From Bryobacter aggregatus MPL3 (GTDB taxonomy: Bacteria; Acidobacteriota; Terriglobia; Bryobacterales; Bryobacteraceae), in assembly GCF_000702445.1 (NCBI RefSeq), contig NZ_JNIF01000003.1:3658001-3722000 (forward strand): a stretch of 64,000 bases of DNA. Direction: 5' to 3'. The notes under the pieces were generated by a model. It was not told the origin of the DNA and did no database searches. It saw nothing but the letters and a program-made list of their open reading frames with translations. The translations under genes and the position numbers were made by a program. Positions 1 to 64,000 of this stretch are shown one piece after another. Numbering within the stretch: position 1 is the first letter of the stretch; every line of letters starts with the position of its first letter.

Positions 1-42
1 ACCGGGCGGCTGCGATTTTAGAAGTCTTTCAGAGGAGGAAAA

Positions 43-558
43 ATGACGCTTGAACAAGCCCGTTTCCCGATCGGGCGCTGGCAGTATTCGGGGATGAGCA
101 ATGAGGCAGAAGCGGCTGCTCGCGTCGAGCGCCTGCGCCTGCTGCCGGAGCAGTTGCGGGCTGTCCTTTTGCAAGGAGGAGAAGCGCGGCTCGACGTTGA
201 GCCGCGTCCCGGCGCCTGGACGCCGCGCCAGATTGTCCATCACCTTGCCGATGCGCATGCAAACCTGACGATCCGCGTCCGTCTGATTCTCACCGAGGAG
301 CAACCGAAGGTGAAGCCCTTTGATGAAAATACTTGGGCGGAACTGGTGGATGCCAGCTCCGCCCCGGTGGAAGAGAGTCTGCGGATTTTGGACGGTCTGC
401 ATAGCCGCATCGCCAGGCTTCTGGCAACGCGGCCCCACAGCGATCTTGCCCGTGAGATGTTGCATCCCGAGCAAGGACTGGTGCCGCTCGACCGCCTGCT
501 GTCCTATCTCGATTGGCATGGCCGGCACCACACCGCCCAGATTGCGGCCGCTCTTTAG
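43..558 (+). CDS. DinB/YfiT-like putative metal-dependent protein
   Basis: This 171-residue protein looks like a DinB-superfamily four-helix-bundle protein (DinB_2/YfiT/BstA type). Members bind a divalent metal through three histidines, and some act as thiol-dependent S-transferases. The visible histidines fit: a VHHLAD motif near residues 65-70 and a DWHGRHH motif near residues 157-163. An AGGAGG ribosome-binding site six bases upstream supports this start. The gene converges on the AAA+ gene and their stop regions overlap by four bases. The substrate cannot be told from sequence. The first 21 bases of the window read as the end of another frame (stop TAG), possibly the tail of an upstream gene. 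Confidence 0.8.
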   Translation: MTLEQARFPIGRWQYSGMSNEAEAAARVERLRLLPEQLRAVLLQGGEARLDVEPRPGAWTPRQIVHHLADAHANLTIRVRLILTEEQPKVKPFDENTWAELVDASSAPVEESLRILDGLHSRIARLLATRPHSDLAREMLHPEQGLVPLDRLLSYLDWHGRHHTAQIAAAL

Positions 559-1853
559 GCGACCGCGAATCCGGGCTGGCGCTTGTGCCCTCCACGCTGC
601 TCGCTCTGCACCTGTATCAGCGCGTCATCGAGATCGCGATAGCTTAAATCGCGATTGCCGTCGAAGGCAAACTGACAGCCGAGCAGCCAGATCTCGCGCA
701 ACTGCGCGAAGCTCATGCGCTCGCTTCGCTTGGCGATTGCCGCCAGCTTGGTTCTCGCAACGCCCTTGCGGCACATCCGCGCGAGATAGTCGAGGCGAAG
801 CGCCTCTGTCGGCGCCGGGAAGTGGACGACGCGATCAAAGCGGCCCGGCCGCTTGAGAATCGCCTGATCGAGCAACTCCGGATGATTGGCTGTCGCCACC
901 ACGATCACACCCTCCTGATTGCCGACGCCGTCGAGATAGTTCAGCAAGTGCGACAGCGTGCAGTTGAGATCCTCCTTCTTGCCTTCGGCAAAGAGGCGAT
1001 CGATCTCCTCGAGAATCACCAGCCCGGGAGCATGGTTTGAGGCGGCCGAGAAGAGCTGGCTCAAGGTGATGTCATAGACATCGTCCTGCGCCAGATTGAT
1101 GCTGAAGGCGGCGATGTCCGGGTGGCTGGCCATCGCTCGCACCACGCTCGTCTTCCCGTTGCCAGGAGCGCCATGCAGCAGATACCCGCGCCTCCAGGGC
1201 ACGCGCCGCTGTGCAAACCACTCCCGGCGGGCCAGGAAGTTCTCAAAGTCCTTGCGGACCAGAGCCTGGGCGTTGTCGTCGAGCAGGACGTCGTCCCAGG
1301 AGTAGGCGTTTGGGTCGAGATAGAAATCCTCGCCGGAAAACACCTGCACACGCTTCTTGCCGGAGGTGGTCCAGCGATAGGTGTGATCGAGCAGGGCGGG
1401 GAGGTCGACCGCTCGCAAGAGCACGAGCTGCCGGTTCTCTTCGTAGAAGCCACCGCCCCGGGTGGGATTCAGGTTCTGCGTCACCACGACGACGATGGGC
1501 GCCGGCAGAAAGTCAAACTGCAGCGCGAAGGCAATGTCGTGCAGGTCGGCCGTCCAGGTGGTGTTGCTGTGAATGCGATGATTGGCCGCCGTTGCGCGCA
1601 ACTGCGGCAGTTCGTTTGCGAAACGAATCGACTGGACGTGGGGACGAGCCTTAGGCCAGAGGTCGTTTGCCCCGTGGGTGAAGCGGCCACCGAAGAGGTG
1701 GTCGAGGGCCAGGGACGTGAATGAAAAGTCGGTCTCGATGGCAACGGTTTCGTCAATCGAAACGCCAAGCGAGTTCTTGATGAAATCACCGCGCTCCGTT
1801 GCCGCCTTTCGCAAGGCGGCCGCGGGCGTGGTGAAGCTAAGTGCAGTGTGCAC
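555..1853 (-). CDS. AAA+ ATPase, BCS1/CDC48-like ATPase domain
   Basis: A 432-residue protein with one C-terminal AAA+ module. Walker A (GAPGNGKTS) lies near residues 228-236, Walker B (LVILEEID) near 278-285, a sensor-1 asparagine in TANHP near 323, and an arginine-finger region (RPGRFD) near 335-340. The roughly 200 N-terminal residues are not recognised and probably form the substrate- or partner-binding part. Such ATPases use ATP hydrolysis to remodel or unfold proteins. The gene starts 11 bases after the stop of the slipin-like gene on the same strand, so the two are probably co-transcribed and may work together at a membrane. There is no transmembrane segment. The specific function is unknown. 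Confidence 0.85.
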   Translation of the reverse strand: MHTALSFTTPAAALRKAATERGDFIKNSLGVSIDETVAIETDFSFTSLALDHLFGGRFTHGANDLWPKARPHVQSIRFANELPQLRATAANHRIHSNTTWTADLHDIAFALQFDFLPAPIVVVVTQNLNPTRGGGFYEENRQLVLLRAVDLPALLDHTYRWTTSGKKRVQVFSGEDFYLDPNAYSWDDVLLDDNAQALVRKDFENFLARREWFAQRRVPWRRGYLLHGAPGNGKTSVVRAMASHPDIAAFSINLAQDDVYDITLSQLFSAASNHAPGLVILEEIDRLFAEGKKEDLNCTLSHLLNYLDGVGNQEGVIVVATANHPELLDQAILKRPGRFDRVVHFPAPTEALRLDYLARMCRKGVARTKLAAIAKRSERMSFAQLREIWLLGCQFAFDGNRDLSYRDLDDALIQVQSEQRGGHKRQPGFAVA

Positions 1854-1864
1854 GAACGTATCCT

Positions 1865-2983
1865 TTAGTCTTTGATACTGACGAGGTTGCGGAGCAATCC
1901 ATCGACACCGCCAAGAATTTGGATTTTCTCCACCTTCCCAGCGACCTTCTCGAGGGTCTCCAGTTCTTTCATGCGAACCAATAGCGGATGCTCCGCCATC
2001 AGCTTGGCCGTGTTCAGGAGATTGCGCGTTGCGGCGGTCTCCTCACGGCGGGCGATCAGGTTGGCCTGCGCTTTCTTTTCGGCCGCCACCACCTGATTCA
2101 AAATTTCGCGGACCTCACCCGGGGGGATGATGTCCTTCACTGCGATCACGCCGACGCGCATGCCGCACTTGGCGGCCCAGTCGCGCACTTCACCGGCGAC
2201 GGTTGCGTCGATGTCGGTACGGGAGTTCAACACCTCGTCCAGCGTGCGCTTGGCGAGGGTCTGGCGCACCGCCAACTGAACGGCCTTGTACAACTGTTCG
2301 GTCGGGTTGGTCATCGCCTGGCGCGACAGAAAGGGATCGATGATCTGGAATTCCGCCCAGAGGTTGACCCGGATCGAGACTTTATCCGCGGTGAGAATCT
2401 CCTGGCCGGAGATCTCGAGAGACTGCGAGCGCAGATCGACGGTCTCGACCGTGGGACGCTGTGCTTGATTCCATACCGCATAGGCGCCGGGCGAAAACGC
2501 TTCCTTGTACTTGCCGTCCAGGAACAACAGACCGCATTTGCCTTCGTCCACTGCGAAGAATGAGACGCCCGCGGCGCGGGCTCCCAGTTTTCCGAGTGCG
2601 GGAACCAGTGCGCGGGGCGCAACCGGCGCTTCCACAACGTCGATGTGTTCGACGGAGAAGCGCGCGGCGCTTTTCCAGACGAGCGTTCGCTCGCCAGGGC
2701 CCTGCACTCGTTCCAATTGGCCATCCCGAGAGATCAGCGCCACCTGCGCTGCCCCCGTCTCAACGACGTGGAACAGCGTGTCTACCAGGTGGGGCCGCTC
2801 GTTGGCCAGGAACGAAGTCCATTCGCTTACCAACACGGGCTCGCGAATGGAGTGCGATTCCGTTTCGATGCCACGGCCATACAGCATGTGCACGCCGGGG
2901 CCAAGGATCGTATCAAAGCAACCCTTGCGAGTGACCAAAACACGGGACTGGTCGCCTACAACGACACGATGGATCAACAACAT
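1865..2983 (-). CDS. SPFH/band-7 domain protein (slipin-like)
   Basis: A 372-residue SPFH/prohibitin-homology protein. The core segment with VDLRSQSLEISGQEI and KVSIRVNLWAEFQI is typical of slipin/stomatin proteins, which oligomerise on membranes and often work with proteases or ATPases. An Ala/Glu-rich helical stretch (AAEKKAQANLIARREE) follows, also typical. The start is set at the ATG preceded by AGGAGGTGATTTTT, a very strong ribosome-binding site; a longer frame exists but has no such signal. The N-terminus holds two similar RxG...GPGxH-like segments rather than a clear transmembrane helix, so membrane attachment is unproven. It heads a two-gene unit with the AAA+ ATPase. Confidence 0.85.
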   Translation of the reverse strand: MLLIHRVVVGDQSRVLVTRKGCFDTILGPGVHMLYGRGIETESHSIREPVLVSEWTSFLANERPHLVDTLFHVVETGAAQVALISRDGQLERVQGPGERTLVWKSAARFSVEHIDVVEAPVAPRALVPALGKLGARAAGVSFFAVDEGKCGLLFLDGKYKEAFSPGAYAVWNQAQRPTVETVDLRSQSLEISGQEILTADKVSIRVNLWAEFQIIDPFLSRQAMTNPTEQLYKAVQLAVRQTLAKRTLDEVLNSRTDIDATVAGEVRDWAAKCGMRVGVIAVKDIIPPGEVREILNQVVAAEKKAQANLIARREETAATRNLLNTAKLMAEHPLLVRMKELETLEKVAGKVEKIQILGGVDGLLRNLVSIKD

Positions 2984-3211
2984 AAAAATCACCTCCTCAA
3001 GCAGTGACTTACTACGGAAAAATAAGAACAGTCCGGCCCGGGCATCGCGTTGGCTTGGCGGGCAACAGCTAGAGCGTCCGTCCAAAGACGGGGCAGTTTC
3101 AGCTCTTGCGCAAAGCCAGCAAAACGCTGCTTCACACGGAACTACGAATTCAAAATGGAGAACGCGGATTTACGGGATGGGCCGAGGCCCGGGGCTGGAC
3201 TGTTCAGGGTG

Positions 3212-3233
3212 TGAAAACGGTGTGGGCACCGTT
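3212..3233 (-). terminator. Rho-independent terminator of the tRNA-like element
   Basis: On the minus strand a perfect 7-bp stem (AACGGTG/CACCGTT) with the 4-base loop CCCA is followed by TTTTC. It begins within the last bases of the tRNA-like element and is oriented to end its transcript. Confidence 0.6.
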
Positions 3234-3300
3234 GAGTACCGGATTTGAACCGGCTCCCTCAGAACCTGAATCTGATGCTCTACCAATGAGCTAACTCGCG
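3230..3300 (-). tRNA. tRNA-like element, anticodon CAG, degenerate acceptor stem
   Basis: Reading the minus strand, the element has a 4-bp D stem (GCTC/GAGC), a 5-bp anticodon stem (TCAGA/TCTGA) around the loop TTCAGGT, a 5-base variable loop, and a T arm with TTCAAAT closed by GCCGG/CCGGT. The anticodon reads CAG, which would be leucine, but leucine tRNAs have a long variable arm and this one does not. Only four acceptor pairs next to the T arm form (GAGT/ACTC); the outer three positions mismatch, and no CCA is encoded. It could be a tRNA pseudogene, a tRNA-derived RNA or an unusual tRNA. The directly following terminator suggests it is, or was, transcribed. Confidence 0.55.
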
Positions 3301-3513
3301 GAAATTTTTAGTTTCCTGAAGCAGGAGATTGATGGCATGCAAACCGGCATACGCGTACCGAGACGGTGCGCACCAGCAAGAACAGTCCAATTGGTATTGG
3401 CTCCGAATTCTTGACTATAAGTTTGCATGGGTTCAATTTCCTCCTCGAGTTAGTCTGCCTGAGCTAAGCACCACTGTCAAGTGGGAATTTAAACTTTTGT
3501 ACGATACTGAGTC
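3301..3513. other. Intergenic region between tRNA-like element and metallophosphoesterase
   Basis: No gene is seen here. The stretch should hold the minus-strand promoter of the tRNA-like element; TGTCAA at 3475-3480 reads TTGACA on the minus strand but lies far upstream. It should also hold the plus-strand promoter of the metallophosphoesterase; GATACT at 3503-3508 is a possible -10 box. Neither promoter is convincing. Confidence 0.4.
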
Positions 3514-4268
3514 ATGAGGCAAAGCCCCTGCGTTTCCTGATCCTGAGTGACATCCACGCGAACCTCCACGCACTGCAGGCAGTACTTGCGGACGCGCGAG
3601 GTTCTTACGACAAGATTCTCTGCTGTGGGGATCTTGTTGGTTATGGCCCTGCTCCGAATGAGATTGTCGAATGGTCCCGCGAGCACCTGCAAGCCGTCGT
3701 ACGCGGCAACCATGACAAGGTTGCCGCGGGGTTGGATGAGATGGAAGGTTATAACGTGGTGGCCACTGCCTCGCTGCATTGGACCGCCGGCACGCTCACG
3801 GAGAAGAATCGCGAGTATCTGCGTGCCATGGCGCGAGGGCCGCTCGAGGAGTCCGGTGTCTGGTTGATGCATGGCAGCCCGGTGGATGAAGATCTCTATC
3901 TGATCCAGGAGTGCGACGCTCAGGGCATGGACCGTTTTCTTCCCGGACCTCTCTGCTTCTTTGGCCACACGCATCGCCAGGGCGGCTTTGCATACTTCCG
4001 TGGTGCGGTCCGTCAGATTACGCAAGTGCCGCAAACGGATCGCCAGAATTGTCTCGATATTGAGGACACCGGATCTTATCTGATCAATCCTGGCAGTGTG
4101 GGCCAACCGCGCGACGGAGACTGGCGTGCAGCCTACGCGATCTATTCGAGCGACGACCAGCTGGTCAGCTTCCGCCGCTGCATCTATGATGTCGACGCAG
4201 CAGCCACGGCCATCCGCGCCGCCGGCTTGCCGGAACTGCTCGCCAAGCGCCTTTTCATTGGGAAATAA
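3514..4268 (+). CDS. Metallophosphoesterase (calcineurin-like), start frameshifted
   Basis: The in-frame part from about 3528 encodes some 246 residues of a YfcE-like metallophosphoesterase. All metal-binding motifs are present: SDIHAN at the N-terminus, GDLVGYGP, GNHD, MHGSP and GHTHRQ. These enzymes hydrolyse phosphomono- or diesters with two bound metals. The frame has no ATG, GTG or TTG start between the upstream stop at 3465 and the SDIHAN motif. An ATG at 3514 lies one frame away and runs into a stop after eight codons. Adding one C to the CCCC run at 3525-3528 would join it to give MRQSPLRFLILSD. This could be a sequencing error, a real frameshift, or a CTG start at 3507 or 3528. Because of the shift, the coordinates are not a multiple of three. 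Confidence 0.75.
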
Positions 4269-4383
4269 GGTGTTTGGACGCCAGACTCTTAATTTTTCGA
4301 TACAATCCGAATAGCAACGCATCCTGGGAAATGGAAGCAAAAGCGCTGTTATTTGAACAAGTTCCGAGGCCCCACAACTCTCT

Positions 4384-5088
4384 ATGGCAACAGCCACTGC
4401 ACCTAACACGAAGCTCCAGCAGTCGCTGGCGCTTTACCAATCCACGATTGGTAAAAAGTACGTCGTCGCCATCACTGGCGCGATCCTCTTCGCCTTCACT
4501 TTTGGACACATGCTGGGCAATCTCCAGATTTACTTGCCAAATCCAGAAGAGGCACTCCTGAACTACGCAAAGCTCCTGCGGACTTCGATGGAGGTGCTTT
4601 GGGTGGTTCGAAGCGTCCTCTTCATCGCCTTCGTGCTGCACATCGTGACCATCGCACAACTGTACAGTCTGAACCGTTCCGCCAGACCCCAGGCTTATGT
4701 GAAGCAAACCCCGGTTGTTTCCTCCTTTGCCTCCCGCACCATGTACGTCTCCGGTCCGATCCTCCTCTTCTTCGTCCTTTACCACATCACCCACCTCACT
4801 CTCGGAAACACCCATCCGAACTTCGTCGAGATGAACCCCTATCACAATCTGGTTTATGGCTTCCGCGATCCACTGGCCTCAGCGTTCTACATCATCGCGA
4901 TGGGCATGCTGGGAGCGCATCTGACGCATGGCGTCTGGAGCATGTTCCAGTCGGTGGGCTTCAATCATCCGCGCTACACCCACTACCTGCGAATCTTCTC
5001 GACGACTGCAGCGGCTGTCATTGCGATTGGCAACATTTCGATTCCGGTCTTTGTCCTGCTCGGCATCATCGGAAAGGATCTCGTCTAG
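4384..5088 (+). CDS. sdhC: Succinate dehydrogenase cytochrome b558 subunit
   Basis: A 234-residue integral membrane protein with about five hydrophobic helices and several histidines suited to haem ligation. It matches the single-subunit cytochrome b558 type (TIGR02046-like) found in Bacillus and acidobacterial complex II. It anchors SdhA and SdhB in the membrane and passes electrons to quinone. The next gene starts three bases after the stop and the order sdhC-sdhA-sdhB is standard. A TACAAT box at 4301-4306 could be the -10 element; its -35 is unclear (TTGGAC is 21 bases away). Confidence 0.93.
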   Translation: MATATAPNTKLQQSLALYQSTIGKKYVVAITGAILFAFTFGHMLGNLQIYLPNPEEALLNYAKLLRTSMEVLWVVRSVLFIAFVLHIVTIAQLYSLNRSARPQAYVKQTPVVSSFASRTMYVSGPILLFFVLYHITHLTLGNTHPNFVEMNPYHNLVYGFRDPLASAFYIIAMGMLGAHLTHGVWSMFQSVGFNHPRYTHYLRIFSTTAAAVIAIGNISIPVFVLLGIIGKDLV

Positions 5089-5091
5089 ACC

Positions 5092-7005
5092 ATGAATCTG
5101 AATTCCAACCTCCCTACCGGGCCCATTGAAAAGGCCTGGGACGACACTAAATTCAAGATGAAGCTGGTGAACCCAGCGAACAAGCGCAAGTATCACGTCA
5201 TTGTGGTGGGAACCGGGCTGGCAGGCGGCGCCTGTGCCGCTTCGCTCGGCGAACTGGGCTACAACGTGACTGCGTTCTGCTTTCAGGATTCTCCCCGCCG
5301 CGCGCACTCGATCGCCGCACAGGGCGGCATTAACGCCGCAAAGAATTACCGCAATGACGGCGACTCGGTCTTCCGTCTGTTCTACGACACGCTGAAGGGC
5401 GGCGACTTCCGCGCCCGCGAGCAGAACGTCTATCGCCTGGCGCAAGTGTCGGTGAACATCATCGACCAGTGCGTCGCGCAGGGGGTACCTTTTGCCCGCG
5501 AGTACGGCGGCACCCTGGCCAATCGTTCCTTTGGTGGCGCGCAGGTTTCGCGTACCTTCTACGCCCGTGGCCAGACAGGCCAGCAGTTGCTGATTGGCGC
5601 CTACCAGGCGCTCGAACGCCAGATCGCCAGCGGCCAGGTGAAGATGCTCGCCCGCACCGAGATGCTCGATCTGATCGTCATCGATGGCAAGGCGCGCGGC
5701 GTCGTTTCGCGCAACCTCGTCACCGGCAAGATGGACGTGCATATCGCCGACGCCGTAGTGTTGGGCACCGGCGGCTACGGCAATGTGTTCTATCTCTCGA
5801 CGAACGCGAAGGGCTCGAACGTCACAGCCAATTGGCGCGCCTACAAGCATGGCGCGGCCTTTGCCAACCCCTGCTACACGCAGATCCATCCCACTTGTAT
5901 TCCTGTCACGGGTGATTACCAGTCGAAGCTGACTCTGATGTCGGAGTCGTTGCGCAACGACGGCCGCATCTGGGTGCCCAAGGCCAAGAGCGACAAGCGT
6001 GCTCCGGCTCAGATTCCGGAAGAGGAGCGCGATTACTATCTCGAGCGCATGTACCCGAGCTATGGCAACCTCTGCCCGCGCGACATTGCCTCGCGTGCCG
6101 CCAAGCGCGTTTGCGACGAAGGTCGCGGCGTGGGTGAGACTGGCCTGGGTGTCTATCTCGACTTCAAGGATTCGATCGCACGCCTTGGGGAAGACGCAAT
6201 CCGCGAGCGCTACGGCAATCTGTTTGAGATCTACGAGCGCATCACGGGCGAAGATCCTTACAAGACTCCGATGCGCATCTTCCCGGCTGTCCACTACACC
6301 ATGGGCGGGCTCTGGGTGGACTATAACCTGATGTCGACGATCCCTGGCTTGTTTGTGCTGGGCGAGGCGAACTTCTCCGATCACGGCGCGAACCGCCTTG
6401 GCGCCAGTGCGCTGATGCAGGGGCTTGCCGACGGCTACTTTGTCGCTCCCTACACGATTACGAACTATCTCGGCGATAACAAACTTGCTCCCGTCTCGGC
6501 GGAGCATCCGGAAGCGAAGGCTGCCTTGGCGAATGCCGTGGGCATATCCAACCGCCTTCTGGGCATCAAGGGCAAGTACACGGTCACGCACTTCCACCGG
6601 GAACTGGGCAAGATCATGTGGACCTATTGCGGCATGGCCCGCAATGAGAAAGGGCTCGAAACCGCCATTGCTAAAATCCGCGAACTGAAACAAGAGTTCT
6701 GGACCAATGTGAATGTTCCGGGTTCGGGCGACGATCTGAATCAGCAGTTGGAGAATGCCGGCCGTGTGGCCGACTTCATTGAACTTGGGGAATTGATGTG
6801 CATCGACGCCCTACACCGGCGAGAGAGTTGCGGCGGGCACTTCCGTGAGGAATTCCAGACGGACGAAGGTGAAGCACAACGTGATGACGAGAACTTTTCT
6901 TATGTCGCCGCCTGGGAATACAAGGGTGACGGAGTTGCTCCCGCACTGAATAAAGAGCCGTTGCATTTTGATTACGTCAAGCCGGCACAGCGTAGCTACA
7001 AATAG
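5092..7005 (+). CDS. sdhA: Succinate dehydrogenase flavoprotein subunit
   Basis: A 637-residue flavoprotein that oxidises succinate to fumarate in the TCA cycle and complex II. An N-terminal Rossmann motif (VVGTGLAGG) binds FAD, and [10 protein letters not shown] carries the histidine expected to attach FAD covalently. The substrate-site segment near HPTCIP and the C-terminal FAD segment ([19 protein letters not shown]) are intact. Length fits the Bacillus-type SdhA. The class I fumarase that would take up its product is encoded separately near 45 kb. Confidence 0.95.
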
Positions 7006-7022
7006 GAAAGACCAGCTCAAAC

Positions 7023-7796
7023 ATGAAGATCACTCTCAATGTATGGCGGCAAACCGGACCCAACACTCCGGGCAAAATGACGCGCTACGAAATGCCCGAC
7101 GTCAACGTGGACATGTCCTTCCTCGAGATGCTGGACGTGCTCAATGAGCGTCTGATCGAGAAGGGCGAGGCGCCCATCACTTTCGAGCATGATTGCCGCG
7201 AAGGGATTTGCGGTTCCTGCGGGTTCATGATCAATGGCAAGGCACATGGAGGCTTCCCGAAGACCACGGTTTGCCAGCTCCATATGCGGCATTACAAGGA
7301 CGGCGATGAATTGTTTCTGGAGCCGTGGCGGGCGGCTGCCTTCCCGGTGGTGAAAGACCTCATGGTGGATCGCACCTCCTTCGATCGCATCATCCAGGCT
7401 GGTGGTTACATCTCCGTGCCGACGGGTTCGGCCGTCGATGGCAATACGATTCTGGTTCCGAAATCGAGTTCCGATCGTGCGATGGATGCGGCGCAGTGCA
7501 TCGGTTGCGGCGCCTGTGTCGCGGCCTGTCCCAATGCTTCGGCGAGCCTCTTTACCGGCGCGAAGATCGCCCATCTGAATCTGCTGCCCCAGGGCCAGCC
7601 CGAGAAGATGGACCGCTCGCTCAAGATGGTGACGGTAATGAACGAAGAGATGTTCGGCTCCTGCACCAACCTGAGGGAGTGCGAGGCTACCTGTCCGAAA
7701 GGCATCTCGATTGAGAATATCGCAATCATGAACCGGCACTTTGTTGAAGCAAGCCTTTCGCATCGGCCCGCCGCCGCTGAAGCGGGTGCTGGGTAG
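7023..7796 (+). CDS. sdhB: Succinate dehydrogenase iron-sulfur subunit
   Basis: A 257-residue protein that carries electrons from SdhA to the cytochrome b subunit. The N-terminal half has a plant-ferredoxin [2Fe-2S] motif ([10 protein letters not shown], with a later cysteine in TVCQL). The C-terminal half has [12 protein letters not shown] and a [15 protein letters not shown] segment for the [4Fe-4S] and [3Fe-4S] clusters. It is the last gene of the sdh operon, 17 bases after sdhA, and is followed by a clear terminator. Confidence 0.95.
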
Positions 7797-7819
7797 TTCT
7801 TGAGTTCATTTCGTAATGA

Positions 7820-7857
7820 AACGCGCGATGTAGATCATCCTACGTCGCGCGTTTTTT
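7820..7857 (+). terminator. Rho-independent terminator of the sdhCAB operon
   Basis: Inverted arms ACGCGCGA.TAG and CTA.TCGCGCGT form a GC-rich stem around a short loop, followed directly by six T residues. Confidence 0.9.
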
Positions 7858-8161
7858 AGCTTTGGTCATCTTTGCTGCGCCCATCACCATTGATGCCGGC
7901 GCAATTACGAACCACCTGAGTCTGGCCGAACTTCCAGGCCCCGCCTCAAGGTCTTTCACCGGGAGTGTGACGACGAACTCTGGTGAAGGCAATGGCTCGA
8001 GTGCTGTTCTCGAAGTTCATGCGCTGGATTCTCGATGAAGACGAGACTCAATTGACACTGAGCTTTTATTTCTTCATCGCCGTTTTTGCAGCGACCCCTT
8101 GCTGGATGCACGATGATGCCGCCTTCCTGAGCCAATGAGCTTTGCGTTGGTTGGGCTGGGC
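7858..8161. other. Gene-poor spacer with a possible ORF remnant
   Basis: No complete gene is seen. A plus-strand frame beginning around 7855 reads FLALVIFAAPITIDAG and continues for about 55 codons to a stop near 8036. It looks like a signal peptide with a short mature part, but it has no good start or ribosome-binding site and may be a decayed secreted-protein gene. A perfect 9-bp inverted repeat (CGATGAAGA at 8033-8041, TCTTCATCG at 8071-8079) lies downstream. Confidence 0.35.
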
Positions 8162-8965
8162 TTAGTCGCTTACCGTCATCGTCGGTCCTGAGTTCTGCTT
8201 CACCTCGGCGCAGCGGGTTTCTACGAGCTTGGCCACCTCATAGAAGCCCCGTGCATCTTCAGAATTCGGGCCTTCGAGTCCCACGGGCTTGCCGCTATCG
8301 CCGCCCTTGCGGATGGCAGGAATGAGCGCGAGTTCCCCGAGGAATGCGATGTTCATCTTCTCGGCGGTGAGCTTGCCGGCGCCGTGCCCAAAGACGTCGA
8401 TCCGCTCTTTGCTCTGCGGGGCGACGAGGTAGCTCATATTCTCGACCAAGCCGAGGATCGGCACCTTCACCTGATGGAACATATGGACCGCCTTGCGGGC
8501 GTCCTCGAGGCTCACATCGCTGGGCGTGGTGACGATCACCGCGCCGGTCAACTTTGTCGATTGCATCAGGCTCAGTTGCACGTCGCCGGTGCCCGGCGGC
8601 AGGTCGATGATGAGGTAATCGAGCTCACCCCATTGCACCTGACGCAGGAACTGCTGGATCACGTTGTGGAGCATCGGACCACGCCAGACTAGCGGCTTGT
8701 CCCCGGGGTTGAGGAAACCCATCGACATGACGCGTAGCCCTTCTTTGATGACGGGGCGGATGTTGGTGCCATCGGTCAGCGGCGCTTCATTGACTCCCAT
8801 CATGAGCGGTACGTTGGGGCCGTAGACGTCGGCATCAAGGAGACCGACACGGTTCCCCATGCGCGACAGCGCGATGGCGAGGTTGACACTGACGGTGGTC
8901 TTCCCAACACCACCTTTGCCCGAGCCGACGGCAACGATGTTGTGAATTCCAGGAATATCTTGCAT
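8162..8965 (-). CDS. Mrp/NBP35-family P-loop ATPase (iron-sulfur carrier)
   Basis: A 267-residue Mrp/ApbC-family protein. The deviant Walker A (GKGGVGKTT) is at the N-terminus, followed by the switch region DADVYGPN and the Walker-B-like IIDLPPGTGD. Family members bind and transfer iron-sulfur clusters to apoproteins. It lacks the N-terminal MIP18/DUF59 domain seen in longer Mrp proteins, and the C-terminal CxxC pair is not evident, so cluster transfer is less certain. Its ATG shares one base with the stop of the upstream hydrolase gene (TAATG), which implies translational coupling. Confidence 0.88.
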   Translation of the reverse strand: MQDIPGIHNIVAVGSGKGGVGKTTVSVNLAIALSRMGNRVGLLDADVYGPNVPLMMGVNEAPLTDGTNIRPVIKEGLRVMSMGFLNPGDKPLVWRGPMLHNVIQQFLRQVQWGELDYLIIDLPPGTGDVQLSLMQSTKLTGAVIVTTPSDVSLEDARKAVHMFHQVKVPILGLVENMSYLVAPQSKERIDVFGHGAGKLTAEKMNIAFLGELALIPAIRKGGDSGKPVGLEGPNSEDARGFYEVAKLVETRCAEVKQNSGPTMTVSD

Positions 8966-10797
8966 TACTTCGAGGATAACAACCAGTCCCAGGCGCGGCC
9001 TGCCCGATCGACAATCGAATTCACATCAGGCTCAAGAAGGAAGCCCTGCTCCACCATTTGCACTGCCTTGGTCCGCACGAGCGACTGATACTTTTCCCGT
9101 GTCCCGTAGCGGCGCTTTACTTCGGAGGCGGAGAAGGGAAGCGTTGAGCCAACCATGTCATTGATGAGATTTTTGGGGGCGGCGGGGTCTGCGACATAAT
9201 TCCATCCGGTGTAGGTGGCCAGCGGTACGGCCACTTCCGGCATGCGCACCCCGCCCACTTCATTGCCGTCCTGATCTACGGCGGGCACCAGCATGGGGAA
9301 GATCTTGCCAAGCACTGGCGGCTCTGTCCTGTAGTCGACGCGCCAGGAGCGCATGGGCTGCTTGGGGGCATTCGCAATTTTTAACTGCTCGAAGGGAACG
9401 AGTTCTCCTTTGGCGATGCGCGGATAGACGCTGTCCGGCGGAGCGGTGCCGTCCTTGATCCAGGCCTCGAGCCGCGCAAGCAGTGCGCGATAGAGCGGCC
9501 GGTAGTCGTTCATGTTCGAGAAGTTCGTGCTGCCTCGCATCGGGGGCGGCACTGTTCCCGGTCCATGCTGCGAACCGGCTACAAAGTAGATGCGCGTCAA
9601 AGGAGCGATCGGGGCATCGGCCTTGCCATCGGGGGTGATGTGGATCAGCGCACCATTGCGTCCCCAGTATTCGTAACTGCCGTTGGTGTAGAAGATCTTC
9701 GGGACATCCTTGGTGTGGGTGAGGAGGCCGTCGGTGATGCCGGTTTCAGGGTCTGTCTGCGCCAGATCGCTAAACGGAAAGATGTCGCTCGGATAGAAGA
9801 AGTTGAAGGTGGGATGCCCGTCGCGGCTCGGTTGTGCGCCGCGGATGTTGAAGCTGCCCCGGCCCGCCCCGGCCACATTGGCCCACACGCCTTCAAAAAC
9901 CTTGCGGCCCTTCTCATCGCTGTTGAAGCCGTCGTAGAGGAACTGGCGCAAGAGCCGCCCGCTTTGCGAGGTGCCAAAGGCGATGGCTCGTTTGAGATAG
10001 CGGGCCTGGTCGCCCAAGAGAATGAGGCCATTGTTCTCGTACTTCAGGAAGCTGATCACGTCGCGAATGGCAGCGAGCCCGGTACCTGACACAGCGGGGT
10101 TCCGGGTCTGGTAGGTCGCCTCGTAAATCTGATAGGGCTGGAAGCCGCCGGGCATTTCGATGGCCGTCTTGGCAGTGTTCAACTGCCAACCTTCGCCGAT
10201 TTCCTGCCGTTTGCCATCGCGCGAATCGCGAATTGTGAGCTTCAATCCACTCGCTACCGGATAGGCCTGCATGTTGCGATCGCCCAAGCTCATCGACAAG
10301 GCTTTGGCGTGCGGGACAAACTCGCTGCGAATCAGCGCCTCGACGCCCTGAGCGATCGGAGGATAGACGCGCAGCAGTTCGGGCGACGCTGGCACATCCC
10401 ACTGCCACCCCACCCAAACCAACGTGTAACCCTGCTCCATCAGGTAGCTGTTGCTGCCTTGGAACATGCTGAGCAGCCCTTTGCCTCCGCGATTGGAGAC
10501 CTCGAACAGAATCGACCCATTGCCCTTCGAGGGATCGCGCGGCTTCAGCACATAGAGGTCGGCGCTGAAACGGACGAGTCCCTTGTCATCGACAGGCGCG
10601 CGATCGAGGTCGCGAATGATCTGGTTGGCGGGCAGTTTCGGATCGATTGCGAAATGCGCTTTCGCAACCACACGTTCATAGGGGCCAGGGGACCCAAAGC
10701 TCTTTCCTCCTTCCACGTCGCCTCGATCTTCGACGTAAATCTTGGTGACCGCTCCAAAGCTGAGTGACGTGAAAAGGAGAAAGAGAGCAATTCGCAT
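8965..10797 (-). CDS. Secreted alpha/beta hydrolase-domain protein
   Basis: A 610-residue exported protein. The start is the ATG that overlaps the upstream stop (TAATG) and begins MRIALFLLFTSLSFGAVT, a clean signal peptide. The longer frame upstream has arginine-rich shadow sequence and is not used. The body resembles the large alpha/beta hydrolase domain family (PF20091-like). FGTSQSGRLLRQF is a nucleophile-elbow candidate, and GSQHGPG near the C-terminal third could supply the histidine. The substrate is unknown. It is the middle gene of a coupled three-gene operon between another hydrolase and an Mrp ATPase. Confidence 0.8.
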   Translation of the reverse strand: MRIALFLLFTSLSFGAVTKIYVEDRGDVEGGKSFGSPGPYERVVAKAHFAIDPKLPANQIIRDLDRAPVDDKGLVRFSADLYVLKPRDPSKGNGSILFEVSNRGGKGLLSMFQGSNSYLMEQGYTLVWVGWQWDVPASPELLRVYPPIAQGVEALIRSEFVPHAKALSMSLGDRNMQAYPVASGLKLTIRDSRDGKRQEIGEGWQLNTAKTAIEMPGGFQPYQIYEATYQTRNPAVSGTGLAAIRDVISFLKYENNGLILLGDQARYLKRAIAFGTSQSGRLLRQFLYDGFNSDEKGRKVFEGVWANVAGAGRGSFNIRGAQPSRDGHPTFNFFYPSDIFPFSDLAQTDPETGITDGLLTHTKDVPKIFYTNGSYEYWGRNGALIHITPDGKADAPIAPLTRIYFVAGSQHGPGTVPPPMRGSTNFSNMNDYRPLYRALLARLEAWIKDGTAPPDSVYPRIAKGELVPFEQLKIANAPKQPMRSWRVDYRTEPPVLGKIFPMLVPAVDQDGNEVGGVRMPEVAVPLATYTGWNYVADPAAPKNLINDMVGSTLPFSASEVKRRYGTREKYQSLVRTKAVQMVEQGFLLEPDVNSIVDRAGRAWDWLLSSK

Positions 10798-11894
10798 TAG
10801 AGATGAGCCGCTAGGAACGGCACTCCTTTGGCGCCATGGAACACATGCGCGCCAGGATGAACTTCGGTTGCAAAATCGCTGCCTGCGCCCAGCGTGTCGT
10901 AGATTTTCTTTGTTGCCGCTGCGCCCTCTTTGAAACCTGCTAACGGGAAAATCCGATCGAGTTCGCCCGTTTCGGCAAAGAGCGGACGGGGAGCGATCAG
11001 GCCCGCCACATCGCTCATCTCCGCCCAGTTCAGGATGCCCGGGACGTAGTTGTCCATGCAATGCGCCAGGCTCAGGATGCAATCGCGGAAGGTACAGAGA
11101 TAGCCGGAAACCATCGCCGCCTTGATGCGTGTGTCGAGCGCGGTGGCAAACAAGGTGCAAGTGCCGCCACCGGAAATGCCCACGCAACCCACGCGCTTTG
11201 CATTCAAGTCCTTACGCGTCTCGATGTAGTCGACGGAACGCATGACGTCGTAAGCACGCCAGCCGATCATCGTTTCGCCAAACAACAGTGCGGCGCCCGC
11301 GGCGGGCTGGCAACTGTTTTGGGTCGCGCTCTTGGCCGCGTTGATCGGATCGCGCCGATGGCCAAAGGCAAGCGGTTCAATCGCCAATGCCGCAATGCCC
11401 TTGGCGACAAACTGCAGCGCAAAATCATTCTGATAGCCAGCGGCCACCGCGCGTTGTTTCCCGTTCTCGTCGATGCCCACGATATCGTCGACCCCGCGGC
11501 CATGTCCGGGGACACAAATCATCACAGGAAGGGGACCGGCGACGTTTTTCGGCTTCACCAGATAACTGAAGACTTCCATGCCCTCGCGGCTGGTGAAGAT
11601 GATCTTCTCGCGGGTGTAGGTGGGGAAGTCCATGGTCTCGAGGACTTGCGGGCGCAACGCCACCCGCTTCTCTGGGATGCCTCCTACGAGTTCTGTCAGC
11701 TTGGCGCGCAACTTACGTTGCCAGGCTCGCACCTCAGCCGGATTGTTGGCGGTGAACTTCATCTTCAGCGGCGCTTGTGCATAGCGCTCGCGCGAATAGG
11801 CGACTGGGTCCAGGCGTGTCTCGGTCATCGTATCCGCGTTTGCACTCACAGCCGCTGCGGCCAGACTGGCCATTGTCATTTCTCGTCTTGTCAT
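10797..11894 (-). CDS. Dienelactone hydrolase/acetylxylan-esterase-like alpha/beta hydrolase
   Basis: A hydrolase of about 365 residues, probably exported: the chosen start gives MTRREMTMASLAAAAVSANA, a twin-arginine-like leader preceded by AAGGAAAAGATCGAG. An ATG 30 bases further upstream (11924) is possible. VGISGGGTC carries the likely nucleophile serine, GELDRIFP the acid, and GAHVFHG the histidine. The PVMICVPGHG stretch fits the oxyanion-hole strand of PF12715-type hydrolases. It is the first gene of the operon, and its stop TAA shares a base with the next start. A role in esterified plant polymer breakdown is only an inference. Confidence 0.8.
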   Translation of the reverse strand: MTRREMTMASLAAAAVSANADTMTETRLDPVAYSRERYAQAPLKMKFTANNPAEVRAWQRKLRAKLTELVGGIPEKRVALRPQVLETMDFPTYTREKIIFTSREGMEVFSYLVKPKNVAGPLPVMICVPGHGRGVDDIVGIDENGKQRAVAAGYQNDFALQFVAKGIAALAIEPLAFGHRRDPINAAKSATQNSCQPAAGAALLFGETMIGWRAYDVMRSVDYIETRKDLNAKRVGCVGISGGGTCTLFATALDTRIKAAMVSGYLCTFRDCILSLAHCMDNYVPGILNWAEMSDVAGLIAPRPLFAETGELDRIFPLAGFKEGAAATKKIYDTLGAGSDFATEVHPGAHVFHGAKGVPFLAAHL

Positions 11895-11948
11895 CTCGAT
11901 CTTTTCCTTCGCTAATTCCGCCAAAACGTTCCCACGATTTTAAGACAC

Positions 11949-12953
11949 TCAGACCATGCCGGCGTCGCGCAAGAAGCGCGATGCTTCTTCGGGCGGTGTG
12001 GGATTGATATAGAAGCCGGTACACCACTCAAAACCAGCGATCTTCGTCAGTCTTGGGATGATCTCAATGTGCCAATGGAAATGCTCCATGGCTCCTTCCT
12101 GGACCGGCGCCGTGTGGATGACAAAGTTGTAGCTAGGACGCTCGAGCACCTTGTCGATGCGGCGCAGCAGCGTGCGCATCACCCAGGCGAGATTGTGGAT
12201 GGTCTGCGGCGTGCTGTCTTCAAAGTGGCTGCCATGATGACGCGGCATCACCCAGGTTTCAAAGGGGAAGCGCGGGGCATAGGGCGAGGCGGCGACAAAG
12301 TGATCGGTCTCTAGGATCATCCGCGTGCCGCTTTCCATCTCCTGGCGAATCATGTCGCACCAGATGCAGCGCTCGCGGAAGTCGAAGTAGCGGCGGGAAC
12401 CATCAATTTCTTCCTGCACCCGCTTAGGCACGATGGGCAGGCCAATGATCTGCGAATGCGTATGCTCGAGCGTCGCGCCGCCCAACTCGCCATGGTTCTT
12501 GAAGCAGACGATGTAGCGCATGCGCGTGTCGCGCTTCAGATCGCGGATGCGTTCGCGAAAGGCCCAAAATACTTCTTCGATGGTTTTCTCAGAACACTCA
12601 GAGAGAAACAACTCGTGCTTCGGCGTTTCGATGATCACCTCATGCGCGCCAATGCCGTTCATCCGGTCATAGAGCCCGTCGCCGATGCGATCGAGGTTGC
12701 CTTCGACGCGCAGGGCGGGGAACTTGTTGGGCACGACGCGCAAACTCCAATTGGGATCGTTCGGCTCGCCGCCATCGGGGCGAAACCCAAGGATCTCCGG
12801 CGGTGTTTTCGATTCATGACCGGTACAAAAGGGACAGAACCGGTTGGTCGGGCCGGCGACGGGCACGCGGACAAAGTCTGACGGCCGGCGAGCCCGTTCG
12901 ACGGAAATGATCACCCAGCGTCCGGTCACCGGATCGCGTCGCAATTCTGGCAT
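11949..12953 (-). CDS. galT: Galactose-1-phosphate uridylyltransferase
   Basis: A 334-residue GalT of the HIT superfamily. It moves UMP between UDP-glucose and galactose-1-phosphate in the Leloir pathway. The N-terminus MPELRRDPVTGRWVII is typical. Zinc-site candidates are CPFC near residue 42 and later CIWC. The active-site region reads EHFHWHIEI near the C-terminus, and EHTHSQIIG precedes it. An upstream in-frame ATG at 12974 would add seven residues; the site chosen starts at the conserved N-terminus. No other Leloir genes are adjacent. Confidence 0.9.
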   Translation of the reverse strand: MPELRRDPVTGRWVIISVERARRPSDFVRVPVAGPTNRFCPFCTGHESKTPPEILGFRPDGGEPNDPNWSLRVVPNKFPALRVEGNLDRIGDGLYDRMNGIGAHEVIIETPKHELFLSECSEKTIEEVFWAFRERIRDLKRDTRMRYIVCFKNHGELGGATLEHTHSQIIGLPIVPKRVQEEIDGSRRYFDFRERCIWCDMIRQEMESGTRMILETDHFVAASPYAPRFPFETWVMPRHHGSHFEDSTPQTIHNLAWVMRTLLRRIDKVLERPSYNFVIHTAPVQEGAMEHFHWHIEIIPRLTKIAGFEWCTGFYINPTPPEEASRFLRDAGMV

Positions 12954-12999
12954 AGGAAGCCCTGATTTTCGCATGCTTGCGGGGGCCCGGCGATGCCAC

Positions 13000-13584
13000 A
13001 ATCGAAACTGTGAGATCCGGGCCCGGATGGCACAGGGCGGGCGCTTGTTTGATGGCATCCTCGCGCAGACGCCAAGCGATCGTTGTGTCTTACCCGGTAC
13101 GGAACGCACCGATGCGGCGTTTTTGGAGCAAAAAATTGTTGCCGCGCTTCCGACCGATGAGCCGTAGCTCGTCGTTGCGGAATCTTTCTCTGGTCCGCTT
13201 GCTTTGCAAATCGCTGCTCGAAGCGGAAACCTGTCTGTCGCACTGGTCCTCTGCGCCAGCTTCGGCCAGGCACCCATCCCGCCGCCGCTGCTGCGCTTCC
13301 TTGCGGTACTCGTGCCGATTTTCTCTGTATCCGATTGGATCATCGGGCAAAAGCTGCGATCCACGAGATTTCGATGCCTGCGCTGTCCAGCCGCTTCGAG
13401 GTACTGGCAGCCTTCCGCGCAAGCTTTGTCCCTCATCGGAGACTGGCTGCTCAGCTTCTTAAGATCCCCCTATCCACAACTGCAAGTCGAACAGATCAAC
13501 TCGCCCCGCTTGGTACTGCAATGCGAGCCGCAGCAATGTGTCGAGCGGATTGTCGATTTTGTGAACGGGGCGATGAGAAAGTAG
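13000..13584 (+). pseudogene. Alpha/beta hydrolase pseudogene with several frameshifts
   Basis: Pieces of one alpha/beta hydrolase are spread over all three plus-strand frames. In order: PGPDGTGR (third frame, near 13015), GRLFDGILAQTPSDR (first frame, near 13040), AIVVSYPV (second frame, near 13077), and EQKIVAALPTDEP, then an in-frame TAG at 13165. LVVAESFSGPLALQIAARSG follows, a nucleophile elbow of the GxSxxG type in the form ESFSGP. The C-terminal part (INSPRLVLQCEPQQCVERI) ends at a normal stop. At least three frameshifts and a nonsense codon rule out a functional product. No intact start is seen. Confidence 0.7.
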
Positions 13585-13844
13585 AGCGCAATGCGCTCCT
13601 GCAGAACTTTACGAACTCGACGAAAAGATCGAAGATATAGATCGCCGCACAGAGTCGATGCGAAACTCATCCGCAGCCATCCACTTACGATTCGGTTCCA
13701 GCCCATTGGCGATATGTTCGCGATCGTCGGAGTGCTTTCAACCGCTGGACGACACTCAGTTGGTCTGCCAGTCTCAATATCTTTGAGCAAGTGGTCTCCG
13801 ATCTCAAATTCTCCTATCGCCTTACCCGTGATGAGCTGTGGCCC
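13585..13844. other. Spacer downstream of the hydrolase pseudogene
   Basis: No gene can be supported. A plus-strand stretch near 13720-13880 reads without stops (including EQVVSDLKFSYRLTRDELWP) and may be the remnant of another decayed gene. It has no start and runs into the convergent repeat-protein gene. Confidence 0.3.
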
Positions 13845-16800
13845 TCACTGCACCGCGACCGTTACCTTCGCCGGGCTTTCGTAACGATCCACCTTCACGC
13901 GAATCTCCTGCACCCCAAATGGCGTTGCCGCCGGGATCTTCGCGTTGATCTGCGTCACACCTTCGATCAATCCTGGTGCATGTCCGGCATAGACAATCTC
14001 CGCCGGAACGCCGCCAATCGTCACACTCACCGGTAGCCGCAATTGACCGACGCCCGGGGCCACGGCACCGGGCACTCCGTGCGGATCGACGTCGCCCGCA
14101 CCCGTCAAATACAGAACCAGAATCGAGCCGCGCCTCACCGCATTCGTTGCCCCATTCAGACTCCCATTCTCATTCAGCGCGGCGGCTTGTCCCGCGCCTG
14201 AGGAATCGACGGTAAATAGCGCGGGCTTTGCCGGCTGCGTCACCAGGCGATAGGGTGCAGACTGCTTGCCATCGCGCTCAATCGCAATCGTGCGCTCGGT
14301 GACCAGATCGGGATTCCAGGGCGCGATCCAGCTCAGTTGCCCGGCCAGCGTATAGAGCAGCGGCGCGGCGACTCCGTCCACCAACACCCTGGTCCCGCCT
14401 AGCGTGGTTGGTACGAGGTTTTTCGCATCGAGCGCAAAGGTCTGAATCGAGGTGGGCCCCAGGCCACTGCCAAAGCCCACGACCACTTCGCCCGGTGCAA
14501 TCGTTTCTCCCTCATAGCTGGCCGCACTCAACAACGCCGCGACCTGCGGGTAGCCTTTCGGCGCAATTACAATCTCCACTTGATGCGTGACCTCGGCGCC
14601 ATTGCTGTCCTTCGCCTGAACGAGAACAATCCAGAGGCCGGACTGCTCGGGCGTGCCGCTGAGGACTCCTGTTGTCGATAAGTCCAAGCCTGGCGGCAAC
14701 GAACCCGCGCGCAGTCCGTAGCGCAGCGTCCCGATTGCGCCTTTGACCGGAAGGGGCTGGGAATAAGCAGCGCCGACGCTTGCGCCCGGCAAACTCTTGC
14801 GGACGAAGGTCAGAGTCGAACTGGATTCCACCGGCAGGATGAAACTCAGCATGCTGTCGTTTCCTCCGGCGTCGACCGCCGTTACGACAAAGGTATATTC
14901 TCCACTGCTGAGCGGAGTGCCGACTAGGGTGCCGTCGGGCAGCAAGCGCATTCCTTCGGGCAACTGACCGAGACTGTCCAGACTCACGCGAAACTCCGAG
15001 GGCGATCGCCAACCGGAGAGCGGAATTCGTGCATTGTAGGCCGTGAAGGTTCTGGCGGGATTCAACCGCGTCGGCTTCGGTACTTTGACTTCCACTTCGC
15101 GATCCAGCATCTGGCCGATGCCGTCGCGGATCCGCACCGTTGCTGAGAAGTTGCCGGGAACCAGTAGGGGGCCGCTGATTGCCCCCCGCGACAGGAATTC
15201 CAGGCCCATCGGAAGGCTCCCCCGAAGGATCTCAATCTGATAAGGCGGAGCTCCCCCGCCCACTCCGAGATCTCGATAATAGGGACGATAGAGCGTTTCG
15301 ATGGAGGGGAAGGTGGTCACGTTTCCCATCGCGCCCGCAGTGGCGGCGATGTTGACGAGATAGCTCGTCATCGCCATATTGCCTCGTGAGTCCGTGATGA
15401 TGGCATAGAATTGGTAGTCTCCGGCAACCAGGGGGATCCCTTTCAACTCGCCATTCCGATCGAGACTGAGGCCAGGGACTGGATCTCCATATTCAAAGCG
15501 ATAGACATAAGGTGGGGTTCCGTAGGCAGGACTTCGCTGCATGTGGAACGCTTGTCCTACGACGCCTTTTTCAACAGATCCCCGCCAATTGGCACTCCAA
15601 CCGGGATAGCCGCTGATGGCCCAGGAGAGGACGTCCAGTTCCATGGGAATGAGATTCGTCAATCCGTTCCGGTCGGTGACGCGCGCCATGGCGGAGAAGG
15701 AACCGCTCTTAGAGGGCATTCCGGACAAGGTCAGCGCTCCATTGGCGTCGGTTACAAACTCGAGGCCCAGCGGAATGTTACCGCTGATCCACTGCCCCCG
15801 ATAAGGCGGCGTTCCTCCAGAGAGTTCGAGCAACTTTACGGTGGGCGTATCGCGCTGTGCGGCGCTGAGCCTGGGAGAGCCGAGCGGAAGTGGTCCGTCG
15901 TTTCCGATCAGAATGGTGAAGGTTCTCGGAGTCGAAAAACTGGCCGAAGTTTGGCCGATGACGCGGAAGCTGAAGACTCCCGTCCGGCTGGGTGTGCCGC
16001 TGATCCCTCCGGAGGAACTCAAGCTTAGGCCGGGAGGCATCGGAACGCCCTCTGCTAGAGAGTAGCGAAACGCATCGCGAATGCTTACGGTGTCCGAATA
16101 GGCTTGGCCTCGCCGGGCGGCTTTTAAATGCCCGGTCTCCGAGTTGGTGTCATCGATGAGGAATCGGGGCCCTGGGTCCTCGGTGGCAAGGCGTGTTGCT
16201 GTGCTCGCACTCGCCACTTGAATCATCGGTGTTGCGATGGTGCTTCGCCCCAATGCATCGCGCACGCGCAGTTGGAAGTAGTAAGTAGCGGCTGCCCCCG
16301 TCGGCGTGCCGGAGATCTTACCGTCGCTGCCTAGGCTGAGTCCGGCAGGAAAGAAACCGGCCGGCAGCATCGTGTACTCGTAGGGTGCTTTGCCGCCGTG
16401 TGTCGTGATGTAGTTCAGATAAGGCTTTCCGACTTGGGCATTGCTATAGAAGTCGACTACCCGAAGTGCATTGGCGGCGACGGCAAGATTGAGGGGCATC
16501 TCTTGTCGAACGCCCCGCGCATCCTGCAACTGCAAGCGGAATGAGTATTCGCCCACTGCTGTGGGGATGCCTTGCAGCAGGCCATTGTCCGAGAGCCGCA
16601 AGCCGGGCGGCAACTGTCCGCTCACGAGTGTGACGGTGACAGGTGCAACCAATTCTTCCGGGCGCCCACTTCCCATATAGAAGTAGTAACTTTCCCCAAG
16701 AACAGGTTGGGGGTAAATAAGAGAAGCAAAAGGCCAGCTAATGATCCTCGTCTGGATGGTCAACTCCTTTACCAGAGAAGCGCCCAGGCTATCGGTGACC

Positions 16801-18104
16801 TCAACCGTGAAGCTTTGATGCTCCACTTGTCTGGGGTTCCCCGCTACCTGCCCATTGGTCAGCAGGCGGAGCCCCACCGGAAGGGCCCCGCCTACGACAC
16901 TGAATAGATAGGGCGGTTTGCCTCCGCGGGCGCGGAATACCGTAGAGTCGTTCTCTCTTTCAAAAAAAAGCGGATCGTCGGACTGTACCGTGAGTGGAAG
17001 AGCTTGCACGGTGAGGTTCAGGGTCAGAGTTTCCTGTTGCCCGCTACTATCGGCGACTACTACCGGGATCCGGTAGGAGCCCGCTTGTTGCGGCGTGCCG
17101 CTCAGCTTGCAATTACTCCCGATCGAGAGACCGCTTGGATAAGCTGCTCCTCCACTGGAACAACGAAAGGGCGACAAGCCTCCGATGATCTCCAGTGCAT
17201 ACTCGTAAGGCTCGAATGCAATCGCGTTGGGCGCCTCGGACCGATACAACTCCATCTTGCCGATCTGAACCAACAGCGTGTATTGCTGGACAATCGTTGC
17301 GCCGAGGGCGTCGGTGACCCGAATGGCGATCGGAACAGGACCTGTCTTGATCTGATAGGTCTGAAGCAACCCGGAGGGACTCACGCGATAGTCATTGGTG
17401 CCGAAGTTGGCGATCTCGAAACGGTAGGGGGCGACTCCTCCACTGCCTGTCAGTTGCACACTGTAGTCGACATTGAGGCTGGCAGGAGGCAGAAAGTCCG
17501 GCAGGATCGTCAGTTTTGCTCCTGAGATCGTGATCGAGTAGGGCAGGTTGTAAACCTGATCGTAGCTGTCCGTAACGCGGAGGGTGAAGGGAAAGACCCC
17601 ACGTAAGAACGGGGTACCTATCAGCTCCAGACGGTAATCGCCATGTGGAATCATGATGATGCCTGGTGGAAGGCTCCCGCTGGCAAGGGCGGCCAGGTAT
17701 GGGCCCTCTGCACCATTGATCGCAATCTCGCTTCGATAGCCGTCCCCAACTGTGCCTGCCGGGAAGCTGAGAGGGGAGAAGCTCAACTGGGTTGGCGCAC
17801 TGTTCACACGAGCGCTGAATGGTTGATCCGCCGTGGCGCCCTGTGCGTTGGTCGCGCGAAGCGTAAACTGGAACGTCCCGAGTGCTGTCGGCGTTCCCGA
17901 GAGCAGACCTCCGCCATCCAAGTTGATCCCCGGTGGCAGTGTACCGCTCTGCAAATGGTATCTGGCAATTCCGGAATTGCTAGATACCAGCAAGTTGAAC
18001 GAGTATGGCCGGTTCAACGCAAAGCTCTTCAACTCCGTCGTGTACCAATACACCTGGGCCGACGCCACGGTGCAAAACAGCAGATTCAGTAACACCTTCC
18101 ACAT
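13845..18104 (-). CDS. Giant secreted protein with about 13 putative-Ig repeats and TIGR03437 domain
   Basis: A protein of about 1,419 residues. The start MWKVLLNLLFCTVASAQ is a clean signal peptide preceded by AGGTGG; a frame 13 codons longer lacks this fit. The body is a tandem array of about 13 units of some 90 residues, each with a variant of LPPGLxLxxxGxxSGTP, the hallmark of He_PIG/putative-Ig domains. They occur, for example, as GTLPPGINLDGGGLLSGTP near the N-terminus and GSLPPGLDLSTTGVLSGTP near residue 1,150. The last 230 or so residues match the TIGR03437 C-terminal domain (APGEVVVGFGSGLGP, VLYLTGAGDVDP). It is probably a cell-surface or secreted adhesin-like protein. No enzymatic domain is visible. 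Confidence 0.88.
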   Translation of the reverse strand: MWKVLLNLLFCTVASAQVYWYTTELKSFALNRPYSFNLLVSSNSGIARYHLQSGTLPPGINLDGGGLLSGTPTALGTFQFTLRATNAQGATADQPFSARVNSAPTQLSFSPLSFPAGTVGDGYRSEIAINGAEGPYLAALASGSLPPGIIMIPHGDYRLELIGTPFLRGVFPFTLRVTDSYDQVYNLPYSITISGAKLTILPDFLPPASLNVDYSVQLTGSGGVAPYRFEIANFGTNDYRVSPSGLLQTYQIKTGPVPIAIRVTDALGATIVQQYTLLVQIGKMELYRSEAPNAIAFEPYEYALEIIGGLSPFRCSSGGAAYPSGLSIGSNCKLSGTPQQAGSYRIPVVVADSSGQQETLTLNLTVQALPLTVQSDDPLFFERENDSTVFRARGGKPPYLFSVVGGALPVGLRLLTNGQVAGNPRQVEHQSFTVEVTDSLGASLVKELTIQTRIISWPFASLIYPQPVLGESYYFYMGSGRPEELVAPVTVTLVSGQLPPGLRLSDNGLLQGIPTAVGEYSFRLQLQDARGVRQEMPLNLAVAANALRVVDFYSNAQVGKPYLNYITTHGGKAPYEYTMLPAGFFPAGLSLGSDGKISGTPTGAAATYYFQLRVRDALGRSTIATPMIQVASASTATRLATEDPGPRFLIDDTNSETGHLKAARRGQAYSDTVSIRDAFRYSLAEGVPMPPGLSLSSSGGISGTPSRTGVFSFRVIGQTSASFSTPRTFTILIGNDGPLPLGSPRLSAAQRDTPTVKLLELSGGTPPYRGQWISGNIPLGLEFVTDANGALTLSGMPSKSGSFSAMARVTDRNGLTNLIPMELDVLSWAISGYPGWSANWRGSVEKGVVGQAFHMQRSPAYGTPPYVYRFEYGDPVPGLSLDRNGELKGIPLVAGDYQFYAIITDSRGNMAMTSYLVNIAATAGAMGNVTTFPSIETLYRPYYRDLGVGGGAPPYQIEILRGSLPMGLEFLSRGAISGPLLVPGNFSATVRIRDGIGQMLDREVEVKVPKPTRLNPARTFTAYNARIPLSGWRSPSEFRVSLDSLGQLPEGMRLLPDGTLVGTPLSSGEYTFVVTAVDAGGNDSMLSFILPVESSSTLTFVRKSLPGASVGAAYSQPLPVKGAIGTLRYGLRAGSLPPGLDLSTTGVLSGTPEQSGLWIVLVQAKDSNGAEVTHQVEIVIAPKGYPQVAALLSAASYEGETIAPGEVVVGFGSGLGPTSIQTFALDAKNLVPTTLGGTRVLVDGVAAPLLYTLAGQLSWIAPWNPDLVTERTIAIERDGKQSAPYRLVTQPAKPALFTVDSSGAGQAAALNENGSLNGATNAVRRGSILVLYLTGAGDVDPHGVPGAVAPGVGQLRLPVSVTIGGVPAEIVYAGHAPGLIEGVTQINAKIPAATPFGVQEIRVKVDRYESPAKVTVAVQ

Positions 18105-18231
18105 CCAACACCACCTAGGAGAGCGAGATAAAGTCAGGAGCAATTATCTGATACTTTCTTTCAGGCAGCCGCAACTCCTATTCTTCAAGGGTTTTCCGAC
18201 TTGACAGCCACTCTTCCTGCCTGACAAGCTA

Positions 18232-18687
18232 ATGAATCTACGGGCTTCACCCATGGCCGCTTCATTTCAACAGGAATCGAAAGAACACCAGCTCGATTCT
18301 ACGCTCGACAGCGTGGATTTGGCCGATCAAGCCGTGATCGAATTCGCGCGCAAGATTGGTTTTGACGAAGATGACCAGAATTCGATCTCCATGGCCGTCC
18401 GTGAGTGTATGGTGAACGCCGTTGCGCACGGGAATCAGTACAATTCGCGCAAAAAGGTCTATCTCAAGCTCGAAGCCACTCCGGATAGCCTGACCGTGTC
18501 GATCGGGGATGAGGGCAATGGTTTTGACGAATCCGAAGTGCCTGATCCGCTGGCGCAGGAGAACCTGCTCAAGCAGTCCGGCCGAGGCTTGTTACTCATG
18601 CGTGCCTTTATGGACGAATGTGAGCACTTCTCTCGAAGTCCGCAGGGTACGATGGTCCGCATGATCAAGCGGCTTCATGAATCTTGA
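18232..18687 (+). CDS. RsbW-like serine-protein kinase/anti-sigma factor (HATPase_c_2)
   Basis: A 151-residue GHKL ATPase of the anti-sigma/RsbW type. The N-box reads RECMVNAVAHGN and the G1/G2 boxes IGDEGNGFD and GRGLLLMRAF. Such proteins bind a sigma factor or partner and phosphorylate an anti-anti-sigma factor on serine. The next gene, 30 bases on, encodes exactly such a STAS protein, so the two are a likely partner-switch pair. An internal ATG at 18253 is an alternative start. No target sigma factor or phosphatase gene is adjacent. Confidence 0.88.
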   Translation: MNLRASPMAASFQQESKEHQLDSTLDSVDLADQAVIEFARKIGFDEDDQNSISMAVRECMVNAVAHGNQYNSRKKVYLKLEATPDSLTVSIGDEGNGFDESEVPDPLAQENLLKQSGRGLLLMRAFMDECEHFSRSPQGTMVRMIKRLHES

Positions 18688-18717
18688 TTTTCTGGCTTTC
18701 CAAAGGAGGAATTAACT

Positions 18718-19062
18718 GTGAGCGTTACGATCAATACTCGCCAGGTTGGCGATGTCACGGTAATCGATGCGGCCGGCCGCATCACGCTGGGTGAAGGATC
18801 CAGCGCATTTCGTGACACCATCAAGGACCTGGTCAATAAGGGCGACAAAAAGATTCTGCTGAATCTGGGTGAGGTCAGCTATATCGATAGCTCCGGCATC
18901 GGTGAATTGGTGAGCGGATACACCACCGTATCCAATGCAGGTGGCAAGTTGAAGCTCCTGAGCCTGACCAAGCGCGTGCAGGATCTGCTGCAGATCACCA
19001 AACTCTACACTGTCTTTGAAGTGTTTGACGATGAGGCCGATGGTCTGGCCAGCTTTTCCTAG
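18718..19062 (+). CDS. STAS-domain anti-anti-sigma factor (RsbV/SpoIIAA-like)
   Basis: A 114-residue single STAS domain. The phosphorylation site YIDSSGIGEL carries the conserved serine next to glycine, and GRITLGEGS precedes it as in SpoIIAA/RsbV homologues. It uses a GTG start with AGGAGG ten bases upstream. When dephosphorylated it should bind the preceding RsbW-like kinase and release that protein's partner. It converges on the TIGR03437 gene with a 15-base gap. Confidence 0.9.
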   Translation: MSVTINTRQVGDVTVIDAAGRITLGEGSSAFRDTIKDLVNKGDKKILLNLGEVSYIDSSGIGELVSGYTTVSNAGGKLKLLSLTKRVQDLLQITKLYTVFEVFDDEADGLASFS

Positions 19063-19077
19063 CCGCCAGCCCTCCGT

Positions 19078-20949
19078 TTAAGGGTGGATTGCGATATCCA
19101 CCATGTCGTGGAAGCTCGAAGATGTCTCGATTGCCAGCGGCACAGCCGATCCACTGGGTGCTGCCGCTGGGATCACAATATTCATCTGATAAAGTCCTGC
19201 AAAGCCTGGCGCCGCTCCGGCGAAAGTCACCACCGCCTTCACTCCTCCCACATAAGCATTCACGGTGTCCGTCACCCGGCTCAACGTTGACGTCGAAGCG
19301 GGTGCCCCATCTACAAGAGCCGGATTCAGTTCCCCCAGACCAGTCAAATAGACCTGCACCACATCATTGCGGTTGGCTGGATTGCTTGCCGTTACTAGCG
19401 AATAGTCTGACTTCAAAATCGCGCCCGCTCCGATTCCATTCTGAGAAAGGCTGTATACGCCCGGTGCCGTGCGTGCCACGGGAACGGTGACCCGGTTGCT
19501 TTCCTGGTCTCCAATTTTTACCACCACTTCCGCTGTGGTCCCGGAAGTTGCAAAAGGCACCAGCACGCTCATCTGATAAGCACTGACGAAGTAGATAGGG
19601 GCAGGGCGATCCTGGATCGTAACGCTCACGCCGGCTAGTGCTTTGGGGAAAGGGGCGGTGGCCAGCACGGGGGCGGCCGGTCCCAGTCCTGTTCCGAAGA
19701 GCGAAAGAAACTGGCCGGGTGCGATGGGGTTGCCTACCGGTGCAAAGCTTGCCGCATTGAGCACTCCCGCAGGGTTGAGGAAGATGCCGCTACCGGTCAG
19801 ATCGCGGGCCTTGACTCCCACCATCAATTCGTAATTGTCCGATTCCGCTACCGAAGTTCCGCTCGCCAGAAACACATTGCCAGAGCTGCTGAGCGCAAAG
19901 CGATTATTGGACAAGGTACCTACGCCATCGTTGCCAATCGAATAGTTGTTTAAGGCGGTCGCGTCGACAATCCCTTCTGGAAGGCGTACGCGGCGGCTCC
20001 AGACTGCCTGTCCGGTGCCGAGTGCATTCGCCGCGCCCACAAAATTAGAGGGCCGCGACTGATCGACTTTCAGGCTGGCTCCGAAATAGAGCCCCTTGAA
20101 GTTGGCATTGGAAACTGGAGCCGCCACCGTCTTCATCGCGAAAAAGATATCGTGGGCACCCTGCGAGGTGGAGCCGCCAATGATAAATTCACCTCCGGCG
20201 GAGGCATAGATTTGCTTGTCCCCTAGCAACAATTGGGCGCTGCTGGTGTATGGAGCTGTCACCGGAAAGACGAGCAACCCGGAGCTGTCATTGTTGAGGC
20301 TGTAGATTGTGGGGCCGATTGCCTGCTGTTGCACGCGCTTGCCGCTTTGCACCGCCTGCCCCGAACTGTTCACCAGTCCGATGGTGCCCTGGCCGCCGGA
20401 GGTAAAGCGAAAGAAGCTGTTCTTGATGTTGAAGAAGATGCCGTTGGGGAACTCAATGGAGGTGCCCACATAGCTGCCATTGATCGTTGCATTGGAAGCG
20501 GCCAGCGCGGGTAGCTGAACTGCGATCATCAAATCGAAAACATTTCCGGAGGATTCCGTCGTGCCGCCCAGTAGGATGCCGTTGCCGAGACGCAAATTCA
20601 GCCGCGAGTTCGCATCGAGCGGATTGGTCATCGAAACAAACCCATTGGGCGCTACGGTATAGGTGCCGCTTCCCGAGGACTGGTTGGGCGCGGAATTGCC
20701 AAGATTGCGCGTCGCCTGGTAAGAAAAACTTCCTTTCCCGTCAAAACTGAATACACCCACCAGGCTGCGCGATTCGATTGGCTGGCCCGCCGTATTGGTG
20801 GAGACCAGGACTTGCCGGAAGCCGTAACGGCCGCTCAGAAAGTTTGCATCGAGCACTTGAGCTTGCAGTTGAGTTGCAAAGAGTGCGAGCGCTAAATAGC
20901 CGATCCATCGGTGTTTGGTGCCACCTTTGTGGCTATACTGTGAGTACAT
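19078..20949 (-). CDS. Secreted TIGR03437-domain protein
   Basis: About 623 residues. The chosen ATG gives MYSQYSHKGGTKHRWIGYLALALFA..LQAQ (basic n-region plus hydrophobic core), a signal peptide. The longer frame would run across the feoA start. The N-terminal 380 or so residues are a beta-rich region with GSGTY and GGT motifs and no recognised enzyme signature. The last 220 residues match the TIGR03437 domain (NAASFAPVGNPIAPGQFLSLFGTGLGP and VVQVYLTGLGELNP in pieces). It starts only six bases from the divergent feoA start. It is likely a cell-surface protein; function unknown. Confidence 0.85.
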   Translation of the reverse strand: MYSQYSHKGGTKHRWIGYLALALFATQLQAQVLDANFLSGRYGFRQVLVSTNTAGQPIESRSLVGVFSFDGKGSFSYQATRNLGNSAPNQSSGSGTYTVAPNGFVSMTNPLDANSRLNLRLGNGILLGGTTESSGNVFDLMIAVQLPALAASNATINGSYVGTSIEFPNGIFFNIKNSFFRFTSGGQGTIGLVNSSGQAVQSGKRVQQQAIGPTIYSLNNDSSGLLVFPVTAPYTSSAQLLLGDKQIYASAGGEFIIGGSTSQGAHDIFFAMKTVAAPVSNANFKGLYFGASLKVDQSRPSNFVGAANALGTGQAVWSRRVRLPEGIVDATALNNYSIGNDGVGTLSNNRFALSSSGNVFLASGTSVAESDNYELMVGVKARDLTGSGIFLNPAGVLNAASFAPVGNPIAPGQFLSLFGTGLGPAAPVLATAPFPKALAGVSVTIQDRPAPIYFVSAYQMSVLVPFATSGTTAEVVVKIGDQESNRVTVPVARTAPGVYSLSQNGIGAGAILKSDYSLVTASNPANRNDVVQVYLTGLGELNPALVDGAPASTSTLSRVTDTVNAYVGGVKAVVTFAGAAPGFAGLYQMNIVIPAAAPSGSAVPLAIETSSSFHDMVDIAIHP

Positions 20950-20955
20950 TGTCAA

Positions 20956-21201
20956 GTGAATATCCCCGCTAGATCTCTGGCTCAGCTCGCCAAGGGCGAA
21001 AGAGCGATTATCGGACATTTCGAACTTCCCGAAGAAATGGGCCATCGGCTGATGCTAATGGGCATGATTCCCGGTTGTGAGGTAGAAGCGGCTCATGTCG
21101 CACCTGCCGGAGACCCGACGGTGTACAGGGTGGACGGAACGGAAATCGCCCTGCGCCGTGAGACTTGCTTGAAAATTCTCCTCGAGATTGAGAACTCCTA
21201 A
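20956..21201 (+). CDS. feoA: Ferrous iron transport protein A
   Basis: An 81-residue SH3-like FeoA protein. LAQLAKGERAII at the start and MGMIPGCEVE in the middle are typical. It assists FeoB in Fe(II) uptake. It uses a GTG start, and its stop lies two bases before feoB, so the pair is one operon. The promoter must lie inside or before the divergent TIGR03437 gene; no Fur-like box was identified by eye. Confidence 0.88.
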   Translation: MNIPARSLAQLAKGERAIIGHFELPEEMGHRLMLMGMIPGCEVEAAHVAPAGDPTVYRVDGTEIALRRETCLKILLEIENS

Positions 21202-21203
21202 CC

Positions 21204-23087
21204 ATGAGTGATTGTCACAGCGGAGCCTCGGCAACTCTCCCTGATATTGTAAACCCTGCAGATCACCGGCTTGTCGCTTTGATTGGGCCGCCCAATACGG
21301 GCAAGTCGACTCTCTTCAATCGTTTGACGGGATTGCGCCAGAAGGTGGCGAATTACCCGGGCGTCACTGTCGAGCAGCATATTGGCACCGTTCGCGTCGA
21401 TCTCATCCGCGAGGTTACGGTGGTGGATCTTCCTGGCGTGTACTCCCTCGACCCTCGTACCGAGGATGAGCAAGTGACGCACGATGTTCTCAAAGGACTG
21501 ATGCCGAATCTGCCCAAACCGGATGCGGTTCTGCTGATCCTCGATTCCACAAGTCTTCCCCGGCAACTCATGCTGGCCGCTCCCGTGCTGAGTTTGGGGA
21601 TTCCGACTCTCGTCCTGCTGAATATGTCCGACGACCTCAGCCGCCGGGGCGGCTCTGTCGATCCTCTCGCGCTTGCCGATCAGCTGGGTGCTCCGGTGAT
21701 GCTGATCAGTGCGGCCAATGGCACTGGAATCAACGAAGTCCGCGCCTTTCTGTCGAAGACGATTCCTGCTCCGACACGGGTGGAGCTGCCGGTTTTGAAT
21801 AATATTCCGAGTTGCCGCCGGTGGAGCGGGCAACTGGCTGCAAAAGCTGGCTACAACGAACCCGCCCCGCCCGAATGGTCGCGCCGGCTGGATCGTATTT
21901 TCCTCCACCGCATTTTTGGTCCGCTGCTCTTTTTGTTTGTCGTTCTGGCCGTATTCCAAAGCATCTTTACCCTGGCGCAGCCTCTGATGGAGATGGTGGA
22001 GGCGGCCGTCCAGATCAGTGGCAAGTGGATCGAGGCGAGTCTTCCCGAGACCTGGTTCCGCGCTTTGCTTGTTGAGGGCGTCTGGGGCGGGGTGGGCAGC
22101 GTCATTGTCTTTCTGCCGCAGATTCTCATCCTTTTCGCATTCATCGCAGTGCTGGAGGATTCCGGTTATCTAGCCCGCGCGGCTGTGATTGCCGATCGAA
22201 CCATGGCGAAGGTGGGATTGCAGGGGAAGAGTTTCATTCCGCTGCTCAGTGGCTATGCCTGTGCCATTCCGGCGATCATGTCCACGCGCACGATCGAGAA
22301 CAAACGTGACCGGATCGCCACGATTCTCATTACGCCGCTGATGACCTGTTCTGCCCGCTTGCCGGTGTACACGATGCTGATCGCGGCATTCATTCCGAAT
22401 CAGCCGCTTCTCGGTGGCATTTTTAGTGTCCGGGCCGCGGTGATGCTCGGTCTCTATGTTCTGGCCTTTGCTGCAGCTGCCGGGACCGCGCGCTTGCTGA
22501 AGAGCACGATCTTCAAATCAGAAGCGACACCTTTCGTGCTCGAACTGCCTCCCTATCGCGTTCCCAAGCTCCTGGGCGTCCTGTACCGGCTACTCGATCG
22601 CGCGAAGATCTTCCTCAAGCGCGCCTCCACCACCATTCTTCTCACCAGCATCATCCTTTGGACTCTTGCGCATCTCCCGCAGCAAGCAGGGACCAATCCG
22701 CCGATTGAAGAAAGCTATGCGGGTCAACTGGGCAAGGTGATTGAGCCTGTCATCCAGCCGCTTGGCTTCAATTGGCGCATCGGCGTCGGCCTCATCAGTT
22801 CTCTGGCTGCTCGCGAAGTGATCATTGGAACGCTAGGAACGATCTATGGCATTCAGGGAGAAGAAAATTCCGAAGGCTTGCAGGCTGCCCTCAAACGCGA
22901 TCTCGATCTACCCGCTGCTGTGGCGCTCCTCATCTTTTTCGCATTTGCCTTGCAGTGCATGTCCACGCTAGCCGTCGTGCGGAAGGAGACGGGCACCTGG
23001 CTGTGGCCCATCTATCAGTTCGTTTATATGGGCTTTTTAGCCTATGTTTTCGCTTGGCTGGCCCATACTCTTCTCACCCGCATTTGA
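21204..23087 (+). CDS. feoB: Ferrous iron transport protein B
   Basis: A 627-residue FeoB with an N-terminal GTPase and a C-terminal membrane part. The G1 loop reads GPPNTGKST, G3 reads DLPGVYSLDP, and the G4 position reads NMSD in place of the usual NxxD consensus. The gate regions and cysteine-bearing helices (LLSGYACAIPAIMSTRT and LITPLMTCSARLPVY in pieces) are present. About eight membrane helices are visible. It is shorter than the roughly 770-residue E. coli protein, as in many Gram-negative soil bacteria. The protein imports Fe(II) across the inner membrane. Confidence 0.94.
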   Translation: MSDCHSGASATLPDIVNPADHRLVALIGPPNTGKSTLFNRLTGLRQKVANYPGVTVEQHIGTVRVDLIREVTVVDLPGVYSLDPRTEDEQVTHDVLKGLMPNLPKPDAVLLILDSTSLPRQLMLAAPVLSLGIPTLVLLNMSDDLSRRGGSVDPLALADQLGAPVMLISAANGTGINEVRAFLSKTIPAPTRVELPVLNNIPSCRRWSGQLAAKAGYNEPAPPEWSRRLDRIFLHRIFGPLLFLFVVLAVFQSIFTLAQPLMEMVEAAVQISGKWIEASLPETWFRALLVEGVWGGVGSVIVFLPQILILFAFIAVLEDSGYLARAAVIADRTMAKVGLQGKSFIPLLSGYACAIPAIMSTRTIENKRDRIATILITPLMTCSARLPVYTMLIAAFIPNQPLLGGIFSVRAAVMLGLYVLAFAAAAGTARLLKSTIFKSEATPFVLELPPYRVPKLLGVLYRLLDRAKIFLKRASTTILLTSIILWTLAHLPQQAGTNPPIEESYAGQLGKVIEPVIQPLGFNWRIGVGLISSLAAREVIIGTLGTIYGIQGEENSEGLQAALKRDLDLPAAVALLIFFAFALQCMSTLAVVRKETGTWLWPIYQFVYMGFLAYVFAWLAHTLLTRI

Positions 23088-23107
23088 GGGGGGGGGATTG
23101 GGGGGCT

Positions 23108-23187
23108 AACCCTCCGCAAGTAGGGTTCTAGTACCAAAACATAGATAGTTCCGTATCTAGGTCCTTTCCCTGAGATTTATTCTCAGG
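23108..23187 (+). repeat. Three short inverted repeats between feoB and the PEP-CTERM gene
   Basis: Three perfect inverted repeats follow one another: AACCCT/AGGGTT (23108-23127), TAGATA/TATCTA (23142-23159) and CCTGAGA/TCTCAGG with loop TTTAT (23169-23187). The first could serve as a weak terminator of feoAB although no T run follows. The last sits just before the ribosome-binding site (AAAGGAG) of the next gene. Confidence 0.5.
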
Positions 23188-23213
23188 TAGAACAAAGGAG
23201 ATACCGAACTACA

Positions 23214-23993
23214 ATGAAGCGCCTGCTCCTGCTCTCCACCTTCCTCACCTCGGGGGTTTTTGCAACCCCAATGGTTTACAACAACAATTATTGGTATTCG
23301 AGTTCTGACCCGAATCTCTACGGGCTGAAGGAGAATTTCCAGATCCAGAACATCTCGCTCGATGCTGTACAGAGCGGCGGCAACTTTACTGGTAAGTTTG
23401 TCGCGACGCTCAACTTCAATTTTGGGTCCAACACCCTGGGCCCCTACACACTGTCCGGACTTCAGATTTCAGCTGCCGATCTCTTCCTGGTCCAAGGGGG
23501 CGCAATTGCCTATGGCATCCCTCTCATCACGCACGGGGGCACCAAGTTCAATGGCACCTCTACCGGCAATGCGGCGGTCGATGCTGGCGATATCTACAAG
23601 ATCGGCAATGGCATCTCGATTCTGACCTCCACCAACCTCAGCAGTGGCTATGGCGCCGGGAACTATGGCGCGGGCAGAAGTGTCTGGCTGAAGAATGATA
23701 CGGGTTCCGTGTCGAGCTGGATTGCTGGCACCAGCACCCCCACCTTCAATGGCAACTGTACTTCTAGTGCTTGCAGCACTGCGGAGTTCAGCGTCAAGAT
23801 CGAGATTTCTCATTCGGCAACCGGCGAATGGCTGAGCTTCCTCCAGGGCATTGCCAGCGGCGCCGTGACTCCGTACTTTACGGACTCCACCTGCGGCAAT
23901 GACCTGCTCACTGGCGTGCCGGAACCGTCAACTTATGTATTGATGTCCGGTGGCTTGCTGCTGATGGGGCTTCGCCTTCGTCGTAAGAAGTAG
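23214..23993 (+). CDS. PEP-CTERM sorting-domain protein
   Basis: A 259-residue exported protein. MKRLLLLSTFLTSGVFA is a signal peptide, and the C-terminus reads VPEPSTYVLMSGGLLLMGLRLRRKK in two halves: a PEP-CTERM motif, a hydrophobic helix and a basic end. Such tails are cleaved by an exosortase and are linked to exopolysaccharide export. The central part is Gly/Ser/Asn-rich with no known domain. An AAAGGAG site precedes the ATG. No exosortase gene is in the window. Confidence 0.85.
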   Translation: MKRLLLLSTFLTSGVFATPMVYNNNYWYSSSDPNLYGLKENFQIQNISLDAVQSGGNFTGKFVATLNFNFGSNTLGPYTLSGLQISAADLFLVQGGAIAYGIPLITHGGTKFNGTSTGNAAVDAGDIYKIGNGISILTSTNLSSGYGAGNYGAGRSVWLKNDTGSVSSWIAGTSTPTFNGNCTSSACSTAEFSVKIEISHSATGEWLSFLQGIASGAVTPYFTDSTCGNDLLTGVPEPSTYVLMSGGLLLMGLRLRRKK

Positions 23994-24023
23994 TCACAGA
24001 AGCTTCTGAGTTGTAAACTTGAA

Positions 24024-24056
24024 GCAGGGCCGCACGGATCACCCGGGCGGCCCTGC
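24024..24056 (+). terminator. Strong hairpin between PEP-CTERM gene and trxB-like gene
   Basis: A perfect 10-bp stem (GCAGGGCCGC/GCGGCCCTGC) with a 13-base loop lies between the two genes. A following ACTTGTCTTT is only moderately T-rich, so this may be a weak terminator or a 5' leader hairpin. Its position argues against the upstream TTG start of the next gene. Confidence 0.55.
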
Positions 24057-24066
24057 ACTTGTCTTT

Positions 24067-24987
24067 ATGCATAATGTCGTGATTCTCGGTTCCGGCTGCG
24101 CGGGCAATACCGCAGCGATTTATACGGCCCGGGCTGGCCTGAAGCCTCTTGTCCTGATGGGCCGCGAGCCCGGGGGCCAACTTTCGATTACCTCGGAAGT
24201 GGAGAATTTCCCCGGCTTCCCCGAAGGCATCATGGGGCCGCAGCTGGTTGAGAATATGAAGCTGCAAGCGGAGCGCTTTGGCGCGGAATTCCGCCACGGC
24301 ACCGTGATTGAATCCGACTTGTCGAAGCGGCCATTCCGCCTGAATGTCGATGGCGAGTGGATTGAAACCGCCACGCTGATTGTGGCCACTGGCGCCAGTG
24401 CGCGCTGGCTCGGCATTCCTGGCGAGCAACATCTGATCGGCAAGGGTGTCAGCTCCTGCGCCACTTGCGACGGTTTTTTCTATCGCAACCTGAAGATCAT
24501 GGTGGTGGGCGGTGGGGATAGCGCGCTTGAGGAAGCAAACTTCCTAACCCGTTTCTCGAACGTTATGCTGGTGCACCGGCGCGAGCAGTTCCGTGGCTCA
24601 AAGATCATGATCGAGCGTGTGGCTGCCAACCCGAAGGTGCAGATGGTGATGAATACGGTGGTGGATGAAGTGGTGGCGAACGCGACTGGTGTGGTGGGCG
24701 CGGCGAAGCTGCGCAATCTGGTGACTGGCGAGGTGACGCACCAGGAAGTCGACGGCTTCTTTGTCGCGATCGGACATATTCCCAATACGAAGCCATTCAT
24801 TGGGCAGTTGGATCTCGATGAAGAGGGGTATATTCTCTCTCATGGGGGGGCGCGTACGAACATTCCTGGCGTCTTCCACGCGGGTGACGTGCAAGACCGG
24901 CAGTACCGGCAGGCCATCACGGCCAGCGGCGCCGGTTGCATGGCCGCAATTGAAGCAGAACGTTTTCTTGAGGCTGAAGGACACTAA
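24067..24987 (+). CDS. trxB: Thioredoxin-disulfide reductase
   Basis: A 306-residue flavoprotein of the low-molecular-weight thioredoxin reductase family, which transfers electrons from NADPH to thioredoxin. It has an N-terminal FAD motif (ILGSGCAGNTAAIY), the redox-active CATC near residues 131-134, an NADPH motif (VVGGGDSALEEA) and the C-terminal HAGDVQD motif. The start is the ATG beginning MHNVVILGSG; an upstream TTG frame would pass through a strong hairpin. No clear ribosome-binding site is seen. The SDR gene follows after three bases. Confidence 0.92.
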   Translation: MHNVVILGSGCAGNTAAIYTARAGLKPLVLMGREPGGQLSITSEVENFPGFPEGIMGPQLVENMKLQAERFGAEFRHGTVIESDLSKRPFRLNVDGEWIETATLIVATGASARWLGIPGEQHLIGKGVSSCATCDGFFYRNLKIMVVGGGDSALEEANFLTRFSNVMLVHRREQFRGSKIMIERVAANPKVQMVMNTVVDEVVANATGVVGAAKLRNLVTGEVTHQEVDGFFVAIGHIPNTKPFIGQLDLDEEGYILSHGGARTNIPGVFHAGDVQDRQYRQAITASGAGCMAAIEAERFLEAEGH

Positions 24988-24990
24988 ACC

Positions 24991-25746
24991 ATGACCCTGG
25001 CTGGCCGAACCGCGATTGTCACTGGTGGGGCTTCCGGTCTCGGCGAAGCCTGTGTGCGTGCGCTGGCGGCTGCGCAGTGTACGGTTGTGATTGCCGATCT
25101 GAACGAAGAGAAGGGCACTGCCCTTGCGCATGAATTGGGGGCGCTCACGCAGTTCTGCCGCACGGATGTCTGCGACGAGGCCGATGTTCTAGCTGCGCTG
25201 GACGAAGGGGAACGGCTGGATATCGCGATCAATTGCGCGGGGATTGCGACAGCCGAACGGACTCTTGGCAAAGACGGCCCGCTTGATCTGGAGCGCTTTG
25301 AGCGCGTATTGCGCATCAACTTGTTGGGAACTTTCAACGTCACCCGTCTTGCTGCCGCAATGATGGCGAAGAATGAACCAGGGCCAGACGGGGAGCGGGG
25401 CGTGATTGTGAACACCAGTTCCGTGGCCGCCTTTGATGGACAAATCGGACAGGCTGCCTATGCCGCATCGAAAGGTGCGGTTGCCGCCATGACTCTTCCG
25501 CTGGCCCGCGAGTTTGCCCGGATTGGGATTCGAGTCCTCGCGATTGCTCCGGGACTCTTTCACACACCTTTATTAGCGGGCTTACCGGAAGAAGCAATGA
25601 AGCAATTGGCTGCGACTGTGCCCTTTCCTGCCCGCCTGGGAGAACCCTCCGAGTTTGCGAGCCTTGCTCTGCATCTGGTGCAAAACCGGATGATGAACGG
25701 CGAAGTGGTGCGGCTCGATGGCGCCTTACGAATGGCGCCGCGTTAG
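24991..25746 (+). CDS. SDR oxidoreductase, 3-hydroxyacyl-CoA dehydrogenase type II-like
   Basis: A 251-residue short-chain dehydrogenase. It shows the cofactor motif TGGASGLG, the NAG-type motif NCAGIA, the catalytic serine in [10 protein letters not shown] and the YAASKGA motif. [18 protein letters not shown] and [11 protein letters not shown] are characteristic of the type II 3-hydroxyacyl-CoA dehydrogenase (HSD17B10-like) branch, which acts on fatty-acid or branched-chain intermediates. It is probably co-transcribed with the thioredoxin reductase gene and overlaps the convergent methyltransferase gene by 21 bases. Confidence 0.88.
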
Positions 25747-26418
25747 AACGATGCGTGATGGATAGAGCGTTTGTGTGATGGTGCGCTCTTTTTCCGTCGT
25801 GAAGCCGCAGGCTTCGAGGAGTTCAATCCCCCGTTTGTCCATTTGCTGGCCCCAGAAGGCTGGAACAAGCTTGGACGCAACCCGATAGGCACGATTGAAG
25901 TATTCGCGATTCTGGCCAATCATGATCAAGGTAAAGGTGCCACCGGGCTTCAATACGCGCTTCACTTCATTGAGCGTGCGCACAATGTCGTTTGAGGCGA
26001 GGAGTTCAAGCAGGTAACAGCACATCACCGCGTCAAAGCTTTGGTCGCGGAAGGGCATCATGCGCGCATCCGATGCCTCGATTGTGCAATTGATCTTGGG
26101 GTGTTCCCGACGCATGCGTTGCATGGTCATCGCGGCCATCTCCGGGGAGATATCCACACCTACATTCAGGCCTTTGCTGTTTCGCTCTGCGATGCGCGAG
26201 AACATTTCACCAGACCCGACCGCTACTTCCAACACGTTCATGCCATCCTTGATCGCGGCAAAATCGAGCGCGATGCGGTGGGCCTTAGCGTGAAAGAGAT
26301 AGCTCGAAACCGGATAGACGCCTGCTACAAGACTGTAGATACGGCGTGTCCGATTGGCGATCGTGACTGGGATCCTCTCGGTCCGCCAGTTTTCGAGAAT
26401 ACCTTCGAGATTTGTCAA
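25726..26418 (-). CDS. Class I SAM-dependent methyltransferase (UbiE-like)
   Basis: A 230-residue methyltransferase. The SAM-binding motif I reads [10 protein letters not shown], followed by VGVDISPEM and a motif-II region [14 protein letters not shown]. The pattern resembles UbiE/MenG or phosphatidylethanolamine methyltransferases. The substrate cannot be assigned. It lies just downstream of the histidine kinase gene on the same strand (8-base gap), which suggests one transcript. Confidence 0.82.
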
Positions 26419-26426
26419 CGCAACTG

Positions 26427-27767
26427 TTAGTGTATTCCAGTTATGGCCGTTTTGCTGGCCGGAATTTCAATCTCTGTGCGGGTTCCATGGCCGAGACGGC
26501 TGTCCACCGACATCCGGTAGCTGTTGCTGAACAGGACTTCGAGGCGCGCTTTCACATTGGAGACGCCGATTCCACTCCCGGTTCCGAAAAGATCGGCCAT
26601 TTTTTCCTCCGGAATTCCTTCGCCATCGTCTTCCACCACCAGCAGCAGACGGTTCTCATCGACAATGGAGGCGCGTAGCCAAATCGTGCCGCCATCGAGC
26701 TTTCCGGCGAGCCCATGCTTGATCGAGTTCTCGATCAGCGGCTGCAGCACCATCGACGGAACCAGGACGTCCAGGGTGTTGGCTGCGACATCACGGACAA
26801 AGCGGAGCTTTTCTCCAAAGCGGACGAGTTCGATCGAGAAATAATCGTCGATGAAGGCCAGTTCATCCCGTAACGGCGCAAAGTTGTCGGTGTTCTTCAT
26901 GGCGCGGCGCAGCACATTCGATAGCTTGTAGATCATGGCGCGCGCCCGGTCTTGATCGATGCGGATCAGGCTGGAGACGCTATTCAGGGTGTTGAATAGA
27001 AAGTGCGGATTGATCTGGCTGGTGAGTGCTGCCAGTCTTGCTTCTGCAATCAGCCGTTGCTGCCGTGACAGCATGCTTTCCATGCGGGTGGTGTTCCAGA
27101 TCTTGATTGGCAGCAGAGTGCAAAAGATAGAGGTGCCGCAGAGTGCGCCAATCCAAAGGCTGAGGGGCGTGTCATTGAGGCTGACCGGACTAAAGATGAT
27201 CTTGTTGTGAACAATTTTGCTCTTGAAGAGAAGTTGCCCTGTGAGCCGCAGGCTCTCAGCCACCAGGACGCCGAGGGTAATGAGAATCCGGTAGCGCCAG
27301 GCCGGCGCCAGCGCACGATTCCGCAGGACGCGCCAGAAGCCCAGAATGTCGAAGAGCGGAGAATAACGCCAGATTTCTTCGGGGTTGGGGGCGAAGTCGC
27401 GCACCAGGCCGCCAATGACGCCGATGCCTGCATAGAGGGGCATGGCGAGAAGCTCCTGGGCAAACATGGCCGGCAAGCTCATCAGGATGCCACTGACCAA
27501 CCCGGTGACATAGCCGCCCAGGAGTCCGGCTAAATAGGCGCCGGCCAGGGTCAGATCGGCGGCCTGGTAGGTTCCGGTGAGAACTCGTGCGGCGGCACTG
27601 GCTCCAAAGATGGTTCCAAAGGCAAGCGCCATCTCCAGCCGCTGGGTCATCGTCCTTTGCTCCCGCAACAACATCCGCTGGAAGGCAGGAATGCGGGAGA
27701 GAATCGAAGCCAAAGAAGCTGCAACGCCAAGATTGAAAAGAAGCAGGACGAACGTCGGTTCGACCAT
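26427..27767 (-). CDS. LytS-type sensor histidine kinase
   Basis: About 446 residues. Several N-terminal hydrophobic helices form a 5TM-type LYT sensor domain. A His_kinase domain follows with the phosphoacceptor motif QINPHFLFNTLNS, the N-box LQPLIENSIKHG, and the ATP lid motifs DDGEGIPEE and GTGSGIGVSNV. The chosen ATG starts MVEPTFVLLLFNLG; the longer frame upstream is antisense to ribA and is not used. Such kinases usually pair with a LytTR response regulator, but none is nearby. The start lies 21 bases from the divergent ribA start, within a palindrome. Confidence 0.88.
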   Translation of the reverse strand: MVEPTFVLLLFNLGVAASLASILSRIPAFQRMLLREQRTMTQRLEMALAFGTIFGASAAARVLTGTYQAADLTLAGAYLAGLLGGYVTGLVSGILMSLPAMFAQELLAMPLYAGIGVIGGLVRDFAPNPEEIWRYSPLFDILGFWRVLRNRALAPAWRYRILITLGVLVAESLRLTGQLLFKSKIVHNKIIFSPVSLNDTPLSLWIGALCGTSIFCTLLPIKIWNTTRMESMLSRQQRLIAEARLAALTSQINPHFLFNTLNSVSSLIRIDQDRARAMIYKLSNVLRRAMKNTDNFAPLRDELAFIDDYFSIELVRFGEKLRFVRDVAANTLDVLVPSMVLQPLIENSIKHGLAGKLDGGTIWLRASIVDENRLLLVVEDDGEGIPEEKMADLFGTGSGIGVSNVKARLEVLFSNSYRMSVDSRLGHGTRTEIEIPASKTAITGIH

Positions 27768-27792
27768 AATGGAAGTATCCCCACTATTATGG
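27764..27792. promoter_or_regulatory. Inverted repeat spanning both divergent start codons
   Basis: CCATAAT (27764-27770) and ATTATGG (27786-27792) are perfect inverted arms 15 bases apart. Each arm contains a start codon: the kinase ATG on the minus strand and the ribA ATG on the plus strand. It could be an operator or a leader structure; no known consensus is matched. Confidence 0.4.
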
Positions 27793-28379
27793 AGCTTGTT
27801 CACGCCGCTGAAGCGGACTTCCCCACAAAGTTCGGCCATTTCCGGATTCATGCCTTTGAATGGCTCGACGCAGGAAAAAGGGAAGAGGCCGTCGCCGTGA
27901 CGCTCGGCGATCTTCGATCTTTGCCACCGCCGATTCTCCGCATCCACAGCCAGTGCCTGACGGGAGACGTCTTTCACAGCTTGCGTTGCGATTGCCGGGA
28001 GCAACTGGAAATGGCGCTGGCGGCGATCGGCGCCGAGGGGCGTGGCCTGATTATTTACGAGATGAAGGAAGGGCGGGGAATCGGCATTATCAACAAGTTA
28101 CGTGCCTACCAGCTCCAGGATGAAGGCGCCGATACGGTTGAGGCAAATGAAGCGCTTGGTCTCGAAGTGGATCTTCGCAACTATAGACTTCCTGCCGCGA
28201 TCTGCCAGTATTTTCAGATTCCGGCTGTTCGGCTTATGTCCAATAACCCGGACAAGATTGCCGCACTTGAGCTGGCCGATATCCGGGTGTCGGAGCGGGT
28301 TCCGATCATTGCGCCGGGTAGCGAACATTCCCAGGATTATCTCGATGTGAAGCGTGCGAAGCTCGGGCATTTGCTTTAG
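27789..28379 (+). CDS. ribA: GTP cyclohydrolase II
   Basis: A 196-residue stand-alone GTP cyclohydrolase II, the same size as E. coli RibA. It opens GTP to a pyrimidine as the first step of riboflavin synthesis. The zinc-binding cysteines lie in CLTGDVFHSLRCDC, and EGRGIG and RLMSNNPDK are typical substrate-site motifs. The ATG is chosen because conserved sequence begins soon after it. No FMN riboswitch is visible, and there is no room for one between the divergent genes. It converges on and overlaps the protease gene stop. Confidence 0.92.
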   Translation: MELVHAAEADFPTKFGHFRIHAFEWLDAGKREEAVAVTLGDLRSLPPPILRIHSQCLTGDVFHSLRCDCREQLEMALAAIGAEGRGLIIYEMKEGRGIGIINKLRAYQLQDEGADTVEANEALGLEVDLRNYRLPAAICQYFQIPAVRLMSNNPDKIAALELADIRVSERVPIIAPGSEHSQDYLDVKRAKLGHLL

Positions 28380-29743
28380 CGGACGCTGAACTTTGCAGAC
28401 ATCGCGGAAAGAGCTCCTGCCGGGCCATTGCGGAGATAGAGGGAATAGTCCCCCATCGCCGGGGGCGTGAAGGGGCCAACGGCTTGTGTCGAGATCAGTG
28501 GTTGTATGGCAGGCGTATCGACAACGCAGCCCTCTGCCGGGCAGCCTGGACCTTTGAAGACAAACTGTAACGTCTTCGCGTCGAAGTTCTTGCCGAGTAC
28601 GGCGGCCTTGAAGGCCGTATTCACTCTGGGGATGGCATAGAGATAGACATAGGTGAAGCTGGGGACGAGTGCGGGCGTGGTGGGAATGACCGGAGTTGCC
28701 GTGGCCGCAGCGCCATAAATTGTGATCTGTCCTTCTTGATCTCCCGCCTCCAACGTGCGCTTTTTCGTTTCACCGGCGGATGCTGAAGCCCACATCGTTT
28801 GTTCGGAGCAACTGGCGTCAACCGGATGGTCGAGGCCAAGGGCATGCCCGAGTTCATGTGTGCCGACATTCTGAACGTCGAACTTCCCTGCTTCTCCTGT
28901 CGTGGTCCAGATGTAGTTGGTGTTGAAGGTGAGTGTAAAGCTGGCAATTGTGTTGGTGGAGGGTTGGTAGGACACGCGAGTTTGGGCGAGCACTCCGGCG
29001 GTGGCAATCGGTGCATAGTTGACGGTGTTGGGGCTCGCAGAATCGGTCGAGAACTTGAAGGCAGATCCTGCGTTCGCCCAGGATGCGGCAGCTTCGCTGA
29101 CAACCGCGGCAAAGCCAGACGGCAGACTGGCGTCGAGCCGGTAGCTTGCCGATTTTGCCGCCCACTTCGGTCCCAATAGTTTGTAGCAGACCGGAGCGGC
29201 ACTGGCTTCCGGAGTGGCCTGATTATTTTTTGCAAGAAACTCTCCGCTGCGTTGCCATTCACGCTCCCATGCCCCAACCCGGGTACGCTTGTCTTCCCCG
29301 ATCACCCGGCCCACCTCCACGAGAAGGTCGAGCGGCGTCATGTCGAGCTCTGCAATCTGCTCGCGATTCATAGGGTACTTCGCCGTGGCTCGCAAGCCTT
29401 GTCCGGCTTCTTCGAGAAACACCATCACCGGCTCTCCGGTCAGAAAGCGAGGCGCGCTCGAATACAAAACACCCACGTCGCCTACCTCTCCGCCAGGCGT
29501 CGTGAATGTCAGGAAATCTGCTATACCGAAGCCATCCTTGAGCTTCGCCTCAACCTGCAAGCTCACTTCGGTATAGATCTCTCCGTCTTCCCCGAAATAG
29601 CTCAGGGTCCGTTCCACATTTCCGAGGACAACCGACTTGGCTGCCCGGACATCCCGTCCGAGATCGACATCTTTCGTCGCCGCACTGCTCCCAACTGCAA
29701 GGCTCAGGACGATCAGGATCGAAAGAAAGAGAGACTGCTGCAC
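28376..29743 (-). CDS. Matrixin-like zinc metalloprotease, secreted
   Basis: A 455-residue exported protein. The signal peptide is MQQSLFLSILIVLSLAVGSSA. A metzincin motif HELGHALGLDH lies near residue 305 and is followed by TMWAS, a plausible Met-turn, as in matrixins (peptidase M10). The N-terminal part (about residues 30-170) is a beta-rich region, possibly structural. The C-terminal 100 residues resemble an Ig-like or TIGR-type beta domain. The protein probably degrades extracellular proteins; the substrate is unknown. Confidence 0.87.
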   Translation of the reverse strand: MQQSLFLSILIVLSLAVGSSAATKDVDLGRDVRAAKSVVLGNVERTLSYFGEDGEIYTEVSLQVEAKLKDGFGIADFLTFTTPGGEVGDVGVLYSSAPRFLTGEPVMVFLEEAGQGLRATAKYPMNREQIAELDMTPLDLLVEVGRVIGEDKRTRVGAWEREWQRSGEFLAKNNQATPEASAAPVCYKLLGPKWAAKSASYRLDASLPSGFAAVVSEAAASWANAGSAFKFSTDSASPNTVNYAPIATAGVLAQTRVSYQPSTNTIASFTLTFNTNYIWTTTGEAGKFDVQNVGTHELGHALGLDHPVDASCSEQTMWASASAGETKKRTLEAGDQEGQITIYGAAATATPVIPTTPALVPSFTYVYLYAIPRVNTAFKAAVLGKNFDAKTLQFVFKGPGCPAEGCVVDTPAIQPLISTQAVGPFTPPAMGDYSLYLRNGPAGALSAMSAKFSVR

Positions 29744-29847
29744 TGCCTAAGCTAATCGGACAAAATTCACTCCGCTTGAGAGGAGATGCGATTAAAGTTT
29801 GTAATGGACGAGCCACTGGGCAATCTTATAAGCTCGTGACGGTGAGT

Positions 29848-32577
29848 CTAGCGGACAACTCCCGGACCGCGCAAAATCGCATTCAGAAAGAGAATATTCA
29901 GTCCGTCCATGTAGCCGCGATAATTCGGATCGGCGGTAAAGGCGACCACCAGCCCTCGGCCTTCACTGCTCACCACCACGAATGGTTTGTACGCAAGTTG
30001 CTTGCGATTCTCTTCCCACATGTAGCCGCTCTGCAGCAGATCGCCCGGGCCGGTATACACCGCAGCATTGATGCCGCGATCGATCTTGATGGGCGAGTAG
30101 ATCGCCCGCCCGCTCACCAGCGCATTGACATGATCCTGCGCGCCGGCGCCAATCCAGCTCTCCGTATCGACTTTGGCCTTGCACAGCACTCCTGCGACAT
30201 CGTCTGGTAACTCGCGTTCATTCTGGATCGATTTCAGATAGTCTTCTTCCTTCGTGAAGATTCTCCCGGCCACGGGACCGCCGTCGCCAGCCGGCGTGCT
30301 TACTGCCGGAGTGGCCGTGACACCCGTTGCCGTGCGCCTGCCGCCTGGCTCAGCGGCCGGTCCTGTCCCAGCCGGAGTGCCGGGCTCTTTCGCGAGCATC
30401 TCCTGCTGGATGGGCAGCAGCCCGACCTGAGCATTCGTCAAGAACGCAGTCGCTGACCCCACTCCCACGATGACGCCTCCACCGGCGACCCAGTCTTTGA
30501 TCCGCCGCAGACCTGCTCCCAGTTCTGCAGGGAGACCGCTGCCGATACTTTCCGGCACGATCAGCACCTGGAACTTACTCAGATCCGCTGTGGCGAAACT
30601 GCGGCCCCGGATGCGTGTGACCGGATAGCCAAACTGGCGTTCGATGACATAAGCCGTTGCTCCAGCACTTGCGCCGGATACCGGCGCATCCCAGATGATG
30701 GCGATATTCGGCTTCTTCAAATTGAAGTTCAGGTTGGATCCGTAATTGGGTCCGTCGTCCACCCAACTTGAGTTCATGGCCACGACTTCCGCTCCGGTGG
30801 CCAGCACCAGCTTGGCGACCATATCGTGTACAGACGCCGGATTGTCCTGGACCTGCAAGATCAGTGTGCCGTTCGGATACTTGCGGCCACTCTGGGTAAA
30901 GGCTTTGCCTGCGCTGATCACCCGGAGATTCGCCTGGAAGGCGGCGGCCAGAAAACGCCCGCTCGCCTGGGTTCCCCAGGGCACCAGATAGGCAACGCTG
31001 GCCTTGCCTCCAATGAGTTTGCCAGCTGGCATCTTCCCTGGCAGCACCGGATCCCCCGGGACATGCAGCGCACTCTTGGAGATGACTTGCTTCACATTGA
31101 ACTGAATCGGCATGCTCCAGCCCGTGACATCGTAGATTTCATCGCGCTGCTTCTTTTTGCGCCGCCGCTCCTGCTCCTTCAGAAACTCCTCTTCGAGCTT
31201 CGTGTCCGGGTCGAGGAAGGTGCGAATCATCCGCTTCATCGGCTGCGCGGCACTGATCAGATAAGACCCTTGTGGCGCCGTTGTTCCTTCCACCTGGAAG
31301 GTATCCTTCGCCTGCCGGACTTCAATTCCCTGGGCCGCCAGTAGATCGGCCAGTTTATCGGCGGCGGCAGTGTCACCCTGGCGCAGCAACACATACTCCT
31401 TGTTCTCCTCGGTCTTGCCTTCTTCGATGGCGCTCTTGCGATATTGATAGAAATTCTCGAGCAGGGTTTTCCGCTGTGCTGCTGCGGTCTCACACGTGGC
31501 GATGCCCGCAACAAAATGCTTCTGCACGCTCTGCGCAAAGCTGAAGGTGGTGCCGTCCGATTTCTCCCACAACAGACCGCGGGCGCTCGCATTCTCATAA
31601 GTCATCGCGACGCCGCCATAATAGATCGGCCAACTGGCGCCATAGCCGGGATAGAACGCGTCATAGACTTCACGGGTGAAGTAGCGGAAGCCAAACTGGT
31701 CAAACCACTTTGCATCGTTCCTGCCGAAGGTGACCAGAATCTCGCGTTGGGATTTGACGATGTGTGGATTGTAGGGGACGGCTTCGGGAGTGAAGTAATA
31801 AGTCGAGTCGCCGTTCATCTCGTGCAGGTCGACAAAGACGAGCGGATACCAATCGAGCAGGGTCTTGATGCGTCCCCGTGTTTCGGGCTGGGTCATCGCG
31901 AACCAGTCACGGTTCATGTCGACCATGTAATGGTTGGTGCGGCCGTTCGGCCAGGGCTCGACATGCTCGGCGGCCACGGGATTCGCGATCGGCTCCAGGC
32001 CCTCGGCAATCTCGAAATGATGTACAAAACGGTCGCGGCCATCGGGATTCTGGATCGGGTCAAAGAGGATAACGGTGTTGGCCAGAATCGCATCCACGGT
32101 CTTGTCGTTCTTGCTGGCGAGCAGATGATAGGCCGTCATCATGGCCGCGTCCGGGCTCGAGATCTCGTTGCCATGTACTCCATAAGCGAGCATCACCAAG
32201 GCCGGTAAGTTTGCAATCAGGCGCTGTGCTTCTGCCTCGTTGGTCTGGCGCGGATCGGCCAGTTTCTTGATATTTGCCTGGATCTCCGGCAGCCGCTGGA
32301 TGTTTGTTTCATTGCCGACGAAGGCAACCACGAGTTTGCGGCCTTCCCAAGTCCTGGCATACTCGACAAGCTTGACGCGATGGGGTTGTGCTGCGGCCAG
32401 CGCCTCAAAATACTTCATGAGGTTGGCATGAGAGGCGATCCGCTCTCCAACCTCAAAGCCGAGCGTTTTTTGAATCGTTGGCACGGCCGGGTCGTACTGT
32501 GCGCCTGGCCACATCTCGGCAATTTTCTTTTGTCCAAACAGATTCAGCGCCAGCAACAGCAGAATGACCGATCGCAT
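29848..32577 (-). CDS. Secreted M14-family zinc carboxypeptidase-like protein
   Basis: A 909-residue exported peptidase. After a signal peptide (MRSVILLLLALNLFGQ), zinc ligands H135 and E138 lie in YGVHGNE, and a third ligand, H252, in VDLHEMNGDS. DMNRDWF also fits M14 enzymes. The C-terminal half carries a glutamine-amidotransferase-like or beta-rich region with no firm assignment (KFQVLIVPESIGSG near residue 675). It is long compared with classical carboxypeptidases of about 300 residues, as is common in Acidobacteriota homologues. It may trim peptides outside the cell. Confidence 0.85.
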   Translation of the reverse strand: MRSVILLLLALNLFGQKKIAEMWPGAQYDPAVPTIQKTLGFEVGERIASHANLMKYFEALAAAQPHRVKLVEYARTWEGRKLVVAFVGNETNIQRLPEIQANIKKLADPRQTNEAEAQRLIANLPALVMLAYGVHGNEISSPDAAMMTAYHLLASKNDKTVDAILANTVILFDPIQNPDGRDRFVHHFEIAEGLEPIANPVAAEHVEPWPNGRTNHYMVDMNRDWFAMTQPETRGRIKTLLDWYPLVFVDLHEMNGDSTYYFTPEAVPYNPHIVKSQREILVTFGRNDAKWFDQFGFRYFTREVYDAFYPGYGASWPIYYGGVAMTYENASARGLLWEKSDGTTFSFAQSVQKHFVAGIATCETAAAQRKTLLENFYQYRKSAIEEGKTEENKEYVLLRQGDTAAADKLADLLAAQGIEVRQAKDTFQVEGTTAPQGSYLISAAQPMKRMIRTFLDPDTKLEEEFLKEQERRRKKKQRDEIYDVTGWSMPIQFNVKQVISKSALHVPGDPVLPGKMPAGKLIGGKASVAYLVPWGTQASGRFLAAAFQANLRVISAGKAFTQSGRKYPNGTLILQVQDNPASVHDMVAKLVLATGAEVVAMNSSWVDDGPNYGSNLNFNLKKPNIAIIWDAPVSGASAGATAYVIERQFGYPVTRIRGRSFATADLSKFQVLIVPESIGSGLPAELGAGLRRIKDWVAGGGVIVGVGSATAFLTNAQVGLLPIQQEMLAKEPGTPAGTGPAAEPGGRRTATGVTATPAVSTPAGDGGPVAGRIFTKEEDYLKSIQNERELPDDVAGVLCKAKVDTESWIGAGAQDHVNALVSGRAIYSPIKIDRGINAAVYTGPGDLLQSGYMWEENRKQLAYKPFVVVSSEGRGLVVAFTADPNYRGYMDGLNILFLNAILRGPGVVR

Positions 32578-32583
32578 AACTCC

Positions 32584-33558
32584 CTAGGGTAATGCAATTA
32601 CAAGGTCATGGACGGCTTCAATCACGGCCTGGGGCTTGTCCAACAGAATCCAGTGTCCGGCGCCTGGAACCACGCGAAAGTCTCCGCGGCGCGACAGTTT
32701 CGCGAGCTTTGCTTGCCGGCCCTGATTCCCATCGTCGCCCTGTTCTGCGGCGAGCACAATGAGCGGCGTGCCGCCCAGATCAGGACAAAGCTGCGCCTGG
32801 GCGCAAGAGGCCGGTAAGTTGGCGAGGTACTCCGACATGGTGCGGAACGAAGTGGCTCGCGACCAATGTGCCCGCACCTGCCGTCTCACGTCTGGTGGCA
32901 ACTTCTGAATCTGGCCTGAGATCTTCTGCGGTACATTCATACGGCCTGCTCCGCTCAACTTGCTGAGAATCGAAGGAATCATCCAACTCCCACGCTCTAC
33001 CGAGTGGAGTGCGAAACGAACAATGCCACGCTCTGCGAGCCAGATCCCGCGCCGCGATAACTGCGTTGCTCGTTGTAGGATCCGTGTGCGCCGGCTGTCG
33101 AGCGGGAACCATTCCTCTGCCGTGAGCGCATCCACCAAAACGACTCCCGCGACTTCTTCGGGATACATAGATGCGTACATTCGCATCAACATGCCGCCGA
33201 AGCTGTGGCCCACCACGATACGCGGAGTGGGGACCTGCGCTGCTGTGAGCACCAACCGCATCTCCTCAATGAGGTCGCGGGCAATCTTGGGTCTGTCGTT
33301 GTAAGGAGACCAGCCCAATCCCGCGCGATCGTAGGAGTAAACCGTGGCGAACTTGGCGATCTCCGCATCCACCAGCCGCCAGCTCAAGCTCGAGGCGGCA
33401 ATGCCTGCTTCCAGTACGACCGTTGCTGGACCCGCACCTTGCTTTTGGATGTGTAACGAACGCCCACCAATATCGATGAGTGCGCCAGGGGCAGGGTAAA
33501 GGCTTGCATCGTCAGCCAAGCCGTTGCGCTCATAGTTCCGCATGAGCCTTGTGACCAT
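32584..33558 (-). CDS. Alpha/beta hydrolase
   Basis: A 324-residue alpha/beta hydrolase. The oxyanion strand reads VVLEAGIA, the nucleophile elbow VGHSFGGML carries the serine, and GAGHWILLD supplies the histidine. No signal peptide is seen, so it is probably cytoplasmic. The fold is shared by esterases, lipases and haloperoxidase-like enzymes, and the substrate is not evident. It lies six bases upstream of the M14 peptidase gene on the same strand, so the two could be co-transcribed. Confidence 0.85.
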   Translation of the reverse strand: MVTRLMRNYERNGLADDASLYPAPGALIDIGGRSLHIQKQGAGPATVVLEAGIAASSLSWRLVDAEIAKFATVYSYDRAGLGWSPYNDRPKIARDLIEEMRLVLTAAQVPTPRIVVGHSFGGMLMRMYASMYPEEVAGVVLVDALTAEEWFPLDSRRTRILQRATQLSRRGIWLAERGIVRFALHSVERGSWMIPSILSKLSGAGRMNVPQKISGQIQKLPPDVRRQVRAHWSRATSFRTMSEYLANLPASCAQAQLCPDLGGTPLIVLAAEQGDDGNQGRQAKLAKLSRRGDFRVVPGAGHWILLDKPQAVIEAVHDLVIALP

Positions 33559-33635
33559 GTACCTTTACTCTAGCGGTTCTCCAGTTCAAGGAACCTTCTT
33601 CAAAATCTGTCTGGAGCCTTCATGGGACGACGGAA

Positions 33636-34172
33636 TTAATTCTCGTCTTCCTTATTCCCCCCCTTGCTCCCGGTGCCCAGATTGATCTCCGGAATTCCGA
33701 ACTTGCCGCTCAACTTGCTGAGCGAGTTCAGGTCCAGATCGCCAACGATGTTAATCACCGTGATCTCCCGGGGCTCTGCCGATAGCAACACAAAACCGCG
33801 TAGCCCTTTCGGTCCTTTGCGCATGAGGATCTCGGTGAAGCCCTTCTTCTCCTTGACGGAGAGAAAGGGAACAAAATCCGAATTTTTCACCTTGGCACGC
33901 AATGCTTCCATGTCCGCCAGACTGTACATGTTTTCCTTGTCGAACTCATAGGTGCGTACCTGGACGAGTTCGATGGTGCGGGCGAGATTTTGCAGGTCCT
34001 TACTACCGCCGTCGTTGGCGAATCCCATCATCAGTTTCAACTGATCGGGCCCCAGGTCAATACTGGTTGCTTCCTTGGCTTTGTCCTCGAGGCCTTTCAA
34101 GGCTCCAAGGTCCAGGGCCTGTTCGGCCAAAGCGAGAACACCCAAGCTCAGAATCAATAAAAAACGGGTCAT
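33636..34172 (-). CDS. Exported DUF4252-like protein
   Basis: A 178-residue protein with a short signal peptide (MTRFLLILSLGVLALAEQ). The middle region, with VRTYEFDKENMY, KEKKGFTEILMRK and ITVINIVGDLDL, resembles DUF4252 proteins. These are often encoded next to ECF sigma and anti-sigma genes, as here: it starts ten bases after the anti-sigma-like gene. It ends in a Lys/Glu/Asp-rich tail. Its function is unknown; it may be a target or accessory of the sigma system. Confidence 0.75.
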   Translation of the reverse strand: MTRFLLILSLGVLALAEQALDLGALKGLEDKAKEATSIDLGPDQLKLMMGFANDGGSKDLQNLARTIELVQVRTYEFDKENMYSLADMEALRAKVKNSDFVPFLSVKEKKGFTEILMRKGPKGLRGFVLLSAEPREITVINIVGDLDLNSLSKLSGKFGIPEINLGTGSKGGNKEDEN

Positions 34173-34182
34173 GCTCTTTTCC

Positions 34183-34518
34183 TCAATCCGCTCCCCCGCG
34201 ATGGGGAAGTGGGACTTCGATTACTAATTTTTTCTGTACGCCGGTTACCTTACGGGAGGTGATATCCATGGCCAACCGGAATTGCTCCATGGCTTGCCGT
34301 GCCTCGACTTCCTGATGTAGCCGCTGTTGCTGCCAACTCGATACACCGAAGACGCCGATACTGAGAGCTGCCGCGATCGTCCCCCACTGGACCCACGGGC
34401 GAATGGTCGCTTTGGGCTTTGCCACCCGGGCCAGGATGCGCTCAGCCAATCCGTCCGGTGCTGCCACAGGGCGAAGCGCCTCGCGCAGACTTTGCTCGAA
34501 CTCCTGATCGTCCATCAT
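34183..34518 (-). CDS. Probable anti-sigma factor, single-pass membrane protein
   Basis: A 111-residue protein with a hydrophilic N-terminus (about 40 residues), one transmembrane segment (WGTIAAALSIGVFGV) and a C-terminal periplasmic part. Its ATG overlaps the stop of the ECF sigma gene in an ATGA arrangement, so the two are translationally coupled. Size, topology and position fit an anti-sigma factor that holds the preceding sigma factor at the membrane. No zinc-finger (ZAS) cysteines are present, so this is inferred from context. Confidence 0.72.
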   Translation of the reverse strand: MMDDQEFEQSLREALRPVAAPDGLAERILARVAKPKATIRPWVQWGTIAAALSIGVFGVSSWQQQRLHQEVEARQAMEQFRLAMDITSRKVTGVQKKLVIEVPLPHRGGAD

Positions 34519-35021
34519 GTCCCACTCCTTACTCGTGGCTGCCTTTCAAGCTTGCCCCGCAAAATTTTCATGGTCCGATGCAGACGGCTCTTCACGGTCG
34601 CTACTGGAATGTCCAACTGCGCGGCAATCTCGCGTGGTTCCATCTCTTCCTGGAATCGCAAGATTGTCAGCATCCGGGCCAGAGGCGGCAATGCGCGTAC
34701 GGACTTTCGAAGCTGATCGAGCAAAAACGGATCGCTCTCTTCCGAGCTCACCGCAGGCTCCGCAATCTCTTCGAGTGAGGGGCCACGACGGCGCTGACGG
34801 CGGCGCATCTCATCAATTGTGCGATTCACCACCGCACGGCGCAGCCAACGCCGCGCGTGCTCTTCACTCTCGATTCCTGAAAGATTCTCATGCAGGCTCA
34901 GAAATACCTCCTGCGTCAGATCTTCCGCGACGGCACGGTTTCCCAGGGCCCGCAGTGCGATGGAGAAAACCATCGACTGGTGCCCATGTACCAGCTCGGT
35001 AAAGCTCGGCAACATTGCCAT
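34515..35021 (-). CDS. ECF RNA polymerase sigma factor
   Basis: A 168-residue ECF sigma factor. Region 2 (LTQEVFLSLHENL) binds the -10 element and core polymerase. Region 4 (LPPLARMLTILRF and IAAQLDIPVATVKSRLHR) carries the helix-turn-helix for the -35. It is the first gene of a sigma, anti-sigma, DUF4252 operon, which suggests membrane-stress or envelope-signal control and probably autoregulation, although no promoter motif was identified. Confidence 0.9.
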   Translation of the reverse strand: MAMLPSFTELVHGHQSMVFSIALRALGNRAVAEDLTQEVFLSLHENLSGIESEEHARRWLRRAVVNRTIDEMRRRQRRRGPSLEEIAEPAVSSEESDPFLLDQLRKSVRALPPLARMLTILRFQEEMEPREIAAQLDIPVATVKSRLHRTMKILRGKLERQPRVRSGT

Positions 35022-35064
35022 CTATCTACCTGTACGAATCAAGCGGCCGATCGAATGCAAGTTT

Positions 35065-35904
35065 CTAGCTTTTCGATTTGCCCAGTTGCTCCACAATCTT
35101 GGTTGCTTCCTCGACGGCGCGCGCCAGAACGCTCCGGATCTTGCCATCCTCCAGCATCAGTAATCCACCAATGGTGCAGCCTGCGGGTGTTGTGACATCG
35201 TCGCGGAGCGCTGCCGGGTGGCGTCCGGTCTCCTGCACCATCTTTGCGGATCCCATCATTGTCTGCGCTACCAGTGTCATCGCCAGGTCCCGCGGCAGTC
35301 CGACCCGGACGCCGGCATCGGCAAGCGATTCCATCACCAGATACATATAAGCGGGTCCCGAACCGCTCAATGCCGTAATGGCATTGAAATAATGCTCTTC
35401 CACTTCGCGTGCCTGGCCAACACTATGAAAAATTCTTTCAGCGATCGCCAGATGCCGTGCCTCGACGCCTTTGCCGCCGCAATAGACCGTTACGCCATGC
35501 CCGACGAGGCAAGGCGTATTGGGCATCGCCCGAATCACTGGCTGTGGCCTTCCGAGCAAGGTCTCGAACGTTTCGGTGGTCACCCCAGCGAGCACGCTGA
35601 TCAGCAAGGTGTCTTCGCGCAAGCCGGAAAGCTTGAGCTTTTCAATTACCTTGGCCGCCTGGCCGGGCTTGACCGCAATCAGCAGAATTCCTGCGCTCGG
35701 AACCCAACTCTCATAGGCCGGCACGGCGCGTATTCCCAGCGAACCGGCGACTTCGATCGAACTGGCCTCTGTCTTTGTCGCCGCCCAGGCCTGCTTGGGA
35801 AGGAGCAGGCCATGATCGAGAATCCCCTTTAACAGTGCCGTTCCCATGACTCCGGCGCCAACTACACCGAGCGTCCGGCCCGGCTCCAACAACAAATCAC
35901 TCAT
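35065..35904 (-). CDS. proC: Pyrroline-5-carboxylate reductase
   Basis: A 279-residue ProC that reduces pyrroline-5-carboxylate to proline with NAD(P)H. The N-terminal cofactor motif reads GVVGAGVMGTAL, the middle contains IRAMPNTPC, and the C-terminal ALSGSGPAYMY plus DDVTTPAGCT are the family signatures. Length is normal. It stands alone, divergent from the following Gfo/Idh gene with a 62-base gap. Confidence 0.93.
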   Translation of the reverse strand: MSDLLLEPGRTLGVVGAGVMGTALLKGILDHGLLLPKQAWAATKTEASSIEVAGSLGIRAVPAYESWVPSAGILLIAVKPGQAAKVIEKLKLSGLREDTLLISVLAGVTTETFETLLGRPQPVIRAMPNTPCLVGHGVTVYCGGKGVEARHLAIAERIFHSVGQAREVEEHYFNAITALSGSGPAYMYLVMESLADAGVRVGLPRDLAMTLVAQTMMGSAKMVQETGRHPAALRDDVTTPAGCTIGGLLMLEDGKIRSVLARAVEEATKIVEQLGKSKS

Positions 35905-35966
35905 CTCACAATCTTGGCAGAATCACTGGTCAATCCAGCGGGCAACGAGCATACAATGCTAACGAG

Positions 35967-37280
35967 ATGGACAATCGCAAACCTACCCGCAGAGATGCCT
36001 CCCTGGCCCTGGGCGCTGCTTTCACCACGTCGATTTTCACGGGCCAAGTGAAGGGTGCCAACGACCGGATCTCGGTTGGCTTCATCGGTCTGGGGGCCAT
36101 GGGCTCCGGAAACCTGAACTATGCGATGAAGGTGCCAGGTTTTCAGCCTGCCGCGCTTTGCGATGTCTATCAGCCTCATCTGGAGCGTGCCGAGGCTACT
36201 GCCCGCCGTGGCGGAATCGAGATCAAAGGAACCGACGACTTCCGTAAGATTCTCGCTGATAAATCGATCGATGCGGTGTGCATTTCTACTCCGGACCACT
36301 GGCACGCTTATATGACGGTGGAGGCCTGCAAGGCAGGGAAGGACGTCTATGTCGAAAAGCCTGCCAGTGTGTATGTCGATGAAGGAACCAAGATGGTGGC
36401 TGCTGCCCGCAAGTACCGTCGCGTTGTGCAAGCCGGTACGATGCAGCGCTCCGGCGGCTATTTCAAGAAGGCCGCCGAACTGGTGAAGAGTGGAGTTCTC
36501 GGAAAGGTCACCTTCTGCCATACCTGGCAGGCGGGCGTCACGCCGAAGGAAGGCTATGGGAACCCTGCCGATACGGCAGAGATCCCACCGGGGCTGAATT
36601 GGGACATGTGGCTGGGGCCCGCACCGAAAGTTCCTTTCAATGCGAACCGCTGGGGTGTCAAGGCGGCAACGTTCCCGACCTTCCGCTACTTCTGGGACTA
36701 TGCGGGCGGTGCGATGACGGACTGGGGCGTGCACCTCATCGACCCGCTCCACCAGTGTTTCGATGAGGTGATGCCGACGGCGATTAATTCGCAAGGCGGC
36801 AAGCTTTGGGTCAACGATAACCGTGACACGCCGGATACGCTTTTGGCGACCTTCGAATATCCCGGTTTCCTCGCTAGCTATGAAAGCCGTACCGCGAATC
36901 CGATGTTGATGTTCGGACAGAATGCAGGGACCTCGATCCACGGAACGGAAGCGACGTTGGTGGTGACGCGCTCGGGCTGCTGGCTGATTCCAAACGCAAA
37001 GTCGGAAGTCCAGGAGCAGACCTACGAGAAGAATGAAGAGATGCGGCAGATGAATGTGCCGCATTGGGAGAACTGGCTTGCCTGCATCAAGAGCCGGGAG
37101 AAGCCAACCAGCGATATTGAAACCTGCGTCCGTTCGTCCACGGTTTGCATTCTGGCAAACCTGTCACTCCGTCATAAGACTCGTCTCGACTGGGACGAAA
37201 AGAACTGGACGGTCAAGCAGAACGAGGTGAAGCAGGCGCTGAAGGCGAAGTACCGCTCGCCCTGGAAGCTGGAGGTCTAA
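35967..37280 (+). CDS. Gfo/Idh/MocA-family oxidoreductase, Tat-type leader
   Basis: A 437-residue oxidoreductase. The N-terminus (RRDASLALGAAFTTSIF) looks like a twin-arginine leader. The Rossmann motif VGFIGLGAMGSGN is followed by STPDHWHA and EKPASVYVDEG, which are typical of the family, with HWH a common catalytic signature in exported members. WDYAGGAMTDWGVHLID is conserved in the C-terminal domain. Family members oxidise or reduce sugars and cyclitols; the substrate is unknown. A TonB receptor gene lies downstream on the same strand. Confidence 0.88.
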   Translation: MDNRKPTRRDASLALGAAFTTSIFTGQVKGANDRISVGFIGLGAMGSGNLNYAMKVPGFQPAALCDVYQPHLERAEATARRGGIEIKGTDDFRKILADKSIDAVCISTPDHWHAYMTVEACKAGKDVYVEKPASVYVDEGTKMVAAARKYRRVVQAGTMQRSGGYFKKAAELVKSGVLGKVTFCHTWQAGVTPKEGYGNPADTAEIPPGLNWDMWLGPAPKVPFNANRWGVKAATFPTFRYFWDYAGGAMTDWGVHLIDPLHQCFDEVMPTAINSQGGKLWVNDNRDTPDTLLATFEYPGFLASYESRTANPMLMFGQNAGTSIHGTEATLVVTRSGCWLIPNAKSEVQEQTYEKNEEMRQMNVPHWENWLACIKSREKPTSDIETCVRSSTVCILANLSLRHKTRLDWDEKNWTVKQNEVKQALKAKYRSPWKLEV

Positions 37281-37684
37281 GGCTGCGGCCTGGGATGTGT
37301 TTGCAATCTTCATGAATCTGGCCTCGGCAATTGGAACTGTCGAGGCCAGTTCCAGAACAACCCTCCGGAACTGGTCCTGGGTGAGTTCGAGCCCTGGTTC
37401 ACTAGCGGTCAGGAAAACGCGGCCGATTGGACATCGGCAGACGAGCAGCGGTTCCGTTCACTCGTCAGCAACTGAGCTACTCGATCTGCTCCCACATACT
37501 GAACGGACATATCGCCGAGGAAGACCAAGGGGGCTATCACTTGGGTCTCGCGAAGCTTCTCCAGGCAGGAAACGGAGTGAAAAGCAGGTGCAACGGGTAC
37601 ACCGGCAAGAATTTCACCACAAACTCATCAGGACGCAACACAATCGTCAAGAGAACGATATGATCGGCCGCTACGCTGTGTGCA
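37281..37684. other. Spacer between Gfo/Idh gene and TonB receptor gene
   Basis: No gene can be supported. A perfect 9-bp inverted repeat (CTGGCCTCG at 37318-37326, CGAGGCCAG at 37341-37349) lies just after the oxidoreductase stop and may end its transcript. A stop-free stretch (about 37358-37471) reads PPELVLGEFEPWFTSGQENAAD in parts and could be a gene remnant. It should also hold the promoter of the receptor gene; none is clear. Confidence 0.4.
37318..37349 (+). terminator. Hairpin after the Gfo/Idh oxidoreductase gene
   Basis: A 9-bp perfect stem with a 14-base loop starts 38 bases after the stop. Only TTCC follows, so termination strength is uncertain. Confidence 0.4.
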
Positions 37685-40600
37685 ATGATCAGACGTTCTT
37701 CTCGTTTTCCTGCTCCCGCAGCATGCCTAGCGCTACTGCTGGCTGTAAGTTGTAGTCTCTGGGCCCAGTTCGATACGGCTACTGTAGTTGGCACCATCCG
37801 TGACGCTACCGGTTCTGCCATCACAGATTCCGACATTACCCTTCTCAACCAAGGCACTGGCTCGATTGCCAGAACCAAGACCGACTCCGGTGGCAATTTC
37901 ACCCTGACCAATGTCAGAATCGGCACTTACACCGTAACCGCCGAAGCCAGGGGTTTCTCGAAGGCCGTGGCCAAGGATATTGTCGTCAATGTCAACGCCC
38001 GCCAGCGCGTCGACCTCATGCTCGCCATCGGAACGGTGGCCGAGACGGTTGAAGTGACCAGTGCCGCGGCTCTCCTCGATACCGATTCGAGCAAACGCAA
38101 TCAGGTCATCAATGGCACCGCAATCGTCGAGCTGCCGCTGAACGGCCGCGCTTACAGTGACCTCGCGTTGCTCACTACGGGTGTGGTGAAGTCGCCCTCC
38201 TCAGGTAGCCGCGAAGGCTCTTTCAATGTCAACGGGCTTCGCAGCACCTATAACAATTACATTCTCGATGGCATCGACAACAATGCCTACGGCACCAGCA
38301 ACCAGGGCTTCCAGAACCAGGTGGCACAACCCTCGCCCGACTCGATCGTCGAGTTCGAAGTGATCACCAATAACTACAGCGCCGAATATGGCCGCAGCGG
38401 CGGCGCGACGATCAACGTCGCGATGCGCTCCGGCACTAACGGCTTTCATGGCACGGCCTATGAGTTCCTGCGCAACACCTCGCTGAACGCAGCGAGCTAT
38501 ACCTTCGGTCAACGCCCCTCGAATTTCCGCAAGCCGACTCTCAACCAGAACCAGTTCGGCGCCACCTTCAGTGGCCCGATTGTCAAGAATCGCGTGTTCT
38601 TCTTTACCGACTATGAGGGGCTGCGCAACATCCAGCGCAACCGCAGCTTCTCCAGTTTGCCGACGCTGAACGACCGGCTGGGCATTCTGCCCGTGACAGT
38701 ACGCAACCCGCAGACGGGCAAGATCTATCCGGCAAACACCCAGATTCCGAAGGCGGACATCTCGCCTTTTGCCTATCGAGTGTTGAATGACCTGCCTGGC
38801 CTCACCGCTGCGGGACGCTCGAATAACTATGAGCAACTCTCGCGCGATAAAGCGTATGCCGATAAGTTCGATGCGAAGATCGATGGCCAGATCAGCAGCC
38901 ACCAGTCCGCGTTTCTGCGCATCAGCCAGAGCAAGCGCAATCAGTATCAGGATTCCACCTTTCCAGGCCCTTCGGGTGGCAACGGCACTACGCTCTGGGT
39001 ACTGAATCAGCAGGCAGCAGCAGCCTACACCTGGACGTTGAGCCCGACCTCGGTGCTCGAAGGACGCTTCGGTGTTTCGCGCACGAATGCCGGCAAGAAG
39101 CCGCCCTTTCTCGGCGGGGCAGACATGGAGGCCGCCTATGGAATCGTCGGGTTGCCCAAGGACCCGGTGCTCTCTGGCGGACTGCTCCCGATCCAGCTTT
39201 CGGGCTTTACCGGCCTCGGACGCCAGTCCACCATTCCGCAGTTTCAGAATCCGCTTAGCTTCAACTCAAAGCTCAACTATTCGAAGATCTTCAACCGGCA
39301 CTCGATGAAGTTCGGCTATGAGAATGTTGTGATCCGCACCCAGGTTCTGGACGTGAATCCGATGTACGGGAACGATCAGTATCTCGGCGCCTTCAGCCGA
39401 CCGACCTGCGCGCAACTCGGCCAGGACGCGAGTTGTAGCATCGCCGCTGACGCCGCCAGCTATTCCCTCGCCGACTTCCTGTTCGGCCAGAGAAGCGCCT
39501 TCTCCCTGTCCACCAATGTGATCGGCAACTATCGTCAGCATGAGCACTTCCTATACGTGCAGGACGACTTCAAGGTGAGCTCGAAGCTGACGCTCAACCT
39601 GGGACTGCGCTGGGAGTTCGCAACGCCGCGTTGGGAACGAGACAATGCACTGTCGAACTTTGATCCCACCACGCGTACGATGCTGCTGGCAAAGAATGGC
39701 AGCATCTATGACCGCGCGCTCGTGAATCCCTACTACAAGGACTGGGCGCCGCGTCTCGGTTTTGCCTACAATGCCTTCTCAAAGACTGTCTTCCGCGGCG
39801 GCTATGGCATCAGCTATGTGCACCAGAACCGCATGGGCTCGGGCGACTTGCTCGGCATTAACGGCCCCCAAGTGGTGATCGCGCAGATCCAGCAGACAGA
39901 CCCGACCTCGCCCACCTTCCGCAATACGGACCAGGGCTATCCACTCGATATGGCTTCGCCTTCGAAGTTCAATCCGCAGACCTCGAACGTCCTCTACATG
40001 CCGAAGGATACGCCCGACCCCCGCGTGCAGAGCTGGTATGTCTCCGTGCAGCGCGAGCTTGGCTGGAACCTGGTTCTCGATATCGGCTACATTGGCAACT
40101 ATGGCGTCAACCTGCCGGTGATGGGGGATTACAACCAGGCGGCTCCCCAACCTACACCGACCTCGAACCTTTCGCTCAATGCCCGCCGCCCGATTCAGGG
40201 CTTTGGCGCGGTGAGCTGGTTTAACACTGGCGGTTTTAGTGACTACAACGGCCTTCAGGTAAAGTTGCAACGCCGCTTCGCCAACGGCTTACACTTGCTC
40301 AACTCGTTCACATATTCAAAGACGATGGACAACAGCACGCAGGCGCTTGATGATCGCAACGGCAACCAATCGAGCGTGCAGGATATTCATAACCTGGCGG
40401 CCGAGAAGGCCGCATCGACCTACGATCAGAAGTACGTCGACGTTCTGAGCCTTGTGTATCAGCTTCCTTTTGGCAAGGGCCAGAAGTATGGAGCCTCCAT
40501 GCCGACCGTCGTCAATCATGTTCTCGGTGGTTGGGAACTGACCGTGATTAACAACGCGATTTCGGCGCCTCCGATCAATCTTCGCGCGTGGAGCGGATCT

Positions 40601-41011
40601 GTTCCGTCGCAGTTCCAGACAGTGGGCAATCTCCCCGCGTGGAAGGGGGGCGAAGCGTTCCGTCCGAATATCACGGGTCCAATCGTTGCGGAGGGGAGCG
40701 CCAAGACGGTGGACAACTTCTTCAACAAGGACAACATCCAGCTTCCGACCGACCCGACGAAGCCCTTCGGCAATGCCGGCCGTAACATTGCCCGTGCCTT
40801 TCCGTTGAACCAGATGGATCTTGGTCTGTTCAAGAACTTCGCGCTGCCGCGTGAAGGGATGCGCCTCCAGTTCCGCTCCGAGTTCTTCAACGCACTCAAT
40901 CACACCAACTTCACCGCACCCAACGGTGATCGTTCGAGCGCGGCATTCGGTACGGTGCGTGGCACCTTCCAGCCCCGCCAGATTCAGTTCGCACTGAAAC
41001 TAACCTTCTAA
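37685..41011 (+). CDS. TonB-dependent receptor with carboxypeptidase-regulatory domain (Oar-like)
   Basis: A 1,108-residue outer-membrane protein. A signal peptide (ending WAQ near residue 27) is followed by a carboxypeptidase-regulatory-like domain (VVGTIRDATGSAITD near residues 33-47 onward). A plug-like region with VEVTSAAALLDT and VELPLNGRAYSDLALL comes next, then a beta-barrel ending in an aromatic-rich strand with a C-terminal phenylalanine (FALKLTF). This is the Oar/TonB architecture that is abundant in Acidobacteriota. It probably imports polysaccharide fragments or other large substrates, or acts in adhesion. A strong terminator follows. Confidence 0.92.
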   Translation: MIRRSSRFPAPAACLALLLAVSCSLWAQFDTATVVGTIRDATGSAITDSDITLLNQGTGSIARTKTDSGGNFTLTNVRIGTYTVTAEARGFSKAVAKDIVVNVNARQRVDLMLAIGTVAETVEVTSAAALLDTDSSKRNQVINGTAIVELPLNGRAYSDLALLTTGVVKSPSSGSREGSFNVNGLRSTYNNYILDGIDNNAYGTSNQGFQNQVAQPSPDSIVEFEVITNNYSAEYGRSGGATINVAMRSGTNGFHGTAYEFLRNTSLNAASYTFGQRPSNFRKPTLNQNQFGATFSGPIVKNRVFFFTDYEGLRNIQRNRSFSSLPTLNDRLGILPVTVRNPQTGKIYPANTQIPKADISPFAYRVLNDLPGLTAAGRSNNYEQLSRDKAYADKFDAKIDGQISSHQSAFLRISQSKRNQYQDSTFPGPSGGNGTTLWVLNQQAAAAYTWTLSPTSVLEGRFGVSRTNAGKKPPFLGGADMEAAYGIVGLPKDPVLSGGLLPIQLSGFTGLGRQSTIPQFQNPLSFNSKLNYSKIFNRHSMKFGYENVVIRTQVLDVNPMYGNDQYLGAFSRPTCAQLGQDASCSIAADAASYSLADFLFGQRSAFSLSTNVIGNYRQHEHFLYVQDDFKVSSKLTLNLGLRWEFATPRWERDNALSNFDPTTRTMLLAKNGSIYDRALVNPYYKDWAPRLGFAYNAFSKTVFRGGYGISYVHQNRMGSGDLLGINGPQVVIAQIQQTDPTSPTFRNTDQGYPLDMASPSKFNPQTSNVLYMPKDTPDPRVQSWYVSVQRELGWNLVLDIGYIGNYGVNLPVMGDYNQAAPQPTPTSNLSLNARRPIQGFGAVSWFNTGGFSDYNGLQVKLQRRFANGLHLLNSFTYSKTMDNSTQALDDRNGNQSSVQDIHNLAAEKAASTYDQKYVDVLSLVYQLPFGKGQKYGASMPTVVNHVLGGWELTVINNAISAPPINLRAWSGSVPSQFQTVGNLPAWKGGEAFRPNITGPIVAEGSAKTVDNFFNKDNIQLPTDPTKPFGNAGRNIARAFPLNQMDLGLFKNFALPREGMRLQFRSEFFNALNHTNFTAPNGDRSSAAFGTVRGTFQPRQIQFALKLTF

Positions 41012-41060
41012 GCGCAAGCAAACAGTTGCAGGGGAACGCGCCGCGTTTTTCTGGGTTTCG

Positions 41061-41094
41061 AGTGGGCCGCTCCTTCGGGAGCGGCCCACTTTTT
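41061..41094 (+). terminator. Rho-independent terminator of the TonB receptor gene
   Basis: A 13-bp perfect stem (AGTGGGCCGCTCC/GGAGCGGCCCACT) capped by a TTCG tetraloop is followed by TTTT. This is the strongest terminator in the window. Confidence 0.93.
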
Positions 41095-41474
41095 GTTGAC
41101 TGTCACTTCGCACGTGTATGACCAGCGGCTGTGGACAAGTCTCCACTTTCTCCAAGCTTCGCGAGATTGCACGTCAAGAGTACAGTAGCTCTTGGGATCG
41201 ATCCTTCGACGCACTTGCGGCGGAACGGGTCAAAATACGTCAGCTCCGGCACGCTGAGGTCAAGCGAACCAGATCGAACCGAATCCATCGATCGAGCCGG
41301 GATCTTCTTTCTGGTTTCGAAGGTCGTATGCGCTGGCGAAAATCAGCGGCGCGCGAAGAGAAAAGTCAGCCCATCCTAAAGCGGCGGAGCGCCACTTGTG
41401 CAGCCCACAACGCCGTGACAGTGCGAGAAGGATGATCTCTCCAACCAGTTCTGCCGCCTGCGGCTATTCTTTAA
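41095..41474. other. Spacer between convergent receptor and phosphodiesterase genes
   Basis: No gene is supported. Short open frames on both strands lack ribosome-binding sites and resemble no known protein. The stretch lies between two terminators facing each other, so it is probably not transcribed. Confidence 0.5.
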
Positions 41475-41506
41475 TAAAAAAGGCCGCCCCGGAAGGAGCG
41501 GCCTTT
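41475..41506 (-). terminator. Rho-independent terminator of the phosphodiesterase gene
   Basis: On the minus strand, AAAGGCCGC and GCGGCCTTT pair around a 10-base loop and run into TTTTTTATTAA, just downstream of the glycerophosphodiesterase stop. Confidence 0.85.
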
Positions 41507-41519
41507 GGACTTGGAGCGT

Positions 41520-42539
41520 CTACTGGCGAGGGAAGAGATCGGGGTTGTCGGTGAACAAGCCGTCAACGTGGTATTCGGTGACGTACTTGCGCATCGCGGC
41601 AGACAGATCGGCTGGCTTGTCGGGCAGCGCCGCGTACATCCTTTCGATCTGCTTTTGCATCTCGATGGGCAGGTTCGGGTACTGCGTCTTTGCCGGGCGG
41701 AGCAGGAAGGTGTAGGGAACTACGGAGAGACCGGCCTCATGCGCCTGGGCGACGATTTCGGGCTTTCGGTCAACGATCATGGTGCTGGGCGCGATGCCGG
41801 TAGCGAAGGTCTTGAGTTCCTTCAGGTTTTCGGGTGTGAGCCAGCGGTTCACCTGGGCTTCCGAGCCCATCAGGAAGCTACGCGGAACGCCGGGAAGCAG
41901 CTTGGCCAAACGGCGCAGGCTGTCTTCTTCGAACACCTGCAGGTGAACGACCGGGCGGCCTTTGAACATTCTCACTTGCCCGTTGGCGTCAATGAGATCG
42001 TGCTTCTTCAGTGCATCGGCGACGGCCTTCTCGAGATCGATGCCTTTCTCAAGCAGGCGGCCGGGGTTCTTGAGTTCCGGGAAAAAACCTGCCTTTCCTT
42101 TGACAATCGCAACGGCTTCGTCAAAGGTGAGTACCTTCAGGCCTTTGTACTTGGGATCGAACCAGGAGCCTGCGTCGAGCTGCTTGATTTCAGCGACGGT
42201 GAAGTCTTCGATGTACCAGTGCTTAGTGGTTTTGCCGTTCCTCGTGACGTTGGTGAAGCGGTCCGGGAAGAGTTCTTCCACATTGGTGACGCGCTCGAGC
42301 GAGGGGTCATGCGAGCAGATGAGGACGCCATCCTTACTGAGGGAAAGGTCTTGCTCGACGTAATCGGCTCCTTGCTGGATCGCAAGGCGATAGGCTTCGA
42401 CGGTATGCTCGGGCACGTATGCTGAGGCGCCTCGATGCGCGATGAGATAGGTCGCCGGAGGAGCTGCCTGCAAGAACAGGCTGCCAAGGGTCAGACCCAG
42501 CAGGAAGAGGGAGGATGAGTGTGGATTGGGGAAATGCAC
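41520..42539 (-). CDS. Glycerophosphodiester phosphodiesterase, exported
   Basis: A 339-residue GDPD-family enzyme with a signal peptide (ends QAAP near residue 27). HRGASAYVPEHT carries the first catalytic histidine, EQDLSLSKDGVLICSHD the metal-binding acid residues and the second histidine. The enzyme hydrolyses deacylated phospholipids to glycerol-3-phosphate and an alcohol in the periplasm. It is closer to the long GlpQ type than to the cytoplasmic UgpQ type. A clear terminator follows. Confidence 0.9.
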   Translation of the reverse strand: MHFPNPHSSSLFLLGLTLGSLFLQAAPPATYLIAHRGASAYVPEHTVEAYRLAIQQGADYVEQDLSLSKDGVLICSHDPSLERVTNVEELFPDRFTNVTRNGKTTKHWYIEDFTVAEIKQLDAGSWFDPKYKGLKVLTFDEAVAIVKGKAGFFPELKNPGRLLEKGIDLEKAVADALKKHDLIDANGQVRMFKGRPVVHLQVFEEDSLRRLAKLLPGVPRSFLMGSEAQVNRWLTPENLKELKTFATGIAPSTMIVDRKPEIVAQAHEAGLSVVPYTFLLRPAKTQYPNLPIEMQKQIERMYAALPDKPADLSAAMRKYVTEYHVDGLFTDNPDLFPRQ

Positions 42540-42678
42540 GCTTCATGCTAGCGGGCTGAGATTACGAGAGCGTGAACGGAATTGAAGACCTTTGATGTGC
42601 TGGGGAGAAACATAGATCGCAGTCTATCGGTCTCAAGAGACGTGGATCTGTATGTGGAAAATTGAGGAGGAAAGTGAA

Positions 42679-42754
<76 letters not shown>

Positions 42755-42782
42755 GTTTCTGGCGGGGAATCTTTAGATTACC

Positions 42783-43892
42783 ATGAAGCCAGCGCGGAGC
42801 CAACTGCGTCACTCTTTTTGTTGCAGGCTTCTTTCTATGTTGATCCAGATTCTCGTCCCCGTCCTCCTCTTCGCCCAACAGTCTCCGGCTCCCAAGCCGG
42901 ACCCCGACGATCCAGGCCCTCCTGTGGTCAAGCGCGGTCCGAATGCAACCCACAAGGCACCTACCAATAAGGGCCCCAATATCATCTCGGGCGACCCTCC
43001 CGCTTCTGAAATTGGCACTGCAAAGCCGGTGGATCCCAATGCGACAGAACCTCGTGATCCTGAAGCAAAGATCGACCCGAAGAAACCCATCATCGACATC
43101 TCCGCCAGTATCCCCCGTACTCGTGTCAACGACCCGCTCATCAATCGCGCTTCCGAAGCTTCCTCCGACTACAACGCCACTCTGCCCAACTTCTTATGCG
43201 ATGAGATTGTCCTGCGCATGATGAGCAACGCGAAGCCTCCCAAGTGGAAAAAGGAAGATAAGGTCGAAGTGGAGGTGATGTATGTGGACGGGAAGGAGGA
43301 CTATCGCAATGTCCGGATCAATGGCAAGGTCCTGAAGTCCGGCTCCCCAGAAGACTCAGGCTCCTGGTCGACCGGCGATTGGGGCACACTGCTGATGGAC
43401 GTGTTGCACCCCTCCACTGATGCTGCCTTCAAGAAGCGGGGCAAGGACAAAATTGCCGGTATCGATTGTGACATCTACGACTTCACGGTCGAGAAGTCGA
43501 ACTCACACTGGGTGATTCGCTATGGCAAACCCATCAAGCCTGCCTACAAGGGGGCTATCTGGATTGATCATGAGGGCGCGCGCGTGCTTCGGATCGAGAT
43601 GCAAGGCCGCCAACTCCCACAGGACTACGAACTGGACGCCGTCGAGACGATGGTGGAATACGGCTGGGTCACGATCAAGGACAAGAAGTATCTGCTTCCC
43701 ACCAAGAGTGAGAATCTCGCCTGCTGGCGCTACACGAATCGTTGTGCGATGAATGAGCTGGAATTCAAGAACTACCGCCGCTTCTCTACGGAGTCGTCGA
43801 TCTCGACAACAGAATCAGAGATCAGCTTCGAGGACAAAGAAGCTGCTAAGCCTGTTCCTCCGAAGCCGGCAACGACGAAAAAGAAGAACTAG
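42783..43892 (+). CDS. Secreted hypothetical protein, Pro/Lys-rich N-terminus
   Basis: A 369-residue protein of unknown function. The basic start plus LLSMLIQILVPVLLFAQQ forms a signal peptide; an internal ATG at 42837 is an alternative start with a shorter n-region. Residues of about 35-105 are a low-complexity Pro/Asp/Lys-rich linker. The C-terminal 250 residues form a beta-rich domain (YNATLPNFLCDEIVLRMM, HWVIRYGKPIKPAYKGAIW and MVEYGWVTIKDKKYLLPTKS in pieces), reminiscent of outer-membrane lipoprotein-sorting-type folds common in Acidobacteriota. No catalytic motif is seen. Confidence 0.78.
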   Translation: MKPARSQLRHSFCCRLLSMLIQILVPVLLFAQQSPAPKPDPDDPGPPVVKRGPNATHKAPTNKGPNIISGDPPASEIGTAKPVDPNATEPRDPEAKIDPKKPIIDISASIPRTRVNDPLINRASEASSDYNATLPNFLCDEIVLRMMSNAKPPKWKKEDKVEVEVMYVDGKEDYRNVRINGKVLKSGSPEDSGSWSTGDWGTLLMDVLHPSTDAAFKKRGKDKIAGIDCDIYDFTVEKSNSHWVIRYGKPIKPAYKGAIWIDHEGARVLRIEMQGRQLPQDYELDAVETMVEYGWVTIKDKKYLLPTKSENLACWRYTNRCAMNELEFKNYRRFSTESSISTTESEISFEDKEAAKPVPPKPATTKKKN

Positions 43893-44500
43893 CAGCGGAG
43901 TCTCAACAGGTCTTGCCTCTCTCGTAGTGTCCGGACTCGTGTGTGGTATGAGCCCGTTAGATTGGTGGAGCCAGAGCAGACCGGCGAATTTCGGTAACTG
44001 GCTCTTAGTCCTGTCTGAGTGACCGCAAGTGCGGGAGTATCAGATTTCATGAAATGACCCCGCTGGTGAGGCTGGTGCGAACTGGATCCCGATAGCGATG
44101 GTAGTGGCTGGCCGTTCATCCGCATAAAGGACTGAGGAAGCAGTTCGAGAATGATCCTCGATGGCGACGCTGGGCTGCTTTTTGAGTTGCGGTGATTGCC
44201 AGTGATTTGAGGAGACGGGCTGACACTGCGGTCAGGTGGGGCCAGTCCTAAGGCCGGCCCGGAAATGAAGTTGGCTGTGACCCGGCCTTACGAGACGCTC
44301 TCTTTTGTCACGAACTGGAGGCATGCCGGGCCGCGGAGCCGATACGGGCAAGAACTGCGATCTACCAAGCCTGCCCAACTTGGGAAAACGATACTGAGGG
44401 GCGATGTTGGAGCAGGCTGCGGCCCGCTCCAATATCCAACCAGCTTCTGTCAGAGTTCTCCAGTCGTCAGCCTTGGCGCGCTCCGCATCCCAGTTCCCAA
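43893..44500. other. Gene-free 600-base stretch
   Basis: No supported gene. Several short open frames on both strands lack ribosome-binding sites and recognisable motifs. The plus strand is G-rich with several small inverted repeats (for example CCGC/GCGG near 44026). It could be a decayed mobile element or a non-coding RNA; neither can be shown. Confidence 0.4.
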
Positions 44501-46018
44501 TTAGACCGTGGCGAGGGCGGCGAGTTCCTGGCCTGTTGCCTCTTCCACCTCACGGTGTAACGAGTTGCCATGGGAGTCCATGGTGACGATCGCCGCAAAG
44601 TCGTGGACGTCCAGATGCCACATCGCTTCTGGAATGCCAAACTCCATCAGATCGACTCCCGCCACTTGCTGCACGGTCCGCGCATAGAATTGCGCCGCGC
44701 CGCCAATGCCGTTCAAGTACACCGCGCCAAATTGCTGCAGCGCTGCACTGGTTTTGGCACCCATGCCGCCCTTGCCGATCACCGCACGCACACCGTACTT
44801 CTCGATAATCGTCGCTTGATAGGGCTCCTCGCGGCTGGAGGTTGTGGGGCCTGCGGCTTTCACCTGCCAAGTCTCTCCGGTCTTCAGCATCACCGGACCG
44901 CAGTGATAAATGATCTGCCCGTTCAAGTCCATCGGGGGCGGCGTTTTCATCAGGTGCGCGTGGACCGCATCGCGGCCAGTATACACGCGGCCCCGGATCA
45001 ACACGACGTCACCGACTTTCAACTCGCGCACCTGAGCTTCCGTAATCGGCGCGGTCAACACCACTTCTCTTCCGCTCAAGGGGAAGCCGCTTTCCTGCGA
45101 CATCTTTTCGATGGGCCGCTCCGGATCCCGGTACAGCCACTGCTTGATCGCACCGCTCTTGGCATCGAGCAGAACGCCCAGACGGCGGAATGCCCAGCAA
45201 TCATAAGCAACGCTGACAAAGAAGCTGGCGGGCAATCGATTGGCCGCGACAATCTTGCAGCCAATCAGACTCGCCTTGCCGCCAAAGCCCATGGCGCCGA
45301 CAGAGATTTTGTTGGCTTCCTCCATGATCTCGGCCTCCAGCTTGGCCAGCACCGGATCTGGGTTCGTATCGTCGAGAGTGCGGAACAGTTGTTCCTTGGC
45401 CAGCCAATAGCCATGCGCCCGATCGCTGCCGATGCAGACTCCGAGCGCGCCGGGTGCACAACCCTGTCCTTGGGCTTGCCACACCGCATGCAGAATGCAC
45501 TTGCGAACCCCTTCCAGGTCGCGTCCGGCCTTGCCGATGTTTTCGAGTGTCGCGGGCAGGGAATACTGAATGTTCTTGTTCTCGCAACCGCCGCCCTTCA
45601 ACAGCAGCTTCACTTCGATGTCGTCCTTCTCCCACTGCTCAAAATGGAAAACCGGCGTCTCATGCCCAAGATTGTCGCCGGAGTTCTGGCCCGTAATGCT
45701 GTCGACCGAATTGGGCCGCAGTTTGCCGCGCTTGGTGGCTTCGGCAACGGCAAGCTTCACTGCCTTCTTGAGCTCGATCTGGTTGACCCCCACCGGCGTG
45801 TGGATCAAAAAGGTGGGCATGCCGGTATCCTGGCAGATCGGCCCCTGGTCCTCGACGGCCATATCGATGTTGGTCGCGATGATACTTAGGGCCTGGGAGC
45901 TCTGTGTATTCGGCGTCTCGGAGGCCATGCTTGTTCCCATGGCGGCGCGCACATCCGGCGGCAAATTGACAGAGGTCTGGGTGATCAGTTCCAGCAGCGA
46001 GGCGGCGAGAAATTCCAT
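44501..46018 (-). CDS. Fumarate hydratase, class I (iron-sulfur type)
   Basis: A 505-residue fused class I fumarase (alpha and beta parts in one chain), which interconverts fumarate and malate in the TCA cycle. The likely [4Fe-4S] ligands are C62 in CQDTG, C187 in GCAPGALG and C274 in YDCWAFRR; their spacing fits the E. coli FumA pattern. GKGGMGAKT and CGPVML in the C-terminal half are typical of the beta part. A GGAAGA site precedes the ATG. It complements the sdhCAB operon at 4.4-7.8 kb. Confidence 0.93.
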   Translation of the reverse strand: MEFLAASLLELITQTSVNLPPDVRAAMGTSMASETPNTQSSQALSIIATNIDMAVEDQGPICQDTGMPTFLIHTPVGVNQIELKKAVKLAVAEATKRGKLRPNSVDSITGQNSGDNLGHETPVFHFEQWEKDDIEVKLLLKGGGCENKNIQYSLPATLENIGKAGRDLEGVRKCILHAVWQAQGQGCAPGALGVCIGSDRAHGYWLAKEQLFRTLDDTNPDPVLAKLEAEIMEEANKISVGAMGFGGKASLIGCKIVAANRLPASFFVSVAYDCWAFRRLGVLLDAKSGAIKQWLYRDPERPIEKMSQESGFPLSGREVVLTAPITEAQVRELKVGDVVLIRGRVYTGRDAVHAHLMKTPPPMDLNGQIIYHCGPVMLKTGETWQVKAAGPTTSSREEPYQATIIEKYGVRAVIGKGGMGAKTSAALQQFGAVYLNGIGGAAQFYARTVQQVAGVDLMEFGIPEAMWHLDVHDFAAIVTMDSHGNSLHREVEEATGQELAALATV

Positions 46019-46081
46019 ATTCTTCCAGCGTATTCCAAGATCTCTGTGGCGGAGTTCCCCCGCTCAGATTTCCCGCCTGTT

Positions 46082-47122
46082 CTAATGGAGAAAACGGACG
46101 GAGGCGCTCATCCCTGGCTTGATCCCCGCACCGGGGGAGAGGAACGCAACAATAGCGGTCCCCTGCCGGAGCTCGCGAATGGTTCCCTGGAGCGGAGTCT
46201 CTCCCGCTTCGGCGATTTGGACTAGCGCTTGTCCTTCCGGGCCAAGCTTCTTTGCCACGTCTTCGGGAATCTCCACCACCACTTCCATGGAGGTCAGATC
46301 GGTCGCGATCTCAAACAGGTCGTTCATATCGCGCGTAACTTCTTCTCCGGCATTTCTACGATGCTGGATCAGCAGGCCAGAAACAGGCGCCTTCACTTCG
46401 CCCGACAACATCTCTGCATCCGCATCTTCAATATCAGCGGTTTTCTCCTGCACCGCCGTTCTTGCCGTTTCCACGTTTGCCTGCAGGTTCGTCACGCGTG
46501 CGTCGGCGCTCTTGGCTGCCGCGTCCAGATCTTTGCTTTCACCGGCAAGGCGAAAGAATGCCGCCTCCGCTTTCTCGTAGGCCAATCTGGCGGCGGCCCC
46601 TTCTCGATAAAGCTTCTGGGTTTTCTCGAAAAGCCGCTGCGCGGTGTCGTACTCGGACCGAACTCTGGCCAGATCTGCGCTGGCCCTGCTTGCTTCCAGT
46701 CTTGCGGCGAGCACCTGACTCTCAAGCTCGCTCAACTTAGTCTTGGCGCGGTCCAGGTCCTCGACCGAGCGCTGCTTCTCTGTTTCTACCGCCGAGTTCT
46801 GGATCCGGGCGAGAACTTGCCCTTCAAAAACTTCCTGCCCGTCCACGACATCAACCGCTTCGAGGACTCCCTCTACCGGGGCCGCCACCAGCACTGTCTT
46901 CTGGGCGCGCAATTTTCCGGGATAGCTTTTGTGGAGCGGGTCGGGGAGCAGCGCAGGTTTCGATGCCTCTGCGGCCACCTTCTCCCGCTTGCGGTACTCC
47001 TGGTATCCCCACCAGGCAGCAATCGCAATCAAACACGCAATGAGCGCGACAGGGCCATACAATGCCCATCGGGAACTGAGAATTTTCCCAAGGCGCGACT
47101 GCATAAGGCCGGAGGAGTGCAT
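46082..47122 (-). CDS. HlyD/RND-type periplasmic adaptor protein
   Basis: An adaptor of about 346 residues. One N-terminal membrane anchor (ALYGPVALIACLIAIAAWWG) is followed by a lipoyl-like half (VLVAAPVEGVLEAVDVVDGQEV) and a long coiled coil (about residues 120-245, rich in Glu, Ala, Lys, Arg). The second lipoyl half (VKAPVSGLLIQHRRNAGEEV) and a beta-barrel domain close the chain. Such proteins bridge an inner-membrane ABC or RND pump to an outer-membrane channel. No pump is next to it; an FtsX-like permease/ATPase pair lies 10 kb away. A GTG nine bases upstream and an ATG at 47104 are alternative starts. It probably follows the Rrf2 gene in one transcript. Confidence 0.85.
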   Translation of the reverse strand: MHSSGLMQSRLGKILSSRWALYGPVALIACLIAIAAWWGYQEYRKREKVAAEASKPALLPDPLHKSYPGKLRAQKTVLVAAPVEGVLEAVDVVDGQEVFEGQVLARIQNSAVETEKQRSVEDLDRAKTKLSELESQVLAARLEASRASADLARVRSEYDTAQRLFEKTQKLYREGAAARLAYEKAEAAFFRLAGESKDLDAAAKSADARVTNLQANVETARTAVQEKTADIEDADAEMLSGEVKAPVSGLLIQHRRNAGEEVTRDMNDLFEIATDLTSMEVVVEIPEDVAKKLGPEGQALVQIAEAGETPLQGTIRELRQGTAIVAFLSPGAGIKPGMSASVRFLH

Positions 47123-47133
47123 GTTCTGCACTC
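47115..47133 (-). promoter_or_regulatory. Perfect palindrome before the adaptor gene
   Basis: GAGTGCA and TGCACTC are 7-base perfect arms around a 5-base loop. They lie between the Rrf2 gene stop and the adaptor coding region and overlap the adaptor's upstream start candidates. It could be an operator or a small hairpin affecting translation. Confidence 0.4.
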
Positions 47134-47146
47134 ATTGTCTATCAAG

Positions 47147-47650
47147 TCAGGAAACGATGCTGGCCGCCTTATCCATGACCGGTTCGGGCATAATCAGAGT
47201 CCGGTTCCGGCTCTCCAGAAAGTCCTGCATCGAGCCTTCACTTTGTAATAGGTCTGCCAAGGTAACGTTTAGTAGTACTCTCTCAAACATCGCTTGCAGC
47301 GCAATCCACAACGAGCGTAGGCTGCAGTCCGGGTTATGCACGCAAACCAGGTTCAATCCCGAATGGCGGACACAGAACTTGGCCCCGAACAGTTTTCCTC
47401 CCAGCGATTCTAGAACGTCTCCTAAGTAGATCTGTTTGGCAGGTTTTGCCAGTGTGTAGCCCCCGGCCTGGCCCCGAACACTCTTTACAAAACCAGCCAT
47501 GCGCAACAGTCGCATCAGCTTGGCGACGTTCGGCACGGACAGAGCTTCTGCCCTGCTGATCTCCGGTATACTGAGGCTAGCCTCGTCGCCCCGGCTTGCC
47601 ATCCGCAGGAGACAACGTAAGCCGTACTCCTCCTGAGCGCTCAATTTCAT
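47147..47650 (-). CDS. Rrf2-family transcriptional regulator
   Basis: A 167-residue Rrf2 regulator. The N-terminal winged helix (EEYGLRCLLRMA, ISRAEALSVPNVAKLMRLL, GGYTLAKPA) is typical. Three cysteines occur in FCVRHSGLNLVCVHNPDCSLR, which resembles the iron-sulfur site of IscR/NsrR. However, the first spacing is nine residues instead of the usual five. It may sense iron, redox or nitric oxide. The downstream adaptor gene on the same strand is its likely target, 15-25 bases away. No isc or suf genes are present here. Confidence 0.87.
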   Translation of the reverse strand: MKLSAQEEYGLRCLLRMASRGDEASLSIPEISRAEALSVPNVAKLMRLLRMAGFVKSVRGQAGGYTLAKPAKQIYLGDVLESLGGKLFGAKFCVRHSGLNLVCVHNPDCSLRSLWIALQAMFERVLLNVTLADLLQSEGSMQDFLESRNRTLIMPEPVMDKAASIVS

Positions 47651-47779
47651 AGCGGCATCTTAGCGTAATCATGTAACAGAAGGAAGCCTATTAATGACTG
47701 TTAATAATGCTACGTTCTATGTTGCCGGATCAAGCCTACTTAGAATCCCATCTATTGATGACTGGTCTCGCCAAATACA

Positions 47780-50323
47780 ATGCCATTTCAACTACAACCT
47801 ATCTCCGAGTTTTTAGTACGCCCAGAACTTCCTGACGCTTTGCGTCGCCTCCCGGAAATTGCCACAAATGTGCTTTGGAGTTGGGATCACCAACTGCGAG
47901 CCTTATTTCGCCGCCTGGATCCGGTCCTTTGGCGCGAGTGCCACAATCCTGTGCTGATGCTCAGCCGGCTGAAACCCGAACTGCTCCAACGCGCTTCAAA
48001 TGATGCCCGTTACCTGGCTGTTTATCAGCGGGCTTGTGAGCGATTTGATGCCTATATGCTCGCGCCACCAAGCTATAACGATGGCCGCTTGATCGCCTAT
48101 TTCTCAATGGAGTATGGGTTGGCGGAGTGCATGCCCATTTATTCGGGTGGGCTTGGGGTCTTAAGTGGCGATCATATGAAGTCGTCCAGCGATGAGAATT
48201 ACCCTCTTGTTGGCGTCGGGCTTCTTTATCAGAAGGGGTATTTTCAGCAAAGCTTAAATTCTGATGGCTGGCAGCAGGAGCGGACGCCAATCAACGACTT
48301 CTATCAGCTTCCTGTTCTGCCCGTCTTCCAGGCAGATGGCAGCGAGTTGCTGGTGACGGTGAAGCTGCCTGCGGGTCCGGTTTGGATTAAGGTTTGGCAG
48401 ATGATGGTGGGCCGCGTAAAGCTCTATCTGATGGACACCAACATCCCGCAGAACGAGGCTACGGGCTACCGTGATATTACGGACCAGCTCTATGGCGGCG
48501 ATGCGATCATGCGCATTCGCCAGGAAATCGTTCTTGGGATCGGGGGCCTCCGTGCGCTCAAGGCGCTCGGGCTCAAGCCCAACGTGTTCCATATGAATGA
48601 GGGACATTCTGCATTCATGCCGCTCGAGCGGATTCGTCTCCTGATCGAGGAGGAGAAGCTGAGCTTTGCCGAGGCCTTTGAAGCCACTCGCGCCAGCAAT
48701 ATCTTCACAACCCACACCAGCGTTCCGGCTGGGATCGATCTGTTTGATGGCGGGCTTGTCTTTGAGTATCTGAGTGCTTACTGTGACGAAGCGAAGATTC
48801 CGATCGATCAACTCTTTGCGCTCGGCCGGATGCACCCTGGCGATTCCTCAGAGCGTTACTCCATGGCCATCCTGGCGATGAAGGCGTCTGCCTACCGCAA
48901 CGCAGTTTCGATTCTGCACGGCGATGTCTCCAAGGAAATGTGGGCCGACCTTTGGCCGGGGCTCCCGGTCTCTGAGGTGCCGATCACTTCCGTTACCAAT
49001 GGCATTCATCTCCCCACGATGCTGTATGGCGAACTCGCGATGCTTTACGACCAGTACCTCCAGCCGGACTGGCGCGAGTGTTACACCGACCCGCGCATCT
49101 GGAACGATGTGAAGGACATCCCCTCGCGCGAGCTTTGGGAGGTGCATCGCAAGCAGAAACGCCAAATGGTGCAGTTTGTGCGGGACCGTTCTGTGCGAGC
49201 CGCGGAGCGGCGGAATGCGAGCGCGCCGGAATTGCGCCGCCTGGAACAGGTGCTCGATCCCGATGCCTTCACCATCGGCTTTGCCCGCCGCTTTGCCACC
49301 TACAAGCGGGCCACGCTTATCTTCCGTGACGTTGCCCGGCTCAAGAAGCTGCTCAACAGCAAAGACCGCCCGGTGCAGATCATCATTGCCGGCAAGGCCC
49401 ATCCCAAGGATCATCCGGGCAAGACGCTCATCCGTGAGATCGTACAGCTCTCCCGCGATCCGGAGCTTTCCCAGCATCTTGTTTTTGTCGAAGACTACAG
49501 TCTCCAGGTGGCCCGCGAAATGGTGCAGGGCGTCGATCTCTGGCTCAACAACCCCCGTCGTGGCGAGGAAGCTTGTGGCACGAGTGGGATGAAGGCTGCG
49601 ATCAACGGCGTTCCGAATCTCAGCATTCTCGATGGCTGGTGGGACGAGGCCTATGAGCCCGGTCTTGGTTTTGCTCTGGGCGATCGCGATATTTATGAGC
49701 CTGGGCAGGACGAGTTCCATGCCTCTGGAATCTATTCCATCCTGGAGAACGAAATTCTGCCGATGTACTTCCAGCGTGGCGATGATGGTTTGCCTGCGGA
49801 GTGGCTGGAGCGGGTGAGGTCCTGCATCCAGAAGATCAGTCCGCAGTTCAATGCGCAACGGATGATTCAGGAATATATGCATCGTCTTTATGAGCCGGCT
49901 TATCACGCCTCTCTCGAGTTCAGCAAGAATCAATATGCCGGGGCGCGTTCCCGGGCGCATTGGGCGAGCAAGGTGCAGGCGGCCTGGGATCGATTGCGTT
50001 TTGTCGACCAGGGCCCCAGGCCCAAGAATCTGATGACCAGCGGTCAGCCGATCCCTTTCCGTGTGGTTGTGGATCTGGCTGGTCTTGAGGCTTCGGATGT
50101 TCGTGTCGAGGCACTTGTCGGCGCCATCCGTCCAGATGGTACTCTGGAAGAGTCAGAGGTCGTCTTGCTCAAGCCGGCTGGTGACAACCAAGGTCTCTCC
50201 GTATTTGAAGCAAGCTATTTGCCTCGGCTCACAGGACGTTTGGGATACGCCCTACGGATCAGTCCGAATTATTTCATCGACCCACTCACGCGGCCTTGCG
50301 GCGACCTCATCCGCTGGGCCTAA
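47780..50323 (+). CDS. glgP: Alpha-glucan phosphorylase (GlgP/MalP-like)
   Basis: An 847-residue alpha-glucan phosphorylase that releases glucose-1-phosphate from glycogen or maltodextrin. The N-terminal DUF3417-type segment (ATNVLWSWDHQLRALF) marks the archaeal/bacterial branch. ITSVTNGIHLPT, ARRFATYKRA and EACGTSGMKAAINGVPNLS surround the active site, with the lysine in GMKAA the expected PLP attachment point. Length fits this branch. The gene is divergent from the Rrf2 gene; no glg neighbours are seen. Confidence 0.92.
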   Translation: MPFQLQPISEFLVRPELPDALRRLPEIATNVLWSWDHQLRALFRRLDPVLWRECHNPVLMLSRLKPELLQRASNDARYLAVYQRACERFDAYMLAPPSYNDGRLIAYFSMEYGLAECMPIYSGGLGVLSGDHMKSSSDENYPLVGVGLLYQKGYFQQSLNSDGWQQERTPINDFYQLPVLPVFQADGSELLVTVKLPAGPVWIKVWQMMVGRVKLYLMDTNIPQNEATGYRDITDQLYGGDAIMRIRQEIVLGIGGLRALKALGLKPNVFHMNEGHSAFMPLERIRLLIEEEKLSFAEAFEATRASNIFTTHTSVPAGIDLFDGGLVFEYLSAYCDEAKIPIDQLFALGRMHPGDSSERYSMAILAMKASAYRNAVSILHGDVSKEMWADLWPGLPVSEVPITSVTNGIHLPTMLYGELAMLYDQYLQPDWRECYTDPRIWNDVKDIPSRELWEVHRKQKRQMVQFVRDRSVRAAERRNASAPELRRLEQVLDPDAFTIGFARRFATYKRATLIFRDVARLKKLLNSKDRPVQIIIAGKAHPKDHPGKTLIREIVQLSRDPELSQHLVFVEDYSLQVAREMVQGVDLWLNNPRRGEEACGTSGMKAAINGVPNLSILDGWWDEAYEPGLGFALGDRDIYEPGQDEFHASGIYSILENEILPMYFQRGDDGLPAEWLERVRSCIQKISPQFNAQRMIQEYMHRLYEPAYHASLEFSKNQYAGARSRAHWASKVQAAWDRLRFVDQGPRPKNLMTSGQPIPFRVVVDLAGLEASDVRVEALVGAIRPDGTLEESEVVLLKPAGDNQGLSVFEASYLPRLTGRLGYALRISPNYFIDPLTRPCGDLIRWA

Positions 50324-50538
50324 AACATTTCACTGGAATCTCGTCACTTTCTGTGATAAACAAAGGATGGATATCCGCTTGGCGTAATGCACACCCTTCG
50401 TAACGGCGTGTACGCTTTGGGACCTGCCGGGGTGGCAGAACAGCGGAGACCAGCACACTCTCCTCTTGTCGATCACGAACGATGAATGCAATGTACGCGA
50501 CACACGAGTTGTGTTCCAACAAGGAGTAACCATAGCGC
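50324..50538. other. Leader region before the zinc-ribbon protein gene
   Basis: This 215-base stretch has no gene. It contains a perfect CTGCC/GGCAG hairpin with loop GGGGT (50424-50438) and other GC-rich segments. It may be a structured 5' leader or a small RNA; no family was recognised. Confidence 0.35.
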
Positions 50539-51039
50539 ATGGACAGCGATCGTAAATATTCTTCGCGCGGCTATCAGGACAATGGCCCCAATGACGGTGG
50601 CCGCCGGGAAGACCGGCCCAAATTTAATGGGCCGAAGCCTCCCATCGACGTAACGGGGCCTCGCCTGCCTCGCTTGGTCGAGAGCGTCACTGCTTCCCGT
50701 TGTTGGAACTGTTCCACCACACTCATGGGGGGAATCGAGTTTGATGCAAATTGCCCCAAGTGCAACTCCGCACTGCATTGTTGCAAGCAGTGCAGTTACT
50801 TTGAGCCCTCCACTCGCTTTCAATGCCTCAAGCCGATTCCGGAACGCATCAATAAGAAGGATCTTGCCAACACCTGCACCTTCTTCAAGACGCGTGTCAC
50901 TGTGGCCCGCGACACTCCGACGCAGCGTCCTGTGACCAGCTTGGGTGCGAATGGCCTAACCCGGCCTGTGGATCAGATTGCTTCCCCAAAGAGTTCTCAG
51001 GAGGCTCGCGCCGCCTTCGACAGCCTCTTTAAGAAGTAG
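50539..51039 (+). CDS. Hypothetical protein with zinc-ribbon-like cysteine motifs
   Basis: A 166-residue soluble protein. The N-terminal third is charged and Pro/Gly/Asp-rich, probably disordered. A central cysteine-rich part reads CWNC, CPKC and CCKQC, followed by single cysteines in FQCLKP and NTCTFF, consistent with one or two zinc ribbons. The C-terminal third is again low in structure. AAGGAG lies about 14 bases before the ATG. No known function; a nucleic-acid or protein-binding role is only a guess. Confidence 0.72.
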   Translation: MDSDRKYSSRGYQDNGPNDGGRREDRPKFNGPKPPIDVTGPRLPRLVESVTASRCWNCSTTLMGGIEFDANCPKCNSALHCCKQCSYFEPSTRFQCLKPIPERINKKDLANTCTFFKTRVTVARDTPTQRPVTSLGANGLTRPVDQIASPKSSQEARAAFDSLFKK

Positions 51040-51043
51040 GACC

Positions 51044-51622
51044 TCAAAGGTTTTTCAATTGCGCCAGTTCCCGCTGGCAACTCCGCATTTCTTTGACCTG
51101 CAACGTAACTGAGGCAAGAGTCCAGATTCCCAACAGAGAGAAGAACGGTAACATCTTCAGCCCCACTCCAGGAGTCTGATTGGCCTTTTGCAGTACAGGG
51201 TAGACGACTGCGGCAATTGCTAAAAAGAGTGGGCCATGCAGCCAGCGCCATGGTTGCCGAAGCCAATTGATCCGTTCCTTTAATGCGCTCCGGTAAAAGG
51301 CCAAGCCACTGTCCGTTGCCGCGTCTCCAGCCATACGGGCCGCCTTCGTTCGCCAAGCTCCTGGTGCGATTCCGAATAGCGTCCACGCAATCGCCAATCC
51401 AAATCCACTGCGGGCAATCAGATTCTCAGTGAAGGCCAGTCTCCAGCCACAGAAGAGAATGATGGCGATTCCGATGCCGAGATTGCCCAGCCGGTCACGG
51501 CGCATCTTGGCCTCAAATTGACGTGCCTTGCGCTGCATGTCGGCGCTCTTTGTCGCAAAATCCTCGGTGGGCTGACTCTGCCAGACCGTTCTGGGATCCT
51601 TGGGGTCGGGTTCATGATTCAT
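51044..51622 (-). CDS. Membrane protein coupled to an ECF sigma factor
   Basis: A 192-residue protein with a hydrophilic N-terminus of about 45 residues and four hydrophobic helices (for example LGNLGIGIAIILFCGW and GPLFLAIAAVVYPVL). Its ATG has AGGAGG and overlaps the end of the upstream sigma gene. This is the usual place of a membrane anti-sigma factor, although it matches no well-known anti-sigma family. The C-terminal QVKEMRSCQRELAQLK helix is cytoplasmic in most predictions by eye. Confidence 0.7.
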   Translation of the reverse strand: MNHEPDPKDPRTVWQSQPTEDFATKSADMQRKARQFEAKMRRDRLGNLGIGIAIILFCGWRLAFTENLIARSGFGLAIAWTLFGIAPGAWRTKAARMAGDAATDSGLAFYRSALKERINWLRQPWRWLHGPLFLAIAAVVYPVLQKANQTPGVGLKMLPFFSLLGIWTLASVTLQVKEMRSCQRELAQLKNL

Positions 51623-52148
51623 GACTTCCTCCTGTGCGAAAGCGGCGCGCCAGAATGTTCTTGATCCGGTGAATTTTCATAGCGATGTTGCCGGGGGAGA
51701 GGCCGGTAATCTCTCCGGTTGAGGCCGCATCCAGTCCTTCGAGATAGCACACGATGATCTGGCGATCCATCGCCTTCAAGCGCCGGATCATGGCCGAGAG
51801 CATCTCCAGCTGCTGTTGTGCCGAGAGCTTTTGAGGATCAGGATCGGCAATGACATCAAGATCTTCGATGCTGATGAGCGACAAGCGGAGCTTCCGCTCC
51901 CGGATCATATGACTGGTGGCTGTGTGGTGCGCTACCCGGTAGATCCAGGTCCGCAGCGAACAACGGCCATCGAAACTCCCCAAGCTCCGCCACAATTGCA
52001 GATGAATTTCCTGGAGCAGGTCGCGCCGCCGTTCCGGATCCGCTTCATAGGCGCGGGCCAGCCGATCCAGCGCGGCTCCGTAATCTGCCGTGGCTCGTTC
52101 GTACAGATCATTCTGGCTCAACTGCCGTATGCATCCTTCCACAACCAA
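51612..52148 (-). CDS. ECF RNA polymerase sigma factor
   Basis: A 178-residue ECF sigma factor. Region 2 contains RRRDLLQEIHLQLWRSL and CSLRTWIYRVAHHTA, and region 4 LKAMDRQIIVCYLEGLDA with GLSPGNIAMKIHRIK. The start is a TTG; a GTG two codons later is possible. It heads a two-gene operon with the membrane protein, in parallel to the sigma/anti-sigma pair at 34-35 kb but not closely alike in sequence. Confidence 0.87.
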   Translation of the reverse strand: MVVEGCIRQLSQNDLYERATADYGAALDRLARAYEADPERRRDLLQEIHLQLWRSLGSFDGRCSLRTWIYRVAHHTATSHMIRERKLRLSLISIEDLDVIADPDPQKLSAQQQLEMLSAMIRRLKAMDRQIIVCYLEGLDAASTGEITGLSPGNIAMKIHRIKNILARRFRTGGSHES

Positions 52149-52206
52149 GGTAGTCGTTCGATCAGGACCTTTCTAACAGTTTTTTATCTGCACGCCCCAA
52201 ACACTT

Positions 52207-52258
52207 CGAGCCAGACCGGCTCCGGAACTTGTGAGGTTCTCAGAGCTGGTCTGGCTCG
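52207..52258 (-). terminator. Long hairpin after the sugar-phosphate operon
   Basis: Perfect 11-base inverted arms (CGAGCCAGACC at 52207-52217, GGTCTGGCTCG at 52248-52258) enclose 30 bases that can form an inner GAAC/GTTC stem. It lies 34 bases after the last gene of the operon. No clean T run follows on the minus strand, so it is either a weak terminator or an RNA-stabilising end. Confidence 0.55.
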
Positions 52259-52291
52259 TGTGCGACAGATCCAGCGATAGAAGTAGCGGAA

Positions 52292-52849
52292 CTACTCTTT
52301 GACGTCCATGAACTGGTAGCACATCATGTGCAACGCGATCATGTGTGCGTCTTCAATGCGTCCCATGTGCGGTTCGGTGGTGCGGATTTCCAACTGGGCC
52401 AGCGGTCCCAGCTTGCCGCCGTCACGGCCGGTAAAAGCGATGGTCTTGCAGCCGATGGAATTGGCATACTCGACAGCGCGCAAAACATTGGGGGAATTGC
52501 CGGAGCCGCTGATTGCGATGACCACATCACCCTTGCTGCCGAAGTTCTTCAACTGCTCGAGGGCCGCATCGTGATAGTCGACGTCGTTCGAGTAAGCCGT
52601 CAAGGTCGGCATGTTGTCGTGCAGGGAGAGAATCTTGAAGCGCTTATCCTTCTGATAGCTGGCACCCTTCAGCATGTCGCAAACAAAATGCGAGGCGGAC
52701 GCGGCGCTTCCGCCATTGCCTGTCATGAAGATGGTGTTGCCGTTGTCACGTGCTTCGCGCAGAATCTCGATGGCGGTATCCACCTTCCCAAGATCCAGGC
52801 CATTCAATGTATCGATCAATTGTGTGCGATAAGTTTCGGTATAAGTCAT
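52292..52849 (-). CDS. SIS-domain sedoheptulose-7-phosphate isomerase-like protein
   Basis: A 185-residue SIS-domain protein close to GmhA, which turns sedoheptulose-7-phosphate into D-glycero-D-manno-heptose-7-phosphate for lipopolysaccharide. GNGGSAASASHFVCDM and ISGSGNSPNV are the sugar-phosphate-binding motifs; GRIEDAHMIALH supplies a likely catalytic histidine near the C-terminus. Its start overlaps the ROK kinase stop by four bases. A GmhA role is likely but other SIS isomerases cannot be excluded. Confidence 0.82.
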   Translation of the reverse strand: MTYTETYRTQLIDTLNGLDLGKVDTAIEILREARDNGNTIFMTGNGGSAASASHFVCDMLKGASYQKDKRFKILSLHDNMPTLTAYSNDVDYHDAALEQLKNFGSKGDVVIAISGSGNSPNVLRAVEYANSIGCKTIAFTGRDGGKLGPLAQLEIRTTEPHMGRIEDAHMIALHMMCYQFMDVKE

Positions 52850-53703
52850 TTTGAAAATCTTTCTTGCGCCAACGCGAGTGCGCCAAAGAGGACACTGTCG
52901 TCGGCCAGTAGGGCGGGGACGACATCAATGCGTGCCCGCGACCAGCTTGTAATCTGCGATCGGAGTTCCTTTCGCAAGGGGAGAAATAGTTTGTCGCCAG
53001 CTTTGCTGATGCCGCCGCCAATCACAATCCGCGCGGGATTCAGAATCATGATCGCTGCTTTCAATCCCAGCGCCAGATCAACGACATACTTCTCGACAAA
53101 TTCCGGGTCTTCTAACAATTCATGGGCCGGTTTCCCATGGTCGCGTTCGAGCCAAAGCCCGCAACACATGCGTTCAAAGCAACCATAGGCTCCACAAAGG
53201 CACTCCTGGCCGCCCGGACGAATGGTGAGATGTCCTAATTCGCCTGCATACCAGTCTGCGCCGCGATACAGTCCATGCTCTGTGAGGATGCCACCGCCAA
53301 TGCCGGTGGACAGGGTCATGTACAGCATGGGCCGATAGTCTTTGCCGGCCCCGTACACGCCCTCCCCCAGGGCTCCGACATTGGCGTCGTTGTCCATGAC
53401 CACAGGCGCGCCGGCCATCTCGCTGATGGTTTCTACGAGTGGGTTTTCATTCCAGCCGGCGACGTGTGTGGAAAGCGTCACCTTCTGTTGGCCAAAATCA
53501 ACCGGACCGCCGAAGCCAATGCCGCATCGTGCAATCTCGTGCTCTCTGCGCCAGTCACTGATGATGCCGGCGATCAGCGACAACATGGCCCGGGGGCCAC
53601 CACTGCGGTCTGTGAGGCGTGTCTCGCGGAGCACGAGTTCCTCGCCGGCAAATAAGCCGAGTGAAAACTTGGTGCCACCGATATCGAGCGCCAGGGTATT
53701 CAT
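52846..53703 (-). CDS. ROK-family sugar kinase
   Basis: A 285-residue ROK protein. The ATP motif DIGGTKFSLGLF is at the N-terminus. The ROK signature carries the zinc site GQECLCGAYGC preceded by GELGHLTI, and MDNDANVGALGEG includes the catalytic aspartate region. It phosphorylates a hexose or related sugar, such as glucose, fructose or an N-acetylhexosamine; the exact sugar is unknown. Both ends overlap neighbours by ATGA, so it is fully embedded in a heptose-type operon. Confidence 0.87.
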   Translation of the reverse strand: MNTLALDIGGTKFSLGLFAGEELVLRETRLTDRSGGPRAMLSLIAGIISDWRREHEIARCGIGFGGPVDFGQQKVTLSTHVAGWNENPLVETISEMAGAPVVMDNDANVGALGEGVYGAGKDYRPMLYMTLSTGIGGGILTEHGLYRGADWYAGELGHLTIRPGGQECLCGAYGCFERMCCGLWLERDHGKPAHELLEDPEFVEKYVVDLALGLKAAIMILNPARIVIGGGISKAGDKLFLPLRKELRSQITSWSRARIDVVPALLADDSVLFGALALAQERFSK

Positions 53704-54692
53704 GAGATCCCAACCGTGGCTGCTGCCGCGAGCACTTCCGCTTGCGTAGCTGTTCCTGTTCCTCGCTTCATAATCGTAACGCTTGCCACCAGATTGCCCA
53801 GATGGACTGCTTCATCGATTGTTGCGCCTGCGGCCAGTGCCGTTGCCGCGCCTGCCGAGAAACTGTCGCCTGCGCCGCAAATGTCGACCGGGTTGCTGAC
53901 GGAGATTGTCTTCAATTGCCGCATACCCGCTGCATCCACCACCTTCGCGCCGCGCTCGCCTTCTGTGACCACCAACGCCCGCAATTGCAATGCGGCGGCG
54001 AGTGGTTCAAAGTTCTCCTGCCCAGTCAGCCGGGTGGCCGTCTCCCGCGCTTCATCCTCATTGGGTTTCAGATAGCAATGGCGGAAGAATTCGGCGCGGC
54101 GTCTGGAATCGACCCAGACAATCTTATTTGGGTGGCTCGCCGCAAAGCGATTGATGGCTTCCTGCATCGCGTCCGTGATGACGCCCCCGCTGCTGGTCTC
54201 GGCCTGGTCGCAGATCAGCACGGCGTCGAACATCGGAGCATAGGACTCGAAGCACTTCACCAGTTTGCTGTCCAATTTGGCCGGAAGCGGCGTCGTATTG
54301 ATGTAGTCCACTCGAGGCAGGTCTTCGATACCCGTCTCCTTGTTGATGTGCTTGACATAAGTGAAGGTCTGCACCTCCGAGGAGCGGATCACCAGATCCA
54401 CACCAATGTCCCTCACGCCGAGCGCGCGAAATAGCTCATCGCCATGCGTATCCTCACCAATGACGCCCATCACTGCCACCTTGCCGACACCAAGGTCGGC
54501 AAGATTGTTGGCGATGGTGCCGCAGGCTCCCGCGGTGGGCACATAGCTGATTACGCCGATGCGTGGGATCCCTGTCTCGCGCGAAGGCTCTCGGGTCGCC
54601 GGGTCATAAGTACACCAGCGGTCCAGGCAAATATCGCCCACCACCAGCACATTCATTTTGGAAAAATTGCCGAGAATCTTCGAGATGCTCAT
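53700..54692 (-). CDS. PfkB-family kinase, HldE N-terminal-like (heptose-7-phosphate kinase)
   Basis: A 330-residue PfkB kinase resembling the kinase half of HldE (RfaE domain I). VLVVGDICLDRWCTYDP near the N-terminus and DICGAGDSFSAGAATAL near the C-terminus are the PfkB signatures. The start is the ATG of an ATGA overlap with the upstream HAD gene; the longer frame is a shadow. It would phosphorylate D-glycero-D-manno-heptose-7-phosphate at C1. The nucleotidyltransferase half of HldE is absent. Confidence 0.85.
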   Translation of the reverse strand: MSISKILGNFSKMNVLVVGDICLDRWCTYDPATREPSRETGIPRIGVISYVPTAGACGTIANNLADLGVGKVAVMGVIGEDTHGDELFRALGVRDIGVDLVIRSSEVQTFTYVKHINKETGIEDLPRVDYINTTPLPAKLDSKLVKCFESYAPMFDAVLICDQAETSSGGVITDAMQEAINRFAASHPNKIVWVDSRRRAEFFRHCYLKPNEDEARETATRLTGQENFEPLAAALQLRALVVTEGERGAKVVDAAGMRQLKTISVSNPVDICGAGDSFSAGAATALAAGATIDEAVHLGNLVASVTIMKRGTGTATQAEVLAAAATVGIS

Positions 54693-55498
54693 GACTTCGG
54701 AAACAGCGCCTCGCGCAGCAGGTCCATATTGGCGTAATTCGGGATGATGAAGTCTGCGCCGACCCCCGCCAGACGGTTGCGCTTCCAAGAATCTACGGTC
54801 TGGCAAGCAGGCTCTTCGGAAGCGACTCCGACGGCGACGCCGCCAGCCTGTTTTACCACTTCAATCTCGACATACCCATCGCCGAAACCAAGGAATTCCT
54901 CGCCCTTGTACTCGCTCGATTCCACAATCTGCTTCACCAGCAACGCCTTTGAGAACTTGCTCAAGTCGTCGAGCGCTCCAAACACGCCGCCATCGAAGTA
55001 ATCGTAAACATCCAGCAATTTGGCTTCTTCGACCACATTGTCATGGTCGGTACCACTGGCCAGGTACAGCTTCAGTCCGCGGGCCTTCAAATCTTCCAGC
55101 AGTGCGCGCGAGCCCGGCACCAGATGCTCTTCGGGAGAAGCCTTACCGCTGCGCAGATCCTCCAACCGATCCTTGATCACGTCGTGCAACGCGTCGAGGT
55201 ACATTTTTTTATAAACTTTGGGGTCTTCCGGCTGGCCGCCGCGCTTGCGAATCTGTTCGGCCAGCTCAATCATTTGATAAATTGTTTCGCGGCCAGTCAG
55301 GCGCGCGACAAATTCTTCCACCAGCTTGCGAAGTTCTTCCTCTGTTTCGCCCGTCTTTAGCTCGGCAAGAATGCCCACCATCTGTGGAACCATCACCTCA
55401 ACCCAACCGGTGCGAATCAAAGAAAGCGTGCCGTCAAAATCAAAGAGAACGACGCGTGCGTCATTGGCATGGACGCCGGGTCGAAGATGTTCAATCAT
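54689..55498 (-). CDS. HAD-superfamily phosphatase
   Basis: A 269-residue HAD hydrolase. Motif I reads LFDFDGTLS, motif II LASGTDHD, a lysine follows in KALLVKQI, and motif IV reads GFGDGYVEIE in place of the usual DD pair. It resembles phosphoglycolate-phosphatase-type HADs with a helical cap. As first gene of an operon with a PfkB kinase, a ROK kinase and a SIS isomerase it could dephosphorylate a sugar bisphosphate, as GmhB does in heptose synthesis, but it is not a GmhB homologue by length or motif. Confidence 0.85.
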   Translation of the reverse strand: MIEHLRPGVHANDARVVLFDFDGTLSLIRTGWVEVMVPQMVGILAELKTGETEEELRKLVEEFVARLTGRETIYQMIELAEQIRKRGGQPEDPKVYKKMYLDALHDVIKDRLEDLRSGKASPEEHLVPGSRALLEDLKARGLKLYLASGTDHDNVVEEAKLLDVYDYFDGGVFGALDDLSKFSKALLVKQIVESSEYKGEEFLGFGDGYVEIEVVKQAGGVAVGVASEEPACQTVDSWKRNRLAGVGADFIIPNYANMDLLREALFPKS

Positions 55499-55535
55499 TC
55501 CCCCCTATTATCCCAAACGCCAATTGTGCGGATTG

Positions 55536-56840
55536 TTAAATCAAGGTCCACTCCGGACGCGGGGTCCGGGAGAGCAGGGCATTGCCCTCCGGAGCATCAA
55601 ACTTCTCGGTCTTGGCGTTCCACTGTAATTTCTTTCCCGTCCGCAACGCAATGTTGCCCAGATGACCGATATTGGTCGCCATGTGGGCCGATTCCGCTGT
55701 CGCATTGGCCGTCTGCGCACCGCGCACGCAATCGACAAAGCGCATCGCATGCTCGCGTGTGGCGTCGCGCGCCACCACCGTCATCGGTTGGCATTGGGGG
55801 AGATTGCCATCGCGGCCGGTCGGCTCGGGATAGATCTCAAAGCCCACCCGTTCGGCGAGCATCGTACCCTTGGTCCCGTAGAAAATCATGCCGTTTGGCA
55901 GGTCCTGCGTGCCCACCTGGTTGTAATACTTGAAGCCCGGCGTCCGCAAACCTCCTCCATGTCCATTGAAGTTCACGCCTTCATAGCTCATCACGAAATT
56001 CTCGTACTCGTAGGTGACCTGCAGCAGATCCGGGTTGTCGCCCGCTCCTTGCAACAAGAGACGTCCCCCCGAGGCGCTCACTGCCTTCGGCGCCGCATCG
56101 CTTCCTTTGAGTCCCATAATCTGGTGGAGCGTATCGAAGCGGTGCGTTCCATAGTCTGTGATCGTCCCGCCCGCGTAGTCGCGATAATGCCGGAAGGTCG
56201 ATAGAAAACGCCGCTGATTGAAGGCGGCCTTTGGCGCCGGTCCCAGATACATGTCCCAGTTCAGCCCCGGGGGCGCTGCGCTATCGGGCACCTGGGAAAT
56301 CGCATTGGGATGCCAGTTCACATAATTCCAGATCCGCACGTACTTCACTGGCCCGATATAGCCGGACTGGATCAAATCCGCGGCCTGTGCAAAGTGCGGA
56401 GCTGAGCGGTGTTGCGTCCCGCCGAAGATCAGCCGTTTCGTACTCGCCATCGCATCGACAATCCGCCGGCCTTCCACCACTGAATAGGACAGCGGTTTTT
56501 CGACATAAACATCCTTGCCTGCCCGGGCGGCGAGAATGGCGATGGTGGCGTGCCAATGGTCCGGTGTCGCGACAATGATCGCGTCAATATCCTTGCGATC
56601 GAGCAGACGCCGGAAGTCCTGCACGCTCTCGGCGGCGCCCAGTTGCTTGGCGGCCGCTTCCGCATTCGGCAAGTAGACATCGGCGGTGGCGACGTACTGC
56701 GCATGAGGGTTCTCTTTGGCAAAGCCGGCGACATAGCGGCCACGTCCGCCGCTTCCGACCAGCGCGAGTCTGACCCGTTCGTTAGCGCCCTGTACTTGAG
56801 TTGCGGCCAGTGCCGTTGCGACGAATGCACGTCTTTGCAT
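55536..56840 (-). CDS. Gfo/Idh/MocA-family oxidoreductase, exported
   Basis: A 434-residue oxidoreductase with the leader MQRRAFVATALAATQVQG, a short RR-type signal. LALVGSGGRGRYVAGF binds the nucleotide, TPDHWHATIA and EKPLSYSVVEGR follow, and the C-terminal domain contains YAGGTITDYGTHRFDTLH. It is a paralogue-like relative of the exported oxidoreductase at 36 kb. The sugar substrate is unknown. Its start lies 44 bases from the divergent ABC permease start. Confidence 0.88.
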   Translation of the reverse strand: MQRRAFVATALAATQVQGANERVRLALVGSGGRGRYVAGFAKENPHAQYVATADVYLPNAEAAAKQLGAAESVQDFRRLLDRKDIDAIIVATPDHWHATIAILAARAGKDVYVEKPLSYSVVEGRRIVDAMASTKRLIFGGTQHRSAPHFAQAADLIQSGYIGPVKYVRIWNYVNWHPNAISQVPDSAAPPGLNWDMYLGPAPKAAFNQRRFLSTFRHYRDYAGGTITDYGTHRFDTLHQIMGLKGSDAAPKAVSASGGRLLLQGAGDNPDLLQVTYEYENFVMSYEGVNFNGHGGGLRTPGFKYYNQVGTQDLPNGMIFYGTKGTMLAERVGFEIYPEPTGRDGNLPQCQPMTVVARDATREHAMRFVDCVRGAQTANATAESAHMATNIGHLGNIALRTGKKLQWNAKTEKFDAPEGNALLSRTPRPEWTLI

Positions 56841-56883
56841 GTCTGGATTCTATACGCTTCCGGGGCCGGGCTACAATGAAAGA

Positions 56884-57987
56884 TTGACCAACAAACTCGT
56901 CCTAGAAAACCTGAAGCACAGGCCTATCCGGACGCTCCTTGTCGTTTTTGCCATCGCCATCCAAGTCAATCTGATGCTCACGCTCGTCGGCATGAGTCAC
57001 GGTATGCTGAGCGATTTTCAGGAGCGCAGCCGGGGCGTTGGAGCCGATATCATCGTCCGCCCCACCAATTCGAGCATCCTCCAAATGAGTGCTCCCAGTA
57101 TCAAGGAGGCGATGGTCCCTTACCTCCGCCAGCAGCCTCATATTACGGACGCGCTCGGAGTCACCATCCATAACATGGAAGGTTTCCTCAACAGCGTGAC
57201 GGGCATCGACATCAAGCGCTTCAACGAGTTCAGTGGCGGCTTCCGTTTTGAAGAAGGCGGGCCTTGGAAGAATCCGAACGACGTGATCGTCGACGAACAC
57301 TATGCCTCGCAGCGCAAGCTCCACGTCAATGGCCCCGTCACGATGATGAACAAGCAATGGAACGTGGTGGGTATTGTTGGGAGCGGCAAAATGAGCCACG
57401 TCTTCATGCCCATCGATGTGTTGCAGGACCTCACCAGCAACAGCGGCAAATTCAGCCAGATCTACCTCAAAGTGGACGACCCCAAAAATGTGGAAGAGAT
57501 CGTCGAACAGCTCAAGCAACTCCCCGCTCTCAAAGACTACCCGATCTATTCGATGCAGGCCTTCACTTCGCTCATCAGCATTGATAATGCTCCCGGCCTG
57601 CGTCCCTTCCTGAATGTGATCGTCGGACTTAGCATCATCGTCGGCTTCCTGGTTGTCTTCTTGAGCCTCTATACCGCGGTTCTCGAACGCACACGGGAAA
57701 TCGGAATTCTCAAGAGTCTCGGTGCGACGCCTTTCTATATCATCCAGCTCCTCTTCCGGGAAACGATTCTTCTCTCCATTCTCGGAGGAATCATGGGCAT
57801 TGGGCTCAGCTATGGCAGCCAGTGGCTGATCCGGACGCTCGTTCCCGCGAGTCTGCAAATGCAGATTGTTTATGACTGGTGGCCGATCTCGACCGCAGTA
57901 GCGATCGGAGCCTCCCTGATCGGAGCGCTCTATCCCGGATACAAAGCGGCCCGTCAGGACGCAATCGAGGCACTTGCATATGAATAA
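56884..57987 (+). CDS. ABC transporter permease (FtsX/MacB/DevC type)
   Basis: A permease of about 367 residues. One N-terminal helix (TLLVVFAIAIQVNLMLTLVG) is followed by a periplasmic MacB-core-like domain (about residues 45-255) and three C-terminal helices (LNVIVGLSIIVGFLVVFLSLY, ILLSILGGIMGIGL, STAVAIGASLIGALYP), with the FtsX signature ERTREIGILKSLGATP. The TTG start gives the conserved LTNKLVLENLKHRP; an ATG at 56839 would add 15 residues and overlap the divergent gene. It pairs with the following ATPase as a lipid-, peptide- or drug-export unit. Confidence 0.88.
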   Translation: MTNKLVLENLKHRPIRTLLVVFAIAIQVNLMLTLVGMSHGMLSDFQERSRGVGADIIVRPTNSSILQMSAPSIKEAMVPYLRQQPHITDALGVTIHNMEGFLNSVTGIDIKRFNEFSGGFRFEEGGPWKNPNDVIVDEHYASQRKLHVNGPVTMMNKQWNVVGIVGSGKMSHVFMPIDVLQDLTSNSGKFSQIYLKVDDPKNVEEIVEQLKQLPALKDYPIYSMQAFTSLISIDNAPGLRPFLNVIVGLSIIVGFLVVFLSLYTAVLERTREIGILKSLGATPFYIIQLLFRETILLSILGGIMGIGLSYGSQWLIRTLVPASLQMQIVYDWWPISTAVAIGASLIGALYPGYKAARQDAIEALAYE

Positions 57988-58669
57988 GCCGCCGATCATC
58001 GAAATCAAAAATCTCGAGAAGATCTACCATGTCGGCGAAGTGGCCGTGAAAGCGCTGCGTGGTGTGAATCTGGAAGTTGCTGACGGCGAATTTCTCGCCA
58101 TTGTCGGCCATTCGGGAAGCGGAAAATCCACACTCTTTAACGTCCTCGGCGGCCTGACTGCGGCGACTTCTGGATCCATCCGCCTGGCTGGCATCGACGT
58201 CTTGGCGATGTCTGATCTCGAGCGAACCCAGCTCCGCCGGGGAACCGTGGGCTTTGTCTTCCAAAAGTACAACCTCCTTCCCACTCTCAACGCTTACGAC
58301 AACATTGCATTAGCGGAAAGCCTCTCGGGCAGCCAGAATCTCCACGCGGAATGGTTCAAGGAGGTCCTCGCCAACCTCGGACTCGCCCATCGCCTGAAGC
58401 ACAAGCCCCGTGCAATGAGCGGCGGCGAGCAGCAGCGGGTGGCGATCGCCCGGGCACTGGTCAGCCGGCCGAAGATTCTCTTAGCCGACGAGCCGACTGG
58501 CAATCTCGACACCGAAAACTCAACCGCTGTACTCAATATCCTGCGCGATCTCAACAAGCAATTTGGCCAAACCATTTTGATGATCACCCACAATCCCGAA
58601 GCCGCTGACTTCGCGGATCGCAAGGTGCGCATGAAAGACGGGCAAGTGATCTATGAGCGGGCAGCCTAG
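57980..58669 (+). CDS. ABC transporter ATP-binding protein (LolD/MacB/DevA-like)
   Basis: A 229-residue ATPase. Walker A is GHSGSGKST, the Q-loop FVFQKYNLLPTL, the signature MSGGEQQRVAIARAL, and Walker B ILLADEPTGNLD with the switch histidine in ITHN. This set is typical of the MacB/LolD/DevA subfamily. The ATG overlaps the permease stop by eight bases; a TTG six bases upstream is less likely. No adaptor gene is adjacent; the orphan HlyD-like protein at 46-47 kb is a candidate. Confidence 0.92.
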   Translation: MNKPPIIEIKNLEKIYHVGEVAVKALRGVNLEVADGEFLAIVGHSGSGKSTLFNVLGGLTAATSGSIRLAGIDVLAMSDLERTQLRRGTVGFVFQKYNLLPTLNAYDNIALAESLSGSQNLHAEWFKEVLANLGLAHRLKHKPRAMSGGEQQRVAIARALVSRPKILLADEPTGNLDTENSTAVLNILRDLNKQFGQTILMITHNPEAADFADRKVRMKDGQVIYERAA

Positions 58670-58693
58670 CGGCAGCAAGGCTTAGAATGGTGT

Positions 58694-58765
58694 GAGGAGG
58701 CAACGCCCTCCTTCCCATTGTGGAAGATCATGTCCGGGACGGCCCGGCCCTTAACTCAGGAGGGC
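58694..58765 (+). promoter_or_regulatory. Candidate guanidine-II (mini-ykkC)-like riboswitch leader
   Basis: Upstream of the SugE/Gdx gene, two hairpins lie in tandem. Hairpin 1 pairs GAGGAGG (58694-58700) with CCTCCTT (58707-58713) around the loop CAACGC. Hairpin 2 pairs CCGGG (58734-58738) with CCCGG (58743-58747) around ACGG, exactly the conserved guanidine-II loop ACGR. GCCCTCCT (58705-58712) on the 3' side of hairpin 1 is perfectly complementary to the Shine-Dalgarno AGGAGGGC (58758-58765). This fits a switch in which ligand-bound hairpin 1 frees the ribosome-binding site. The first loop deviates from ACGR, so this remains a candidate. Confidence 0.55.
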
Positions 58766-58768
58766 TTT

Positions 58769-59089
58769 ATGGCCTGGACTTCACTCTTCTTTGCTGGACT
58801 ACTCGAAATTCTGTGGTCCTTCCTCATGAAACAATCGCAGGGCTTTACGAAGCCCGTTCCGACTGTTTTGACACTCCTGACGATGGGCGCAAGCTTTGCC
58901 TTACTTTCCTATGCCATGAAGACCCTGCCGCTCGGCACGGCCTACACCATCTGGACCGGGATCGGCGCGGTGGGAGCTTTTCTTGTCGGCATTCTGATCT
59001 TGGGGGAACAGTTCAACACTCTTCGTGTTCTGGCTTGTCTCCTCATCGTATCGGGGCTGGTGCTGATGAAACTATCGAGTGTCGATTAA
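58769..59089 (+). CDS. SMR-family guanidinium exporter (SugE/Gdx-like)
   Basis: A 106-residue small multidrug-resistance protein with four helices. MAWTSLFFAGLLEILWSFL carries the essential glutamate (LLEILW), and GTAYTIWTGIGAVGAF matches the SugE/Gdx branch, which exports guanidinium in exchange for protons rather than drugs. The ATG with AGGAGG eight bases upstream is chosen over a longer frame. The leader looks like a guanidine-II riboswitch. Its stop overlaps the convergent DUF4262 gene. Confidence 0.9.
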   Translation: MAWTSLFFAGLLEILWSFLMKQSQGFTKPVPTVLTLLTMGASFALLSYAMKTLPLGTAYTIWTGIGAVGAFLVGILILGEQFNTLRVLACLLIVSGLVLMKLSSVD

Positions 59090-59808
59090 TCCTCTTCTCT
59101 CTGATAGCGGCCCCAGGCCTGTCCTGGGGCCGCGCGCTCTGCGACCCAGCCAATCGGCAAGTCAGCCAACTCTTCGAGACTGCGATCTCGCTCCACCACG
59201 CAATGAAAGCACTCGCGGACGGGCGGTAGATCAGCAGTCATACTGTCCCCGAGGAACTGCCAGTCTCCCTCGCGATCCCGTGCCACGTAAGTCACCGGCT
59301 CGTCTCGCTTCGAGACGGGTTCCGACAGAAACACCTGTTTCCGCCGATCCACCGGAAACAGCCACTCCTTCAAGATGGCTTCGCGGGCGTGGAATTCCCA
59401 GAGGGATCGCGTCATTTCTGATTCTGGGAGTTCCTCCTGTAGCAATGGTTGCTCAAAGTAGGAATCAAATTCCGGATCTTCCGGAAAGCGATTCTTCGCA
59501 TCGGGATACACGGCTTGGAGGACAGGAACATCTCGCTCTTCGTAGTACCAAGTTACAGAATGCATCAAATGCCGCACCCATTTGGGCGTCACCGGACGGA
59601 ACTCGCACTCCACTTCCCCCACAATGTCCCGATGCCGTCCGACACGGAGATTCACTCCTTCTCGGATGCGTTGCACTGCTTCATTCAGCGCAAACTTGGC
59701 GGTGTCGAAATCCAATCCGATGGTGAGAATCTCTGGTCCACCGCTCGTATCATGCGCGCCTACTGTATAGCTCCACTGCGGACTCGAACATTCGCCGGTA
59801 ATCAACAA
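59086..59808 (-). CDS. DUF4262-like hypothetical protein
   Basis: A 240-residue soluble protein. The N-terminal part with SSPQWSYTVGAHDTSGGPEILTIGLD in two pieces resembles DUF4262. The rest is rich in Glu, Arg and Trp (HSVTWYYEERDVPVLQAVYP), with no catalytic motif. The start is TTG; no ATG lies upstream in frame. A different frame upstream has an ATG (MTDKTSPYQTERSQ) that ends at a stop near this start, so a lost frame junction is possible. Function unknown. Confidence 0.7.
   Translation of the reverse strand: MLITGECSSPQWSYTVGAHDTSGGPEILTIGLDFDTAKFALNEAVQRIREGVNLRVGRHRDIVGEVECEFRPVTPKWVRHLMHSVTWYYEERDVPVLQAVYPDAKNRFPEDPEFDSYFEQPLLQEELPESEMTRSLWEFHAREAILKEWLFPVDRRKQVFLSEPVSKRDEPVTYVARDREGDWQFLGDSMTADLPPVRECFHCVVERDRSLEELADLPIGWVAERAAPGQAWGRYQREED
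59107..59133 (+). terminator. Strong hairpin just downstream of the Gdx-like gene
   Basis: A perfect 11-bp stem (GCGGCCCCAGG/CCTGGGGCCGC) with loop CCTGT lies 17 bases after the stop, inside the end of the convergent DUF4262 coding region. No T run follows on either strand; it may still end or stabilise the transcript. Confidence 0.5.
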
Positions 59809-59929
59809 GGCTTCAGCGTCAGTTTGTCGTTCTGACTCTGTTCCCGGCGGCGAAATCGCTGGCTTCGTTCTGTTTGATAGGGCGAAGTTTTGTCGGTCAT
59901 AGGAACTGGTTCTTCGCTATGCTAACTCA

Positions 59930-60448
59930 ATGGCCTCTCCCGTGGCGCTCTCGGCCTACAGTCGCATCGAACTCACGTGGCAGCAAAAGATGTCGGCCTA
60001 CTGGCTTCTTTTCTGGCCCGCATTCGGACTCTCTTTCATCCCCATCCTTCTCCTGATGAGGACTGAAAACGCGTCGGAACTCCTGTGGGTAAGCCTCTGT
60101 GGCCAGTTCGTCTTTTTGGGAGTTCAAGGATTGTTCCTTCCGCGTCTGGTTCGAAAGGATTTTCGAAATTTTGTCATCACAGTGACTCCAAATGACGGCC
60201 CACAACGAAGAAGTCTGTCCCGGAACGAGGTCCTTCGGATCGCGGTCTGGATCTGCACTCCCCAGCTTGTCATCATTCTTTTGTCGCTGTCCTTGTCCTA
60301 CTCGATTCCAGCCGAACATCTGAGGGGAATCAGCACATTGCTCCTCTGGTTTCGCATCCTCTACGTTGGCCCACTCAGCATTCAGTTGGCGCTGAATGCC
60401 CGCTACCCATCCTTCCGGCTACAGGCTTATCAATCGCCTCTGATATGA
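59930..60448 (+). CDS. Hypothetical membrane protein
   Basis: A 172-residue protein with four hydrophobic helices: about residues 22-41 (SAYWLLFWPAFGLSF), 52-68, 105-124 (IAVWICTPQLVIILLSLSL) and 138-155. It has no known domain, signal peptide or conserved charged motif. It lies ten bases before the enolase-superfamily gene, so the two may share a transcript. Its function is unknown. Confidence 0.68.
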   Translation: MASPVALSAYSRIELTWQQKMSAYWLLFWPAFGLSFIPILLLMRTENASELLWVSLCGQFVFLGVQGLFLPRLVRKDFRNFVITVTPNDGPQRRSLSRNEVLRIAVWICTPQLVIILLSLSLSYSIPAEHLRGISTLLLWFRILYVGPLSIQLALNARYPSFRLQAYQSPLI

Positions 60449-60458
60449 TCGGTCGGCA

Positions 60459-61697
60459 ATGAACCGCCGAGCTTTTTTCCAGGCCATGATGGCCTCCGCG
60501 GGTGCCATGACCCTAGCAGACCGTGCAGATGCTGCCGGTCTTCCCAAGACAAAAATCACCCGAATCCGCTATTACAAGACCCCCACTGACGCAGCCGGCC
60601 GTCCCAACACACGGCAGCCTCTCTTTAACCAGAGCACCAATGTTGTCATCGTCGAAACCGATTCCGGTCTCTTCGGCATTGGCGAAGGCGGCTCTGGCGA
60701 CACCATGGAGCAATGCGCGAGCATGCTCATTGGAGAAGACCCCTTCCGCACCGACCGTCTCTGGCAGGCCATGTACCGTGGCTATTTCTATCCCGCCGGT
60801 CGCGAAAAAGTCCATGCCCTCGGTGCGCTCGATGTCGCCCTCTGGGATCTCAAAGGCAAAGCGCTTGGCGTCCCGGTCTACCAACTCCTCGGTGGCCAAA
60901 CTCGCGATTACGTCGAATGCTATTCCACAGGCTACCCTGCACAAGGTACCCCGAAGGAAGTTGCCAAAGCTTGTGTCGATGCCGGCTTCCAGGCCTACCG
61001 CATCTCCACCAACACCAGCGGCGACACCCACGACCGCTTCGCGAGTGTCAACCGCGTCTACAATCTTTGCGAGCAGGTTCGCGAAGGCGTCGGCCGCGAC
61101 GGCGGCTGGTGCATCGACTTCCACACCGAACTCGACATGCCCGACGCCATCAATCTGGCCAATCGAATCGAACATCTGCGCCCTTACTTTGTCGAAGATC
61201 TCATTCGCAGCGAGAACCCCGGCGTCTACCGCACCCTCCGCACACAAGTGAAAGTCCCCATCGCTGTCGGGGAGCAGTTCGGACCCAAGTGGGAATGGAA
61301 CGAACTCATCGAGCAGCACCTCATCGACTACGCCCGCGCCACCATCCCTAACGTCGGTGGTATCACGGAATTCCAGAAAATCGCCGGCATCTGCGAAACG
61401 CACTATGTCGGCCTGGTCCCCCACTTCACCGGACCGATTTCGGAAGCGGCGATGGTTCATTGCTGCGCCGCGTTCTCGGGGCCGGCGATCATGGAAATGG
61501 TCATGGGAGGCACCCGCCCCTGGCCTTATCTCAATCACAGCTACGATTTGAAGAACGGCAAACTCTGGCCGAATGAGCGTCCTGGGCTCGGCATCGAAGT
61601 GGATGTCAGCAAGCTCCAACAGATCGGAAACTACACCGAGCGCTACACGCTCACTCCGTTGCTGAAGCGTCCCGACGGCTCCTTCACCAACTGGTAG
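60459..61697 (+). CDS. Mandelate racemase/muconate lactonizing-type enzyme, exported
   Basis: A 412-residue enolase-superfamily member. An RR-type leader (MNRRAFFQAMMASAGAMTLA) precedes the capping and barrel domains. The metal ligands probably lie in CIDFHTELD, FVEDLI and VGEQFG. The pattern IAVGEQFGPKWEW and an HFTGPISEAA stretch resemble D-galactonate- or mannonate-dehydratase-like sugar-acid enzymes. The exact acid is unknown. The following DUF779 gene is convergent; a terminator lies between them. Confidence 0.85.
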   Translation: MNRRAFFQAMMASAGAMTLADRADAAGLPKTKITRIRYYKTPTDAAGRPNTRQPLFNQSTNVVIVETDSGLFGIGEGGSGDTMEQCASMLIGEDPFRTDRLWQAMYRGYFYPAGREKVHALGALDVALWDLKGKALGVPVYQLLGGQTRDYVECYSTGYPAQGTPKEVAKACVDAGFQAYRISTNTSGDTHDRFASVNRVYNLCEQVREGVGRDGGWCIDFHTELDMPDAINLANRIEHLRPYFVEDLIRSENPGVYRTLRTQVKVPIAVGEQFGPKWEWNELIEQHLIDYARATIPNVGGITEFQKIAGICETHYVGLVPHFTGPISEAAMVHCCAAFSGPAIMEMVMGGTRPWPYLNHSYDLKNGKLWPNERPGLGIEVDVSKLQQIGNYTERYTLTPLLKRPDGSFTNW

Positions 61698-61703
61698 AAC
61701 GGG

Positions 61704-61732
61704 AAAAGGGGCGGGCTAACTATGCCCGCCCC
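61704..61732 (-). terminator. Terminator of the aldehyde dehydrogenase operon
   Basis: On the minus strand a perfect 9-bp stem (GGGGCGGGC/GCCCGCCCC) with a 7-base loop runs into TTTT. The DUF779 stop codon lies within the hairpin. Confidence 0.8.
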
Positions 61733-62094
61733 GCTGCCTCCAACTCCCGTTGCTCCTCTTCGGTAAACATCCGCGACCGGATCAGGAAGCGTACGCCCTC
61801 CGGCCCCTCGAGCGAAAACATCCCCCCTCGCCCTGGCACGACGTCCACCGTCAACTGTGTATGCTTCCAATACTCAAACTGCGGACGGCTCATGTAGAAC
61901 GGTGCCCCGCCAATCTCTCCAAGCTGCACATCGCTGTCCCCCACCAGAAACTCTCCTTGCGGAAAGCACATCGGCGAGCTGCCATCACAACAACCACCGG
62001 ACTGATGAAACAGCAAGGGGCCGTGCTTCGCCTGCAGCCGCTCGATCCATTCGAGGGCCGCAGGCGAAGCCAGTACTTGCGCAGGCACGGCCAT
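61720..62094 (-). CDS. DUF779-domain protein
   Basis: A 124-residue DUF779 protein. LLFHQSGGCCDGSSPMCF with three cysteines and a histidine, LGEIGGAPFYM, and the end VRFLIRSRMF are family hallmarks. DUF779 genes usually lie beside an ExaC-like aldehyde dehydrogenase, as here, five bases after its stop. The cysteine motif could bind metal; the protein may help the dehydrogenase or its assembly. It has no membrane segment. The function is unproven. Confidence 0.87.
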   Translation of the reverse strand: MAVPAQVLASPAALEWIERLQAKHGPLLFHQSGGCCDGSSPMCFPQGEFLVGDSDVQLGEIGGAPFYMSRPQFEYWKHTQLTVDVVPGRGGMFSLEGPEGVRFLIRSRMFTEEEQRELEAAGRA

Positions 62095-62099
62095 ACGCT

Positions 62100-63617
62100 T
62101 TAAAAGAACCCCAGCTTGTTCGGGCTGTAGCTCACCAGTTGATTCTTCGTCTGCTGGTAATGGCTCAGCATCATGAGATGATTCTCGCGGCCAATGCCCG
62201 ATTGCTTATAGCCTCCAAACGCCGCATGAGCTGGATACAGGTGATAGCAATTGGTCCAAACACGGCCGGCCTGGATCTCGCGGCCGAACTGATAGGCTCG
62301 ATTCAAATCGCGGGTCCAAAGGCCCGCGCCCAAGCCATATAAGGTGTCGTTCGCCAGCGCGAGTGCCTCTTCCTCGTCGCGGAAGGTGGTCACGCTCACC
62401 ACAGGTCCAAAGATCTCTTCCTGGAACACGCGCATCTTGTTATGGCCTTTGAAGATGGTCGGTTCGACATAATACCCGCCAGCCAACTCTCCTTCGAGCA
62501 CCTTCCGATGCCCCCCGGTCAGCACTTCCACGCCCTCTTTCTGTCCGATGTCGAAGTAAGACAGAATCTTCTCGAGCTGTTCGCTTGAAGCTTGTGCGCC
62601 AATCATCGTCTTCGAGTCCAACGGGTTCCCTTGCACGATCGCCTTCACTCGTGGCAAGGCCCGTTCCATAAAGCGCTCATAGATCGATTCCTGAATCAAC
62701 GCCCGCGAAGGACAGGTGCAAACCTCACCCTGATTCAGCGCGAACATGACAAAGCCCTCGATGGCCTTATCGAGGTACGCATCGTCCTTGGCCATGACAT
62801 CTTCAAAGAACAGATTCGGACTCTTGCCGCCCAATTCCAGCGTCACCGGAATCAGATTCTGCGAGGCATACTGCATGATCAGGCGACCCGTTGTCGTCTC
62901 GCCCGTAAACGCAATTTTCGCGATCCGGCTGCTCGACGCCAGCGGTTTGCCTGCCTCCAGCCCAAAGCCATTCACGACATTCAAAACTCCCGGCGGCAAC
63001 AGATCGCCAATGAGCTCCAGCAGAATGAGAATGGAAAGCGGTGTCTGCTCCGCGGGCTTTAGCACAACGCAATTGCCGGCCGCGAGTGCTGGCGCCAGCT
63101 TCCAAACAGCCATTAGGATCGGAAAATTCCAGGGAATAATCTGCCCCACCACTCCCAGCGGCTCATGATAGTGATACGCAACGGTCGTTTCATCAATCTG
63201 TGAGATTCCGCCCTCTTGAGCGCGAATTGCACCGGCGAAATAGCGGAAATGATCGATCGCCAACGGAAGATCGGCGGCCATTGTTTCGCGAATCGGCTTG
63301 CCGTTGTCCCAGGTTTCCACGGTCGCCAGATACTCGAGGTTCTGTTCCATGCGATCGGCAATCTGATTCAGGATTCGGGCACGCTCGGCTACGGAGGTCT
63401 TCCCCCAACTCCGCCGTGCCGCATGGGCCGCATCGAGTGCGGCGTCGATATCTGCTGCATTCGAGCGGGGCACTTCACAAAGTACCTTGCCGGTCACCGG
63501 CGTTACATTCTCAAAATAGGCCTGAGACAAAGGGGCCACCCACTTTCCCCCAACGTAATTCTCATAACGTCGCTTTAGGTTCAGTGGGTGGCCCCCCAGT
63601 GCAGTTTCGTGGCTCAT
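62100..63617 (-). CDS. Aldehyde dehydrogenase (ExaC/acetaldehyde dehydrogenase-like)
   Basis: A 505-residue NAD(P)-dependent aldehyde dehydrogenase. The catalytic cysteine is C300 in [10 protein letters not shown], the general base E261 in LELGGKSP, and FTGETTTG forms the cofactor turn. IIPWNFP and [11 protein letters not shown] are also typical. The cysteine pair CTC and the neighbouring DUF779 gene point to the ExaC/AldA branch, which oxidises acetaldehyde and related aliphatic aldehydes in alcohol metabolism. Confidence 0.93.
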
Positions 63618-63712
63618 TGGTGTCTCGCTCCGTGGCTTAGAGATCTCGCGGAGCGCAGCAAAGCAGCTCCGTCGCCATGAGTATATCGGGCTTTCCCGAA
63701 GCGAGAGAAGCG

Positions 63713-64000
63713 TTACTTCTTCGGCACCAGCTTCATCAGCTTACCCTTACCACTGTCGGTGACAAGGTACAACGCTCCATCGGGTCCTTGGGCCACATCA
63801 CGGATGCGTTCCTTCAGGTCGGCGATCAGCCGTTCTTCGCCCACTACGCGGTCTCCATCCAGCGTCAAGCGAGCAATATGAGTGCTTCCCATCCCACCGA
63901 TGAACAGGCTGTTCTTCCAGGCCGGAAATAGCGAGCCCGTATAGAAGGTCATGCCACCCGGAGCAATCACCGGATCCCAATAGTAAACCGGCTGCTCCAT
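63713..64000 (-). CDS. PQQ-dependent sugar dehydrogenase, C-terminal fragment
   Basis: The last 95 residues of a beta-propeller sugar (glucose/sorbosone) dehydrogenase, cut by the window edge. [28 protein letters not shown] and [14 protein letters not shown] are the family pattern at the C-terminus of Asd/YliI-type enzymes that use PQQ. The start and most of the protein lie outside the window. Confidence 0.85.

Follow-up and report, generated by a model that had tools for sequence, protein, structure and literature searches.

A guanidine-II-like leader with a six-base P1 loop upstream of a Gdx-type exporter gene in Bryobacter aggregatus

Guanidine-II riboswitches are described as two ACGR tetraloop hairpins that bind two guanidines cooperatively. 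In the 64,000-nucleotide stretch of the Bryobacter aggregatus MPL3 genome analysed here (contig NZ_JNIF01000003.1; hereafter the window), an initial annotation had placed a guanidine-II-like element before a Gdx-type gene, with a canonical second hairpin and a first hairpin whose loop, CAACGC, indeed deviates from ACGR. The locus raises the question whether these two hairpins form a real RNA element, whether the six-base loop is a variant or a degenerate form, and which pairing could control the gene. We consider it probable that the element is a translational ON riboswitch of the guanidine-II type, carrying a six-base variant of the P1 loop and switching between P2 and a third hairpin, P3.

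The gdx gene and its leader

The gene downstream of the hairpins encodes an SMR-family protein that matches PF00893 and scores 110.9 bits against PRK11431.1 SugE, which is under the cut-off of 126 for this model. The best PDB match is to the Gdx-Clo guanidinium exporters (6wk5/8vxu), and the Gdx signature residues E13, W16, S42, Y59, and W62 are all present. W16 separates the Gdx from the Qac subtypes (PMC7695847), and, judged by its signature residues, the exporter is Gdx and not Qac. The features of the locus are as follows.

58683..58688, plus strand: probable -10 box TAGAAT, placed by A+T peaks in 76 aligned leaders
58695..58712, plus strand: P1 hairpin, with AGGAGG (58695-58700), loop CAACGC (58701-58706), and CCUCCU (58707-58712)
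58705..58712, plus strand: proposed P1-arm anti-Shine-Dalgarno, exact complement of 58758-58765, without covariation support
58711..58726, plus strand: middle hairpin CUUCC/GGAAG between P1 and P2, competing with the outer P1 pairs
58734..58747, plus strand: P2 hairpin CCGGG-ACGG-CCCGG, a canonical guanidine-II tetraloop hairpin
58746..58766, plus strand: P3, the putative expression platform, GGCCCUU (58746-58752) with GAGGGCU (58760-58766)
58758..58763, plus strand: Shine-Dalgarno AGGAGG, read from the sequence
58769..59089, plus strand: gdx/sugE gene, ATG at 58769, encoding a guanidinium exporter (SMR family, Gdx subtype) of 106 residues

When the 76 leaders were aligned, A+T content peaked at -40 to -38 and at -17 to -12 relative to the GG of P1. 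A consensus scan of the leader gave no full sigma-70 match; the A+T peaks suggest a promoter that would start the transcript at P1, at about 58694-58696, which would place P1 at the very start of the mRNA. No terminator was found in the leader, and control of gdx by the leader is therefore probably translational. Elsewhere in the window, a tRNA match on the minus strand at 3234-3297 (49.7 bits) is confined to positions 4-67 of the 71 in the model, and is possibly an incomplete or unusual tRNA.

The leader shares much with guanidine-II (mini-ykkC, RF01068). P1 (58695-58712) and P2 (58734-58747) are tandem GC-rich hairpins separated by more than 13 nt, in keeping with the spacing of at least about 13 nt known for this class (PMC5486947), P2 carries the canonical ACGG tetraloop on a 5-bp stem, and the element lies, without a terminator, directly upstream of a guanidine gene (gdx), next to its ribosome binding site. 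ACG is present in both loops, as required for CG/CG kissing pairs, in the window and in all 76 leaders; the search pattern fixed ACG, and the nine orthologues from the same family came from a protein search instead. What differs is the P1 loop, which has six bases (C-M-ACG-H; CAACGC in the window) instead of an ACGR tetraloop, the score below the Rfam cut-off of 32 bits, and a conserved P3 overlapping P2, which is not a rule in 21 canonical leaders. Because the hairpins, the P2 loop, the ACG bases, and the gene context agree with guanidine-II, and the loop of P1 and its Rfam score do not, we classify the element on its sequence as a guanidine-II-like hexaloop variant and not as a consensus member. 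P3, the Shine-Dalgarno hairpin typical of the hexaloop group, is also formed in the window. It masks part of the Shine-Dalgarno sequence and begins with the GG that ends P2, and 22 nt lie between the end of P2 (58747) and the ATG of gdx (58769).

The element is recognized by an independent model

The RF01068 model does match the window element, at 20.3 bits against a gathering cut-off of 32 (E 0.22 in the initial scan and 0.207 genome-wide). However, a match inside secA scores higher (22.5 bits), so that the RF01068 score is at chance level in this genome, and Rfam was set aside as the sole test, being below the cut-off and uninformative here. Rfam gave no match to guanidine-III or guanidine-IV at the window element. 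The low score, equalled by random places in the genome, could be read as a sign that two GC-rich hairpins arose by chance within a GC-rich leader, as could unconstrained folding of the whole leader, which gave a z of only -0.66. We hold this to be next to impossible, since it is already refuted by a covariance model trained on 59 proteobacterial leaders without any Acidobacteriota (models R1/R2). With the proteobacteria-only model, the window element reached 51 bits (genome-wide E 2.9e-9) and the next match had E 0.055, which leaves the window element as the sole strong match; the nine family leaders were detected as well. Moreover, the layout is shared by these nine orthologous leaders and 66 proteobacterial ones. 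Sequence comparison thus confirms that the two hairpins preceding the Gdx/SugE gene are genuine, did not arise at random, and belong to a conserved RNA. The initial annotation had named the lack of an RF01068 hit as a ground for refutation; as the element is below the cut-off yet real, this would have misled.

Distribution and conservation of the hexaloop form

The comparison of orthologous leaders in related Acidobacteriota that had been proposed proved informative: a protein search yielded nine more gdx leaders within the family, followed by SugE proteins 60-72% identical, and all of them carry the same two hairpins in the same layout. A pattern scan of reference genomes returned at least 68 sites directly followed by an SMR gene, and the merged set holds at least 76 distinct Gdx leaders, 66 from Proteobacteria and 10 from Acidobacteriota. 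Their common layout consists of a hexaloop P1, a variable middle hairpin, and P2, which bears out the proposed guanidine-II-like element. By sequence, the hexaloop form appears to recur in Alphaproteobacteria and in some Acidobacteriota. A sample of 240 Alphaproteobacteria, surveyed by class, gave only a handful of matches, with a hexaloop gdx leader in four genomes (G667, G684, G709, and G732), none of which is among the genomes detected by the Rfam model. Among variant loci from Proteobacteria and Acidobacteriota, none of the 18 scanned reached the Rfam cut-off, nor did any of 10 in another scan. A pattern search of the phylum added one further match (L024), model R1 gave weak matches in other Acidobacteriota families, with an SMR match at none of those loci, and viral contigs gave 7 pattern matches, none with an SMR gene.

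The P1 stem follows (G)AGG/CCU(C) across the group, and its loop follows C-[A/C]-ACG-[U/C/A] in the 76 leaders. The hexaloops are CCACGU (53 leaders), CCACGC (9), CCACGA (7), CAACGU (4), CAACGA (2), and CAACGC (1); the search pattern fixed C-[A/C]-ACG and left the last base free. This last base is U in 57 leaders, C in 10, A in 9, and never G. Canonical guanidine-II RNAs have A or G at the last loop base. Compensatory changes were found at two of the four core pairs of P1, the outer ones (GC to AU and AU to GC). Of the two options left by the initial annotation, a variant or a degenerate P1 loop, the first therefore stands and the second does not: a hexaloop conserved in 76 distinct leaders is, on this comparison, a variant and not a product of decay.

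The middle hairpin folds in 74 of the 76 leaders and is variable in sequence, with both-side changes at all three counted pairs, although only 74.5% of the cells are paired, owing to the alignment register. P2, whose canonical nature had been recognized correctly, has the same 14 bases, CCGGGACGGCCCGG, in 74 of the 76 leaders; the inner 12 were set by the search pattern except for one R, and the outermost pair was free.

P3 is the better supported sequestering element

Across the leaders, P3 was defined as the pairing of the Shine-Dalgarno region with a strand made up of the terminal GG of P2 and roughly five bases after it. When these strands were swapped between the 76 leaders, the own duplex averaged -11.1 kcal/mol and the swapped ones -9.05 (z -8.1), and with one leader per distinct strand z ranged from -6.7 to -2.2, values that are inflated by the relatedness of the leaders. 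Relatedness can hardly explain the variety of pair types: position 4 of P3 is C-G in 27 leaders, A-U in 18, G-C in 8, and U-A in 6, thus all four Watson-Crick types. Both G's common to P2 and P3 are used in 65 of the 76 leaders, and five more leaders that had no part in the test (L169, L200, L204, L205, and L206) also form P3. Judged by this covariation, P3 is a conserved sequestering element of the group. In the 21 canonical gdx/sugE leaders an overlap of P3 with P2 was not a rule (z -1.4); an element of the P3 type is present in some canonical relatives (L207, L225, and L248). At -9.7 kcal/mol, P3 of the window has only moderate stability.

The initial annotation had proposed another sequestering strand, the 3' arm of P1 (58705-58712), with a ligand-stabilized P1 releasing the ribosome binding site, which would make P3 secondary. 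The exact 8-base complementarity on which this was based, between 58705-58712 (GCCCTCCT) and 58758-58765 (AGGAGGGC), is present in the window, where the first two of the arm's bases belong to the loop of hairpin 1. In most leaders, CCUCC of P1 faces the Shine-Dalgarno GGAGG, forcing P1 during folding raises Shine-Dalgarno accessibility by over 0.1 in 23 of the 76, such an arrangement can be seen by eye in a canonical relative (L040), and in E. coli the anti-Shine-Dalgarno was placed in the P1-P2 linker (PMC9094411). Nevertheless, the swap test for the P1 arm gave a z of -2.4, which became +0.4 after removing duplicates, the own combination beating the row median in 32 of the 76 leaders, and in the ensemble of the window the Shine-Dalgarno pairs with the P1 arm at about 0 and with P3 at 0.65. 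The complementarity arises because both sequences are near constant. A P1-arm switch is therefore unlikely.

Three other pairings were considered. An outer 5-bp helix around P1, AAUGG/CCAUU, was rejected because AAUGG overlaps the probable -10 box, and is thus probably not transcribed. Pairing of P1 and P2 strands through CGUCC/GGACG was rejected as a conserved feature, the letters being constant across leaders. AGGCCA, from the 5' arm and loop of P1, is complementary to UGGCCU at the start codon in most leaders, and two of them (L100 and L108) show matching changes, AAGGCA/UGCCUU. This pairing could be a further OFF pairing; we do not regard it as demonstrated, given a weak swap test (z -2.3 for the short form and -0.8 for the longer one). 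In the window, the P1/start-codon complementarity involves 58697-58703 and 58769-58776.

Proposed mechanism and ligand

The anatomy makes competition between P2 and P3 the likely switching step. With no ligand bound, the terminal GG of P2 would pair just upstream of the start codon, and P3 would mask the Shine-Dalgarno. P1 (loop C-A-ACG-C) and P2 (loop ACGG) could kiss through their CG/CG loop bases, and guanidine would bind and stabilize the kissing pair. P2 would then keep the shared G's, P3 would lose its basal pairs, the ribosome binding site would open, and Gdx would be made. The translational ON logic of the initial annotation is judged to be right. Forcing P1 and P2 in ViennaRNA, a folding model without a kissing term, did not generally reproduce the opening: it increased Shine-Dalgarno accessibility by over 0.1 in 29 of 76 leaders, and in the window lowered it from 0.34 to 0.26 under the same model. 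Loss of the two basal pairs need not abolish P3. In E. coli, a deletion that removes the P2 region renders gdx constitutive (PMC13064478).

Kissing and guanidine binding are expected by analogy with guanidine-II loop crystals, in which the ACG bases kiss, guanidine occupies the Hoogsteen edge of G, where it stacks against the closing G and is held in place by the A and C phosphates, and the fourth loop base is extrahelical (PMC5486947). The hexaloop keeps ACG, with two additional bases separating A from the closing G in the tight turn of the pocket, whereas P2 keeps the complete canonical half-site. Binding is expected on these grounds, and the guanidine site of P1 may be altered or lost by the insertion.

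The same insertion could have changed the ligand, so that an RNA of guanidine-II shape would sense another guanidino or cationic compound exported by SMR proteins. The position of the inserted bases at the P1 pocket fits this, as does a last loop base that is mostly a pyrimidine instead of R and never G. In addition, SMR transporters also carry substituted guanidines (PMC10829512), and the sugE-associated motifs GGAM-2 to -6 did not bind guanidine (Lenkeit et al. 2020, PMC7736828). Against this, the P2 half-site is fully canonical, the exporter carries the Gdx and not the Qac signature, and one hexaloop motif with a perfect P3 (L169/L259, G671:C114:45268-45321, in an Acetobacteraceae MAG labelled Rhodovastum atsumiense) lies upstream of a UAAP1-UAAP2 gene pair (TIGR03425/TIGR03424, PF09347), the family to which the carboxyguanidine deiminase subunits CgdA and CgdB belong (PMC11410670). 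A second class of guanidine genes, of the CgdA/CgdB type, under the hexaloop RNA favours guanidine, and this gene context supports guanidine as the ligand; a changed ligand seems to us improbable.

Relation to known guanidine-associated RNAs

The closest relatives with a tetraloop, L207 (Alphaproteobacteria) and L225 (Gammaproteobacteria), show the same order of P1, middle hairpin, P2, and P3, with P3 overlapping P2, and precede SugE proteins that are 62-68% identical; their P1 loop, in contrast, is the canonical ACGA tetraloop. The hexaloop form thus grades into accepted guanidine-II RNAs. Guanidine-III and guanidine-IV are likewise guanidine ON switches before sugE, but their pseudoknot and terminator architectures (PMC12186494 and PMC7736828) are absent here. 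GGAM-5 is similar in occurring mostly in Alphaproteobacteria and mostly upstream of sugE, sometimes of other genes whose function is unclear, and differs in being reported from one phylum only, against two for the hexaloop RNA, a comparison by taxa and gene context (PMC7736828). In these terms, the hexaloop RNA may be GGAM-5, in which case guanidine binding has already been looked for and not seen. We found no earlier description of the hexaloop variant in the literature covered.

We tentatively entertain the idea, without regarding it as the likelier case, that the hexaloop RNAs of Alphaproteobacteria and part of the Acidobacteriota form a distinct guanidine-II subclass, unseen by current models, with a platform overlapping P2 and one of the P1/P2 guanidine sites removed or remodelled, which would make them one-site or differently tuned switches. 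Either way, a natural combination of a canonical P2 with a six-base P1 loop probes the need for both guanidine sites, and whether the tight turn beside the closing G is essential. The covarying P3 offers a concrete, mutable expression platform, where the guanidine-II platform has so far been called putative. The form has been overlooked by current models, and its recognition would extend annotated guanidine control to genomes where Rfam finds nothing.

Several further loci were observed. A Sphingopyxis genome carries a second copy of the hexaloop motif, immediately behind sugE and ahead of nuoA (L200, G667:C47:14165-14236). In Brevundimonas, the motif precedes a membrane protein of 84 residues that has no Pfam match (L106/L195), and in a Mesorhizobium MAG it is followed by a 59-residue small protein and then a cyclodeaminase-like ORF (L151/L198). 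At L206, around 1500-1560 on the minus strand, a hexaloop P1 upstream of a SugE gene is combined with a P2 loop that reads GCGA and not ACGR. Finally, Endozoicomonas sp. G2_2 (G669; L222 and L058) carries both forms, a canonical guanidine-II before a non-sugE gene and the hexaloop variant before sugE.
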